From positions 62,001-126,000 of the forward strand of contig ML991850.1 of NCBI GenBank assembly GCA_010094025.1: a stretch of DNA of 64,000 nucleotides, read 5' to 3'. This document shows positions 1 through 64,000 of this stretch, one piece after another (the first letter of the stretch is position 1; each line of letters opens with the position of its first letter). This stretch comes from Viridothelium virens. Its lineage: Eukaryota; Ascomycota; Dothideomycetes; Trypetheliales; Trypetheliaceae. The position numbers and the translations under genes are program-made. The notes under the pieces were generated by a model that did no database searches, was not told the origin of the DNA, and saw only the letters and a program-made list of their open reading frames with translations.

Positions 1-563
1 CGCTTTTGCAGCTAGCGGCATTCGATGATGCGGCCAGTATCTGTAAGCTATGACCTAGGACCTTTCAATGCAGTGAGCTACGAAGCTAATGTTGCATAGT
101 GGTCCCAGGGAAGCGGCGGATAGTCCAGGATCCAGATTTCCCGGACCTGGACAAAACGTTTCTAAACGAAGACATGGGATACGAAGTTGTCGAAGATCCT
201 TCAGCGTTCGGCGAAATCGCTGAAGAAGCATTCGTATTCATGCCATTCATGCCCAGAGACGTAATCTCCGCCTCCCAGAAAAAGCTTTTCTCATGCTGGG
301 TACCAGTGGCAAATGACCTCAAAGAGGTCTATGAGAGTCCAAAGAAGGACGTCAAGAATCTCAAAGAAAGATATGGCGCTGTATGGGACGAGGGACTTAA
401 GAAAAATGCGGAACTGGTAATAGAGGAATACCAGAAGGGATATGATGCATTCCTAAAGAAATGGGAGAATTGGAGAACCTCCATCCCAGAACATGAGCTA
501 ATTTATCCAGGACTACATATATTACCATCGGCAATGGAGGGATTGATGATCTATCAATTCTAG
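1..563 (+). CDS. SRR1-like domain protein, 3' part only
   Basis: The 5' end lies outside the window. Coding sequence runs 1-42 and 100-563, split by a 57-base intron at 43-99 (GTAAGC donor, GCTAAT branch, CATAG acceptor). Joined, the phase is kept and gives LLQLAAFDDAASIL then VPGKRRIVQDPDF. The patterns QDPDFPDLDK, VVEDPSAFGEI and FVFMPFMP match the C-terminal half of the SRR1-like domain, in which a Tyr/Pro-rich 'QDPxYxxxDxxxL' block precedes a 'VxxDPxAFxxI' block. SRR1 proteins are linked to circadian and light responses in plants; the fungal members mostly lack a defined role. The stop is TAG at 561-563. Domain assignment is by motif only. Confidence 0.75.
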
Positions 564-1938
564 AAATCTAGGTATCGAAGTTCCAGCCGTTGTCCTCTGA
601 TCAGTCCCGACACACAGAGTCGAATCTTCAGTTAAAATCCACACAATAGCTCGTAGCTGTCTTATCCCATTGGAATTCTTCAACGTGAGCACCACATTGC
701 CTTGGATCAGTTTCTCTGTTAACATGGGTTTCAATAGTTCTCCGCCCCAATTCGACTATAACCCTAAAGTTTGATTCAGCAGTCAGTCTGGACAGCACTC
801 GTAGCTACATCTTCGGCAGCCACTCTGTAGCCTCGACTTGAGTTTCGAATAGAAACCGAGACTCAAAAAGTACACAGTGGAAACCCTAGAATCCAGGTAC
901 AAAAGATCTCGGGCCAACTACCTCCCCCACGTCTCCTCCATCTTCGAGATCAAAATTCTATGCAACCAATTGGGAATAAGGGTCCGACAGACAGAAAGGA
1001 TATCGCAGGCTTTGGGCACGTGGACCTTATCGTTAATGAGATACATGTCTACTCTTTAGGGCAGGTTTATAGCTCGGCGTAGTGGTTCGAGAGAACCCTC
1101 TATAGCTTCTCTAGTCCTGGCTGATTTCATTTGTTTTGAGACCTTTTCAGGAGAACTTAGTCGTGAACTATCTGTTGTAATGATAGATCATTGCGTCCTC
1201 GTCTAAGATGCGTAGAGAGCGAGAGGGTTTAATATACGGACCCCACATTTGTTTCTTGGTCGTTAGCTTGGTCCACGGCAATGGAAAATAGCTTGAGTAG
1301 GATTGATACGATGTACATAACCCATGTGTTCCCAGTTTGCAACCTTTCACTGCTTTTCAACTCCGTGCCCAGCACAAACTGTCATCTTTTGGTATCGTGT
1401 ATAGGACTACCTTTCCTTTAGTGGATGCTAGCAATACCGTGTTCTTGGCCGGAATGACCATCCGACTGAACTGAGGGTTTCTTGTTAAGTTTCAACATTC
1501 AGACGAACATCTCCAGAGGTTATCTCAGTCCCGAAGCAATACGAGCACACATGTCCTATCGCTAGGAGAGTTTATGACGGATCAAACTTACCGCTCATCC
1601 CAAAACATCAATCCCTTCTCCATTGTGGTCAAATTCGGCTAATAATACGGTACACCAAAAGTGCTTATAAGGTTAGAGCTGAGAGCCATCGCGTCATATA
1701 ATAGCACTGTCCCGGCGGTAAGTTACACATTGCCCAAGGTAGGCCAAGAACATCTCATTAGGTAATGAACGATTGACATATTGCTCGTAACTATCATAAT
1801 AAACGGTTCATCTATCAAAGAGAACCAAGACTAGGTAAGCTGGTGGTACAATTTCTGCACAGCAGAAACCAGTCTGTGTGCTGCCTCATCTCCATCCTGA
1901 AACCCGTCATTCTCAGACCAAACATTCCACAGGCACAA
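564..1938. other. Intergenic, no gene seen
   Basis: About 1.4 kb between the SRR1-like gene and a convergent secreted-protein gene. Only short unsupported reading frames are present on either strand. I see no splice-joined exons, tRNA boxes or repeats. Confidence 0.6.
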
Positions 1939-2505
1939 CTAGCAGTGGTCGCCCCTACTGGATGTACAAAACTCAGAGCACGTCGAAAGCGGGCCAAGGG
2001 GGACACTGCTGAATTTGCCCGACACTCCATTTTGGGTGCACTGCGACGTTATCGTTGCGGCATATGAAGCCAAATCACCCTTTTCGAGATTGTTCACAGC
2101 AGTGCCCCATGACACGCAGCAATATGCATTATCATCGCTATCGGCAGCGTCACCCTCGTAACAAATCTGGCGGGGAGAGTTGGGAACGGCCACCTGGGCA
2201 TCGCCATTGAGTTCAGTAATGAGTGACTCGCAAATGTCGTTACGTGCCGTGTTACTGCTGCTGCATGAAGGTTGGCTAGTACTTGAGCAACCGCCTCGTT
2301 TTTGGTGCTCGTTCGGCTCTGGGTGAGTGCCATTCGGAGGGCCCAGGAAGACCAGGTGGTGGTTGTTCGCAGGGTCCCGGGTCGGTTGACGAAAGAGCTC
2401 TACGAATTTGGCTTCCTGGGCGTTACCGGTGGTCAGTCCTGCTGACGGATAAGCCAATGAGCCTGCGGCGAAGGCAATCAAGATGTGGAGAGCTGTGAAA
2501 CGCAT
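1939..2505 (-). CDS. Secreted 10-cysteine protein, fungal WD-like family candidate
   Basis: A single-exon gene of 188 residues. An N-terminal signal peptide (about residues 1-18, hydrophobic run HILIAFAAGSLA) is followed by a pro-like segment ending in a dibasic KR at 69-70, a probable Kex2 site. The mature part has ten cysteines, at 73, 81, 92, 115, 129, 130, 156, 176, 180 and 188, enough for five disulphides. The core around CESLITELN, YCCVSWG and C-x3-C resembles the small secreted fungal proteins annotated as WD-like domain proteins. That family name is from memory and is not certain. The even number of cysteines, the pro-region and the small size suit an extracellular stable protein, possibly an effector. 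No enzymatic motif is visible. Confidence 0.7.
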   Translation of the reverse strand: MRFTALHILIAFAAGSLAYPSAGLTTGNAQEAKFVELFRQPTRDPANNHHLVFLGPPNGTHPEPNEHQKRGGCSSTSQPSCSSSNTARNDICESLITELNGDAQVAVPNSPRQICYEGDAADSDDNAYCCVSWGTAVNNLEKGDLASYAATITSQCTQNGVSGKFSSVPLGPLSTCSEFCTSSRGDHC

Positions 2506-4418
2506 TTCGAAATGTCTGAAATTAGAAGTTTGAATGATAGCTGATAAGATTTTTTTGTAAATGGAGAAAGTGTGCGAACGATATGTCTTGCTGGAGTGTC
2601 TGGTCCCTTACAACGGTGACATTCTGAACCTTTATATTCTTCAAGAGTCAGGCCTTGAGTTCAATCTGGCTTTCTGCTACCCAGGCTCTTGTGATGATAA
2701 TCACGACATTGCGTCACGTCTATCGTTAGCAAGCATATCATCACAATCCGTGTTGCTGGCTCTTCTATCGGATCGCTTGGATTACGCATGCACTTGAATT
2801 TCAGACGCCTTCGCCAATCAAGAAAGCTATACGATGAGCCGAGAGGCAATCGAGACTCAGCGGAACAAAGATACCATTCGGCTCGTCCGTGATTGTTTGA
2901 ACAGCAGATCGGGGTTGAGACGATCTTCACACATATTGAAAACCAGATGCGTTAATCGAAATCGGAGTTGGAGAATGATGAGCTTCCACGTTGTGTCTAT
3001 CTGCACTCTCAGATCTTCGCTGAGATTCATGTTTGCGGCGCAAGATAGTGCTGAGAGTAGTTACGGATTTGTTCGTGCGTCAAAGAAGGCTCAGCAACGT
3101 TTGCTTTTGTGTCCGTGCTACAACAATAGGACAATATGTGGAGATCGGAGGAGAGAATCGGACTCAGCCTTGGATCCTCAGAGGAGAGGATCTGTACTTT
3201 GCGTATGAAAGGCTGACTGGATTCAGCAGTCGGTCTGATCTTCGATGACGCGGAGACAAGCGTGGAGGGCTGAAACTAGTATGCCAAGCGAAACTGGCCC
3301 GCTTGGGCGGGTAGAAGCGAGATGAACTGGGTGAAACTTATCACACTAGCGCTCAGAAGTGCACCCGAGGTTCGGATTCTATTCCTTAGACAGTTTACAA
3401 CATTCTGATCGTATAAATTGCCAGTTCATAGAGGACATTCGTTAGCTGAGAGTCTGGATGTATGGTACGGGGGATTAGACACTTCTCTACATCATCGTGA
3501 TCATCCTACGCTATCCTGAAGCCATGTAAAATCAGCGAATTACTAAAGGTTCTGCATGAAATCTCTTTTGCAATGTTGCTCTTGGCGATAGTTGGTATTG
3601 AAGGAAGTCGCCTGTAAAGACGTAGGTACAGCTGCGATTACACACAGCTAGAGTATTACCATATTCGCGCTAGTGTACGTCGTATAGTCCCTTCATCTCC
3701 ATCCTGCAGTCCTATCTAATTTCCTTCAATATACAACAACGATGCTGTTCATCAATTCCAACAATTTGGAGGGGTCAGGCACTTCTCAACGCTATGGCAC
3801 CCTTATGCTAATATCAAGTGATTAAGCACATTGAAAGAAAAGACCACCTCTCACCCCTCGGTCAATCAATAAACTTGTTAGCTGGGAGATACTCTAGGCT
3901 TGTTGTCTTCACGACTTGTGTAATGGCGAATCACATAGGACTTGGCCTGAGTATTGACAGCGCTTGGCTCTGCTCACGCCTCTATTAGCATACCTTCAGC
4001 AGTGCAGACCCGTGGATTTCGATGCGATTATCTCTTACGTAGCAATCAGAATGGTAGCCGACAACATTTGACACAGTGTTTCAACACGAATGAGCCATGA
4101 TGTGCAGTCGTTCCAAGATCGACTGAGATCGCGAACTCGTAACACATAATGCACTTGCACGTCAGCTGAAAATCGCAACAACTCCAGGCTTGAAGGCATC
4201 CGCAAATCCCTGGACCTGGTGATCTGTAATGATCAACGACGGGCCTTTCGGTGGCCTTATGGGCTTATGATACTGATATCAATGACACAATGAGGATCTA
4301 AAACAAAATCACAATCCACATGGGAAGTATAAAGAGTTTGTAGGTGATACGAAAAGATGCAAAGATCAATTTGCACGAACCATTTCAACGGTTGTATCAA
4401 ATCAGCTTCATAACCAAT
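2506..4418. other. Intergenic, no gene seen
   Basis: About 1.9 kb holding the upstream regions of the two divergent secreted-protein genes that flank it. The open frames at 2561-3248 show no family pattern and no sensible splice partners. A short stretch just before 4419 is presumably the promoter of the NucA/NucB-like gene. Confidence 0.55.
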
Positions 4419-5310
4419 ATGCGAGTTACTTCCACGCCCGTCTTTTTGGCTACCTCTATCTGTCTTAGCTTGTCAAGTGCTATTCCCTTGGAGCTACAGC
4501 GTCGCGCGGCAGGCGCTCAAAGTGATCCCAAACAGATCACCATCGATTGCACGAACGGAGAAGACGTGTGTAACGATGACTGCTACTCAATCCTCTGCTT
4601 CAACTCTCCGAACCCTGTTCAGTATATGCTGCGAAATGATAATCGAGGAAGTGATGGCAATAGCGAGGCAGCTCTCAGATTGGTGCTACAAAACCCCAAT
4701 GAGGGGGAAAGACAAGCAAGAGGTGTTAATATTTCACAAGATGTGATAAATCAGATTGGCACCAGTCCAGAGGAAACAATAATGAACAATGCAGAGGAAG
4801 GAGGCGAGGGCGAAATCATGATGGATGCGAATTTCCGACAAAATTCCTGTAAGTACAGTTTCCCTAGCAGACGCAACCGCACAAAATGCGTAAGACACGG
4901 GTTCCCAGAACCCATATCACCTGTCCAAGGTGGCATTTCGAGATAAGAAAACACGAGTAAGGCTAACGAGCCAATTAATAGTAGTTGGAGCGCGAGTCGG
5001 TGGTCAGCTCAGAAGCCAGGGGGTCTCAGATGGCCAATACTATTACAAGACATTTACCAATTATGGAAGTCCGAACCCATCTTATTGCGCCGCGTTGCAG
5101 TCAAATCCTCCGGATACTTCTATCTGCACACAACAGGGTAAAGCTGACACTGATCCGTCCAAAATTGCTATGGTGAAATTGGAGGAACCGCTAGCAGGCG
5201 GAAAGGTTGGTTGGCATATGATGAATTGGGACGCGGGTGATAGATGGAGTGGTCACAACTGGCCAGGCGGAATGAAAAAGAGAGAGGAGCAGACAGAAGA
5301 TGAGGCATAA
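4419..5310 (+). CDS. Secreted NucA/NucB-like protein with altered catalytic motif
   Basis: Two exons, 4419-4848 and 4985-5310, about 251 residues. The intron starts GTAAGTAC and has a GCTAAC branch. An alternative acceptor at 4981 adds one codon. The chosen ATG at 4419 opens directly into a signal peptide (VFLATSICLSLSSAIP); an in-frame upstream ATG at 4344 would bury it. The layout is DCTNGEDVCNDDCYSILC, then a region like the R-x-N-R helix of fungal NucA/NucB proteins, then SPEETIMNNAEEGGEGE, which sits where family members carry the catalytic D-E-(Y/F)-P followed by a GG loop, then a GGQL block. The key acidic pair and the proline are not in their usual form, so nuclease activity is doubtful. 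The tail is acidic and lysine-rich. Family membership is an inference from this pattern. Confidence 0.55.
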
Positions 5311-5692
5311 GAGAAAGGGGGTTGTTTCTGCGGCAAAGGGACGAATTGTAATGCAAGCAAGATGAATAGGTGTGAGGAACCGCTGGCGCGACCTTGACAT
5401 GTTGAATCTTAAGAATATTTCGTTAGTGTCAGAGCATCTGCTGGTTAAGGTGTCCCTGAGTAATGAAACTAAAATCGTGGAATGGTCCAAGATCATGATG
5501 ATCTGACCTTATGAGTCTTCAGGGCGCGCAAGGGTGACATGTTCATCCTGATGTGTCCGTCGAATCTTGTGGGAGCTGCCCATTCGAGAGTCCATCCGGC
5601 TCAATATCTGTCTTTTTTCCGGAGAGGTGGAGCTTCAATTTTTGCCATAAGAGTGACTCTCGAAACCGGTGTATACTTGTTCAGCGGAGCAA
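5311..5692. other. Intergenic or 5' region of next gene
   Basis: No supported exon. Frames starting near 5539 and 5553 contain coding-like stretches (for example SGSISVFFPERWSFNF), but they do not connect in phase to the following gene through a clear intron, so they are left out. Confidence 0.4.
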
Positions 5693-6103
5693 ATGTTGGC
5701 TCACGCATACCGGGAGATCGTTGGTTTATCAGATGAGGCACTAGCCAGATCTGTCTCGTTGTACGATGTGGAGCCTGAAGGATCCATTGTGCGATTCGCC
5801 ACGCGGCGAGCTGTCGAATGCCTCTACCATGTAAGTATAAGCGAAGCTGAAATATGTATTACCGGTTTAGAAGGTAGTTAGTCGTACGCGGATTCCTTGG
5901 CACAAAATGCTGGTCTTACCCCATCTGTCCTAGCACCCGTGAAGGATCACCTTGCCCTTTGCTTCACACAAGCTGAAGCATTCCTGGATGGGAAGGCTGC
6001 TTCGGACAAAGAAATTTGCAACATACACTATAATGGCCTAGGGCGTTTGCTTCATTATTTAAGATCTGCTGAAGCTACGTTGCGGCTACGTGTGATTTCT
6101 TGA
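5693..6103 (+). CDS. Small hypothetical helical protein
   Basis: Two exons, 5693-5830 and 5882-6103, giving 119 residues. The 51-base intron (GTAAGTAT donor, TTAG acceptor at 5881) lies in phase 0. The protein is mostly predicted helix: MLAHAYREIVGLSDEALARS, then VRFATRRAVECLYH joined to SYADSLAQNAGLTP. There is no signal peptide, membrane segment or recognised domain. It lies only 135 bases before another small unrecognised gene on the same strand, and both sit beside the protease-ATPase locus. The start is the first ATG in frame, and an upstream exon cannot be excluded. I do not recognise this gene. Confidence 0.45.
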
Positions 6104-6238
6104 TGCCTTCTTAAGAACCAGTCTAATTCTTCATGTGGCTCAAAACCTGACAGTTTGATACAAACAACGTAGTCTTTGCTTTCCATCCATTTTAGTACCG
6201 ACCAATAGCTATTGCGACTCCTGAAATTAGTGTGGGTG

Positions 6239-6856
6239 ATGTCGGAGCCTATCGTATTCGCTACATACGACATCAAAGCTGAGGTAGGCAGAAATCTCTA
6301 CAACATATGTCACCTGCTCACACAGTTTACTTAGCAATGGGCGGATTTTACCAAAGCGGCTGCCATGGAGGGGACTGATGTTGCGCCATACGTCCTAGTA
6401 TATTCACGCTCGCCTCAAGACACTTCACGAACGAATAACCTGGCTTCATCCGTGAAGACTGAACTTGACTCAGCAACATATGCCGAGCTTCGCACAATTT
6501 TCCGCAACTTAGTGGACCCAAAAGACAATCGACATATGAGCCTTCGTCTCTTCTTAATCCTCGATGAACAATCAGCAAGTGATCGAGACGTTCTAATTGT
6601 TCATCGCGAACCAGAATGGGTCAAAGCAGATGGGACAAGGCTCCCATGCGATCCCAAGGAATTAGGAAGAGATGACCGGGACCAATTCGAGCCTAAAGTT
6701 GCTTGGAGGAGTTATCGTGTTCCTTTTGGCCAGGCAGCGTACCACTGGTTGGTATTAGAGGAGAAGGGTCCTCAACAATTGGAACAAGATGAGCAGTCTC
6801 GACAATGGCTGCAGGATGTGGAACTCGCACCAATCGAAGAGAAGGCTCTCGCTTGA
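6239..6856 (+). CDS. Hypothetical cytosolic protein, 188 residues
   Basis: Two exons, 6239-6283 and 6335-6856. The intron is 51 bases (GTAGGC donor, TTAG acceptor) in phase 0, joining MSEPIVFATYDIKAE to QWADFTKAAAMEG. The protein has alternating strands and helices. Notable stretches are YVLVYSRSPQ, LRLFLILDEQSASDRDVLIV, and WRSYRVPFGQAAYHWLVLEE. There is no signal peptide or transmembrane segment, and the C-terminus is acidic and Gln-rich. I do not recognise the family. The overall plan, a small alpha/beta domain with a 'DEQ...D..VLIV' strand followed by 'W.S.RVP', recalls small fungal domains of unknown function. It lies between the 119-residue gene and the membrane-protein/protease-ATPase pair. 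Confidence 0.6.
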
Positions 6857-7547
6857 ACAGTCAGATCCCAGATTCTGTTAGAGTAGCCTGACGCAACAGT
6901 TCTCGTAATTGGTAGCTTTGTCCTCCTCCGCTCTAGAACATGCATTTTCTGCAGCCATGCACTCGTGGAGCTCCAAATATCAAAATTGTCTATAGAGTTC
7001 TCTATGTACTTACCAAATACAGCTAGATACACTACCATGTTGTGTCTGATGTCCACGTCTTGTATTAGTGGATTCTTTAAGCCAGCCCTCTAGTTATTTT
7101 ATCAATAAAATAGAATCTAGTTCGACTAACCCCCTTTTTGGCAGCACTAGAGAGGCAAGGAAGAATCACGGCGAACAGCGGACGTAGAGAATTGGTACAT
7201 ATCGTTACTTCACTCTCCGGATCACACCAACTTAGCAAGCATTCTCTGTGCCAAGTATTGAAAGACAGTATGTAAGGCAACCCTTTTATCAGGTGGCAGA
7301 CCGTTTCTACCGTAAATACCAGACGTAGAGTTGACCTTACGTGTATATGACATATAAAAGAAGCAACTAACTTGACCACCTAAAAACCGCTTAATAACGC
7401 TAGCGAGGGATGACCAGATTTCCTATCCGATATAATCCCCTCTTAGCAGTCTCGGGTCCTAGTATCGTCTATCATCGAATTGATGAAACAAACGATTGAA
7501 CAACTAGCCCGTATTCTTCTCGTTTGTGACTCCTTGAAGTTCTTTCC
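6857..7547. other. Intergenic between convergent genes
   Basis: About 0.7 kb containing the 3' flanks of the plus-strand hypothetical gene and the minus-strand membrane-protein gene. No supported gene. Confidence 0.55.
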
Positions 7548-8785
7548 TCAAACAGAAGATGAGCCTTGGGAGGAGTTGAACTGAGCAAGTGCAAGCTTGT
7601 AGGATTTCTGAGCCAGTCTGGTTTGCTCCAATGCGGTGATTGATGAAATTATACCAAAAATAATGGTAAGCACAGCGATAATAGCCGCGAGCCAGAATGT
7701 CCACCATTGCATCGGATTGTTGCGGCTATACCGTAGCTGACGATATCCGATACGCGGCGCATTAAACGCATCGATCAATTCTTCAAGCCGGCGACGCCAG
7801 ATTATAAAAACCTGCAGTTCCAAGGTGGTTGACGGTGATGGTTGATGGATCCTGTGGAGCGGCTGTTTCTCCTCTTTTAGAAAATGGCGAGTTTTCTTAT
7901 CACCGTAAGGAAACAAAATTTCCAAAGTCCACAAAGTCTCAAGCAAAACTTGCTTTGGTATGACACAATCGACTTGCTTAGTATGGCTTATGATGCACGC
8001 TTTATGGGCATAAATGCACAGTGTTCTGTGAAGGGAATTGTAGAGGAGATGGTCAGTCAGATTAGAGGTCCAGCAAATTCGTATGCCTGCTTCTCTTTGA
8101 ATATTCACAGCCGTGAGATCATGCTGAATTTTCGCATCTGTATTGGAGTTGGAGAAGTCGTGTGTGGGAAAGCATCGGCTGATGATATCCTCCATACTCC
8201 AATCAGATTCCCAGTGCGCCACCGTCGAACTTGAGTTGAAACGTGGCAATTGGATGGTAGCCGAGCAAACGCTCAGAGTTAGCCAGAAATGAATGGTCAA
8301 GTCAACCCCACGGCAGATCTGGTCCAAGCTAGCGTTCGGGAAGATTTCGCTTTGGATCATAGTGACTATTGAATGTTGAGCAGCCGATCGATGGCGTTCA
8401 ATGGCAGCCTTGACCCTGAAAATGTCGTCAAAAGTTTGAGTTGCAAACTCGTGAGCAGGAATCCCAGGATGGTCGGTCATCACCTGAAGTGCATACTCAA
8501 GGTGTTCGAAATATACCTCAAAGTCAGCCACTGAAGATGAAGATGAAGATGATGGCCAGAACGATGAGACTATTGCTTCCCGATCACTCTGTGAGAGCTT
8601 GCCGCCGGCGTGAAATAGTGACTGCATAGTTCACCACTGTCAAATCCTTCCTGCAATAAGTCTGGATTCGGAGTCCAGATTGCAAACCGTCCTTTCCATA
8701 ATGTCTGATTGAATAGTAATAAACTCGCAGCTTCATCAGCCTGATCATGCCCAACTCTCAGCCTAGTCGGTGGCTCAGCCACCAC
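7548..8785 (-). CDS. Membrane-anchored fungal hypothetical protein, with a frame break near its N-terminus
   Basis: The main open frame is 8627-7548 (359 residues). It carries the pattern of a family common in filamentous ascomycetes: IHFWLTLSV, a W-x3-WSMEDI block, NLTDHLLYN, LLETLWTLEILFP, then WRRRLEELIDAFNAPRIGYR and NNPMQWWTFWLAAI leading into one transmembrane segment at about residues 308-331, with a 28-residue tail. The family has no known function. Upstream, another frame (8785 to about 8600) encodes ADEAASLLLFNQTLW and IWTPNPDLLQEGFDSGEL, which looks like the genuine N-terminal part. The two frames overlap and differ by one base around the GCCGGCGGC at about 8600-8612. Either this is a one-base indel or assembly error, or translation starts at 8627. 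An exon start at about 8803 after a TTTAG acceptor is also possible. The gene is head-to-head with the protease-ATPase fusion. Confidence 0.65.
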
Positions 8786-9190
8786 TGATGTGCAGATGCA
8801 ACCCTAAATGTGGATTAGTGTCATTCGATTTGAGATTTCTGCCTTGGTAGAGGCTGTGCTGCCCATCACAATCATGCACTCATAAATCTCTAATCTAAAC
8901 ACTGGAACGATATCTCATCAACTAGTTGACCTCTCTGGGATAGCTCTGAACAGACGCCTTAGCTAAAGTCAGACCATTTTGATCTGATGAGCTACGAGCT
9001 CGGTGAGAAGTGACTCAAGCCTGCCGATCGAAAAGACCACCCCGCTCCCAAACCTCAGTTGGCGACTCGGACATCATCTTGTTATCGGATGGCTCATCAG
9101 CCCAGCTGTATTGTATCAAGCCCGAGGGATATAAGCTATCCTATCACTGCATGTGAAAAGCTGGGGACCTTCGGCCATAGGATTTGGTAT
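8786..9190. promoter_or_regulatory. Divergent intergenic region between membrane protein and protease-ATPase
   Basis: About 400 bases separate the 5' ends of two divergently transcribed genes, so they probably share a promoter region. An in-frame ATG at 9089 would extend the protease gene by 34 residues of unlikely sequence. I see no diagnostic binding site. Confidence 0.4.
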
Positions 9191-12100
9191 ATGGCATCTC
9201 ACGAAACGCCATGTGCCTGCTTGAGATCTGATTTTGAAGCGGATATACGTCAAAAGCTTGATGATGATTTAAGACGTCTCATAGACCGTGTTCAAGCCGT
9301 CACCAACGTTCCAGATGCTTGCGCCGAGTTTAGGTTGATCGGCCGCAAGAAGCGTGGTCTTATTCAGGCGACGCCCACTGTACTGATAACCTGTTACACG
9401 AAGGAGTGTCAGCAAGCCGTCAAAAAGCACTTCCAATCCAAAGAACGGCCCAACTACTTATTGAGTTTTGGAAAGCCCGTCTTGGTCAGATTGCAAAGCC
9501 CTCGACTCCGGTGGGCCGCTCAAAGCGAGCCCCATATCCCAACAGGGCCACTACCTGAAGAAATTAAAATAACGGATCCCACCGATGTGCACGTTAGCTT
9601 TGAAAGCATCACAAATAGCGAATCAATAGCTGGTTCTCTGATGAAGTTTGAGTTTGCAAGTGGAAGCGGACGCAAAGCTCGTTACTCCCGTTTGGGTGGA
9701 GTTATCGATATTGACGGCGTAGCTCACATGTTGACCACTGCGCACGCTTTCGTCACACCCGCGGCACAGGTCGATCGAGCTACAACTCCGGATCAAGAAT
9801 CAGCCGATGCCAGTGACAACGATGTGCTGTACATCAACTCGGAAAGCGAGACTCATGACGTGGAGGATCCATCAGATGCAGAAAGCACAGCTGAAGAAGA
9901 ACCTTCCAATGTCTCGAACGTCTCAAATTGGTCCGCGACCAGTGATGTTGGAGTCTGGGTATGTGGCAAAGACCATGGTGGTGAAGTAGAAAACGGCGCC
10001 TTGAGCTCGGACGTGCATGGTTCAGACTGGGCAGTCTTCAAGACCTCTAGCGCATACTCAGATAGAAACACATACAGCTATCACGCTCCCGAGGGACCGC
10101 CTGAAGTCATATCAATTTGCTCTATCGCTGGAGGTAGTGCCGATGACCTCTGCGGCGATGCGCTCGTGTTGGGCAGCCGTTCACGCGTCCTTCCCGGATA
10201 TGTGCACAAATCTAGAGTCTCAATGTACAGTAACGGTGACGTATTCCATCTACACCAAATTCGTATGGAGGCAGAACTTGGTATGTACACATACTTTTGC
10301 CATTCCGTACCCTTTCAGACGTCCCTAACGTGCTTGTTCTAGATTTTGCTCTCTCGGGTTCGTGGGTTGTCCGGGGCTCTTCTCTCCTTGGTATCGTCGT
10401 TATGGCCGACGACGAAGCGAAGGCACTTTACATGATTCCGGCCCAACAGACGTTTATGAGCATCAAAGCTACCCTTGGGGCTCAGTCGGTTGGGCTCAAG
10501 CAGACATCTCCTACCCCACGAGAATTAGCAGTTCGTCGTTCAGCGAAGAATGTCCAGGCTATTAATTCCAGTGACTCTTCTCCATCGCTACCGGGAAGTG
10601 AACCATTTGGAACGCCGCCAGATGCCATCCCTGGAATACAAGAAAGTGTAAGAGACTTTAAGGACTCGTCACAACGATGGCAGATCATCCATCGCGTCCG
10701 CCGCCACGAAGCATGGTCATCCTCGGTGGTAACTAAAAGCGTGGGACAATGGGATCTATGGCTTGACAAGCCTCGTTGGCGCCGTGAACCGGAAATTTCT
10801 CGGTACGACGAGGAGTCTATTGGAGACCCACAAGCAAGTGTTGCCCCCGTGTCTCTTAGGGGATCAATTCCGATCCCAGATGTCAATACCTATCTCTATC
10901 ACCACAGGAATACCTTGTTCGTTGTCATCCGAGACTATGAACAGAATACCCGCCAGCCATTCCTATGGGGAGACATTCCGTCCTCAAGAGATATGATGGC
11001 CCTCGCTGAAAAGGATGGTCCGCCGCCTTCAAGTGAGATGGTCTCGATCGTTTCCACCGATCTCTACAAGGTCTGTGACAAGATGTTTACCCTACTCCCC
11101 TACCGACCCAACAGCTTCAGACCCAAGCATAAGTACCAGCTAAACGCACCATATCTCTCGATCTATCATTCTCGCAAATCACTTAAGCAATGTGCTTTAC
11201 AGCTTGGTCCTCAAGAACTCGAGATTTGGGAAGTACTTATCAGATATATACTGGAGACTTATGGCGGCGATTATGAGAAAGCGGACAAGTTAATCTCGGA
11301 AGGGCGGATTACGAAATCGTTTCTCCCGTATCTGTTTAAGCCAAAGCAACACATGGTCCGAAATAATAATGGGGTCTTGCGAGCCTACAAGTCTGATTCC
11401 TGGCTGAAAGTTTCGAAAAGAAGACTGATTGCGGAACGAGACAATGACAGTGGAGATGAAATTTCATCTCCAGGTAATGGTGGCCTATCTAGCCTATCTG
11501 AGAAAGACAACAGCTCTTCTCCTGGAGATGAAGAAGCCTTAACCCCGTATTTTTCCACTGATGAGGAAGACGAAAACCAGTGCACTTATGAAGTCATCTC
11601 TTGGGCTGTTCAAAGTCACTACTGGGAATTCGATGGAGAATTCTATGTCAAGTCAGAAAAATTTGACATCCCATGGACTTGGTCAAATGAAGACATGGTT
11701 CCGATCAGTGAACTGAGTTTGTATCCACTTGATTCGGCCGAATTATCCGTCCGCGATTCACTTGTGACTAGAGGGCGTCGGTTTTGGAGCTGCCGCAAAC
11801 AATGTTATGTCGCATACAAAGGCAAGGACGGCCGTCAGGCAAGTATCAACCTACCAATGGCGCAATTGGAACTGACAATTGAGCCTACAGACAGATGCAA
11901 GGTATATTATTGATACAATGACATTCAACATGATTCACCACAGACACCAAAAGCTCCCAGCCAGCCGCAGAAGGCTTGATGCGGCATCATTCCGGCCTGA
12001 TGAACTATTCTTTACACTTCTCCCAGCCGAAATTATGGGATTCAGTTTACTTACGAAAATTTGGGGTAAGTAAATTGCTGACTACCGTTGCAACGTTCGA

Positions 12101-12962
12101 CTAAAGTTTTTTTTCAGCCTCTTTAAAAATTGATAGAATAGAAGAAGTTCAATGGAACAACGAAGCTTTTGAAAGGCTCGTAATACCCGATCAGACCAAG
12201 GAACTAATAAGAGCTCTCGTCGACAATCACTCGGACGCTGAAGAGCACGATCTCATTGCTGGAAAGGGAAAAGGGCTGCTTATACTCTTACACGGAGCTC
12301 CCGGTGCGGGTAAAACATTCACAGCGGAGTGCGTAGCTGAAAAGGTAGAAAAGCCACTATATCAGGTGTCATGTGGTGAAATTGGCACTGATCCAAGCGA
12401 GTTGGAGAGATATCTGGGATACGTATTCGACCAAGCTAACAGATGGGACTGCATTGTGCTTCTGGACGAAGCAGATGTCTTCCTACAGCAGAGGGATCTC
12501 TCGGACCTACAGCGAGACTCACTAGTCTCTGCCTTTCTTCGAATACTGGAGTACTACAGCGGAATACTTATGTTAACCACGAATCGGGTAGGTATCTTCG
12601 ATGAAGCTGTCGTATCCAGGATCACACTCGCCCTCCATTATACCGTCCTCGGTAACGAGCAGCGGGGGATGATCTGGTCAAATTTCTTCAACCTCTTGGA
12701 AAAAGGGGAGACCGGACTTGAAGTCGACTTTGATGATCTGCGTCTCCACCTTCGTGATCTTGCAGAGAAGGCCATGAACGGCAGACAGATTCGAAATGTC
12801 ATTACTACAGCCAGACAGCTTGCAAAGTTTAGAAGGCAGCAACTCGATTTTGGGATAATACAGCAAGTTCTCGGGGTTTCTGGCAAATTTGATCAATACT
12901 TGAATGAGGTGCGGAATGGCTTGGATGACACTGAGGCCGCTCGAATGAGAGGGTCTCGTTGA
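9191..12962 (+). CDS. Trypsin-like protease / DUF7025-like / AAA+ ATPase fusion protein
   Basis: Four exons, 9191-10280, 10343-11838, 11891-12065 and 12118-12962, give 1201 residues in phase throughout. Residues 1-110 form a helical N-terminal domain. Residues about 150-410 form a trypsin-like domain: H185 in LTTAHAF, D279 in SDWAVF, and S368 in FALSGSWVVRG, followed by LLGIVVMADD and ALYMIPAQQTF, the usual end of fungal 'GDSGSWV' proteases. The residues before the serine are Ala-Leu instead of Gly-Asp. Residues about 600-880 match the DUF7025-type region that precedes fungal AAA ATPases. The AAA+ module has Walker A GAPGAGKT at 980-987, Walker B IVLLDEADVF (D1037, E1038) and sensor-1 TTNR at 1074-1077, then a lid. 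Intron 2 (11839-11890) has a GC donor (CAG|GCAAGT). Without it, the conserved ARYIIDTMTFN block falls in the wrong frame. A role as a sensor ATPase coupled to proteolysis is inference. Confidence 0.82.
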
Positions 12963-13691
12963 TACGCCCCCAACAAGTCAGGCTTCTAATGTATACCTTA
13001 TACATATGACACACTTGGCAACATTTGTTTCAAATTCTATAGTCTCTGACATGAGAATCTTAAGAGACTGCATATATGTGAAATCCATTCATAGGAATGA
13101 GAGAATCAACTAATCATTTGCTCTCCGTTTTGGGGACGCCCATTTTCTTGCGGAGCAATTTCAAGGTCTTAAAAGCGCTCGGTAAGTTAGCATCTGGGGG
13201 AGACGGTAAGTTTCATTTGGCTTGTCGTCTTCCTATTCCTGCTGGTTTCATCCTCATGTCTGGAAGTGGAAAATTTGCCCTAACCTGTGAGGCTGGTACA
13301 CTTATTCGCGCAACCTGTCAATTCATTTTGATACCGTGTTTATGAAGACGGAGGTCTTTCTTGATGTTCAATCCAAATTGTGATGGTATCCAGTTAGAGC
13401 GAATCAACGGAGCAACATCAATGATCCTTGGGAGACAACCAAAAACTGAGCTGGTGAAAGAATTGCGGGTCCTTCATTGACTTTTCTCCTGGAATTTGAC
13501 CTGGTCATTTTGGGGAAAGGGAGAATGATAGCCGTAAGAAACTTGAAGCAGAAGACATCATACAAGACGAAATAGTGAAGGAACACAATCCTCGAGCTCA
13601 AAAGATAGTTGGAGCTATAAATTACATGACATCTTGACCTACTGGTTGGACGAGCCAAGAGTAGGGATCATGGTTGACGTCTAGTCAACCT
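12963..13691. other. Intergenic between convergent genes
   Basis: The 3' flanks of the AAA+ fusion gene and VTC1. No gene-like frames beyond short unsupported ones. Confidence 0.55.
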
Positions 13692-14137
13692 TTATGTATG
13701 GCTCCCAGCAGCTCCCGTAACTCTCAGCACAAAATTGACAATGACTGCTGCTAAAAGCGCAACAGCGAGCACCGTTGGTCCATATCGATCATCAAATCCA
13801 CCCTGACCCCGTTTCCGTATGCTCTGTGCCCTCCAGTGGAAGGTGAAGAGGGCATATATCATGGTGGCCATGGCAACGAGAGTGAAGAGTCCCGCGCTGA
13901 TTTGACCGACCTTGTCGCCGAAGTTGAGGAGGCCAATTGCAAGGCCACCAAGGATGACGGTGAAGTTAAGCCATGAGAGGAAAGTTCGTTCGTTCGCAAA
14001 GAAGACTTTGGGTTCGACGCGGGTAGGTAGAGCGATACGCTTGCCTAGAACTGAACGATTAGTCCTGGAGCCGAATGAGATCGATCATGTCCAACATGCG
14101 TACCGGGAGCTGTCTGGAGAAGAGGCTGGCTTGACAT
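13692..14137 (-). CDS. VTC1: Vacuolar transporter chaperone subunit Vtc1
   Basis: Two exons, 14137-14104 and 14044-13692, give 128 residues, close to the 129 of yeast Vtc1. The 59-base intron (GTACGC donor, GACTAAT branch, TTCTAG acceptor) splits a glycine codon: [24 protein letters not shown]. The family signature is unmistakable: [20 protein letters not shown], then three membrane helices at about residues 33-54, 60-80 and 101-119, with the conserved [11 protein letters not shown] loop and [12 protein letters not shown]. Vtc1 is the small membrane subunit of the VTC complex, which makes polyphosphate and moves it into the vacuole; its basic residues contribute to the polyphosphate channel. 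It is head-to-head with the dynein light chain gene. Confidence 0.95.
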
Positions 14138-14656
14138 TATGACCACTTTTTCCTGGAGCTAATAGCAATAGACAAAGAACAAGTGGTGACGATTATCAGT
14201 AAGAGCGATGGAATGTATGGAGAAGACCTAAAGCTACCTAGGCATTTGAGAAGTTTGATAGTTGGAAAGACGTTTTGCTCTTCGGCGGGGCTAAGCATGG
14301 GGAAAGAGGAGGTGGCCGATATTTGTACCGTAGTGGGGATCTTGTAGCTTAAGAGGAACAAGGATACTCATCAATGTCCACTCCTTGGGATTCATTGCTT
14401 TCCTTTCCCCCAATTGTTGAATATCCAGTGCATACTGTCTATGGTCTCTGAAATTACTGGAGAAGTCCTCCAGGCGTGGAGAATTCGAGATTACAATAGT
14501 GTATCGGCCACCTCCAATGTCACCAACCCTGGAGGCTTTATCTACGGCGAACTGCAGAAGCTAGAACCACAACCACCAAACATCGCCCCTCCACTGTAAA
14601 CAATCATCAGACGATCCACAGCCCGGAATCTGATTGAGTAGCATCACATCTGCAAA
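14138..14656. promoter_or_regulatory. Divergent promoter region, VTC1 / Tctex dynein light chain
   Basis: About 520 bases between two outward-facing start codons. It must hold both 5' regions. No coding exon or clear factor site is seen. Confidence 0.4.
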
Positions 14657-15316
14657 ATGTCTGAATCAGTACGATACCATACAAAGGCCCTGCAACCAAC
14701 TGGAACGCTAAATCTCATCAGCCCGTGTCGACTACCCGATTGAAGCAAATAGCAACAGACGTGGGTTGCTCGTTGACTGCAGCTAATGATCATTCTCACG
14801 ATAATACAGGCTTGTGACTCTGCACTTGGGACTGTCGAAGGATACTCTCATTCACGGACATCAGAGTGGAATGAGACCATTATTGTAAGCGACACCGCCT
14901 CTGCAGACCGCCAGCCGCTCTGTTAGGTAGTATGCATAACTCACCATTGCCTTTGCTAGAACAAAATCCTCCAATCCCTAATCTCTGAGACTTCGTCGAA
15001 TGGCAATCCACCCACGTTCAAATACGCTGTGAACAGCACCATCATTCAGCACCTCTCAGACCCTCGGCCACAACCAATTAGCACATCTAATGCCTCCACA
15101 CAAGGAACTGAGGGATCCACAGCCGAGAATGAGACACCCTCAGAGACTCCGAGTGGGACTGTGACCAGCGGACAGAAGGTGGGTAGAAGAGGTATGCATA
15201 GCGCCACCGGAGCATTTTGGAATAATGAGAAAGATGGAATGTGGAGCTTCAAATATGATGGTGGGGAGAAAAAGGGTATGGATGTCGTGGTGTGTGTGCT
15301 TTGGATTGCGGTTTGA
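14657..15316 (+). CDS. Tctex-type dynein light chain
   Basis: Four exons, 14657-14668, 14722-14760, 14810-14884 and 14960-15316, give 160 residues. The first exon codes only MSES. All introns are about 50-75 bases with clear branch sites and lie in phase 0. The order TTRLKQIATDACDSAL, HSRTSEWNETIINKILQSL, FKYAVNSTIIQ, GMHSATGAFWNNEKDGMWSF and VVVCVLWIAV is the Tctex1/DYNLT fold from end to end. The protein binds dynein intermediate chain and helps attach cargo. It is longer than typical Tctex1 (about 110-150 residues) because a Ser/Thr/Glu-rich insert of roughly 40 residues lies between the NSTIIQHLSD strand and RRGMHSA. The ATG was chosen by exon phase. Confidence 0.92.
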
Positions 15317-15571
15317 GAAATGATATGTGTAAGAGAGATCAGTTCAACAATGTGCTTTTGGACTATATTGTATAAGATACATATGCTCTCGAGGTAATTA
15401 TGCACAACGATTTCGATGATCCACAGATACAGATGGTTGATCATGCCAGATAAAGCAGCATCTTTGCACAAGTATACGACTTGGGAAAGGTGGCGCAGGC
15501 AACCTGGGTCCAAGCCTATTCTCCTTGTGAACATCCCCATGACTGGTAATTCCAGCAATTCCAAGCTCACC

Positions 15572-16530
15572 TCAAGTACTCATCTTAAACCCTCCATTCG
15601 CACATATGACGCTTCCCGTACACCACGCACTCTCCTCTCCCACCAACATCCCCACAATCCCCGCAATCTCGCCCTCATACCCCGGCCTTCCCCCATTCTT
15701 CTCCGCATCCCTCACAAACTCCTCTCGATCAATCCCCTCCCGCACCCTCGCCAACGGCGTATTCCGCATCCACCAACTCATCTGCTCCTGAAACGCCGCA
15801 TCATTCCCACCATACATATCCGTAGCCACAGGCCCAGGGTTCACCGCATTCACCGTCGCCCTCTCGCTCAACTCCCGACTCCACGTACGCGTCATCGCCT
15901 CCAGCGCCGCCTTCGTCCCACCATAGATGCTCTGCCGCGGGAACCCCAAGCTCGAACTCACGCTCGACAGGTTCACCACGCGGCCGCTGCGGTCGTGCGG
16001 CAGGTACGGCTCCGCGGCCTGCATCAGCAGCAGCGGGCCACGCACGTTCACGTTGTACTGTCGCGCGAACTCCGCGCTGTCGATCTCCGAGATGGATCGG
16101 TTTTGCGCGACCCCCGCGTTGTTGATGATGATGGATAGCGTGAAGGCGCCGGTTTTAGGGTGCGAGAAGTGGTTCTTTGCGACGGAGACGAGGTGCGCGG
16201 GACCGCTTTCGGAGCCCATGTCGGCTTGGACGGGGATGGCGGTGACGGAATGCGTGTCTTGGAGGTGGGTGGCGAGGTCGGCGGTCTTTTGGGTGGAGGA
16301 GGGCGAGGTGTAGTTCATGAGGAGGGAGCAGCCTTTGGCGGCGAGGTTGTCGCAGATGGCGGCGCCGATGCCTGTTGTTGAGGTTAGATCTGGAGATGAG
16401 AGAGGGAGGTGCGCCTTTAATTGCCTCTTGATCCTCCTGTTACAATTGCGACTTTCCCCTCCAATGGCCTCCTTGCTGCGCTACTACCTAGGTTCGTAGA
16501 TGCCATTCGCGTTGCCGTTGGTCTAGACAT
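15572..16530 (-). CDS. Short-chain dehydrogenase/reductase (SDR)
   Basis: Two exons, 16530-16425 and 16371-15572, give 301 residues. The NAD(P)-binding TGGSRGIG motif is split across the junction after SRG. The intron (16372-16424) starts GCAATT, ends ACAACAG and has a TCTAAC branch, so it appears to be a GC-AG intron; no GT donor rescues the motif. The other classical SDR marks are INNAG (about 117-121), catalytic Ser in NLSSVSS (about S171), Y184-x3-K188 in YGGTKAALE, and the substrate-loop NPGPVATDMYG. The ending ICANGGF is typical of the 3-oxoacyl-ACP-reductase-like branch. The substrate cannot be read from sequence. About 24 residues precede the Rossmann fold; a second ATG lies 8 codons in. 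The gene is convergent with the dynein light chain. Confidence 0.88.
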
Positions 16531-17349
16531 GATGTGGAATTGCGGCAAGGGAAGCTTGAGTCTGGACTTGAACTTCTTCTGAACCAACTCATTGACACAC
16601 ACTCGCTGACAGTAAGAGCGCGTCTCGGCGCACTGTTTGGTAGAGATTTTGAGATGTGACGAGGGTTGGAGTTGCCCCGCAACTAATCGAGGGGTGGGTC
16701 TCTTCGACAGCATTATGCAGATAAGATAATAAAAGAAAGTCAAACTGAATATACTTCTCTAGAAGAATCTGAGGTACATATAGAAAGGCGATTGGATAAT
16801 GTACGAAAAGAATCTCAACTTGTCGAAGGCAAGAAAGAGAAGGTACCTATTTTCTATAAAGTATCTACCTAGGCCTAGGTACCTGGGGTCACGGACTATT
16901 TTCTCCCGCGGCAAACATTCCCCCTCTAGTGCCTCCCCCTCCTTCGGAGTAATTTCCGGTTCCTGAAATTATCTTAACCTACGGTGGCACTGGTGGTACC
17001 GTACCGTGTGCCTACGAGAGTGACTACCTAGATTGAGGTCAGAAACTTTTGCAATTTTTTCCTTAACGTTATTGGCGAATTTCAACGCATTAACTTTTGG
17101 CCACTGCCGCAGCTTGATCACATCCAAGTGTATGGAGACTCAAATAGTGAGCTTACAAAGCTAATGTATTATTCTGAGATACTCTATAGGTGATGACTAT
17201 TAGATATGAGAGAATCACAGACACACAGACCAGCCCGCCAGTCCCAAAAGAGCAGAATACCGGATGCCAAGTTCAAGATGGCCCATGCCACTCGACGTCC
17301 AAGCTGACGTTCCTGACGTCTTAAGCCAGCAAAATCAGCATCGCCGCCA
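16531..17349. other. Intergenic with TACCTA-rich palindromes
   Basis: Upstream of the SDR gene. It contains a TACCTA/TAGGTA-rich stretch at about 16840-16895 and no supported gene. Confidence 0.5.
16866..16881. repeat. Perfect 16-base palindrome
   Basis: TACCTAGGCCTAGGTA reads the same on both strands. Similar TACCTA/AGGTA words recur upstream of MET6 at about 59340-59400. It could be a dimeric factor site or simply a common low-complexity word in this genome. Confidence 0.5.
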
Positions 17350-17715
17350 TCAGCCAAAAGTGCCGTCTTGGCTCTTCACGCTCGTTCGATGGCACTCCAA
17401 ATTACATAAGCGAGCATGGGAACAGCATCCTAGGAGACGGACGGGGGCCCAATTGAGGACTCGTTTTGCATAGTTGCTGCGGTTGGTACGCCGCTGAAGC
17501 TTATCCTGGTCGTGCTTCTGCTCGCGTAGCTCCCGGGCCCGCGCTGCCTCCTTCTCTATACATTTGTCGCAGTTCCAAGTGACGTTTATATCCTGTCCGT
17601 ACGTGATGTCGGCTTCAGAACAATTCGCCTGCCTTTTTTTCGCCTCGGTGCATCTTGAGGTTTGTATCTTGAGTATATGTCCGCATGCATATTTGAAAAT
17701 GGTCCTGTTGCACAT
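17350..17715 (-). CDS. Small Cys-rich, probably zinc-binding protein (first of two)
   Basis: A single exon of 121 residues. The N-terminal 55 residues carry cysteines at 2, 11, 22, 32, 49 and 52 plus His 13, in the arrangement MCNRTIFKYACGH ... WNCDKC. This is followed by a charged helix (EKEAARARELREQKHDQDK). The same spacing recurs in the gene at 20272-20541. Proteins starting MC-x-x-I-x-x-Y-x-x-CGH are common unannotated small proteins in filamentous ascomycetes. The Cys/His layout suggests a zinc fold, not an extracellular disulphide protein, since there is no signal peptide. The last 40 residues look less constrained and may be partly mis-framed. Function unknown. Confidence 0.6.
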   Translation of the reverse strand: MCNRTIFKYACGHILKIQTSRCTEAKKRQANCSEADITYGQDINVTWNCDKCIEKEAARARELREQKHDQDKLQRRTNRSNYAKRVLNWAPVRLLGCCSHARLCNLECHRTSVKSQDGTFG

Positions 17716-20271
17716 CTTGATGTAATAGTGCTAAGCTCAGAATGCCCTACAGGTTCGAGTTAGTCTGGTCAATCATTTCTTTGTATATGTATAGGTAGAC
17801 ACATGGCATGGGAAATAATGAGACGAGATAATGATGAGCCATGCCCACTTACGTTTGAGGGTGGCAGAGCTAAGGCCGGACTGGACTAAGTATGGTCTTT
17901 TCTTTAGAATGACAACACGATTATTCCCGATGATCGGTCGATTTGTCGCAAATGCAGTATCTCAAAAGAATTCTTGGAGGGGCTCCAATCGCTTCTTATA
18001 CTTCTTCTCAGTGAGCAAGGAGGGATCTTACATTGATCAATGGGGAACAACTGTGAGCAATACGTTGTCAATACTGAGAAGCTAAAGGATGAATGTCTTC
18101 GACGACTGAGCAAAGACCGAAATTACTAGGTCTTGTAGTGACTACGGGGGAATTACAAAGACCATACTATGACTACTTGTGAAAAGAGTAATTGAAAGAG
18201 AGTCACTGGCATTGCAAGCCAGTGAACAAGTGGAAATCATAAACACACATCCCGCGCGATGTTGACAATAGATGGCAAACAATCAACTGAGTCAAAATCA
18301 TGCTGGTGACATGATGACAAACAGCCACGGCTGACCATAAGGTCTCCATGCATTGGAGATCATTGGAAGCGGCGCAATGATAAGAGGAGTCGAGACTCGA
18401 AGTGCCGGTGATTCATAGTAAGAGTAAATATGTACAATCGGACTATGAATGGGATTTGAGTGGAAACATAATACCTACGGTTTCTAGCTGACGAGCAGTG
18501 AAGCCTAATGCAAGACAGAGTCAACATTCATTAGTATGGAGGGTCGGTGAATAAGTACATGTTTTGAACATAACGTCTTGCCTGATCGTGGGTTGAACAT
18601 TGATCGCTCTGGGAAACACAATGTCCGCTCTTCATCATATCATCATCTTGTTTCATGAAACAGGTAGAGTATTTGATGAGCTAATGAGCCGCTGATTGTC
18701 CTGCAAGCACTCCAAATAAGATTTGTCGGTTGGGGAAGCTGTTGACAAGTGAAATCCGACCCTTAATAATACACCGTCTTCTATACAAAATGCCGACCTG
18801 GAAAACATCAGAATGAATTCGTTCTCCAAGCTAGCTTCAGCAAAATGACTTGTCCCAAGCTCAAGTTGGACTAATGTTGACGTTGCTGAAGGGAGGGGGG
18901 AACGAACTCCATTACCAGTTGATCGAAGACTCCGCATGGAAGGATACGTAACAGAAATGCCGGAATAGACATCAGGTCAGTCATGACATATCTCAGCAAC
19001 CTAAGCTCGAAGGAAGACTATTGCGGTAGCCAGCAGGTTGGCCCTAAAAGGTATCAACGCTGGGCCAAAACATATGAGCTCAATCTGTACGCTGCAGGTC
19101 ACCTCATCTTATCCCTGTCTGTAGAGTCGGCAGAATGGTTCGGCACTCAATACCAAAGTGTACCAGAAATTGGAGTCCCAGAAACAGAATCAGTAGTGGC
19201 TCCTTAGGTCGGTGCAAGCTTGTGCGTTTAGATCTCTAGGGAGCCACATTCGAGATGCTGTGAATAAGAAAAGGTCTGCTCATAAGATGATAACGTTAAT
19301 TTTGCCGAGCGTAGTGGAAAGTGGAGCTGGAAATGTTGGCCCTGAAGCAGTTGTGAAGTGGCTATTTTAGGATCTTTGCGTGCAAGTGATTGGTTGAATA
19401 GGCTCCATCTACGAAGGAGACTCATCGTCGACTGATGCTGACATATCATTGACTGAAAATCGATTGGAGAGTGAGACGAAAAATAGAGAGTGATGCTGTT
19501 GAAACAAGATCATAAGGTAGGGTGCCTTTGGATGCAATCCGCAAGGTCCATAATGGCCTGCCAATCAGCTTGCTCGTGAAGACAAAAGTGCTCACCTTCT
19601 CTTGTCTAGCCCTTAATTAATGTCTGGGAAGAAAATGACGAGATGGGACGATATGTATTGACGGCGGGCGCTATACTCAGGGGGAAAAGCCAAAGACAAC
19701 TGAATACCAACGCAACGTTTTTTTCCAAGGGAGATTAGGTTAGATCTATGCTAATAGGGAGTAGACAGCCTCAAATAAGGACTTGGCAATGGATACTCTA
19801 CAAAGCTTCCTGTTACCTGCGAGTGAATAAAAGCGTATATAAACAATGCAAGATAAGAGGCATGAGGTGGCTAATTAAAGCATGGACTTAGACATCCTCA
19901 TTCAGAGTTCCTCAGGACGGTTCCAAGCAACTTGAAGAAGTGGTCAAGGATCGCAAGTATATCTTGCCAGATATATTCCAGGGAAGCAAAAGCAAGAAAA
20001 GTAGAAACTCCCGGTAACACTAAGTTCACATCAGTGTTAAATTACACAAGCCCAAAGCAATGTCAGAGCCAGCTCATGAATTGGAGAAAGGAAGGAGAAT
20101 ACAAATGGAGAAGAGGATTTAAGAGAAAAGAAATTGAGCAATGAGAGGATTAAGAGGGAGGAATTCCGCAGTAATTGAGTACCAATGAAGCGAGGCAAGA
20201 CGAGTGGCTCAACACTGATCCAACATGCCCATGCCACTCTTCTACCTCTCCCATGATCGATTCGCATCCCT
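17716..20271. other. Gene-poor stretch, 2.6 kb
   Basis: No frame with a recognisable pattern and no convincing splice-linked exons on either strand. Short open frames at 17831, 18653, 18983 and 19228 look like chance. It separates two related Cys-rich genes on the same strand. Confidence 0.5.
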
Positions 20272-20541
20272 TCAGTGTTCTCTGGATCTCTTGGCTCCTG
20301 AAGATGAATGGGTGGTAGTATCATCGAGCTGGCGCTTTTTGCTCATCTTATTGTTGCCAGAAGTCAATGGAACTGCCTTTCTCCCACCGAAGCACACTTT
20401 GCAAATGCACTTCTTGTTTTCCATCCTCCAGGTGTCGGTGATTGCGCATTCCATGAAGGGATTGTTCTTCTTGTTCGTGCATGGTTCAGGGTAGATGTCC
20501 GTATCACCGCAACCGAAGTGGTATTTAATCATATAACACAT
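20272..20541 (-). CDS. Small Cys-rich, probably zinc-binding protein (second of two)
   Basis: A single exon of 89 residues. Cysteines fall at 2, 11, 21, 32, 45, 47 and 50: MCYMIKYHFGCG ... EC ... KCICKVC. Positions 2, 11, 21/22, 32 and the closing pair match the other small gene at 17350-17715, so the two are probably distant paralogues. The C-terminal 30 residues are basic (KMSKKRQL, AKRSREH), which could be a nuclear-localisation or nucleic-acid-binding tail. No signal peptide. No known function. Confidence 0.6.
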   Translation of the reverse strand: MCYMIKYHFGCGDTDIYPEPCTNKKNNPFMECAITDTWRMENKKCICKVCFGGRKAVPLTSGNNKMSKKRQLDDTTTHSSSGAKRSREH

Positions 20542-21254
20542 TGTGATTCTGGCGCTGCGAGGGTTTTATATGAGCACTGTAAAATTTGCTGCCGAATAAA
20601 ATAGATTCCAGGAGGTCGCGGAGTAATATCTCGAATGAAGAGGATAAACTTGATGCTGAACCTTGACGATCAATGAAAGTGCAGTAGAGGGGGGCAGTGG
20701 ATTCTTATAGACCTTCGAGACGAGGTAATTGTTAGGTAGAAGGCGACACATCTAGATGAGGACGCGACGATTTACGCCGGTGATTCATCTTCGCTGAGTC
20801 AATGGTGAGAATTCTGTCATATGGTTGGTTGGATAGAGTCATTTTTCAGTGAAAAGACTCAAGAGTAACGGAAAGGCAGCGGCAGCAATGACAGTATGGT
20901 TAATGATTCGACTATAAATTTGCTCGACACAGTGATTAATAAGACGAAGGAATTAATAGACTGGGCGTGATAAGCACTACGTCATGCACAGTAAATGTTA
21001 TAACCAGCCGGAGAGGTGACGACCACGATAGAAGGCCCGATAGACTCACAAGGAAGAAAAGAGACTCAACTTACTATTGGGGATGAGTTAGGCTGTGAGC
21101 ACACTGAAGCGGAAGATTGCAAGTAGTTTCTAGAGATCGAATGTAGTCAAGCTCACTGCCGGGACCAACCCAGACGGGAACACATGCAAACATTGAGGCC
21201 TACTGAAACACACATCCAAACATAAAGTTGTCGCGTTACACTCATCTTCGTAGA
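20542..21254. other. Intergenic, no gene seen
   Basis: About 0.7 kb upstream of the Cys-rich gene and downstream of the RING gene. Nothing supportable. Confidence 0.5.
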
Positions 21255-23914
21255 TTATCTCCTTATGCCTCGCATGACGCCCACAGTAGATGACCCAACT
21301 CGATCTTCCGAGTCATGGCAGCGAGGCCCTTGCCCATACATGGGTGGCCGAGAATCTGACGGACCTCCAAAACTTTGCGTACGCAACGCACCGCTTCTAG
21401 CACCTCGTATGCCAAATGTGTCTTGTCTCCTCGAGCCAAATGACGACCGTGGGCCTAACAGACCAGATGTTGATGGAGTCGCGGATGGTAGCGGAGCAGC
21501 TCGCTTGGGTGCAGAGGTCTGTGCCCACCTCCCATACATGTCGTTCCTCGAGGTTTGCGTGGAGTGTACTGGTCCTGCACGAGGAAGGTCAGGGCGTTGA
21601 AATAGGCCCTCGGCCGTCCGTGGGGTCTCAGGCACAATGAGGCTGTTGTTAGCAGCTGCTCTTGGTCCGCGACCTCGATAAAAAGGATCTCGATATACGT
21701 CGTATGGATCGTCCGTATATGTTCGAATACGCGCATCGGTACGCGGTTGCTGTGCAGGCTCCGTTCTGAAGCCCTGCATCATATCACGAAACTCCTCATT
21801 CTTGCTCCGGGGTATCGACGGAGTATCTGCATATAAATTTGCTCGTAGAGAGTGGAAAAATGGACTGGACACTGACTTGTATGGTGATGTGGCGGAATCG
21901 TATCTCTGTCGTACTGGAGCCGGAGTGACTGGAGCAGCATTCTGATTTTGATAAGGCGAAGACCACCAAAGGGAATGCGTTTCTCGGTTGCTTCGAAAGG
22001 GCTTGCTGGTGTCCATATGCTCGTCAGAACGAGCGTCTTTCAGATGTCCAACCTGTCGTCGGTTTGCATTCGACCCTGTATAGTGGGTTAGTGGCTCTGT
22101 CCTATGGGCAGATCTCGGTACGAATGGGGCTCCTTCTGGTGAAGGCCGATATATGTTCCGTACCACATCTTCCATGCCAAAAAAAGCATCGATTCGCTTC
22201 GGACTTTGCGGCCGGTGACCTTGGTTGTACTGCGATGACTTCTCGTAGTTGTAGTGCCTGGATCCATGGATCACATTTGCTGAGTGGTGAGCGTCAGATG
22301 GTTCCAGACTCTGGATCGGCTTCGGGGGCACAAAAGAGGGATCACCCAACAGAGCATTGTTCTCCGGATCTTGTAATCGAGCCCTTTTGTAATCTTGAGG
22401 AGATGTCGTTTGGCTGACCGCGGTGCCATGCTGATGGACTCTTTCAAGATTTCGGAACGTATGATTATTGTACTCATGCGTCATATGCTCGCGTGAGATA
22501 CCATTTGCTTCATTCTGCTGCCGCTCGTATCGATTTACCTGTACGGCCTCTGCATCCGGCCTTTCAATCGTTTGCTCCGAACTCTGTGGTTTTGTGGGCA
22601 AGGTTAATCTTGGACTTGAACGCGAATGACTCGATCTGTGGGACAAGCGTTGTGGACTGCGAATTGGCAGCGCAGAAGGAGGCGGCATCATATCACGGCT
22701 TGTACCTTTTGCGGGGTTTCGCGCCTCAATGAACGAACTTTGAATATCCTGTAGATAATCGGCACGTTTTCTTTTCGTTCCAGAGCTTCCCCAACCGTCA
22801 TCAGAAATCAAATATTCAGCAACATATGCGTGTTTTGACTGCGGCCTAAATGTTGTGTGATTCGAAGTAGATTGATCGCCTGGCTCTCTTCGGTGGTCTC
22901 GATACTCGTCGAGTTTTTCGATGGGAGTTATATCAAGTTCGCCATTGATTCCCGGACGTGACGCCGAATGTTGCCTGTTAGGACTGGTGACGACCTTGTC
23001 CTCCACTCGCTCATTTGGCGGGCGATATGAGAATTTTGTGCTCGGGACTTCGTAGCCTAGATACAACAGTTGCTTTCTGAGTAGCTCATTCTCACTGTAC
23101 CTGGATAAGCATTCGTACATGCTGCTACAACCAATTAACTTACTTTGCTAGTTTTGTCACCAAGCCAAGATAGTGCTTGATTTGAGGCTCCTTTCGCTTC
23201 CATAGTTGCAATCGCTTTTCGCTTTCCCCGAGAACCTGTACTCTGGCTTGTAGCTCCTGTACTTGTCCCTCTAAATCATCTGCTCTGGTTGCCTCTTCTG
23301 TCACCCTTTTCTCCAGAACGCTAGAATTTTTGGACTGCTCCCTCACCTTATGTAAGGCCTTCATCCCGTAGCGCATAAGGGAGAGATATTGAAACTATAC
23401 TAATCAACAAGATTGTGCTAAGACTTATGCATCTATAGAACTCACCCTCATTGCCCCGGTATCTTTGAAATCGGCATCCAGCTTAATCGGCGGAACTTGA
23501 AAGAACGATGGGGGAATTGCAGCATCGAAATCGCCATTGGAGATACCACGAATACCATATAAGTTCCTAGGGGACTGATCATTCTTGGTAGCAGCGCAAA
23601 ACGGGCAGGGTGCGCGTGGAGGCTTGCTCTCCGGATGAAACGGTGCACCTAAAGAGTCGACATCAGGGACAGCAAGGAAATGTAGTACGCGCCTGCTTAC
23701 CTCCACCCTCTAGATGTTCGCCGCAGGTGAGATGTGCGCATTCTGTGAGCCATAGCTTTGTGGTTGTGGTGTCGTGGCTTTGCCTGCCATCATTTAATCC
23801 GTGATTGCTTGGTCGAGAACTGTAGACGTCGTTGATTGTCGCCTGACAAATTGAACAACTAAGTATGAGCTCGAGCGGCGCGATAATTATCTCGTTTGAG
23901 CTGTTTCCCGACAT
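21255..23914 (-). CDS. RING/coiled-coil protein, HEI10/Zip3-like zinc pattern
   Basis: Four exons, 23914-23701, 23648-23446, 23394-23144 and 23100-21255, give 837 residues. The last intron is only 43 bases. The zinc ligands run C20-x2-C23, C59-x-H61-x2-C64-x2-H67, C86-x2-C89 (LSCSIC, TECAHLTCGEH, CPFC). This C-C-C-H-C-H-C-C order, with a GEH or DQH box, is that of HEI10/CCNB1IP1-type RING proteins, SUMO or ubiquitin ligases that mark meiotic crossovers. A coiled coil follows at about 155-220 (VLEKRVTEEATRADDLEGQV, LLRKQLLYLGYEV), also as in that family. The remaining 600 residues are Ser/Pro/Arg-rich and disordered, with PETPRT and repeated SP sites that suit CDK control. It is far longer than known HEI10 proteins, so the family call is tentative; the RING call is firm. 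Confidence 0.75.
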
Positions 23915-24144
23915 TTAGAGCACTTTCAGTGGGGCCATTAAACCGAGCAGGGAAATGTGCGGACGGGTCGAAAACGCGTCATCACGTGCTACCATTTATG
24001 ATGAAGCATTCTCGCCTATGGCGACGATTGAAGAAGCGAAGCATAGTGATACGAATAGCAGTTGCTCATCTAGATGCTTTACCACGGCAAAGGAAACTCA
24101 AGTCACCATATGTACAATTACTCACAATCCCGCCAGTGTAGCAT

Positions 24145-24840
24145 TTATTCGAAGGTTCTACAAGGATAGCTGCAATACGTCAGTATCTCGATAACTGTGG
24201 TTGAAATCAAAACAGCTTACTTTGTACCATAGGTTTGCTCTTTGAGAATCTCGTATCTCTTTCCACCCTCTAGTGGACTAAGGCCACTTGGTAATGGAGG
24301 CAGTCCACCAGGGCCCAGTATGCTTGCAATATTTTTCTTCCCTTCATCCTTTTCAAAGAACTTGGATAGCCCCCTCTGTCCTTCCTCTTTTACCTCCACG
24401 AGCTGCTTCTGCCCTGCGTCACCAATCTTCAGTACCTCATCCTTAGGAGTTGCCTTACTTCCCACTGTCAAGAGGCCGACCACATCGCCTTGGTTCACGA
24501 CGCTCAATTTCGGATATTGCCTTCGGACATCACGTTTCCAGTATGGATTCTCAGCAAGATCGGCAGCAGGGACTGTAACAGGGTCGTCGTAGTTGCGAGG
24601 GTCGTTGGCTCCTGGAGGAGGATTGCGGAATTGAGGGTTAAGAGGGATACCGCTGGAGCGCTTTGGATCGATCGATAGCTTTGACGATATCCAGGCACCC
24701 CAGCCTTGTGGTTGTACTGTGTATTTCTGGTGCGTGGAATTAGCTTAGAGTAAAGAGAGAGGAGCGCATATAGGTACTTTATAACGAGAGGCTTGGTTGG
24801 CAGCAGACTGTATAGCTTGCTTTGCGCCTGCGGAAGCCAT
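24145..24840 (-). CDS. NADH-ubiquinone oxidoreductase 21.3 kDa subunit (complex I accessory)
   Basis: Three exons, 24840-24778, 24726-24221 and 24169-24145, give 197 residues. The last exon is just 25 bases and codes the conserved tail YPCRTFE; without it the frame stops at a GTAAGC donor. Family marks are ASRYKKYTVQ, SSGIPLNPQFRNPPPG, YDDPVTVPAADLAENPYWKR, YPKLSVVNQGDVVGLLTVGS and GLPPLPSG. Length and order match the fungal 21.3 kDa accessory subunit of mitochondrial complex I. The N-terminus is short and basic, as expected for an imported protein without a long presequence. It is head-to-head with the amidohydrolase gene and lies 231 bases upstream of the RING gene on the same strand. Confidence 0.88.
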
Positions 24841-25634
24841 GCGGAAAGGGAAGAAAGCCTCAAGAGGTCGCTCGGCTCTCAATAGATCCTGATAATGGGG
24901 TGCTCTTGCATCATTCAGGGTGTCGAATGGGTTCATCAGACGGCGTAGCTCCGCCAGAGATGTACGCTAGGCCAACTAAGCCCAGAACGGCAATGCGGCT
25001 CTCCGTGCGAAGAAAAAGTCTCCGATTTCGAGATACAGACCTTCATCTCTCATCCTGTTAATTACAATGCTAAACATGCCTTATATATTCCTTCACTTTA
25101 CAGTCTTATAAAATTTCTATATTTGCTAACCGTTGTATACATTGACTTTAACAATTCTAGACTTCAAATGTCAAGAAATGCAGGTACGAAGATGCTTTGT
25201 TGTTACGGTACGATAGTTTACGAGTCAAAATCGGATACTTTTTCTCCACCCGGACAGGCAGGCTAAGCTACTTCATGATCCCTAGTTCTGCAGCATCTGA
25301 CCGGTGCCAATGTCTACAACGTACATTAGCACGCTCATAGATTAATAATTGTCTATGACTCGAGAGAGCAGATACTCCCATTCGGCGGGTTCCTTGCGAA
25401 TCCGATTCGCTACAAATCCTTGAGCAGAGCCTTTCATTGGTTTGAGACTGTTTCACTGAAGTATTTGTGTGACGTAGGACGATGTGTATCCTAGGTAGGT
25501 TAACCGTAAACATCAGGGCGCAGAGGCATATATACATATGCAGGCGCTTCCTGATTGACCGCTATCAAGCGTCGAGTGCTCCGTTTGATTGATATCCAAA
25601 GCGTTTCTCTCCAGATCATCACGACTCCTCAACT
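24841..25634. promoter_or_regulatory. Divergent intergenic region, complex I subunit / amidohydrolase
   Basis: About 0.8 kb between two outward-facing genes. It contains AT-rich sequence around 25070-25150 and no supported exon. Confidence 0.4.
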
Positions 25635-26938
25635 ATGTCTTCTAAATCATTTGTGATCCAGGATGTTCGAATCTTCACCGGCGAGGAGGTCATTGACTCT
25701 GGATTCGTCCACGTTGATGATGGGCGGATCGTTGCTGTCGGCTCCGTTAGGCCAACAACGAGTGATGCAGTCCTGACCATATCAAGGCCTGGGCATACGC
25801 TGCTTCCAGGTCTCATCGATGCCCACGTCCATTCTGATGCCAGTCATACAGTTCTCGCCCAGTCAATAAAATTTGGAGTGACTACAGTCCTTGACATGGG
25901 ATCCAACGCAGAAGATATTCAATACCTCAGAGGCGTTGCTAACGAACGTAAAGATTACGCTGATATCAGAAGCGCCCAGACAGCAGCCATGGTCGAGGGA
26001 GGTTGGCCAACGCCTGTATTTCTAGCCTATGACTCTTCGCCAGGGGCTACAGCCATACTGGATTCGTGGCCCAAGATCAGAGGTCCTGCAGATGCTGACG
26101 AGTTTGTGGCGAGGAACGTACATGAAGGTGCAGACTATACCAAGATTCTTCATGATAGCGGCCATGCGGTGAAGGCAGGGCCATTGCCAAGCTTTTCAAT
26201 CGAATCACAAAAAGCACTGGTGAAGGCCAGCCATAAGCGTGGAGTGAGGTGTTTTGCACATGCCACAGGCCTAGAAGACACCTTTCAAGTCTTGGAAGCC
26301 GGCGTCGATGGTGTCATGCATACTATTTACGACAAGAGCCCGTCAAAGGAACTTGCTAAAGCGTATAAGCAATGCGGTGCATTCTGTAATCCTACTCTCG
26401 GGGTCATTGCGACTTTGACCGGCGAAGGAGATGACATCAGGTTGCGTCTGGCAAGAGATCCGAGAGTCACTGCAAGGTTAGACCAGGAGACTTTAGAGCG
26501 ATTAGCGAAGACGATTGGAATTGGGAAGCCAGGCGCTAGTGTTAAGTACGCCTATGAAAGTGTGAGGATGCTTCATAAAGCTGGTATCGATATCATCTGG
26601 TACGTTCACATCTGTCTTCATATTACAGCCAAGACTTATGCCACCATTTCCGCAGTGGTTCCGATACGGCGCATATTTCTTTAGGCTCAGCATATGGTTT
26701 CTCACCTCATCATGAGCTATCCTTGCTTGTTCACAAGGTAGAATTAACGCCGAGAGAGGCTCTTCGATCTGCCACTGCTCTTACTGCAGTGCGATTTGGC
26801 TTCGAAGATCGAGGTTGCATCGCGAAAGGAAGAAAGGCTGATCTGCTGCTTGTTGAAGGGAATCCGCTTGAGGATATAGAAGCTACCTTGAATTTGAGAG
26901 GTGTATGGAGAGATGGCGTGGAGTTACAGTCCGCCTGA
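25635..26938 (+). CDS. Amidohydrolase family enzyme
   Basis: Two exons, 25635-26599 and 26656-26938, give 415 residues. The 56-base intron restores the metal-site motif GSDTAH across the junction. Metal ligands of the amidohydrolase (subtype I) barrel are all visible: DAHVH (H64, H66), a lysine in DYTKILHDSG, FAHATG, GVMHTIY and GSD. The N-terminal small beta domain (IQDVRIFTGEEVIDSGFVHV) and the closing GRKADLLLVEGNPL strand are both present, so the enzyme looks complete. Close relatives are imidazolonepropionase-like hydrolases of unknown substrate. There is no signal peptide, so it is probably cytosolic. It is followed on the same strand by an FAD monooxygenase. Confidence 0.9.
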
Positions 26939-27514
26939 AGTCGTTCGGTCAGATTGCGAGATTGCAGCCGTAGGATATGTGTTTCCTTGGCCGATGATTG
27001 TGTTTGCGCCTTCGTAATATTCGTAATGTCATCGTAATCGATGAAGGGTCTGACAGATCGGAATCAGGCTAATAGTTTACATTATATTGAAGACTGTTCT
27101 TGCCTCAAGGATCTTGCTGTGATTGGTCCAGAGAGCTACCTGCGCAGAGTCGGTTTGCACTGTATGGAACAGGTCCGTTCTTCATCTGCACTTCACGGGG
27201 GATGCTGCCTCCGCAGTCCGAATTTCCTGGTGTCGTACGGGAAACCGGCAAGTCTCGATGATTATTCTCTATTGCTCATATATATGTGTCGGCGCTCCTC
27301 GGCGCCGTCTGTACAAAGTCAAGTGCTGACGGCGGCGGCGGCGGCACAGTGCAGAGGTGGGGCTTGACGTGGAGATCTCAACAAGGATTCATGGCAGTAA
27401 GGACGGGAGTGGTTATCTATTCTACCTTAAAGGAGAGAAAAGTCCTGAGTTTAGAGTATATTGTACGGTCGTGAATTGGATGGAAAGTGTATTAAATCGA
27501 TTTTATAGTATATT
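26939..27514. other. Intergenic, no gene seen
   Basis: About 0.6 kb between two plus-strand catabolic genes. A short GC-rich hairpin (CGGCGC TCCT CGGCGCC) lies at about 27290-27310, followed by a GGC repeat. No exon. Confidence 0.45.
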
Positions 27515-28873
27515 ATGAAGATGGCTTTGGAAGAGAAAAAGACGCCAACCATTGCAATCATTGGAGCAGGACTCGGGGGCGTTACCCTAGCAATCGGTCT
27601 CCTTAATCAAACGAGCATCCCGCCATCTGCTATCCATCTTTACGAAGCAGCATCACAATTCTCTGAAATAGGTGCTGGTATTGCGTCTGGACCTAATGCT
27701 GTTCGTGCGCTCCGGCTCATCTCCCCGAGGATCGCAGAAGCGTATGCAAAATGTGTAACGAACAACGCGGAGCAGGATCTCTGGTCAACCTGGCTGGGAT
27801 TTCGTTGGGGGATGCCAAGTAAAGACGGTACGAGGAGAACGGAAGATTTGATTCTGAATTTAGAATACAAACCGATAGCCGGCCAAGCCGATGAAGAACT
27901 CATCCCTGGAAAACCAATCCTGGCGCGCTCGTGTGTTCATCGTGCCGCTTTTTTGGACGAATTGGTGAAGTTGATCCCAGATGGCATGTGCTCTTTTCGA
28001 AAGACACTCGAGGACATTACGGAACAATCGTCTTCGGATCCTGTTACACTGCATTTTTCAGATGGTACCACGGCTCGTGCGGACATCGTTATTGGCTGTG
28101 ATGGTGTCAAGTCCCGCACACGTACCTTGCTTTTTGGCGCTGAGAAAGCAGCACCACAATTCACGAACCAGTATGCATATCGCTCCCTCGTGCCTATGGA
28201 ACTTGCAGTAAAAGCAATGGGGCCACTGTTAGCGCAAAATGGGCATATACACTTCGGCTACGGCGGCTACATTATCACATATCCTGTCGATCATGGGAAG
28301 TTGATGAATCTGGTTGCTATCAAGCCCTTTACTGAACCCTGGCCTTCTGATAAGCCATGGACCGCACCTGCAACGCGTGAAGAGATGTTGCACGACTTCG
28401 AGGGATGGAATGAGAAGTTGCTTGCCATGCTAAATACGGTGAAGAGACCGGAGAAGTGGGCATTGTTCGATTCACAGGATCTGGAAAGATTCTGGAAGGG
28501 AAAAGTGTGTATACTAGGTGATGCAGCGCACAGCAGCACGCCACACTTGGGCGCTGGAAGTGGCATGGCTTTTGAGGACGGCTACATTTTGAGCAACTTG
28601 CTTGGGTTGTACTTCGAGACAACTAGAAGACATGGGTCCTTGGATCTGGAGAGAGTTTTCGATGCATTTGACTCGGTCAGAAGGAAGCGAGCCCAAACCC
28701 TAGTGAAGTTCAGTCGTGATACTGGAAAGATGGTGCAGTTACGGGACAAGAGTGTAGGCGATGACGAGGAGGGCATTGCTCGATTGTTGCGAAACAGATA
28801 CGATTGGGTTTGGCGATATGATTTGCAAGAAAGTCTGACAAAGGCCAAGGCAATGCTTGTCAATGGTAAGTGA
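27515..28873 (+). CDS. FAD-dependent monooxygenase, salicylate-hydroxylase-like
   Basis: A single exon of 452 residues. It has the FAD dinucleotide motif IIGAGLGGVTLAIGL (GxGxxG at 17-22), the IGCDGVKSRTR block (the DG motif of aromatic hydroxylases) and the second FAD motif GDAAHSSTPHLGAG (335-348). The order and length match group A flavoprotein hydroxylases such as salicylate 1-monooxygenase, which turn salicylate into catechol with NAD(P)H and O2. No signal peptide. The true substrate is unknown because this family is very large in fungi. A GTAAGT at 28868 overlaps the stop, so a short extra exon is possible, but none was convincing. An intradiol dioxygenase lies 2.5 kb downstream. Confidence 0.9.
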   Translation: MKMALEEKKTPTIAIIGAGLGGVTLAIGLLNQTSIPPSAIHLYEAASQFSEIGAGIASGPNAVRALRLISPRIAEAYAKCVTNNAEQDLWSTWLGFRWGMPSKDGTRRTEDLILNLEYKPIAGQADEELIPGKPILARSCVHRAAFLDELVKLIPDGMCSFRKTLEDITEQSSSDPVTLHFSDGTTARADIVIGCDGVKSRTRTLLFGAEKAAPQFTNQYAYRSLVPMELAVKAMGPLLAQNGHIHFGYGGYIITYPVDHGKLMNLVAIKPFTEPWPSDKPWTAPATREEMLHDFEGWNEKLLAMLNTVKRPEKWALFDSQDLERFWKGKVCILGDAAHSSTPHLGAGSGMAFEDGYILSNLLGLYFETTRRHGSLDLERVFDAFDSVRRKRAQTLVKFSRDTGKMVQLRDKSVGDDEEGIARLLRNRYDWVWRYDLQESLTKAKAMLVNGK

Positions 28874-31420
28874 GATTCTCGAGGTAATGAAGTATTGCCT
28901 GTAACTTGTGAGTATTCTTTCGAGACCATGAACTCAGCGATGAGGGTCGATGTAGTCTGCTCATACAATTCGTCTTTCCGTAAAAATCTAGATGAAGCCG
29001 GGGTTATACTCGAGAAAGTGACAGTGCATTGCAAATAAGGATACGTTAAAGACGAAGTGCGATCTTGGGTTCGCGGGTAGTGAAATATTGTCAAAAATAT
29101 CAGGCCTGCTATTCTTCGTGCATCGAAGAGCCATCTGGATGCTCCTTCCTTCATGCTCGATTCGTCGAGCTGAGTTATCTGCTTTTCTTTACGACTCATC
29201 GAGCCAATTGTACGTCGATTCCCATCCAGAATTGGAGTCAAGAAATCTGCCTGGGCATGCATGAGAGCGCAGAGTGATGCGAACGAACATCTCGAAGAAC
29301 CTGGCAACAGTCATAGCTCTCACAATTTTGCATACTTGGAGCCGCTCGATCCAACCACTACTCCGGGGCCATTGCGCTTGTCGCCCAATCGTACAAAGCT
29401 GGGCTCAGATGGTCACGACATTGCTACAGCGAGCTGTGCCACTGACAACGACACAGAGGAAGCGCTTTCCATGGCTTCTGCAGGGGCATTGGTGGGAAAG
29501 CTGTGACCTGACGATCCCAATTCAATCTCCACAGCCGACTTGTCTCTCGAGCTGAAGCACCACCGTTGACTCCAGCTTAAAATGCGCACGCGGTATGCCG
29601 GCCGGTAGACCATCTTGGGCCGCCGTATCCTTTGGCGCCAACAGCATGCCGACCACATTCTTCATTAACGGCACGACCGTGACGAGCAATGGCAAGGCCA
29701 TATCCCTTGACAATGATGGCCTTCATATCGGAAGCGATTCTGGCATCAATGACGTGGCGTCTCAGAAACAATCCCCACATTGAACGAAGCCGCGTTGTTT
29801 TGGACGCATCTGGGCACGCACAAACCACTGCTGAGGATAAGTAGCGTGGCTGCTCTGGGTGGCTACACCACTCGCAATCAGCGGTTTGAGCACGAATTTA
29901 GATAGGAAGATGCTTAGTCTGGGGTCTAGTACGATCGTTGCAAACACTTTAATGCAGTCGTTTCAAACTGTGACGGCGGGCTTGTGAGTTTAGCGAAGAC
30001 AGGGACATACTCCACTGCTAATGCATCTGGTGCGGAGAGTTGGGGAAAGAACATGGACTAGAAGTGCATCTGCGAGGCTGCGCCTGATGGCGGTGATGTT
30101 TTGAGAATCATATGGTCTGTAGGCAAATAATGTTGGCTTCCGAAGAGATTCCTACCCGCTGCCGAGATCCGTTGATAGATTCAAAGAAATCATTCTCTTC
30201 TCTCCTCTCTTGTCGAAATCATCCTTTGGGCGGCTGCTCCATGGCTTGCCAGCTTCCCCACTGGGCAAGGAGCGGGAGCATCATCTTCATCTACCGTCTC
30301 TCTCCTGAGAGCACCATCGTCAAGGTTATTCCTTCACAACAATTTGTGTTCGGAAAGTCTGAAGCCAACACTGCCATGTTTGATGCGTACGGCATTCAAG
30401 CCCTCTTGGTGAGACGTCAGTGTGATACCTGGCTGCAGAAAATGTTCGTCTGGCAGAAGACCGGGCCGTAGTCGGTTGTGCTCCGCTATGCCGGCTGGTG
30501 AACTCGTAACCCTCAGCACTCTCAGGGTCTGATTGCTTGGGTGGGTTGGTTCAAAGCTCGAGCCTGTAGTTAGTGCTATGGCGCTATGGTGCAGTGGCTG
30601 CATGTGGAGGGAACGATGAAGAATGAAGTTTATGCGCTGGATCGGGCGTTCCATTCGTCCTCTTGAGCTTCCTTTTGGTTCTAGCGTCGCACATCACTAG
30701 GGTTGCCCGTCGCTTAGTGATTGCAGACCAAGCTAAAGACCTCCACTCTCCATCAACATACGCGTCCTTCGCTCTACCCTGGGGCTTTGCAGACCTCGCG
30801 TCAATTATCTCCACCTGTGCAGTTTCCTGCCAAGACGGAGCTTCCCTGGTGTTTTTCTACGATCAAGCATGTTCCTCCGCTCGCTTCCAAGGGGCTTTGG
30901 ACCTCAACCAATGATCTCTTACTGTTTACTATACCCAAAAGTCTATTCTCTTTCGGCGCAATTTCCCTAAAGCTCTCGAGCGTCGTCATTTTGCGCTGCG
31001 TCTTGCGAATTCTCTCTTCTCGTCATCAACTACCTTGCTCATACTGCACAGTAACACCTACCGATCATCAACGATCCCTACGTAGTGGGACGTTAACAGC
31101 GTATCAACGACGATGTTTCGGAAAGCACGATGCAATGAACCTGACTTCGGGACCACGCATCCTCCGGGACCACAGTAGTCTAGAGAATGAGCGTGTCATG
31201 GTACTGCGTAAGGTGAGGCATCGCGAAATAGCCCTTTCATCTTGTATACAAGTGGCTGAGTTAATCCACGCGTCCGCCAATCTCGAGCGGTATAAGAGAA
31301 GAGAGACGCTTCATGTTGTAGCTCTGTGTCCTATATCGAAGGATTTCAACTTCAGCCACTATCTTGCGATAGAAACGACGTTCATTTCTGAAAATCGCCC
31401 GTCCAATTTCAGTACCAGTC
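28874..31420. other. Gene-poor stretch, 2.5 kb, possible gene relics
   Basis: No intact gene. At about 29595-29783 a frame reads TTFFINGTTVTSNGKAIS followed by LDNDGLHIGSDSG, which recalls the repeat strands of fungal Ser/Thr-rich wall proteins (TxTINGxxxTxN). It is isolated and probably a decayed fragment. Open frames at 30112-30471 and 30721-31500 have no family pattern. Confidence 0.35.
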
Positions 31421-32848
31421 ATGTCTCCTTCGCTCAAACTCGTTCTTTCGCTTGCTACAGTTCTGTCTTGTGTCTTTCCTACTTTCGCACATCCCGGTGA
31501 ACACCACGATCATGCTGAAGTTCATCATGAGATTGTCAAGCGAAATGCCCATGGTGCCATGATCCAGCGAGGCCTTGCCGCTTGTGCCAGCAACCCCGAA
31601 TTCCGTGCATTGAAGGCGCGTGGTGAGACTCGTCGTTACGAGAAAGCTCGCGCAATGCGGAAAGCTCGCGGGCTTGATATGGAGAGTAGGGATTACTGTG
31701 GTTTCGGGTGTGATCAGTTCACTGACTGTCGGTAGAGCCATATAAGACTCGTCGCGATTTGTCTGCCCTCGAGCAATTCGAGACTGTCAATCACAATTAC
31801 ACCAGCTCCGGTTACGATTTGAATACATCGCCCGAGAAACTGTTCGCATCGTACAAGAATGTGTCTTGCATACTGACCCCTGAAGTCACCGAGGGTCCTT
31901 ACTACGTTACTGGCGAATACTTTCGTACAAATGTTACTGACGGCCAGGAAGGCGTCCATGTCCACCTTGAGTATCAATACATTGACATCAGCACTTGCAA
32001 AGCCGTCTCTGGACTGTATCTTGACACCTGGAATGCCAACTCTACTGGGGTTTATTCTGGTGTCGTTGCTTCAGGAAATGGAGTCGGTACAGCCGACGAG
32101 AGTAACTTGGTACTGGCATGGACGATCTCGAATTTCTGAACTAGCCTTGCTGACCTATGGTATTATTAGAACAACACCTTCCTTCGTGGCGTCACTGAAA
32201 CCGACGAAGAAGGTGTCGCTGCCTTTGACACACTCTTCCCGGGTCATTATCAAGGCCGTGCTACACACACTCATCTCATCGCCCATACCAACGGCTCGTA
32301 AGTTATGTCCCACTTCGATAGGCATTCAATCCCTTCCCTCTCAAATTTGCTTCAACTCTGCCAAAATAGCTTACTTTTATCATAGAATCAATCGCAACGG
32401 CACTTACACTAGCGGCAACATTGCCCACGTCGGCCAGATTTTCTTCGACGAATCCCTTCGATCAGCTGTTGAAGAAGTCTATCCATACAACACCAATACG
32501 CAAGTTGTTGTCTCCAATGACGACGACATGTGGGCACCTGAGCAAGCCGACAGCAACTACGACCCCTTCCCCGAATGGGCCTACCTTGGGGACTCAGTAT
32601 CTGATGGTCTGCTCATGTGGATCTCGGTCGGTATCAATATGAGTGCCAGCTACAACGTCAGCGTTGCTGGTACTCTGACTGCTAACGGTGGCGTTCCGGA
32701 GAATACCGGCAATTTCACCGCGCCCAGCGGGACTCCCCCAGCTGGTAAGTTCCCAGCAAATCGGATTCAGAAGAAAAATGCAGGCGACTTGCTAAATGAT
32801 TCACAGTGTGAGCCCAGAAGCTTTTGTGAGGCTGACTGGTTTAGCTAA
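31421..32848 (+). CDS. Secreted intradiol ring-cleavage dioxygenase
   Basis: Four exons, 31421-31685, 31736-32109, 32170-32297 and 32386-32848, give 409 residues. A signal peptide (LVLSLATVLSCVFPTFAHPG) is followed by a His-rich and basic propeptide. Catalytic marks are EGPYYV (Y144/Y145) and GHYQGRATHTH, giving iron ligands Y240, H246 and H248. VGQIFFDE and PYNTNTQ then follow, as in the extracellular fungal branch. These enzymes open catechol-type rings between the two hydroxyls using non-haem Fe(III). An exon-1 frame reads on through a stop unless the 50-base intron is removed. A good intron signal also exists near the end (GTAAGT at about 32745 to CACAG at 32806); using it would change the last 35 residues. 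Confidence 0.88.
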
Positions 32849-33322
32849 GCCTTCTCGAGTTGACTACGTATTTCTGAAAATTGTGAGATCCTTGGGTTGC
32901 AGAGGTGTCGAAATTGTACTACAATATTTAGGGATTCAGTCGCTTTCAAAAATTGAATTTATTCACGGCGCAAATTTTGACTAGAACTGTAATTTTTCCG
33001 AACCGAAGATAGTCTGCAGATGTCTTGTTCGCAGTGCCAAGTCTAATTGCCCAATCGTGAGCTCCCGTTCCGCAGTATCCCTGATCGAATCGCCGTAAGT
33101 GCAGATCCACCTTATCTCCAAATAGTCGATGTGTTGAATTGGATAAATGGTACGAAGTACGGAGAGATGGATGACGAATGTTACGCGTCAAATGCGGGAG
33201 GCACGGGGACCTCGAAACAATCATTAGCGCCATCTGGCCTATTTGCAACGTTGATACAAGCCCCGAAAAACCACCTTCCCTAGCCTCTGCACCATTGTGC
33301 AGACCTCGCTTGCCTGACCGTA
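32849..33322. other. Intergenic
   Basis: About 0.5 kb between the dioxygenase and RUD3; holds the dioxygenase 3' region, which may include a terminal exon, and the RUD3 promoter. Confidence 0.45.
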
Positions 33323-35557
33323 ATGTCCGCTACTCTTGCTGCTGACCCGTTGAATAGAGCAGGTCAGCATTCTCCCCGCCCTTCCTGTGTCCACCATTCC
33401 GGCTTGCAACACCCCTCTCTCTTACGCTGAGATCGCAATTGCTAATACTCGGCGCACCTCAGGTTCTAAAAGCAAGAAGAAAAAGAAAGGTCACAAGAAG
33501 GGCAAGAGCACAGGCGAGGCGGTACAAGTCAATGGCAGCGGTGAAGCTGGCGAGGGGGAAAATGATGAGGGCGAGGAGGAGCAAGGTCTACCCAACGTAA
33601 AGCTCCTTTTTCTATCCTATTCAGGAGACATATCGCTGATCAATAAGCATTCGAATGCCAATCAACAGGAAGAGCAGTCACAACATGAGGCATCCTCTAA
33701 TGCTGTACAGAACCACAACGACGCTCCAAATGGAACATATCTAAATGACTCAAGGGTGGAACATGAAGAGCAGGAACCAGAAGATGCACCGCTCATGCCA
33801 CCTTCAGGAGATACTACACAAAAGCTCGATGCTCTTGCTAAGGAGCGGGATGCTTTGAGAGTAGAAGTCACAGAACTGCGAAAGTCACTGGAGCAAATAC
33901 AAGAAAGGCATACCGAGGATAATTCTAATTTGCGAACCGAACTTGAAGAAACGCAACAAAGCAAGGAGCATGCAGAAACCCAATACAAGACTTTGTTGGG
34001 CAAGGTCAATACCATCCGATCGCAGTTGGGCGAGCGATTAAAAGCTGATGCCGTATGTTCTCGCTTTGAATTCTGAGTGGTGTATCGATTGTTAAACGTC
34101 TGTACAGGAAGAGCTTTCACGTGCGCGCGCCGAAATCGACGATCTCAACGAGCAAAATAGCAGTCTCCGTGAGAACGCTGACGGCCTCCAATCCACTCTG
34201 TCTAAACTCTCCACCGAAAATGAATTTCAAGCTCGTGAGATTTCTGACCTTCGCTCTCGAACCTCGCTCTCGCAACAAAACTGGGTCAAGGAGCGCGATG
34301 ACTTAATTAGCCGAGAAGCCTATGCAAAGGAAGAGTTCGAGAATGCGAGACAGGCCATGCAAGACTGGGAGGTGTTGGCTATGGAGGAGAGGAGCTTAAG
34401 AGAGAATTTGCAGGGGAAGGTCGAGGATTTGGATGAAAGAGTCCAGATGCAACGGGACGAGGTGGATAGATTAAGAATGGAGAGGGACACGCAGACACAG
34501 ACTGTGGATGGGTTGCAGCGGGCACTGCAAGATTTACAAGATGGTAGGGGACCCTTCAATTGTGTTTCTAGATCTATACAATATTCCCTTCGCTCACTCG
34601 TCATCGGATTTAGCTCGCAAGAAGGAACTTCGCGATCTCGTCGAGTCTTCACAGTCCCAGCTCGAAGAGACGCGGAGACAACTCGCAACGACCGAAGAAA
34701 GCGCCACAACCTCCAAGTTAGAGCTCGAAGCAACACGGAAAGAGCTAGAGCGAGCCCTACCCTTCGAGAAAGAAGTCAAAGAGAAAAATCTCCTCATTGG
34801 CAAACTCCGCCACGAAGCCGTCATTCTGAACGACCACCTCACCAAGGCCCTCCGCTTCCTCAAAAAGGGCAAGCCCGAGGACAACGTCGACCGGTACGCC
34901 TCTTTCTCCCTTCTTCTCCTCCAACTCCTCTAATTCCTCCTTCTACCACTCATCCATCTCCCCACCCACTAACATCCCAATCTCTCCCCCAGCCAAATCG
35001 TCACCAACCACCTCCTCCACTTCCTCGCCCTCGACCGCTCCGACCCCAAAAAATTCCAAGTCCTCCAACTCATCGCCGCGCTCCTCGCCTGGTCCGACGC
35101 CGAGCGCGAACAAGCCGGCCTCGCCAACCCGCACTCCACCTCCACCTCTCTATCCGGCACGCTGACCCCATCGACGCTGACCACCTCCTTCAATTCCCTC
35201 CGCATCAAGGACCTCGGCAGCAGCTATCGCCGGTCGCCGAGCACCCCGAACATCGCCGCGAGCGAGGTGTTTGGAGGTAGTGGTGGTGGTGGTGGTGGGA
35301 GTGAGAGCAGGAGTGTTCAGACGCCGGACTCAGCGGCAGGAGGAAAGGAGAGTCTGGCGGAGCTGTGGAGCGAGTTCTTGCAGAGGGAAGCGGAGGAGGG
35401 GGAGAAGGGTGCGGGGAGTCGGAAGGGGAGTGTCTCGGGGCATGGTCGAAGGGCGAGCGCGAGTACGTTGGGGAAGGGGAGGAGGGAGAGCGCGGCGGTG
35501 GGGAGTCCGGATGTGACGAGGGAGAGGGATGGAAACTGGGGAGGAGGGAAGAGTTAG
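33323..35557 (+). CDS. RUD3: Golgi matrix GRAB-domain golgin, Rud3-like
   Basis: Six exons, 33323-33362, 33463-33596, 33648-34052, 34108-34543, 34614-34893 and 34993-35557, give 619 residues. The N-terminus is a Lys-rich then acidic segment. The centre (about 170-420) is one long coiled coil. The GRAB domain follows at about 430-475: VDRQIVTNHLLHFLALDR and FQVLQLIAALLAWSDAE. This domain binds Arf-family GTPases at the cis-Golgi. Rud3/GMAP-210 proteins act as tethers between ER and Golgi. The C-terminal 130 residues are Gly/Ser-rich and disordered. The intron at 33597-33647 is a multiple of three with no stop, so retention would only add 17 residues. The ATG at 33323 is set by a 40-base first exon. 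Confidence 0.88.
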
Positions 35558-36064
35558 GTTAGAGGTCGTGTTGGGCAGGGGAGAGGAGGGGAGGTAATGA
35601 TAGATCTGTACATATCTGGATTGCATCGCGGGGCATTATTGAAAGGTAGATCTAAGGTATGTCGTCTTCGAAACATCTATCCCGATAATAAGAACGGCCA
35701 ATGTTACTCAAGGGGCTGGCAGGTGGTGATGCATATCAACCCCGGTAGCAAAGGTACAGCGAAACGGAGTCGACAGCGGCATCTTCGGACCGCCATTCTT
35801 ACAAATCCTTCCATTACTGTAATAGAAATATTTGTGAAACAGCTGAGAGTCTCGCAAATGTCCGAGAGGTATCCCTATACTTCGTGCTTCTAGCTTTACT
35901 TAACAACTCTCTACCATATTCTGGCGCAAGGCAGTCATTTATTTCATTGCTATATCCAAACCACAAAACTATTCCCGAAATGCGCTTTTCCAGCTCTAAA
36001 TCCTGAACACCATGCTCCATATGCTTGTCATAGAACCTCCCTCTCCTGCATGGTTCAACCGCTG
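35558..36064. other. Intergenic between convergent genes
   Basis: About 0.5 kb holding the 3' flanks of RUD3 and the guanylate kinase gene. Nothing else seen. Confidence 0.5.
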
Positions 36065-36906
36065 CTATGATACACCGTCTTCCTTCAAGCCACCCATCAC
36101 CCAGCCCTCAACCTCCTTATACGCCTTCTCCAAATCATCGTTCACAATCCGCTTATCATGCACACCCTCCTGCTCCGCATACTCCAACTCCTTCTTCGCC
36201 TGCTCCAAGCGCCACTTAATCTTATCCTCTGAATCCGTCGCGCGAGATCGCAGTCGCTGCTCGAGCGTCTCTGCCGAGGGTGGCGCGATAAAGAGGTAGC
36301 GAGCAGGAAAGTCAGGTGTCTTCCGTAACTGCTTGACGCCCTAAAAAGTTTGCAGCAAATCAGCGTCGAACAGAACGAAGATCGCAACATAACCCAAAAC
36401 GATGTCCAACGGGGATCGAGGGAGCAGAAGACCGCAAGCGAGAGAGGAGAATCAACCCACCTCCATCTCAATATCCAAAACACAACACCTCCCCGCCCCA
36501 GGCCTCGCCTCATCCTCCACCACCGCCCGCCTCGACGTCCCATAGAGGTTCCCGCCAAACTCCGCCGTCTCCAGCATCTGGCTCGTCTCCCTCAGCCGGA
36601 CAAACTCGTCGCGGGTGACAAAGTGGTACTCGCGGCCATTCTGCTCGCCGGCGCGGGGCGCGCGCGTCGTGTGCGAGATGCTGAAGCGGAAGGTGTCCGG
36701 GTGGGCGGCGAAGAGTCGCTGGATGAGGGTGGATTTGCCGGTACCGGAGGGGCCGGAGATGATGATGGGGCGAGGGGTGGAGGAGTCTAAGCGGAGAGGT
36801 ATTAGAAGGGGGTGATGCAGAGGGATGGCACGGCTTCGTCATGAGGACTAATGGTCGGGATGACTCGAGAGAGGGGTGGGGGAGGGAACGTACTGCTTGG
36901 AGCCAT
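36065..36906 (-). CDS. GUK1: Guanylate kinase
   Basis: Three exons, 36906-36894, 36786-36461 and 36340-36065, give 204 residues. The first exon codes only MAPS plus one base. The P-loop GPSGTGKST lies at 16-24. It is followed by the GMP-binding region SISHTTRAPRAGEQNGREYHF, then FGGNLYGTS, CVLDIEMEGVKQL and the lid-like FIAPPSAETLEQRLR. This is a full GMP kinase, which makes GDP from GMP and ATP in the cytosol. The wrong-frame stretches of this region are Pro/His/Arg-rich and can mislead a gene finder. Head-to-head with the SET-domain gene. Confidence 0.95.
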
Positions 36907-37293
36907 TGCGGCGGGGAATGCTTGCGGACGGCCGAAGACAGAATTCAGGACAATAGCGACGGGTTTCGAGGGAGTGAAGAAGGCCCGTGGGACCTTAGGC
37001 ATTCGTCACGGTGGCAGGATAAATGAGAGGAGATGCAGCGGATTACGATGGGAAGACGCAAGCAGTGATCTAGAAACTCGTGAGGCTTAAGCTTTGCTGA
37101 AACTGTGGGCGCGAGAGCGGTTCGGCCCGCTGGCGCTTGTCGATCAGACCAAATTTAAACTCCAATTTTTACGCTTCAAAATACACTGTCATATTTTGCT
37201 ACATAATTTTGTTTGCCCTAAGGTACTTACTTGCTTGCCTTTGGTTGATCCCTAGATCTTTATTATTATCATTTTTTCTAATAAAAATTGCAT
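36907..37293. promoter_or_regulatory. Divergent promoter region, guanylate kinase / SET gene
   Basis: A 387-base gap between outward-facing start codons. It is AT-rich at about 37140-37290 on the SET-gene side. No coding exon. Confidence 0.4.
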
Positions 37294-38260
37294 ATGTCTT
37301 CCGCGAATGGGATATCTGTAATATCGAACGGAAATTCGAAAGAGAATACTCCAGAGGGTGTGCATATGCAACGTCATGCAGGCCTAATCTTAAAATCAGA
37401 TACCCCAAAAGGTAAATTGCTTCGAAGGGTATTGGTCTTTACCATCTCTAACCCGGAACAATGTGATCCTGTATCTCCTTTGTAACTATGAGCTTACTGG
37501 GAACATGTAAATTGGTAGGTCGAGGCGTCTTCACCACTGCACCAATTACTGCGGGTACTGTTATCGAGACTTGTCCCGTGCTCCTTATCAGCGAAAAAGA
37601 AGTTCAAGCCCATACGAAGCATACGGAATTAAACCATTATACGTAGTAAGCCCCAACATCCTTCTCTTTAGTGATCTTCTATACCCGGTCGTCTTTCTCC
37701 CTGTGCTGGTTATCATTAAGACTCGTCAGATACAACACGCCTTGTTGCATCGTCATTATCTCAACGATGTAAGTTAAGCAAGCTGACTACCTTTGTTCCA
37801 GCAACTGGCCTGTACTCTCTGCCTACAACCACCACGGATCCTGTCAAGCGATTGTATTTGGCCTCGGCAGCATGTTCAATCATTCCCGACGTAAGCAGAA
37901 CGTTACGTGGGAGCGAGATCTGAGCCAGAAGACGATTACTTATCGCGCCCTAAGAAGAATCGAAATCGGGGAGGAACTATGTAAGTTCACTGCGAGTCTT
38001 CTGTTCAGAAGCTTCTCTTCTTGAAAGATATCTCTTGCGCAAACTTCTATATACCGACTTTTTTGTTTGGTCGGTTGTGTCGACGGATTTCACCGTAATT
38101 TGCATTAATATTGCTTTTCTGTTTGAAGCTCTGACACAGATATCAAGGTATATCTTACGGCGACCGCCTTACTTTCATTGATGCAGAGGAACTAGCCGGG
38201 AGAGAATCAGACGACGAGTCTGAGAATAACCCCATCAATAATATACAGTTAGGCCTGTGA
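37294..38260 (+). CDS. Compact stand-alone SET-domain protein, Set7-like
   Basis: Four short exons, 37294-37411, 37519-37642, 37802-37980 and 38148-38260, give 177 residues. No single frame is long, so the gene is easily missed. Joined, it reads TPKGRGVFTTAPITAGTVIE (SET-N), then HTKHTELNHYT, then GLGSMFNHS (the NHS motif that binds the methyl donor), then ITYRALRRIEIGEELCISYG (the ELxIxYG motif with the active-site Tyr) and DRLTFIDAEEL. The protein is little more than the SET fold, with no AWS, post-SET or MYND parts. That resembles fission yeast Set7, a small H3K37 methyltransferase, but substrate cannot be read from sequence. Intron 2 is long (159 bases) and its donor (ACGTAG) is weak, so a small middle exon is possible. 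Confidence 0.8.
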
Positions 38261-38548
38261 AGATGCCTTAGCTAGTCGTGATTCTTCATGACTCTCATCT
38301 TACAGTGACACGTCTGAAAGACAAGGGTGTTGGAAAGACGGGACACGGCCAGGGCGTCCAGCCAATTTAAAGAATCACTGCAAAACTGACGCCGAGATGC
38401 CCCGTGGTAATCTGCCTCGATCCAGCGACTGGGGTACTATAAAGAAATGCTGCCAGGAAACGAGCTGCTGCAACTCGGCATTTAGCCAATCGCAACCTCT
38501 TAAACAAATCTCCAGCAATGCTTGCGAAGTTATTTCAATAATTCGCTC

Positions 38549-40443
38549 TCATTGCACACCAACACCAACGGCCGGAGTAGCACCCTCATCCTTTACTGTA
38601 TCTTTCATTGCTGAATCCTCGTTCTCCTGGTGCTCTTCGGCTGCAGTCCTCAGATCATATGCGAGCTCAAAGCATTCGGCGAGAAGGGTGGTAACACTGC
38701 CTTGGCCTTCTGGGATGTCGGAGCCGACCATGAATTTGCCGTCGACGCGCATGTTGTCTATAGAGTTGAGCTAAAGGCACATGAATCAGTCTCAATTTGT
38801 TGTGAGTTTGAAAATAGGCCTATCGGAAATGTATCTCGAAGGACATCTTTACCTTCATGCTGTACGGGTATAACTCCCGCGGTGAATCGACCCCGCCAGA
38901 GTTTTTCACCTCCCAGAGACACCGCCGGAGAGTCATAAGTTGGTTGTAAATCGGCAAAAGAGCTTCAGAGACTGGTTCTGAGGCGATGATGAGTTGGTAT
39001 ATGTATGCGTAGCTCTTGCGGAGAAGATATAACAGCGTCTATACAGTTCACATGAGTCAGCTTCTTATGGTTGAGGTTTGAGCTGCGAAGTGTACACACT
39101 CTCTGGGCGTGCAAATCTGCCGGCTTCCCCTCTGCGTCCAGGAAATTTCCATCTACTCTTGCCTCATCTACTCGGTCCAGCTGTCTTTGATACATCCAAA
39201 GATCGGTCTCGCGAAGGGACCAAGATTGAGTGAGTGTAAGCCGATCAAGCTGGTTGCGGATCTCACGCAATTTATCGTAAGTATCCTGAAATCGTTCATC
39301 GATCTTTCCTTGTCTATATTGCAGAAATGTGAGTGCCATGTTTGTAGATTGAGGGAAGAGATTGCAAGAGGCGCATACTTTTGTTGTATCAGATCAACCC
39401 ATATCAAGCAACGTTGAAGTACATCTGATACGACCTTTCGTCCCTCAGGAGCGGTATTCCCAGCAGCATCGTGCTCAGCCTGCATCTGCCGCAACTTGTC
39501 TGCATATCTATCCTCAGCTGAACGGTCATCTTTTTCAGGAAGGGTAAAAGAGTCGTGTGTTTTTTCCTTGATCTCGAGGAGTCGGGTATGGAATTGCCTG
39601 ACTTCCTGTACAGGGAACTAGCGCTGCTTTAGCAAATATTGGTTGCTATTCGGAACGTAAATCTACCTTTGACCTTGCATTGGAGCCAGACAAAGAGCGC
39701 AAAATCGATACCAGCTCCTCATATATGGGCTCCAAGTCTGGCGTTAGATGCGATAGCTCGTGCTCAAGTTGATGCAGCGTCGTTCGACAAACCGCCATGC
39801 GTGCTTCGAGTAGAGTAAGGAGATGGGGACTGTGGTGTTCTCGACCACGCTCAACTGATCCCTGCCATTCTTCCAATTTCTTTCCGATCGATATGAGGTC
39901 TTTGCGTGAGTAGAAGCCGGCTTCGCGGAGGTGATCGAGGAGGCGCTTGGTGCTTTTAGTATGGACCATGTAACAAATTGGAAAGTGGCTGTACTTTGAC
40001 TGTTGATACAGCAGAATATCTGTAGCAGTTTCGTTAGAATCGAGAAGAGGAATTGCACAGGTGGATCTGCCATACACTGCAGGAGCTTCCTGGGTTCGCC
40101 CAACGGTCATGAAAAAGAGCGAGATAAGTTGATAGCAGTCGTCAAGTACGATATCCACTATGGTTCAGAGCCAATCAGCGCTCATTCCTCCTCATCCTTC
40201 AGCAAACTTTATCCAGGCCTGCCTACCTCTGTTCTGCTCATCGCGCTTTTCTTTTCTGATCTCGTTCAGAATTTCAACTTGTTCGTTGATCTGATTGTAC
40301 AGGGTAAGCACATCCTGAGATTTGACATAAGTGCTCTTGTCGGCTTTCAGTAGCGATAGGCGATCCCGAATATCAAGAATGCGATCGAGAATGGGCTGTT
40401 CTTTCGGATCGAGGGGCAACCGTATTGCGGGGGAATCAGTCAT
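38549..40443 (-). CDS. DUF2408-like fungal helical protein
   Basis: Six exons, 40443-40227, 40157-39667, 39617-39379, 39313-39100, 39038-38853 and 38770-38549, give 522 residues. All junctions keep phase. The product is almost wholly helical: MTDSPAIRLPLDPKEQPILD, LLDHLREAGFYSRKDLISIG, LTPDLEPIYEELVSILRSLS, FQDTYDKLREIRNQLDRL, LLYLLRKSYAYIYQLI and LLPIYNQLMTLRRCL. This is the plan of fungal proteins grouped as DUF2408, whose role is poorly known. The tail is acidic. No signal peptide or membrane segment. Head-to-head with ribosomal P1. Confidence 0.8.
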
Positions 40444-40820
40444 TTTGAAGCACAAGTGGTTGTACGAATTGTTCAGCAAGTGGCAGATGCAGTATGCCTT
40501 GCGTTGTCGATCGACAGCCTTGTAGGAAGAGGCGTCCTGCGGTTGAGGTGATGGAGCTCAACCATCGTACATAATTCCCTGCCTTCGATCCTCTTCTTTT
40601 GGGGACCATGACCCCGCGTACCTAATGTGGCTTAGTGGCGGTGATTCGCGGAGATACGTACCTCTTGCTAAGTGAAGTGTCGCGTTCGGCATAATATTTA
40701 TCCGCTCCCACTACAGACATATTCAATCCCACGTTCGACTTGGAGGCTAGCATTGAAGCAAGACGACCAGTCGACGAAGACGCCAATATCGACTCTCTGA
40801 ACCATTGAGCATTGTTTACA
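40444..40820. promoter_or_regulatory. Divergent promoter region, DUF2408-like gene / ribosomal P1
   Basis: A 377-base gap between outward-facing starts. It must include the strong promoter of a ribosomal protein gene. No exon seen. Confidence 0.4.
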
Positions 40821-41343
40821 ATGTCTAACGCCGAACTTGCTACCTCTTACGCTGCTCTCATCCTCGCTGATGACGGGGTTGATATCACTGTGCGCTTAGA
40901 CTTTGCTTTGCCAAAATATCTTTGATACTGACCCGGTCGCCAGTCTGACAAGCTCCAAACTCTGATCAAAGCCGCAAAAATTGATGACGTGGAACCAATA
41001 TGGTGCTCACTTTTCGCAAAGGCAAGCCTTCACCATCGACGGCGCACAAGTGCATGACTGATCAAAGTGGCATTATAGGCTCTCGAGGGTAAGGATGTGA
41101 AGGATCTCCTTCTGAATGTCGGTTCCGGCGGCGGTGCGGCTGCTGCTCCTGCCGCGGGTGGTGCCGCTGCCGCTGCTGGTGGAGACGCTGCAGCTGCGGA
41201 GGAGAAGAAAGAGGAAAAAGAAGAGGGTGAGTCGCTTCATCACCTCGATCATGACGATCCAGCTATTCCAAAGCTAATACCCTTGGCTCGGTACAGAGAA
41301 GGAAGAGTCAGACGAGGACATGGGTTTCGGTCTTTTCGATTAG
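40821..41343 (+). CDS. RPP1: 60S acidic ribosomal protein P1
   Basis: Four exons, 40821-40889, 40944-41021, 41079-41226 and 41297-41343, give 113 residues. [20 protein letters not shown] and [20 protein letters not shown] form the helical dimerisation domain. An Ala/Gly hinge and the invariant tail [12 protein letters not shown] follow. P1/P2 dimers form the ribosomal stalk, which recruits translation GTPases. The second intron (41022-41078) begins AAG|GCAAGC and ends ATTATAG, a GC-AG intron; the flanking exons fix it because the reading [14 protein letters not shown] is invariant in the family. Confidence 0.96.
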
Positions 41344-41813
41344 AGAAAGCGAAGATTCAGGGGTGGTGTTCTTGCATTGCGGCTTCGCTGCTGGTGTTGG
41401 GTGGAAAGGGGCATGTCATTATATTCCCGAATACAATACCATCAACGGATCCATTGAAATGAAAAATCGAACGAAGTGATATGACAGGTCTTGATTGTCC
41501 GGGCCCTATTATGCCCGGATTTGGTCGGGGAGGCCCCCAACGAAAATATTCCATTTCGCATACTTCGTGTTATTTCTTGAAACTGCTCTGAAAAGTACCC
41601 AGACTGAAATAGTTCATCGGTCTGCAAGATACTATATTTTCTCACAGGGGGAACCCCTGATACGAGATGACACAGTTATAGTGAGTATCAATTGGGCAGC
41701 TGCCCATCTCTATTTCATTATGAAGCAATCTAAGCTAGAAAGTCCTCTCCAGACGCCATTCCCGCCTTGCTACACTCAGGGCATCCCCAGCAGAATGCTG
41801 GGAATTTGCTTCA
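41344..41813. other. Intergenic between convergent genes
   Basis: About 0.5 kb with the 3' flanks of ribosomal P1 and SOG2. A GGGGCC/CCCGGA-rich patch lies at about 41497-41540. No gene. Confidence 0.5.
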
Positions 41814-44670
41814 CTATTTCCCAGTGAAGCCCGTGAGTGAAAATAGCCGCACTGTCTCCATTATCATATCATTGGGGCCGAGGAACTCCCTGATGAAACG
41901 CCCCTCGCCCGCAGTAATTCCCTCATTCACGAAATCCTTGAAGGCGTGAGTCAATCGCCACGTTACATTGCGCAGGTGCTCGCTATCGCCTCGTGGGTGT
42001 AAGGTGTTGAACAGCCCCATGCATGCCTTGACCGTGCGCCAGGCGGGCATCTTCTGTTCATCGGGCTTGTACCGCTCGGAAATTTGGTAAAGGACGGCGA
42101 CGGTCTCAATCATTTTGTCGTAAACGGGTGCAAAAGGATTGTCCTGATCGATGAAGGTGTTGGCTGGCGGCTGGGGTATAATGGGCGTTGGGATGGCGGG
42201 TCCTGCAATGGAGGCATCGGCCGGAGCGAGACGGATGCGTGAGAGAGTGTCGACCAGAGGATTGCGGTTGCGTTCTTTGGATCCTCCCTCCCAGCGCGCC
42301 TGGAGAGTGAGCTTGGCGATCTGATCGACTAATTCCGCGCGAGCGCAGCGTGCGGGATCACCGCCTGGGGGTGGAAGAAGACGTAGCGCAACTGCATAGG
42401 AAGCCACCTTCGGAAGCAACTTGTTGAAGTGGCTTTCCATCTTGCGACGGCAATTGCCGAGGTCGGTAGCCCACTGCTCTGTATCTCTGATTGGGAACTT
42501 GATATTGATTGTTTCAGTAGTCGGATCATTAACATAATCCTCAATAGTGTCTTTGTGAAAGTCGTAATAACCAGTCAGATGCAAGCGCGTGTTGCTGACA
42601 CTCTCGGAAAGGGCTTTCAGCGCGTCACCCAATCCCTGGCTATCATCGTCTTGGTTGTACCATTCATTAGCATTGTCTCGGACGATGCTGACGGATTTGG
42701 CGCAGACAACCCAGTAGTCAAGTATACTGCGGGCCATTCCATCTAAGTTCTCGCCCCTATCCCTTCCGAGTCTCTCAAAAATTACTTTGGTATTGTCGGG
42801 TGAGGCTAAATATGGTCAGTGCGCTACTTTGTAAAATAAGGTACCACATGGAAGCTTACGACCGGAGAACGCCATGTTCCTTTGGATAGTATTATTTGTG
42901 TCTCCCTGTTGACGGCGACGTGTGTCTTTGCTGTCCTGAGTTCCTCGCCAGACGCGTGCCTGACGATTGGATCTATTTGAAGTTGGGAGCACACTATCGG
43001 TCTGGCTTCTTTCTGCACCAGAAGCCGTAGAACGATCCCCTCTCGAGTCAGGAGCAAGAGTTGCTAATCGAGGACGATGCGATGAGGATGCCGCAGTTCC
43101 TTCGGGACTGACTGAAGTAGATTGGGAGTGAACTCGTGATTCTGAACGCGGTGGAATGGGAGGGGCATTGACGGGAGTGCTTGCAGGATCAGGAGTCTCG
43201 AAAGACACCGACCTGGCGGGAGGTCCAAGCTTGGCACCTACAGTATCGTGAATAGCACGCCCAGTAGAGCTCGCACTAGTCTTCTCTTCTGCTTCAACAG
43301 AGTGATCGATACTAATGCCACTCAGACTGGGTTTGACAGGGAACCGAGTACCGTGAGCACGTCGGCTTGCTTTGGCGATGTCAAGTGCAGCTGGCCTTGT
43401 TCTCCTGCCATAAGAGTTAGTCGATATCACCTGATTAGTCTTTTATCTCCCCAGATCACAGCGCCGTCACTTCAACCAGCGAACATGACGTAACCGCTAT
43501 CTCTGACGTGTGTCGGATGGTTTGACAAATATTGTCGGTTTTACTCACCCTGGTGATAAGTCCACTCTCATTTTCGCCATCTTCTCCTTGTGCTTATTGT
43601 ATAGCCATTCTTTCACTCTCGCTGTCATGGCCATCTCATAGGCATTTGGGACCTTTGGGTCGAAGAGATCTGGATTCACTTCCAAGATTTGTGCTGGAGG
43701 ATACTGAAGCGGATTTCCATGAACTTTGATCATTCTGAGCTTTTTCATACGCCAAAGGCAGGATGGCAGTCGCTCAATCTTATTAGATGCTATTGCGAGT
43801 GCATTGAGTGCTGGCATCCCCTCAATGGCGTCAGGAATTCCAACCATCTTGTTGTCGCTTAAATCAATTATCTCAAGGTTCGGCATTTGTAGAAGCTGTT
43901 GACGATTAGGCATAACTCTATGGATAGAACAATTGGTTCGGAGGTTCGGAAAGATGCGGATTGGAAGTTCGAACCAAGACATGATATAGAATCGATACTT
44001 GGCAGAGATGACAGACTCGGTCTAGGGAGTCTGATGAATACGTAGTAGTGAAACGTGACATTATTTGTGTGCGTAGTAGCATAACAAACAGCTTAGAAGT
44101 CTTTTGTCACAATCCATCGAAGCCAATCTTGATGTGAAGCATTAAAGTAGTAGATGTACGTACCGCTCCGGGAAAGACGTGAATATCGTTGTTTCTTGCA
44201 TTGAAGTAGCGTAGGTTCTGACAGTTTGCAAGGCATGTAGGAATGGAGACGAGTCGATTATGGCCAATTGCAAGCCTAAAGTACTGTCAGTCAGAGGCCC
44301 ACGTCTCTTCCGAAGATAAGGACAGTTGCAGTGAAGTATCTGTGGTTTTGATTGAAGGAATGAAGCTTCCTGTGGACAAAGGCGGATTGCATGTAAAGTG
44401 ATTCAACCTCATAACCGAGCTACTATTGAACAATTTTTGGCTGCATACTCACCGACGAACGTTGTCCGCTAAGATGTGAACGACCTCTTCTGGAAGGATG
44501 CGAATATCATGGTGCGATAGATCGATGGTCCAGCCCATGGCATCTGGCGCAAGCTTGCTTTGTTCTTCACTCTGCTTCTGCCAGTCCGGGTAATCTCTCT
44601 CAATGGTGTCTCGAACGAGATCCATGACATAGACCCTGGCCCCTCCAGATGGAGAAGACGGGGACGACAT
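41814..44670 (-). CDS. SOG2: RAM/NDR signalling leucine-rich repeat protein Sog2
   Basis: Five exons, 44670-44453, 44275-44164, 43895-43549, 43404-42860 and 42805-41814, give 737 residues. Leucine-rich repeats occupy about 45-215: IDLSHHDIRILPEEVVHIL, LAIGHNRLVSIPTCLANC, LEIIDLSDNKMVGIPDAIEG and IASNKIERLPSCLWRM. A Ser/Thr/Arg-rich linker follows. The C-terminal half is the SOG2 domain (ARSILDYWVVCAKSVSIVRD, WATDLGNCRRKMESHFNKLL, YDKMIETVAVLYQISERYKP). Sog2 partners Kic1, Mob2 and the NDR kinase Cbk1 in the RAM pathway that controls polarity and cell separation. The introns after exons 2 and 3 are longer than most here (268 and 144 bases). Confidence 0.88.
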
Positions 44671-47600
44671 GGCTACGGCCGTATGACGAGAATCAGCTCC
44701 AAAGGCTTGAGTCCTACTAGTAAAGATCTTGGGTCGCAGCTGCTCCTGAGGATAGGCTCAGTATTCCTACGTCGATAAACTGAGAAGCTAGGGATCGCAC
44801 ACAGAGCAACGTTTGTGAATGTGCTGCGTGCAGTGAATGGGAGTTGGCAGCGTAGGCAGCCGGATGAGTACAATAGAGATGGACTATTTTTTGGCAGTGA
44901 GGCGACGAACAATAGGTGACCAGTGTCGATGACCACTAGAAAGCACCACCGGAGTACCGAGTGATGCACACGTCCCTGGCGTTGGTTCACGAACCAACCA
45001 TCGGTGCACAAAGTTTACCATGCCAGTTGACGAGGCGATCGAGGTTTGATCAAGTCCAAGAAAGATACGTAAGGGAATAGAGTCGTTGAGGTATCGCAAT
45101 GAGATCTCAGTAAGTAATAGCGATACGTTGCACAGTCCTGGTGATGGACAAGGCTTGAGAGTACCCCCGGCACGACATGACCGAGCGACGAAGGACGGAG
45201 TCTCGGGCGAGTGAGCCCAGTGACTGTCGAACCAGCCACACTCGGTCCGCTCTGAAAGAGTTTGCACACTCTACAATGAACGAGTGGAGCTTGTCAAGCC
45301 CTGGGGCTTGAGTAGGCGAGGAATTGGTGACAGCGGAAGCTTGTTGGCCTGCAGATGCACAAAAACTTAGATGGTCCCCGACATTGGGAACTCATCTGGA
45401 TCCATGAAGCGATTCACTAGTCGATCGAAGAAGAAGACAAGAAGTTTCGAAGTATAAAGTTATCTAGTGATTTGATGTGAAGCTTCGCATGCAAATTGAA
45501 GAGAGACGAGATTGCGGAAGGCGTTCCATCTCATGCGGCTAACCCACAACAGGGAAAGAGGAATCGGGAGCATTTCCCGATCCACATTTCTGCGAAACGA
45601 CACCTTTTCATCGGCTTTTCCTGTGCAAGACGTTTTCGAGACAATGGGGAAGATACAGAGGGTTGAGGAACTGGCGAGACGGAAGCAAAAAAAGAAAACA
45701 ACGGATGCCTTTCAATAAGGCAATCTAGATGAACGCTTGTAGAAGGATATAATGTTGACTTGTGTCTGAAAATCATTGTCTCCGTAGATTGGTCGCTTCA
45801 TGTATACACGAGGATATCAGGATTCCCCATAACTCTGCTGAAGTCCCTTGGCGGTGCAAGACGTGGTGATCCGTGCTCTCGTCGTGAGTCCGTGACTACG
45901 GTGACTCGGTTGCGAGTGGTTGTAGCACCGCTCCCGATCCTCTTTCACAACTCTTACTTCCTGTGGCTGGCTGCAAGACTTAATTTAATCGCTGTACGCG
46001 CTTCACTATGGGTACACTAATCGGCAATTCATGCTAGAACGGTATCTATGTCCGTCTACTGAGTAGTCCTAATGAGTTCCTTCTGTGGATCAAGAAATCT
46101 GTGATGGAACTTTTCATCGACTCCAGTCCTCTGACTTGAGATAAGATCGGATGAGACCAAATTGACCTTGAGGGAAAGGCTTCCACACGGATGGTGTATA
46201 GTATGCCAGTATTGTGTTTTGGTATAAAACCAGGTTCGTCAATAATAATGAATCTGCGCGTCCTCCTTTGTGTGCCCCGATTCAATGGCCATGACAATCC
46301 TCTGGAAAGCCCAGTATATCTTTAGATTATTGAACCGTCTTTAAAGGCAGCTCTTTGTCATAAGCCCCAAATTAGATTCCCCGAAGGTATGAGGCACCTC
46401 AAAGGATCTATCCTCCCTTTATCCTCGGGATAGCTTCCTCACTATACTATAACTGGCTGAGACCCACGAAATTCGGGGAACAGGACAAAGGAAGATGCCA
46501 GTATCCAAAACAAGTGTGGAATTTTAGTCCACGCCTCGAATTCCAGTATCCAGAGTCTAGCCACGAGCCTATAATGCTACCGGGTGCTGCATCGATTAAG
46601 CTTGTATTCCCTTCACTGATCCCATGCAGAACACGAAGACACCAGGCTTCGAAGTGAGATGGTTTCAAGTCTCAGGGCAAGCTTGCTGCTATTACACTAC
46701 TAGCAGGGTGTTCTGTTAGATGACCTGTGCGTGTGCGTGTGGCTCTATATATCCAGGCCCTCGATCTAAAAGCTCCTATTTTGGATTCGCCACTCCAATG
46801 CAAGGAGGTACTGTGGTAACAATCTCAAAAAGAGCATTCAAAAGTGACAACCACTCAGTTTGTAGTCGTACAAGGGTAAATGTTTCCTCAAGCGCATTTT
46901 AGGTTAGCTTGTCCGTTCTGTCATGGGTCCAAGAGACACCCAACATCCAGTGAACACTGGGATGTTTATTTACTACTTAACACCTCAGGCTCAAGGATAA
47001 TCTAAGTCTATATCTCTGATCTGCAGTCGTCTATAGGAGCTCTGAGGATGGCGCAGGAAGTTTCTGTGGGTAACCATCCAAAAACTGTCAGACAAACAAG
47101 TGAGCATCGTAACATGACGCAGATCACGCCACAGCAAGTTAGCGGCTAGTTTGAGAGGCAAGATCTTCGATAAGCCGCCCAGACAAGCAAAAGTACTGGA
47201 AGTACTTCAAATCTTCAGTAATATCTCAAAACCATTCATTCGGTGTACCACGACGAGGGGAATGGTATGAATGTGGAGCTTGACTATGTCCTTGTAAAAG
47301 ACTCAAGTATATAGAGCGTCTTCACTCTCTGGAGAAACGAGTTTCATCTGTCGGCTGCATCGAAGGTTGGCACTATCTTTGTTATGGCCTCAACCGGTCG
47401 CAATGGATCAACCGTAGCGGCTGCCGTTATCACAATAGCCTCTGGCGTGGTAGACTTCAATAGGCTTGTATTCCCTCGGGCTGTTAATCCGGACTACTTA
47501 GGTAGGCCTTTCCCACCCATGTCTTCTTCTGATATGCCCAGATTTTTGATAAAGTAGTCAGGGGTGATTGCAAAGACGGTGATAAGCCCATGTACGGTCT

Positions 47601-50600
47601 GTGAGCAGGCACGTGTAATCTTTCTCATTGAGATTTGCCTCGAGGGAGGACCCTGCCCACACTAGGTGGTAAACGGCTTTAGGAATCTCCACTCTCTCAC
47701 CCTTGCGCACGTTTCTTCACCGACAAAGCCCCACCAACAATGACAGCACAAAGCGGTTCCAGCATAGACGAGCTTTCTTTCTCATTATCCCGATAACTGC
47801 CAACAGGCTCTAGCTTTATTGAGAAAGTTGGACACTTTGTTGCAAGCTGTCCCTCGCCGCGTTCTGATCCTGATGCTCCGACTCCATCGCTTCGCAGTAT
47901 GGTCACTTATGGATAGGGCCAGTAAGCGCTTGGTTCTTTTACTCGACGACGACGCATGCTAAGGTAAGCCATTTACGGAGGGAGAGTATGGCTTGAAGTC
48001 TTCACTGCAGACTCATGAGAGTGTATGTGTTTTCGCTGGCGACGGCAGCTACACCATAGCCTGTCCTGCTGTGTGCTTCCAGCTTTCATGCATTAGACGT
48101 CATACATTTCGCGGTCGCAAGCTTTGAGACAATTCAGTCCTTTCTGCTTCGGATCAGAAGCGATATGAGGGGAAATTGCTGCCAAAGTCCTGTTCGACCT
48201 TCTGTCTAGCGGTCTCAGAAGGCGTTTTAGAGTTATTGACATTTTTCACCCATGCTAATATTATCGCGATTATGGAATCGGATACCCTGTAAACAGCGAT
48301 CATCGACGATTCCGACCGTAGCGAGCATGTCAACACCCTCCTGCAGTCCTTGTTTCACCTATAAATCCAAGACTGTCAAGAGTTTGGCCACTGGACCATG
48401 GAAATTCATTTATCCAGAAGAATGTATCATTTCCAATGCGGTCTTGCAATCCTTGGGTTCCAGTCAGTTCCTACGTGTTTGAGACTCAATTACAGAGGGT
48501 TCCAAGAAGGAGTATTTATCGTCAAAGGAGGCCTGTCATATTAACCGGCCGATAACATCGTATTTGGTTATGTCATATTCACCATGAAGACTTGTCCCCG
48601 TCCAAGATAGTGCTAAAAGTTGGAGCAGGCGACCCAAAGCCAGAGGAGCGTATAATAAGCTTCCTCTTGCGTGATGGACATCTGAGTCCGCTACACGATT
48701 CGAGATTCGACGACATCACTTCTGAAAAGGAAATCGCTAGAAGACTCCTGTTACCAGTAAATCTCATTAAGATACTTGTGCCCACAAGTACCTTTTGGAG
48801 AAACTCAAAGGATTGAACCATCCCGGTGTTAATTTCCCGATCCCGCAAGGCACTTCATTGTCCTGGCCCCAACTAGATCATACACGAAGGCATGCATCAT
48901 AAACGGATAAGTTCGAGCTTATACCGGTCCAGAGCTTGGACGCTCTGCGCAGAAGTCAGGAGGTAGCGACCTTGTTGGCATGCCACCTCACTTAGCAGGC
49001 ACGATAGATCCTCGCGACACAGGGGTGACCGCCCCGTTTGGGTGACTACCGAGTTCGAAGGAGCAACAACAATAAAACAGTCCGGCTTTTTGTACGGCGT
49101 AATCTGATTTTACCGGAGCTCTCATTGGATATCTACTGGGCGAAGAACCGAGTGATGGCCCAGGACGACGAAGCCTCGCCATTGAAAACACATCGATCTG
49201 GTCTATCATAGACGCTCGACTATAGCCACTGGACGAATTGGTACATTATGAACCACAATATCATAGCCGTGACCACGTGTTTGAGGGCAAGAGTAGAACC
49301 TGGACCTTCACGCGTACGTTGCGCTTCAGTCGCGAATCTGAACTAACATTATGTCGGAGTTGACGGTCCAGCGGATACTTGGCCCAGCTTCAATCATCTG
49401 AGCCATTCGCTATGAGTTCTCGAGGTGTTCCATATTCTCAAGGTCGGAACGTGTGGTGAACAGAGGTATGTCAGGTATCCGAGAGCAGGCTGAAATGTCC
49501 CTGAGATGGATGCGGACACCTTCGAAGAATGATCTCGTAGCTGAAGCATCATCCACCTTCGGAAAGCAAAAGAGAGAGGGATCAAGAGAAAAATAATAGA
49601 ACCGAAACACGAAATGAAGAGATGGATGAAGAGAAACTGAGATTCAGGAAAGAGAAAGTAGTTGAAAGAGGGAATTGAGATTAATACCGATGCCAAGATT
49701 AAGAAGGATGTCACACAAATAAAATTGGAACTTCTCGCCGGAAGCGATATTCTCCAGAGGAGGCAGAAACGAAGCTTACTTCGATCGAAAATAGCTTTCC
49801 AGGAGATACAAGGCATGAATGGCTAATCGAGCGTGATACGAGATCCTGGAGGGAAAGTGGAAAGATGCTTTACCTATTCCTTCCAGGGCCAGAGACTCTG
49901 GTATGTCGCCCTGGAAAAAGCTATCGAACAAACGGAGGCACCGAGTACCGGAAATACGAAAGCGCTATTGGTTTCTACTCTATGTTTGTTGCTCGTCCGC
50001 AGCTCAAACGGCTAGGGCCAAGAGCTGTAAAGGGATCATCTACCTTTGAATCGACCATTCTTCAATGTCAGCAATTATCCCAAGCAGGAACGCAGGAATC
50101 CCTCATTGCATTCCGGCATGGTATTTCGAAGCCAGATTGAGCATACTTTAGTTAAGTTCACGTGTATATGGGCATACACTGGACCGAAAGACAAGCAACT
50201 CGGTCTCTGGAATGATAGCGTTCCGTCGAATAGCGCGCAAAGAAATTACTCCGGTTCTACCAAAAGAGAGAAAGCTCAACATCGTGTCCGCACCGGCAGA
50301 GACTCATCGGAATCGGGAATGCCGGGAGAAGCGAGTCATACCGGTCCGACCGAGCAGAGTGATGGAATGCATCACAATCATTTAATGACAGGTCGTGGAC
50401 CTTTATAATCTGCTACTGAAGATCCAAGAAAGGTCTAACTTTCTATACCAGCATGGCCTGCCATCACTGACGGAGGCATTCCAGGCTCGCAGCTGTGACT
50501 CGAGACGACAAGAACAGTCTCAACCGCTGGCTTCGAATGGAATGAAATAGATTTGATCTCATCGTTCCGTCACATCTTTTTGTCTGAGATCTCCAAGCTT

Positions 50601-51286
50601 AACCCCTCATCTTGACCATTGATGTGTCAATCTCATATCGGCTCCGCATATTTTCCTGGGATTCCTTTCTACGTCACTTGTTATGACGCTGATATTGCCT
50701 TTCCAAGAACTTATCAATAGAGAAGCGATTCCCAGCCACAAAGCAGATCAGCCCAATAAAGATAATCCAAGAATTGAGGGATCAGTGGTCGCGGATACGG
50801 AGCTCCAGAATTATTTCCCCTTTTGTTGATTGATTCCATGATGGTTGAAAGCGAGTAACTGAGATTCTTGCTTTAGCTTACTAGACAAGTGGTAAGGCTT
50901 GCGACTATTCGAAATTTTGCCTAGAGTGCATCCAGTCTGCTCGTCTTGGTCTTGATTGCTTCGGAATTCCGTTCTCTGTTCAAGTATCGAATATCCTGCC
51001 GCATGAACAGTACCAAGAGCCTGCTGCTGGTGCTTGAACCTTCCCCGAACTTGGGTCAAGGAGTTGGGGACGAGCAGAAGCAGATATTCGTTGCTTGCGC
51101 AAGTCAAAGCCGTCGTTGCTGACTTTCCTGTGCTCGAAGCCTCGTCCTCAAAAGGTGAAGCTCATATTGCTGCGTACTAGCCGTCGTATTTTTGCACACT
51201 TTAAGTCAAGTCCCGGGGAGGGGGATTGAGGTCGAGATCCGAGACGACAGTTACGAGCAAATCCGGAAACCGGCGCTGCATTATGG
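44671..51286. other. Long gene-poor region, 6.6 kb
   Basis: No intact gene recognised on either strand. Frames at 44884-45267, 46447-46668, 47383-47553, 48592-48816, 49394-49816 and 49865-50140 are open but have no family pattern, no paired exons and unlikely composition. No tRNA boxes, simple tandem arrays or clear terminal repeats were seen by eye. It could be a graveyard of old duplicated or transposed DNA: the right end merges into an inverted fragment of RTT106. Confidence 0.4.
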
Positions 51287-51369
51287 TCAAGATTGCAGTT
51301 CCTCTATCATTTGCCAGTGAGGAAACCTGGAAGATACAGTACATTGGGACTTGCCAGTGCTTGCTAGCA

Positions 51370-51548
51370 CAACATTTGCAGTCAACTTCCGTTCCTTATT
51401 AAACCCATTCGTTATGGACGCCGATGCATTGGCATCACCAAACATCAATCTGCTCGAGCAGCGCGTGCTGTTCGGGAAAACGGGCTGGATGAGTCCGAAT
51501 CTGATCGAGAAGATCCAGGTAGTGTCCACAAAGGTCTGCCGAAGTCAT
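51370..51548 (-). pseudogene. Decayed inverted copy of the RTT106 5' end
   Basis: On the minus strand an ATG at 51548 opens a frame reading LDLLDQIRTHPARFPEQHAL then LEQIDV. The intact gene 0.85 kb away on the plus strand has LDLLNKIQSHLARFPEQHTL and FEEIAF at the same place. The frame then stops, and similarity continues in another frame (FNKERKL against PNKKRKI). Nothing beyond that resembles the rest of RTT106. So this is a partial, frame-broken, head-to-head copy. The DNA identity is moderate, so the duplication is old. Confidence 0.7.
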
Positions 51549-51703
51549 GACCGTCGCTGAGCGAGAACGAGAAGGAGTACAAGTAGTACTAGACGGTAGG
51601 GATGCGTTGCCAAACACGGGTAGCGGCAAAGGCGCAACGATCCAGTCCTGTTCTGAGCTAGCGTACCCTGATTTTTGCACGTGGGAAGACCCTGAGTCGA
51701 GGG

Positions 51704-52287
51704 AGCCTGTAAGGACAACACTGCCGATCTATAGACGTCCGTAATGAGATCTTCTAAATTTTGTGTTTTATCTACTATGCACCGTAGGCTGTCTAAACAA
51801 ATGCATAATTACGCGTCAAGGTTTGGTACGAGACCTACATAGAAAGGTCTGTGCAGAGGTGTGACATTTTAACAGAGGTGCGAGGCTTATACGGAAGGCA
51901 AGGTCTCGCCTTTTTACCTAGGTATGTAGGTCTCACACCTCTGCGTAAATCTCTGTGCAAGTCTCGCACCTTTAGAGTAGGTGTCCGTACAGATCTTATA
52001 CCTCTACTGAAGGTACGCAGACCTGTCTCATCTTTATATAGGTCTCTGTGTAGGTCTCGCGCCTCTGCCTAGGTCTCGTACCTCTGCCCAGGTCTCGTAC
52101 CTCTGCGCAGATCTTCCATCTCTATGTAGATCTCACATTAAGCGTGTAGCTACAGGTTATTTATAAAAGAAACTTGAGAGCTTACGGTATATACAAGATA
52201 ATTATAAAATTGAGAAAGAATTCATCACGGACAAAAGGGGTTAGTTTGTACTGTCCCTACAGATCGGCGGAAGTGTCCTTACAGGTT
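51704..52287. mobile_element. 584-base TIR-bounded nonautonomous element (MITE-like)
   Basis: Inverted ends of 31 bases, 51704-51734 and 52257-52287, match at 25 of 31 positions; both contain CCTGTAAGGACA and GCCGATCT. An 11-base direct repeat, CCCTGAGTCGA, flanks them at 51690-51700 and 52288-52298; the left copy is separated from the end by three bases (GGG). Between the ends there is no coding frame, only AT-rich sequence and the minisatellite. It sits in the shared upstream region of the RTT106 gene and its inverted relic. An alternative is that the inverted ends are part of the old inverted duplication of the RTT106 promoter. Confidence 0.55.
51826..52139. repeat. 19-base minisatellite, arranged in two opposed orientations
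   Basis: The clearest copies are at 52052-52070, 52071-52089, 52090-52108 and 52109-52127, with consensus AGGTCTCGTACCTCTGCCC. Degenerate copies extend left to about 51915. From about 51832 to 51905 the same words appear on the opposite strand (GAGACCTACATAGAAAGGTC, GCAGAGGTGTGAC), so the array is partly inverted and could form a hairpin. Confidence 0.75.
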
Positions 52288-52393
52288 CCCTGAGTCGATC
52301 GACTGGCGCGAATAGCAACGCGTCGTGACTTCACTTTCAACCTTCCCACCTTCCTTTGCCCACCCCTCTCTCCCCTTCACCTCAACAGCAACC

Positions 52394-54031
52394 ATGTCTC
52401 CGGCTCTCCAGCAGGCTTTTGAAGACAACCTGGATCTTCTCAATAAGATCCAGTCTCACCTCGCCCGCTTTCCTGAGCAGCATACGCTATTCGAAGAGAT
52501 CGCCTTCTATATCAATAACCACAATTCAATCTCCTCCACAGACGGGCCCAATAAGAAGCGGAAAATTAATGGGTCTGGTACGCCACAAAATACTACCATG
52601 TCCGACCTACAGGCTGCAGTAAAGAAAGGAGGGAATTGGGAAACCCCGATTGCGTATTACCGCGTGCCAGAGGTTAGCTTTTCTATCCCTCAGCGCAAGA
52701 AGTTCATGCTGGAACTCTGCTCTGAAGGATCAAGCATTGCCAAAGCCACTGGGAGCTTGCAGATGACGGAAAAGGGCCAAGGCGGAATCAGGGCAGTCAA
52801 TACCTCCACCGGAAAACTAGAATTCGGGATTGGTTGGAATGACATTGGTATGTTTTTTTTCACAAGCTCTCTGCCAATGGCTGCCACCTTCACAGCACAC
52901 CATCTCCCTAGCGAAAATCTGCACTGCAACCTCAAATATCTAACTAGTGTTCTCCAAGAACAAATTATCTGCCTTCCAGTCCCGGAAAAACAACAACGCA
53001 CCTACAATTTCCTCATCATTCCGATTGGCAATGACGGCGTTTACTCTGAGACTCCTTCTCCACCAGATCAGATCATCTTCACCCTACCAGAGACGGCTCC
53101 CAAGACCGCCATGTTCACCGAATCGCACGCCCCCTCTGACTTAGCGCATTTTCCTCCGACTGAAGCCGAACAAGAGACCTACGTCAGCTCTGCCATCCGT
53201 TACATCAATGCTGGTCTTCGAACGCACCGTAAGCAGGTCATTACCCCCAATGAAGATGAATTTGCGAGTGCTGTTCCGCAGCCCCACCGCAAAGGCGAAA
53301 AGGCCTTCCATGTCAAAGCCTTCCGCGGTTCCAAAGATGGCTTCCTCTACTTCTTAGGAATCGGGCTTGTCTTCGGGTTCAAGAAGCCCATCCTTCTCTT
53401 TCAGCACCATCACATTGATTCAATCTCCTTCACCAATGTCTTGCAGCGCACCTTCAACATCGTGATCACTGTTTCACGTAGTGGACTGGGGTCCAGTGTG
53501 GAGGGGTCTGAGGAGAAGACAGAGGAGTTTGAGTTCAGCATGATCGATCAAGCGGAATATGCCGAGATCGACACGTGGGTAAAGAAGCATGCACTAAACG
53601 ATCATAGTATGGCACAGCAGCGGAAGGCGAAGAAAATCGACCCAACGAACGGCAAGGATTCCGGAGCTGGTGAGACTGAAGGAGGGGCAAAATCGGATCG
53701 AAAGCGAAAGGAGGATAAGTATGAGCCCGGGGAGCTGGAAAGGGCTGCAAAGCAGGCGGATCAGGAGCTGCGGGATGGAGAGGATGAGGATGATGAGGAT
53801 GATGAAGAGGACGAGGATTTCTCCGCCGGCAGTGGTGGGGAGAGTGAAGGGGAAGGGAGTACTAGCGAAGACGATGGCGAAGACGATAGCGAAGGCGAAG
53901 CCGATAGCGAAGACGAAGACGAAGTCGATCATGGTGAAGAATTTCAAGCCAAGAAGATTAAGGCGGGAATGGGGCACATCACAGTGGACGAAATCGAGGC
54001 CGAGGACATGGGACTGTACGACGAACCATGA
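52394..54031 (+). CDS. RTT106: Histone chaperone Rtt106
   Basis: Two exons, 52394-52847 and 52959-54031, give 508 residues. The 111-base intron (GTATGT donor, CTAACTAG branch) is multiple-of-three and lacks a stop, but its removal restores the conserved WNDIEQIICLPVPEK. The order is an N-terminal helical domain (FEDNLDLLNKIQSHLARFPE), a basic KKRKI patch, then the double PH-like core (VPEVSFSIPQRKKFMLEL, AKTA and YVSSAIRYINAGLRTH, FHVKAFRGSKDGFLYFLGIG), ending SMIDQAEYAEIDTWVKKH. The last 130 residues are Lys-rich, then extremely Asp/Glu-rich, as in filamentous-fungal Rtt106. It deposits H3-H4 carrying H3K56 acetylation and takes part in silencing. The ATG was chosen over upstream in-frame non-ATG extension. 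Confidence 0.9.
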   Translation: MSPALQQAFEDNLDLLNKIQSHLARFPEQHTLFEEIAFYINNHNSISSTDGPNKKRKINGSGTPQNTTMSDLQAAVKKGGNWETPIAYYRVPEVSFSIPQRKKFMLELCSEGSSIAKATGSLQMTEKGQGGIRAVNTSTGKLEFGIGWNDIGMFFFTSSLPMAATFTAHHLPSENLHCNLKYLTSVLQEQIICLPVPEKQQRTYNFLIIPIGNDGVYSETPSPPDQIIFTLPETAPKTAMFTESHAPSDLAHFPPTEAEQETYVSSAIRYINAGLRTHRKQVITPNEDEFASAVPQPHRKGEKAFHVKAFRGSKDGFLYFLGIGLVFGFKKPILLFQHHHIDSISFTNVLQRTFNIVITVSRSGLGSSVEGSEEKTEEFEFSMIDQAEYAEIDTWVKKHALNDHSMAQQRKAKKIDPTNGKDSGAGETEGGAKSDRKRKEDKYEPGELERAAKQADQELRDGEDEDDEDDEEDEDFSAGSGGESEGEGSTSEDDGEDDSEGEADSEDEDEVDHGEEFQAKKIKAGMGHITVDEIEAEDMGLYDEP

Positions 54032-55028
54032 ACACCCGAAAATCACGGCGAGGATTTTCAATCAACCCCCTTTCTTATCGGAACACGATCACCAGCAATG
54101 TACACTAGTCTTGAGGCACAGTTTTGCCTCTCACGTTTACGATACCCGGCATTAGACATGAATCTGTAACAATAATGAAATTCGGAAATGATGATGATCT
54201 TTCTACTGGTAATTGTCCATGCTCATATACATTGCCATACCAGTCCACTCGATCGCCCTTAGTCTTGCCTTCCGGTTAGGTCACCGGCCATCTGACCTGC
54301 ACTTCGCCAGCTCAGTAGCCAAGCATATCGACCTCTTCCTCAGCATGCACGTTCCATGCGTTTCCCTCACCTTCCCTTCTCCTCTCCTCAACTTCCTCGA
54401 TCGCAACCGTAACCGCAAACATCGCGCTCAGCGGCGTGTTGGTTATGTTGGGGAGGGAGCACATTTGCAGTGCTTGATGATACCCTGGTGCTTGACAACA
54501 GCAGGACAGGTATGCCCTCAACAAAGGCCAGGTCCGATCGGCCTCAGATTTGACGCTCGGATCTGAACAGCTTTTCGTGTATCCTCAAGATCTCTTTTGC
54601 CGTCCTGCCTCGGCCTGATTTGGCCGTGCAATGCTAGTCATCCTACACTGTACATAATGCGCGGCAGGATGCATAGCTACTGCCGGAAAAGGTGGAAGGA
54701 CTCGGGAGACCGAGTTTGGCGACGACAATAAGCAGACTGATGATCGCATATTGATCCAGAAATGGCGACTTTTGCCACACAAATCACGATGGGATTTGTA
54801 AAATGCAGACAGTAGTGGTCTAATGTTACATTGAGCATGAACATTGACCAGTAATCTTCCCTAGTTCGATAGACAAGGGTAGTCTCCCCTGAATGTCTTT
54901 CTCTTACCAATTGGACGACTATAGAATGGATTTAGACATTGCCTTGTAATAATGCACGCTCAATGTCCTGATAAAAATAATGGACTTCAGTCCCCAAACC
55001 CTTCTCATCACGCGGCCCTCCGCCGCCC
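54032..55028. other. Intergenic between convergent genes
   Basis: About 1 kb between the 3' ends of RTT106 and the serine-rich gene. Short frames only; no recognised gene. Confidence 0.5.
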
Positions 55029-58000
55029 CTAAACAATCAGCTCCTCCGCCGTCTGCAGCACGCTTTCTTTCTCTATCCTCTCATTCCTCTTCAAAGCTTC
55101 CACGAAGCTGGCTTCACTTTTCCCCAAAATCGGCGCGCTCGCGCTCGATGCCAGCGCCGGCCCTTTTGTTTGCCAGCTCGCCGCCAAGTCTTCTGGGCTG
55201 CGAGATCTTTCATGATCTGAGGATGATAATGGGATACGACCTTGCTTTAGGGGTGCCAGAGGTAGTCTCTTTGCATTTCTGGTGCGTGGTGGACTCGGAG
55301 TATCTCGACTGGGACCGGCGTCGCGTTTTCCGGACCCAGAGCTTGATCTCCTGGCACGATTACCACGAGTCCGCTTGTTTGAACCATGAACATTTCTCTT
55401 TGCCTTTGGGTTGCGTGCTGAGTTGCACGCTGAGTAAGTGAGCGGGCCTTTAGCTTCTTCTTCAATAGTGTCATCATGGCTGGTGTGACGATTCTGCAGG
55501 AGATTGTGATCAACGCAGTCCTCGTACACTTTACTCCACGCGCTAGCGACACTGGTGATCCTCGTGCTTGTTTTACGATCCACTACTGGTTCGGACTGGC
55601 TTGATGGAAGCCGCTTCCGCTTTCGGCTGGAGACACGACTGCGAGAGAGTTGAAGAGAGTCTTCGAGGTCTGAGAAATGCTCACAGTCAAGTCCACTGGA
55701 GTCTCCAGCAGTAACTATCTCGCCCAGAAAAGGGAGTGATTCCTCGATATCGTCACCGGTTGTTGGTTCTGTGGTTGACTTGCCTTGGCCAGCTGATCCT
55801 TTCTGGAGCGTGCTTTCCCATGCTCCATCAACAGCCTTCACCTTCCCCTTGCGGATATTCGTATCACTCGAATCCAAAGTCTTCAGCTCTATATCACGAT
55901 CCCTATGATCTTCTGTATTGCGTGCTTTATTGTCCGGGAATGTGGGCAAGACAGGTCTTATAATTTCGAGCTCGGGATTCTCCAGCGCCCCTCCTGTGCT
56001 AACAGAGCTGCGATGCCCATGGCCATAATGGAAAAATTCATGACTCTGTGGTTTGAAGAAACTTGCATAGTGCTTGAGAACTTTGCGGCCAAAGTTCAGA
56101 CTGTGACTCTTTGGTAGACCAATCTTCATCCGTCTGATACTCTTGCCGCTTTTACCGCTACGAGAGCCGAAGCTGATGCGCTTCTTGAATCGTTTTATGT
56201 CCGGGTTTGTGGGGTCTTGAACATCGGGAGCAACTTCGCTCTGCGCTTCGCCTGTCTCCTCGAAAGGTGAGAGTCCAAAGTCACGCGGAAAGACGTTGTC
56301 GTCAGGGCCAGCGCTTCCACAGCGTTGTGGACGCGTGTGACTAGGAAACCGCTCCCAGGCCGACAGTTCCAATGATTGTCTATTTGGACTATCTGTCGGT
56401 GGATGACCGGCATGGCGAGCAGCGCGTTCTTGCTCTTGCGTGACGTAGGTAGCCGAGGGTACCTTCAAAAGATTGGGCGTCGAGCTTCGCCTCTTTGAGT
56501 TATCAAAGGGATCAACGTCGAGAGAATCATGGGCTGGAGTGTAAAATGCGGAGGCCTGATGAGACGGATGTACGTTCGAAGACGCGTGGCTTCGAGAGTT
56601 TGAGTGACGGCGCTCACGCTTTGATACAAGGTCACCTCGGTGATCATCAGGCTTCAGCCACATCGCGGCCTTCTCATTAGCATGCGCTTTCAGAGCTCGC
56701 TCCCACATCTCGGAAGCCTCGTCATGAGAAGGGAGCAGAGGAATGGAATTTTTTGGCATCTGGTCTGAGTCGTCTGCAGGTCCGTCGAAGCTCAAAATTT
56801 TATACCGGAATGACCTATTACCAGTACGGGAAAAATGGAAAAAATTCAGACCTGATCGCTTTTTCTTCGCTGAAGGTTCCTGTAAAGGGTCTGAGCGCAC
56901 CGGCTTGTCATCCAAAGCATCAAGATCTTCAACAAATTTGCTTGTTCTAGACAAATTACTTGAGCTGGCTTGCGACCGTTGTGTCTGGTTGGCGACTGGC
57001 GAATCCGCACCGTCAGAGATTGCTGTTGAGTGGATGGCCGGGTCGACATCGGGCTTTTTGCTATTGCCTGCTTTATTTTCACCGACTTGACTCGGCTCTT
57101 CAATCTGGCTTTCTGCAGTCGCAAAGCTGGGAGACAGCACTGTCGGTGTCCGAAGTTCTCGAGATATAGAATATGGAAGATGCATAGTGGATGGACGAGG
57201 AGACGCTACATTGCTATTTGGCCGTGACGAATACAATGACGAGGTTTCGTCACGGTTGGTAGTACTCCAGTATCCTGGGGCTTTAGTACTTGCAAATCCG
57301 GACCTGAACATATGACCGTATCGTGTGCCATCAACCTGCACACCCGAGGAATAGGCCACGTTGGAAGGAGTGCACGAATGTTGAGACCTTCTGTTGGTCC
57401 GACGCGTCACGAACGAAACATTATCAGAGGCGTTGGAGCTGGAACGGAGTCGCTGTGAAATCTCCATGTTTTGAAGATGGAAAGAAGTTCCAGAAGATCC
57501 TTGCGAAGTACAATTAATCAATGGCAGACCATCTACATCGGAATAGAGTATATTGGGCTGGCAAAGTTTTTCGGGATCATTTAGCTGGAAGTTCGAATCG
57601 AGTCTGGCTCTGAATCTTTGTGCTGCACTTGGTATTCGTTCGCTTTCAGTAGCTAATTGGCTGGTTGAATTCCCTATAGATGCAGGCTCTTGAGAACGTG
57701 GGTCGGAGTGATGCGAGGTGTGACATTCTTGGTGCATAGCTTTCCGCGCATCCTTGGTATCATTTGCACCACGTGAGATATCGCTGTAAAGATCGCCTAT
57801 GCGATGATGCTTTTGCCGTGGTCGGCAATCGGTCGATATACCCCAGAAGCGCGTATTTTTAGGACGGCTACCACTCGAAGTTCTCTTAGTTACTGCCGAA
57901 TTAGGATTGTGGATGTCACTCTCTGATCTTGAAGACCGCGCAGGACTACGCCGACGCCGAAGGTCAGAAGCAGCCAACAGGTTTGGTACACTGGAAGATG

Positions 58001-58760
58001 GACGTGGAGACGGCAGAAGCAGCACATCACCTGTCTCGATCGTAGCAGCTATTGGTAAGTGTCTCTTGTCCGCATGGTGATGACTATTATTCGGGTAAGT
58101 AGAGGTCACCTTTTGAAAACAGCAGAACTCTTACCCATCGAACAAGGGACCCATCCATTCAAAACTATGCATGACTGAATGATGGTTATTCCTTATGGCA
58201 TGACAGTCCGGTAATTCAGGACATGGTTGATAAGTTCTCAGACTGTGCTTCCTTGGGATCTGAAACTCCGTGGCGTCCTGATCGTAACTTTCTCCGTGAG
58301 CCATCATATCGCTGAGCAAGGGTTCCAGAGTGGTCCTGTTGCGAGGCGCAAGAGAAGCTGATTGTGTATTCTCCTTTGTGGGTTGCGTCTTTCGCTTAGG
58401 TCCAGCGAGCGCTATTAGACTGGAATTGATGCTTCTCTTGGATAACTTTTTTCGGAGTTGTCGGCTCACACTGCGTTGCGGAGGGATAGGGGCCTTTCGA
58501 GGAGAGGTGTAAAGGTCTCGTAGGAAATAGGAGTTGGCGACTTCAGGACTGTTCTCCTCTGCGGTTGCGTTCTCGAAGATGGCACGAAGATCGTTCAGGT
58601 CCGTGGTGCGAAGACTGGGAAAGTATGGGCCGGTTCCGAGTGGCGCGTAAGGAACTGATGCTACAGGCGACTGCTGAGTTCGAACAGGCGATACTCGAGC
58701 ATTGGGCAATGGAGGAGAATCTGAGCGACATTCCTCGGCACAGCAAAATCTGCTCGCCAT
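55029..58760 (-). CDS. Large serine-rich disordered protein, unknown function
   Basis: Two exons, 58760-58135 and 58083-55029, give 1226 residues; the 51-base intron joins PLFDG to HHHADKRHLP in phase. An ATG 18 codons upstream (58814) is an alternative start. Most of the chain is Ser/Arg/Pro-rich and disordered. Islands that look conserved are DLNDLRAIFENATAEENSPE, ISRQLRKKLSKRSI-like basic patches, a block FRYKILSFDGPADDSD, LPSHDEASEMWERALKAHAN, RRMKIGLPKSHSLNFGRKVL and SVASAWSKVYEDCV. No catalytic motif, signal peptide or membrane segment is present. Many RxxS and SP sites suggest kinase regulation. I do not recognise the gene. It is head-to-head with MET6. Confidence 0.75.
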
Positions 58761-59767
58761 GATACAATGGATAGGACGAAAAAATTCATAGCACTGCCAG
58801 CTGCACAAATACATCGGATGGACGAGGATGTCGCGAATGAAGAGCTTGTATATTAACAGGTAACATTTAGTAGCTTTGCAAAATTGGAAGGAAGTGGCAG
58901 AAAGTAGCAGGGGACGAAATTGAATAGAAGATCTGAGTAGGGTAGGTGCGTAGCAGACGCATGGCAGGCACGCAGCGCAAAGCAGGCACTACCTACTCCT
59001 GAGTCTCACCTCTTATTGGGACATTTAGGAAAATAACATCAACGTGCAATCGACGAGCATAGCAGTGGCATTGTCGGTCCAATGATCCTCACTCCGAGAG
59101 ACCGGCTAAGATCTGAGATCTCGGAAAGGACATAACATTAGGGCTTAACGTGCACTTAATGTATAACTGAACATGTTAGATGGGTAGACACGGTGCGATG
59201 GAAATGGACCGCATCTTCAAAGAGATGAATGAAGGAAGATCCATCAGCCTGTACGATAGATAATTCTGTAGCCCGAGAACTCGAGGTCGCAGAAACGCGA
59301 AGACTTATCTGATCCTAGCTGGACTTTCATCTGGAATACCTTAATACCTACCTAATAGATATACCAGGCAAGTATCTGAGTACCTATACAGGTACCTAGA
59401 GACTCAGTCATTGCGGAGAGTCACATGTTGAAGCCAATTCAAAGATGCAGGAGGCTGGATGTGATAATTACGCGGAGTCTCGTCAAGTCTGGCGTGATTC
59501 CGGTACTTTCACGCTATCGCCCCATATGGTCCATGCGTCGACTATCTTCGGACCCCGACGGAGGGGCACTAACTGCTATCAACACCATTTATTTTTCGTC
59601 CCCCCACCGCCTCGTCTTACACTGCTCCAATCCCACCATTTCCCTTCCTCCACTCCGTATTCCTCTCCACAATACCAATTCGACTCCCTTCTCATTATCA
59701 TTCCCATCTCACTCCCATCATTATCATCCAAATCTGCCTTTTTACAGTCGTTGCAACGTAAGACACC
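58761..59767. promoter_or_regulatory. Divergent promoter region upstream of MET6
   Basis: About 1 kb between outward-facing starts. From about 59590 to 59760 the plus strand is strongly pyrimidine-rich (runs of CTCC, TTCC, CATC), as is usual in the 5' leader of highly expressed fungal genes. At 59340-59400 there are repeated TACCTA/AGGTACCTA words. No exon. Confidence 0.5.
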
Positions 59768-62242
59768 ATGGTTCAATCCTCAATTCTCGGCTTTCCCCGC
59801 ATGGGGAGGCTCCGTGACTTGAAGAAAGCTTGCGAAGCCTACTGGGGCGGCAAGCTCTCTCAGGAAGACTTGCTCAAAGAAGGCAAGCGGCTGCGGCTGG
59901 AGCACTGGAAGATTCAAAAGGATGCTGGCGTCGACATAATCCCAAGCAACGATTTTGCTTTCTACGATCATGTCTTGGACCACATCCAGATGTTCAACGT
60001 GAGTCCTCATCACCCCGTTTGTTCGATTTGGAGAATTCGCTAACTCATCCGATGCTCAGGTCATTCCAGAAAGATATTCCAAGCACAAGCTCGACCCCAT
60101 TGATGAGTACTTTGCCATGGGCCGAGGACACCAGAAGAACGGAGTTGACGTTTCAGCTTTGGTTGGTACCCCTCATTTTCTTGGCTACATATCTGAAGCT
60201 AACAACGGGAACAGGAAATGGTAAAGTGGTTTGATTCCAACTACCACTACGTCAAGCCTACATTCCAAGACAATCAAACTTTCAAGCTTGCCTCAAACCC
60301 CAAGGCTGTCGCCGAGTTCAAGGAAGCCAAAGAAGCCGGCATCACTACTCGTCCCGTTGTTTTGGGACCGGTCTCATTCCTTGCTCTCGGTAAAGCTGAT
60401 CGTGGACAATCCGTCGAACCCATTTCCCTGTTGGACAAGGTTCTTCCAGTCTACGAGGAATTGCTGCAAGCTTTGAAAGCAGCTGGTGCCGAGACTGTTC
60501 AGATCGATGAGCCAGTCTTGGTCTTTGACTTGCTGCCAAAGGTCAAGGATGCATTCAAGCCCGCCTACCAGAAGCTCTCCGCCCTTGATGCCAAGGGTCC
60601 TCAACTTGTTCTCGCCACATATTTCGGTGACATCATCCACAATTTTGATGTTATCCCTGCCTTGCAGTCTCTCTATGCACTCCATGTCGACCTCGTCCGT
60701 CACCCAGAACAGCTTGAAAGCGTTATCCAACAGCTTGGACCCAAGCAGATCCTGTCAGCTGGTGTCGTAGATGGTCGGAACATTTGGAAGACAAACTTCA
60801 AGAAAGCCATAGAAGTTGTCGAGTCGGCAATTCAGAAACTTGGGAAGGATCGTGTCATTGTTGCAACCTCAAGCTCTCTTGTCCATACTCCCCACACACT
60901 TGCGAGTGAGAAGCAGTTGCCTGAGGAAGTCAAGGACTGGTTCTCATTTGCCTCTGAAAAAGCTGGAGAGGTTACCGTCATTGCCAAGGCGGTCACTGAT
61001 GGACCTGCTTCTGTTCGCGAGCAACTCGAAAGCAATGCGAAGTCGATGCAAGCACGTGCATCGTCAAAACGCACCAACGATCCCCAAGTCAAGGATCGTC
61101 AATCCAAAGTCACTAGCGCCATGCACGACCGCAAGTCTCCTTTCCCTCAGCGCTATGCTCAGCAGAAGGAGAAGCTCAATCTCCCGCTCTTCCCCACCAC
61201 CACCATTGGCTCCTTCCCACAGACTAGCGAAATTCGTGTCCAGCGAAACAAATTCACCAAAGGGGAGATCACGGCTAAGGAGTACGAAGCCTTCATTGAG
61301 AAGGAAATTCAAGACGTTGTCAAGATCCAGGACGAGCTAGATCTTGATGTGTATGTCCATGGCGAGCCCGAGCGAAACGACATGGTGCAATACTTTGGCG
61401 AACGACTTGAGGGCTACGTCTTCACCACACATGCCTGGGTCCAGTCCTATGGCTCACGATGTGTTCGTCCTCCCATCATCGTCGGTGACATTTCACGCCC
61501 TGCCCCTATGACAGTCAAGGAGTCCAAGTACGCTGCTTCCATCTCTAAGAAGCCAATGAAGGGCATGCTTACAGGCCCAATCACATGTCTCCGGTGGTCT
61601 TTCCCCCGCGATGATGTTCACCAGAGCATTCAAGCACAGCAGCTTGCTCTTGCCCTTCGAGATGAGGTTGTCGACTTGGAAGCCGCTGGCATCTTTGTCA
61701 TCCAGGTCGATGAGCCTGCTCTCCGTGAGGGTCTCCCCCTTCGCGCAGGCCGCGAACGTGAGAACTACCTTTCGTGGGCGGTTGACAGTTTCAAGTTGTC
61801 CACCGCTGGCGTTCAAGATTCAACCCAGATCCACTCTCACTTCTGCTACTCCGAATTCCAGGACTTCTTCCACGCCATTGCCGCTCTTGACGCTGATGTC
61901 TTGAGTATCGAGAACAGCAAGTCCGATGCCAAACTGTTGAGGGTATTTGTCGACCAAGCCTACCCTCGGCACATTGGCCCGGGTGTCTACGACATTCACA
62001 GCCCTCGTGTGCCAAGCGAGGAGGAGATCAAGGGACGGATTGAGGAGATGTTGCAGTAAGCTCCTGCCTTTCTCAAACTCATCGCATTCATCCCGCTAAC
62101 GTAAGAAACCAGATACCTCAAGCCGGATCAACTTTGGATCAATCCCGACTGCGGTCTCAAGACCCGCCAGTGGAAGGAGACCAAAGCTGCCCTTGGAAAC
62201 ATGGTCAACGCGGCCAAGTATTTCCGAGGAAAACACACCTAA
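59768..62242 (+). CDS. MET6: Cobalamin-independent methionine synthase
   Basis: Four exons, 59768-59998, 60060-60161, 60215-62055 and 62113-62242, give 767 residues, the usual family length. [20 protein letters not shown] opens the N-terminal barrel. The C-terminal catalytic barrel holds [47 protein letters not shown] and zinc ligands H653, C655 (HSHFC) and C738 (NPDCGLKTR). It transfers the methyl group from polyglutamated 5-methyl-tetrahydrofolate to homocysteine in the cytosol. Exon 2 ends TTG|GTTGGT, a non-standard donor, but the family sequence [17 protein letters not shown] fixes it. A 2-base overhang at the last junction (CA|A) restores the Gln before [14 protein letters not shown]. 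Confidence 0.97.
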
Positions 62243-62982
62243 TAATTCACTAATGTCTCGACCACTCTACGTGGACGCGAGCTGCTAGCCTCAACAGCTA
62301 CAGTCACGATGAATAGGTTTAATGACAGGCATGTGCCATGCATTTTGAGTTTTCAACAGCCATATATCATGATGGGATGGCGTCGTGCCGCATGGTTTGG
62401 AGCAGGGTTCGCTTCAACATTGACGGGTCTCACTCATCTGGAGATCTTGTAGACAACATCTAGAGATGTCTACGCGCCTGAATGTGGCGCTTCAAAAGCT
62501 TTACACGCTCAACGCGTGTTTTCTCCTCTGTCTTCTTACAATTAATACTATACTTTGTGCATAAGGCTCTGGCAAGAGCAACTTCATAGATACCCAAATT
62601 CAACAGGGACAATTGGTTGGAAGATCTTACCGTACACCTTTAGTCCTCGCAAGCTGTAGAGTGTCAGTAAGAGTGAATCGCCAAGCTTTGCCAAAGGCTC
62701 CAATATAGAAAGCTAAGGTAGTGAACTCATCATCGGTCGTTGTACATGTTTCCACAGCCAGCTCGTGATACGAGTGCAATACTTATTGTGTATCAAGTCT
62801 TTAATGCTGGACGTAAAGACGTGTTCGGGCAGCAATTGCCCTTGTGATACCTTGCTTCTTCCCTGAGATGATGTCCCACTAAGTCAAACCACTTAGATCC
62901 GGCGCAACCTAGTAGTGGCGCACCCCCCGCATCCAACTCAATTAATTCATCCACCAAATCAACTACCTCAACGCGCGTGAAT
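62243..62982. other. Intergenic, MET6 3' side and transposon left flank
   Basis: No gene. The stretch 62895-62935 (CGGCGCAACCTAGTAGTGGCG and a following C-run) may be the left end of the transposon, but the right end is outside the window, so a terminal repeat cannot be tested. Confidence 0.4.
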
Positions 62983-64000
62983 ATGTACGACCGTGAAGCT
63001 GCTATGGCAGCTGCTTCTGCAGATCTTGATGCAGGTATTTCTTTATCTATTAATTCAGCTGCTGACGCGTACGGCGTCCCGCGAACTACACTCAGAAGAC
63101 GACTCCACGGATACCAAATACGCCAGAAAAGTCATCAACATGAACAGCGATTGTCTCCAAATCAAGAGGACTTCCTGCGAGATTGGATCCTTGAAGAAGA
63201 TACGCGCGGATATCCTCCCTCTCACGCTTGTTGTTGTAAAATGGCCTCTTGAATCCTTTGAATAAATGGTGACAAAAAACCTTTAGGCAAGAATTGGGTC
63301 ACAGCCTACCTAACATGACACCCTAATATTGCTACACGCGTAGGTCGCAAGCTAGAAGCTAGGAGGACTGAATATGCTACAAAAGAGGAGGTTATAGCGT
63401 TTTTGATGTGTTATGAAGATGTAAAGCTGCGCTATAATATCCAACTTGAAGATATTTATAATATGGATGAACAAGGTATTAGCCTTAGTGTTTGCTCCAA
63501 CTTAAAGGTTCTGACAAGCTTAAAGAAGAAGCAAACACTGCAGAAAACACCTAAGACGTGTGAATGGGTGTTAATTATTAAGGCTATCTCCGCAACAGGC
63601 CGAGTTATTAACCCTCTGGTTATCTTTAAGGGGCAGAACCTACAAACAGATTGGTTTATCCCTAATAAGATCCCTGATTGGCAGTATACTATTTCTAAGA
63701 GAGGATGGACCTTAAATAAGATTGGATTGGGTTAGTTGCAGCGTGTATTTAACCCTTAAACACATCCAGTTTATGGTGGATGGAGGATGCTTATCTTAGA
63801 TAGCCACGGCAGCTATATCGACTTTGATTTCCTATTTACCTGCAAAATAGTTCTCAACATTGCTTTGGTGTTTCCTCCACCTTATACAACCCATATTCTG
63901 CAGCCCTTGGACCTTACTGCCTTCAGCCCTGTCAAAACTTGCTATCGGAGCCAAATCAGCCAACTTGCAGCAATTAATAATGCAGCGCCTATCAAAAAGA
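62983..64000 (+). mobile_element. Broken Pogo/Fot-type (Tc1-mariner superfamily) DNA transposon, runs off the window
   Basis: The frame from 62983 encodes a CENP-B/psq-type helix-turn-helix (AADAYGVPRTTLRRRLHG, then LSPNQEDFLRDWIL). A broken stretch with GKNWV and HPNIATRVGRKLEARRTEY follows. From about 63403 comes the DDE_1 catalytic domain: IYNMDEQGIS (first Asp), WVLIIKAISATGRVINPLVI, FKGQNLQTDWF, and later LILDSHGSYID (second Asp) and ILQPLDLTAFSPVK. Reading needs several frame changes and passes in-frame stops (for example at 63733 after KIGLG and soon after in the VFNP stretch), so it is inactive. The element continues past 64000. Cysteine-rich SHACCCKMAS at 63220-63250 is out-of-frame reading at a break. 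Confidence 0.85.

Follow-up and report, generated by a model that had tools for sequence, protein, structure and literature searches.

Two intracellular fungal signalling proteases, SltB and Ssy5, are found in the literature. SltB of A. nidulans is described as having a pseudokinase at approximately residues 350–550, followed by a trypsin-like domain with a predicted H-D-S triad (PMC4557415), and it is reported to cleave itself and then the transcription factor SltA (PMC11011638). Passages of the 2015 study that gives this layout state that no gene resembling the protease part of SltB alone was found in the genomes analysed (PMC4557415). Ssy5 (MEROPS family S64), the protease of the yeast SPS amino-acid sensor, is reported to activate Stp1 and Stp2 through cleavage (PMC12958826) and is described as a single-domain protein (PMC5567314). 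Trypsin-like domains coupled to NTPases are described in the prokaryotic trypsin-STAND and MoxR-vWA conflict systems (PMC7159879, PMC10907252). The titles, abstract starts and passages covered by our literature search contain no description of a fusion of AAA and trypsin-like domains in fungi, S64, Ssy5 and SltB included, and no paper naming DUF7025 was found.

Here we analyse a gene of Viridothelium virens, a tropical lichen-forming Dothideomycete of the order Trypetheliales, located in a window of 64,000 nucleotides (G000:C80:62001-126000). Its product joins a trypsin-like domain to a DUF7025-AAA ATPase. With SltB it shares the trypsin-like H-D-S domain, and the presumed V. virens counterpart of SltB (C48, see below) is part of its family alignment. 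However, in SltB a pseudokinase comes first and the protease last, whereas in the fusion protein the protease is N-terminal and its partner is DUF7025-AAA; no kinase-like Pfam match to an SltB-type N-terminal pseudokinase was found in it. The likeness to Ssy5 is that of an intracellular PA-clan signalling protease: one member of the family (C118) matches Peptidase_S64 (PF08192) at E 1.1e-4 and 21.3 bits, below the cut-off of 23.6, but the fusion protein has no match to this profile up to E 10, and Ssy5 stands as a single domain (PMC5567314). Regulation would differ as well, since the SltB/Ssy5 protease is controlled by a pseudokinase or a prodomain and not by an AAA ring, as we propose for the fusion protein. 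The prokaryotic systems use NTPases of other classes, encoded in several of them by separate genes.

One gene encodes the protease-like domain and the ATPase

The gene is predicted to run on the plus strand from an ATG at 9191 to a stop codon at 12962 in four exons, with a product of 1201 residues in the order N-terminal piece, trypsin-like domain, DUF7025, AAA and fungal AAA lid (Table 1). The single product claimed by the preliminary description is borne out by this model, which needs three GT-AG introns and has no internal stops. The open frame 10240–11913 contains both the S368 motif and DUF7025, and the central part of the fusion is therefore independent of splice prediction. The deposited protein, EV356DRAFT_364803 (P0001, 920 aa), starts at an upstream in-frame ATG (9089), has the same intron 1 and is annotated with DUF7025; it lacks the AAA module because it reads into intron 2 and ends there. 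When introns 2 and 3 are spliced out, the DUF7025-AAA-lid order of the relatives is restored, and residues R888 and D892, both in exon 3, are kept by 116 of 119 aligned relatives, the remaining three having a gap. An environmental relative (P0121) seems to run into intron 1 at the matching place. With an alternative acceptor for intron 1 at 10318, eight more residues would stand ahead of DFALSG and ALSG would be unchanged; we kept 10342 because the intron would otherwise be only 38 bases long, CTAAC lies after 10318 and the deposited model uses 10342. We thus regard the layout of protease-like domain, DUF7025 and AAA in one product as confirmed, as a prediction from genomic sequence.

Table 1. 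Predicted features of the fusion gene, with positions in the window
Feature	Position	Strand	Content or basis
Exon 1	9191..10280	+	Residues 1-363 and base 1 of codon 364; N-terminal piece and first protease-like part; family alignment
H185	9743-9745	+	Exon 1; triad His
Acidic, Ser-rich H-D loop	9746-10024	+	Composition
D279	10025-10027	+	Exon 1; triad Asp
Intron 1	10281..10342	+	GTATGT...CTAAC...TTCTAG; branch-like CTAAC; junction identical in deposited P0001
Exon 2	10343..11901	+	S368 motif, linker, start of AAA module, DUF7025; single open frame
S368	10354-10356	+	Exon 2; within motif ALSGSWVV
DUF7025, residues 677-828	11281..11736	+	Pfam PF22942, E 2.2e-9, above cut-off
Intron 2	11902..11953	+	GTATAT...AAAAG; retained in deposited model
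Exon 3	11954..12065	+	Splice model; conservation of R888/D892
Intron 3	12066..12117	+	GTAAGT...CTGAC...TTTCAG; branch-like CTGAC
Exon 4	12118..12962	+	AAA domain and lid, up to stop codon
AAA domain, residues 976-1090	12282..12626	+	Pfam PF00004, E 2.5e-16, above cut-off; conservation
Walker A GAPGAGKT	12294-12317	+	AAA domain
Walker B D1037-E1038	12465-12470	+	AAA domain
Sensor 1 N1076	12582-12584	+	AAA domain
Arginine finger R1088	12618-12620	+	AAA domain
AAA_lid_13, residues 1098-1187, with sensor-2-motif R1143	12648..12917	+	Pfam PF23232, E 1.9e-10, above cut-off

The N-terminal part belongs to a small family of protease-like domains

Residues 1–460 are recognized by none of the Pfam, NCBIfam and single-sequence PDB searches, the last of these giving two matches for the protease part, neither of them a protease. 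A protein search with residues 1–440 found the protein's own deposited version as the sole match among 7992 scored candidates. Searching the V. virens assembly (30.7 Mb) with the protease part yielded two other matches (E 0.067 and 1.65) that do not look like relatives by their ORF lists.

GDSGSWV is a motif typical of fungal trypsin-like proteins, and a genome scan for it led to the locus C52 (L033), which is alike in the order of its elements and matches the fusion protein at 44% of 50 residues around the Ser motif (pairwise E 7e-5, for a small target set). C52 is a standalone member, and its reading frame is broken once ahead of the Ser motif, by a pseudogene mutation or a sequencing error. 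When two mismatches were allowed, the motif scan gave 30 forward and 30 reverse matches against 14 and 19 for a control pattern, and these results are mostly chance; two candidates from it, C18 and C26, with a GD-S-G-W motif in short ORFs, were not found by the family profile and were discarded.

An alignment of the fusion protein with C52 finds two environmental proteins, P0121 (E 3.6e-100, 56% identity) and P0122 (E 1.2e-13), and P0122 in turn finds the fusion gene (E 4.3e-10, in exon 1) and C52 (E 0.004). C52 as a query finds C54 (E 1.1e-38) and C48 (E 2.2e-4), while C48 finds C54 (E 4.9e-5), C52 (E 6.8e-5) and C118 (E 0.017); C118 is recovered at E 2.5e-11 by a profile from which it was left out. 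The family thus has seven members: the fusion protein, four further loci in the V. virens genome (C52, C54, C48 and C118) and the two environmental sequences. As single queries of the genome the domains of C52, C54 and C48 did not find the fusion gene, which was found only by P0122 and by profiles. In the portions of C52 and C118 that were scanned, Pfam gave no second domain.

Membership of the fusion protein was examined with a hold-out profile of five members, from which it and P0121 were excluded. This profile finds residues 1–470 at E 2.7e-23 in a small target set of 510 sequences, the best of 200 shuffles reaching E 1.4; it has no match in residues 471–1201 and finds nothing below E 2.6 among 119 AAA relatives, the results being given without the rows of the family's own loci. 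The profile includes C48, and the match thus points to homology with an SltB-like protease domain, C48 being taken for SltB by its layout.

As to the fold, which in PA-clan peptidases is a double beta-barrel, the AlphaFold model of P0001, made with a three-sequence alignment, has a pLDDT of 29, too low for the model to be of use. In a PDB search with a limit of E 10, the seven-member profile has three matches. The first two are Streptomyces griseus protease A (SGPA), aligned at the His motif (E 0.27), and the trypsin-like Der p 3, aligned at both the His and the Ser motif (E 1.6); the third is an unrelated protein that matches in an acidic stretch. Of the six matches of a four-member profile, five are PA-clan enzymes aligned at the His motif, namely protease A and four nsp4 sequences of arteriviruses, and none of the five matches of a reversed control profile (six members) is a protease. 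These matches are weak, none being significant alone, and their weight lies in their place and kind.

The catalytic positions are conserved and the oxyanion glycine is replaced

The alignment of the seven members has seven invariant columns (C68, G169, G170, G176, H185, D279 and G336), which include the His and Asp of the triad. The nucleophile is Ser in five of the six members that reach S368 and Cys in the sixth (C54); P0121 stops before it. The order His, Asp, Ser/Cys of PA-clan proteases is thus conserved across the family. The triad goes beyond chance, given the E-value of the hold-out profile and the presence of H185 and D279 among so few invariant columns, and the three residues named in the preliminary description stand at the positions given there, now with the family's conservation behind them.

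The nucleophile is preceded by GD in four members, by GS in P0122 and by AL in the fusion protein, which alone has ALSG where the five others have GDSG, GSSG or GDCG. Since A-L takes the place of G-D or G-S before S368, the oxyanion hole may be impaired, and whether the predicted domain is an active protease is uncertain. Between the His and the Asp, six of the seven members have an acidic, Ser-rich loop with 38–40% D, E or S against 16–21% elsewhere, the exception being C118 (23% against 21%). This loop is a possible site of phosphorylation or autoinhibition.

The C-terminal part is a classical AAA ATPase

From approximately residue 465 onward the fusion protein aligns with fungal DUF7025-AAA-AAA_lid_13 ATPases at ~33–46% identity, the best relative being P0002 of Exophiala spinifera (42% over residues 590–1201). 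It belongs to these ATPases by three Pfam domains over their cut-offs and by intact ATPase motifs: K986, T987, D1037, E1038, N1076, R1088 and R1143 are identical in all 119 DUF7025-AAA relatives, in agreement with the intact AAA+ module claimed earlier. Two other positions depart from the relatives, all 119 of which have T in place of A984 (12306-12308, in Walker A) and F in place of V1085 (12609-12611, beside the arginine finger).

The motor is, as judged from its sequence, a classical AAA of the p97/Msp1 class and not a STAND NTPase, and the earlier analogy with STAND proteins is not supported: Pfam AAA scores 60.7 bits (cut-off 21.2) and is followed by the fungal AAA lid, whereas nSTAND3 (17 against 27.2) and NPHP3_N (14 against 24.8) stay below their cut-offs. 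The nearest PDB relatives of the AAA part are NVL/Rix7, Msp1 and p97. The AlphaFold model of P0002 has a pLDDT of 80 overall, with values below 50 at residues 523–535 (Walker A), 628–632 and 637–644, and its comparison by VIA-align covered mainly residues 481–692. By Foldseek, proteasome Rpt subunits and FtsH are among the best AAA matches; the FtsH match is limited to the AAA fold, and whole-model TM-scores are low (0.13–0.18 among the matches listed).

None of the 119 relatives examined carries the protease domain, and this comparison of domain architectures upholds the view that the layout is unusual. Eight of them align from before residue 457, the earliest from residue 379, and no best alignment reaches the triad; a second match of one relative (P0031) to residues 132–186 is at chance level (E 1.3). 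DUF7025 is accompanied by AAA in 105 of the 119 listed relatives. Labels at the N-terminus are Zn2Cys6 in two and a C2H2 finger in one, and the N-terminus of DUF7025-AAA proteins is therefore variable. The V. virens genome has about 20 DUF7025-AAA ATPases.

The protease domain occurs with other partners

Three relatives appear to join the domain to other partners, which makes the AAA fusion one of several settings. C48 (L063:362-5056, G000:C48) is a single 1564-residue ORF. It has an N-terminal HeLo domain that passes the Pfam cut-off, continues with a match to DUF7580 at residues 378–573 that stays below its cut-off (21.7 against 27), and has the protease at its C-terminal end, where H, D and S of the triad lie at approximately residues 1050, 1228 and 1362. 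DUF7580 ahead of a C-terminal protease matches the layout described for SltB (PMC4557415), and on this layout, set against SltB by its description only, C48 is presumed to be the V. virens counterpart of SltB. The HeLo domain of C48 has no mention in the passages that describe SltB.

C54 (L064:1964-5566, G000:C54) has the Cys nucleophile (GDCG), followed by an MFS transporter. Its two parts would be joined through a transmembrane-like segment and one splice to the MFS_1 ORF. The segment was recognized by eye in an ORF of 199 residues that contains the Cys motif and in which Pfam found nothing. In P0122 the protease and MFS_1 (over the cut-off) share one frame. By analogy, C54 and P0122 may resemble a one-chain version of the yeast SPS sensor, in which a transporter-like receptor works with the protease Ssy5. 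Taken across these settings, the domain looks like a mobile signalling protease of the SltB/Ssy5 type.

A proposed AAA-gated signalling protease and its alternatives

The domain's kinship with signalling proteases points to cleavage at specific sites in signalling and away from breakdown in bulk, and the class of the AAA motor points to a ring that is driven by ATP and remodels a partner. Putting the two together, we propose, with a probability of roughly 0.4, that the gene encodes a cytosolic signalling machine in which a PA-clan domain of the SltB/Ssy5 kind is gated by an AAA+ remodelling ATPase. From the domains and their relatives we infer how the machine might assemble, act and be regulated, and on what substrate. 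The N-terminal 420 residues would form a PA-clan (chymotrypsin-type) protease domain of the SltB kind, with Ssy5 more distant, and the C-terminal 730 residues would belong to the fungal DUF7025/AAA_lid_13 family of classical AAA+ remodelling ATPases. The AAA domains would form a ring powered by ATP, a partner would bind to DUF7025 or to the lid, and nucleotide state and assembly would release the protease domains or bring them together. These would cut themselves or one specific partner, such as a latent transcription factor or an executor protein, and not degrade proteins in bulk; regulation would act at the acidic, Ser-rich loop that separates H185 from D279.

If so, the fusion could couple ATP-driven remodelling directly to a switch that works by proteolysis, and a first function would come within reach for the DUF7025-AAA ATPases. 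A domain family associated with transporters, a HeLo-pseudokinase and an AAA motor would also make modular proteolytic signalling in fungi directly testable. It is rather doubtful, though conceivable, that one SltB/Ssy5-type domain serves filamentous fungi as a plug-in switch, attached within one chain to various sensing or moving parts: to an AAA+ motor here, to MFS in C54 and P0122 and to a HeLo-pseudokinase in C48, with the ring of the fusion protein gating a site-specific protease.

Since the oxyanion glycine is lost in the fusion protein alone, the main rival is a pseudoprotease, in which the domain no longer catalyses and would instead give the AAA motor a head for binding or for recognizing substrates. 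ALSG, unique among the six members that reach the nucleophile, speaks for this explanation; however, His, Asp and Ser are all retained, as in the rest of the family, and PA-clan enzymes do not necessarily lose activity when alanine takes the oxyanion position. We consider it somewhat unlikely. A degradative AAA protease, in which substrates would be unfolded by the motor and passed on to the protease in the manner of FtsH or Lon, is suggested by the presence of motor and protease in one chain and by the Rpt and FtsH matches of Foldseek. Yet the protease is N-terminal, behind ~250 residues of linker and DUF7025, the proteases of its family signal without a motor, and the likeness to FtsH extends to the AAA fold only. 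No Pfam match to the FtsH and Lon peptidase domains (zinc M41, Lon S16) was found in the fusion protein, and an FtsH-like protease was dropped for the difference in peptidase; the degradative reading as a whole seems very unlikely. Least credible, and barely so, is a gene-model artefact in which a protease gene and an AAA gene are read as one. The deposited model stops ahead of the AAA part and the listed DUF7025-AAA relatives lack the protease, as such an artefact would have it, but one open frame is common to S368 and DUF7025, the deposited product also carries DUF7025, and the AAA part is linked to it by ordinary introns, in the combination usual among the relatives.

The preliminary description had suggested a sensor-executor by analogy with immunity proteins. 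In a receptor of immunity or cell death, the AAA part would sense a trigger and the protease would free an executor, as with proteases and fungal gasdermins, whose genes are reported often to cluster with genes of multidomain proteases (PMC12881547). This link keeps some probability because C48, a relative in the same genome, joins the protease family to HeLo, a fungal cell-death domain, and the variable N-terminus of the 119 relatives also counts in its favour. Several observations weigh against it: the NTPase is not of the STAND/NACHT type and Pfam found no repeat domain; for fungal NLRs, the passages available name the peptidase classes S8 and CHAT; no Pfam cell-death family occurs among the 11 ORFs of the neighbourhood scanned, although fungal gasdermins may escape Pfam; and C48 itself resembles SltB, a protein of cation and pH stress. 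The gene of the fusion protein shows no sign of such a role on its own account. We judge the receptor improbable, SltB and Ssy5 being better supported than an immune executor as a comparison for the protease part.

Surroundings of the gene

The surroundings, previously characterized as secreted and orphan genes, are mixed: four of ten neighbouring ORFs match a Pfam family over the cut-off, among them DUF202, a short-chain dehydrogenase and a leucine-rich repeat protein, and the other six have no match over it. One ORF of 359 residues on the minus strand (7548-8627) matches no Pfam family over the cut-off and carries a hydrophobic segment close to its C-terminus; its start faces that of the fusion gene at a distance of 563 bases. 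The DUF202 protein, also on the minus strand (13692-14084), is possibly a VTC1-like vacuolar transporter chaperone. Near the end of the window (62793-63735), ORFs resemble by eye pieces of a DNA transposase.
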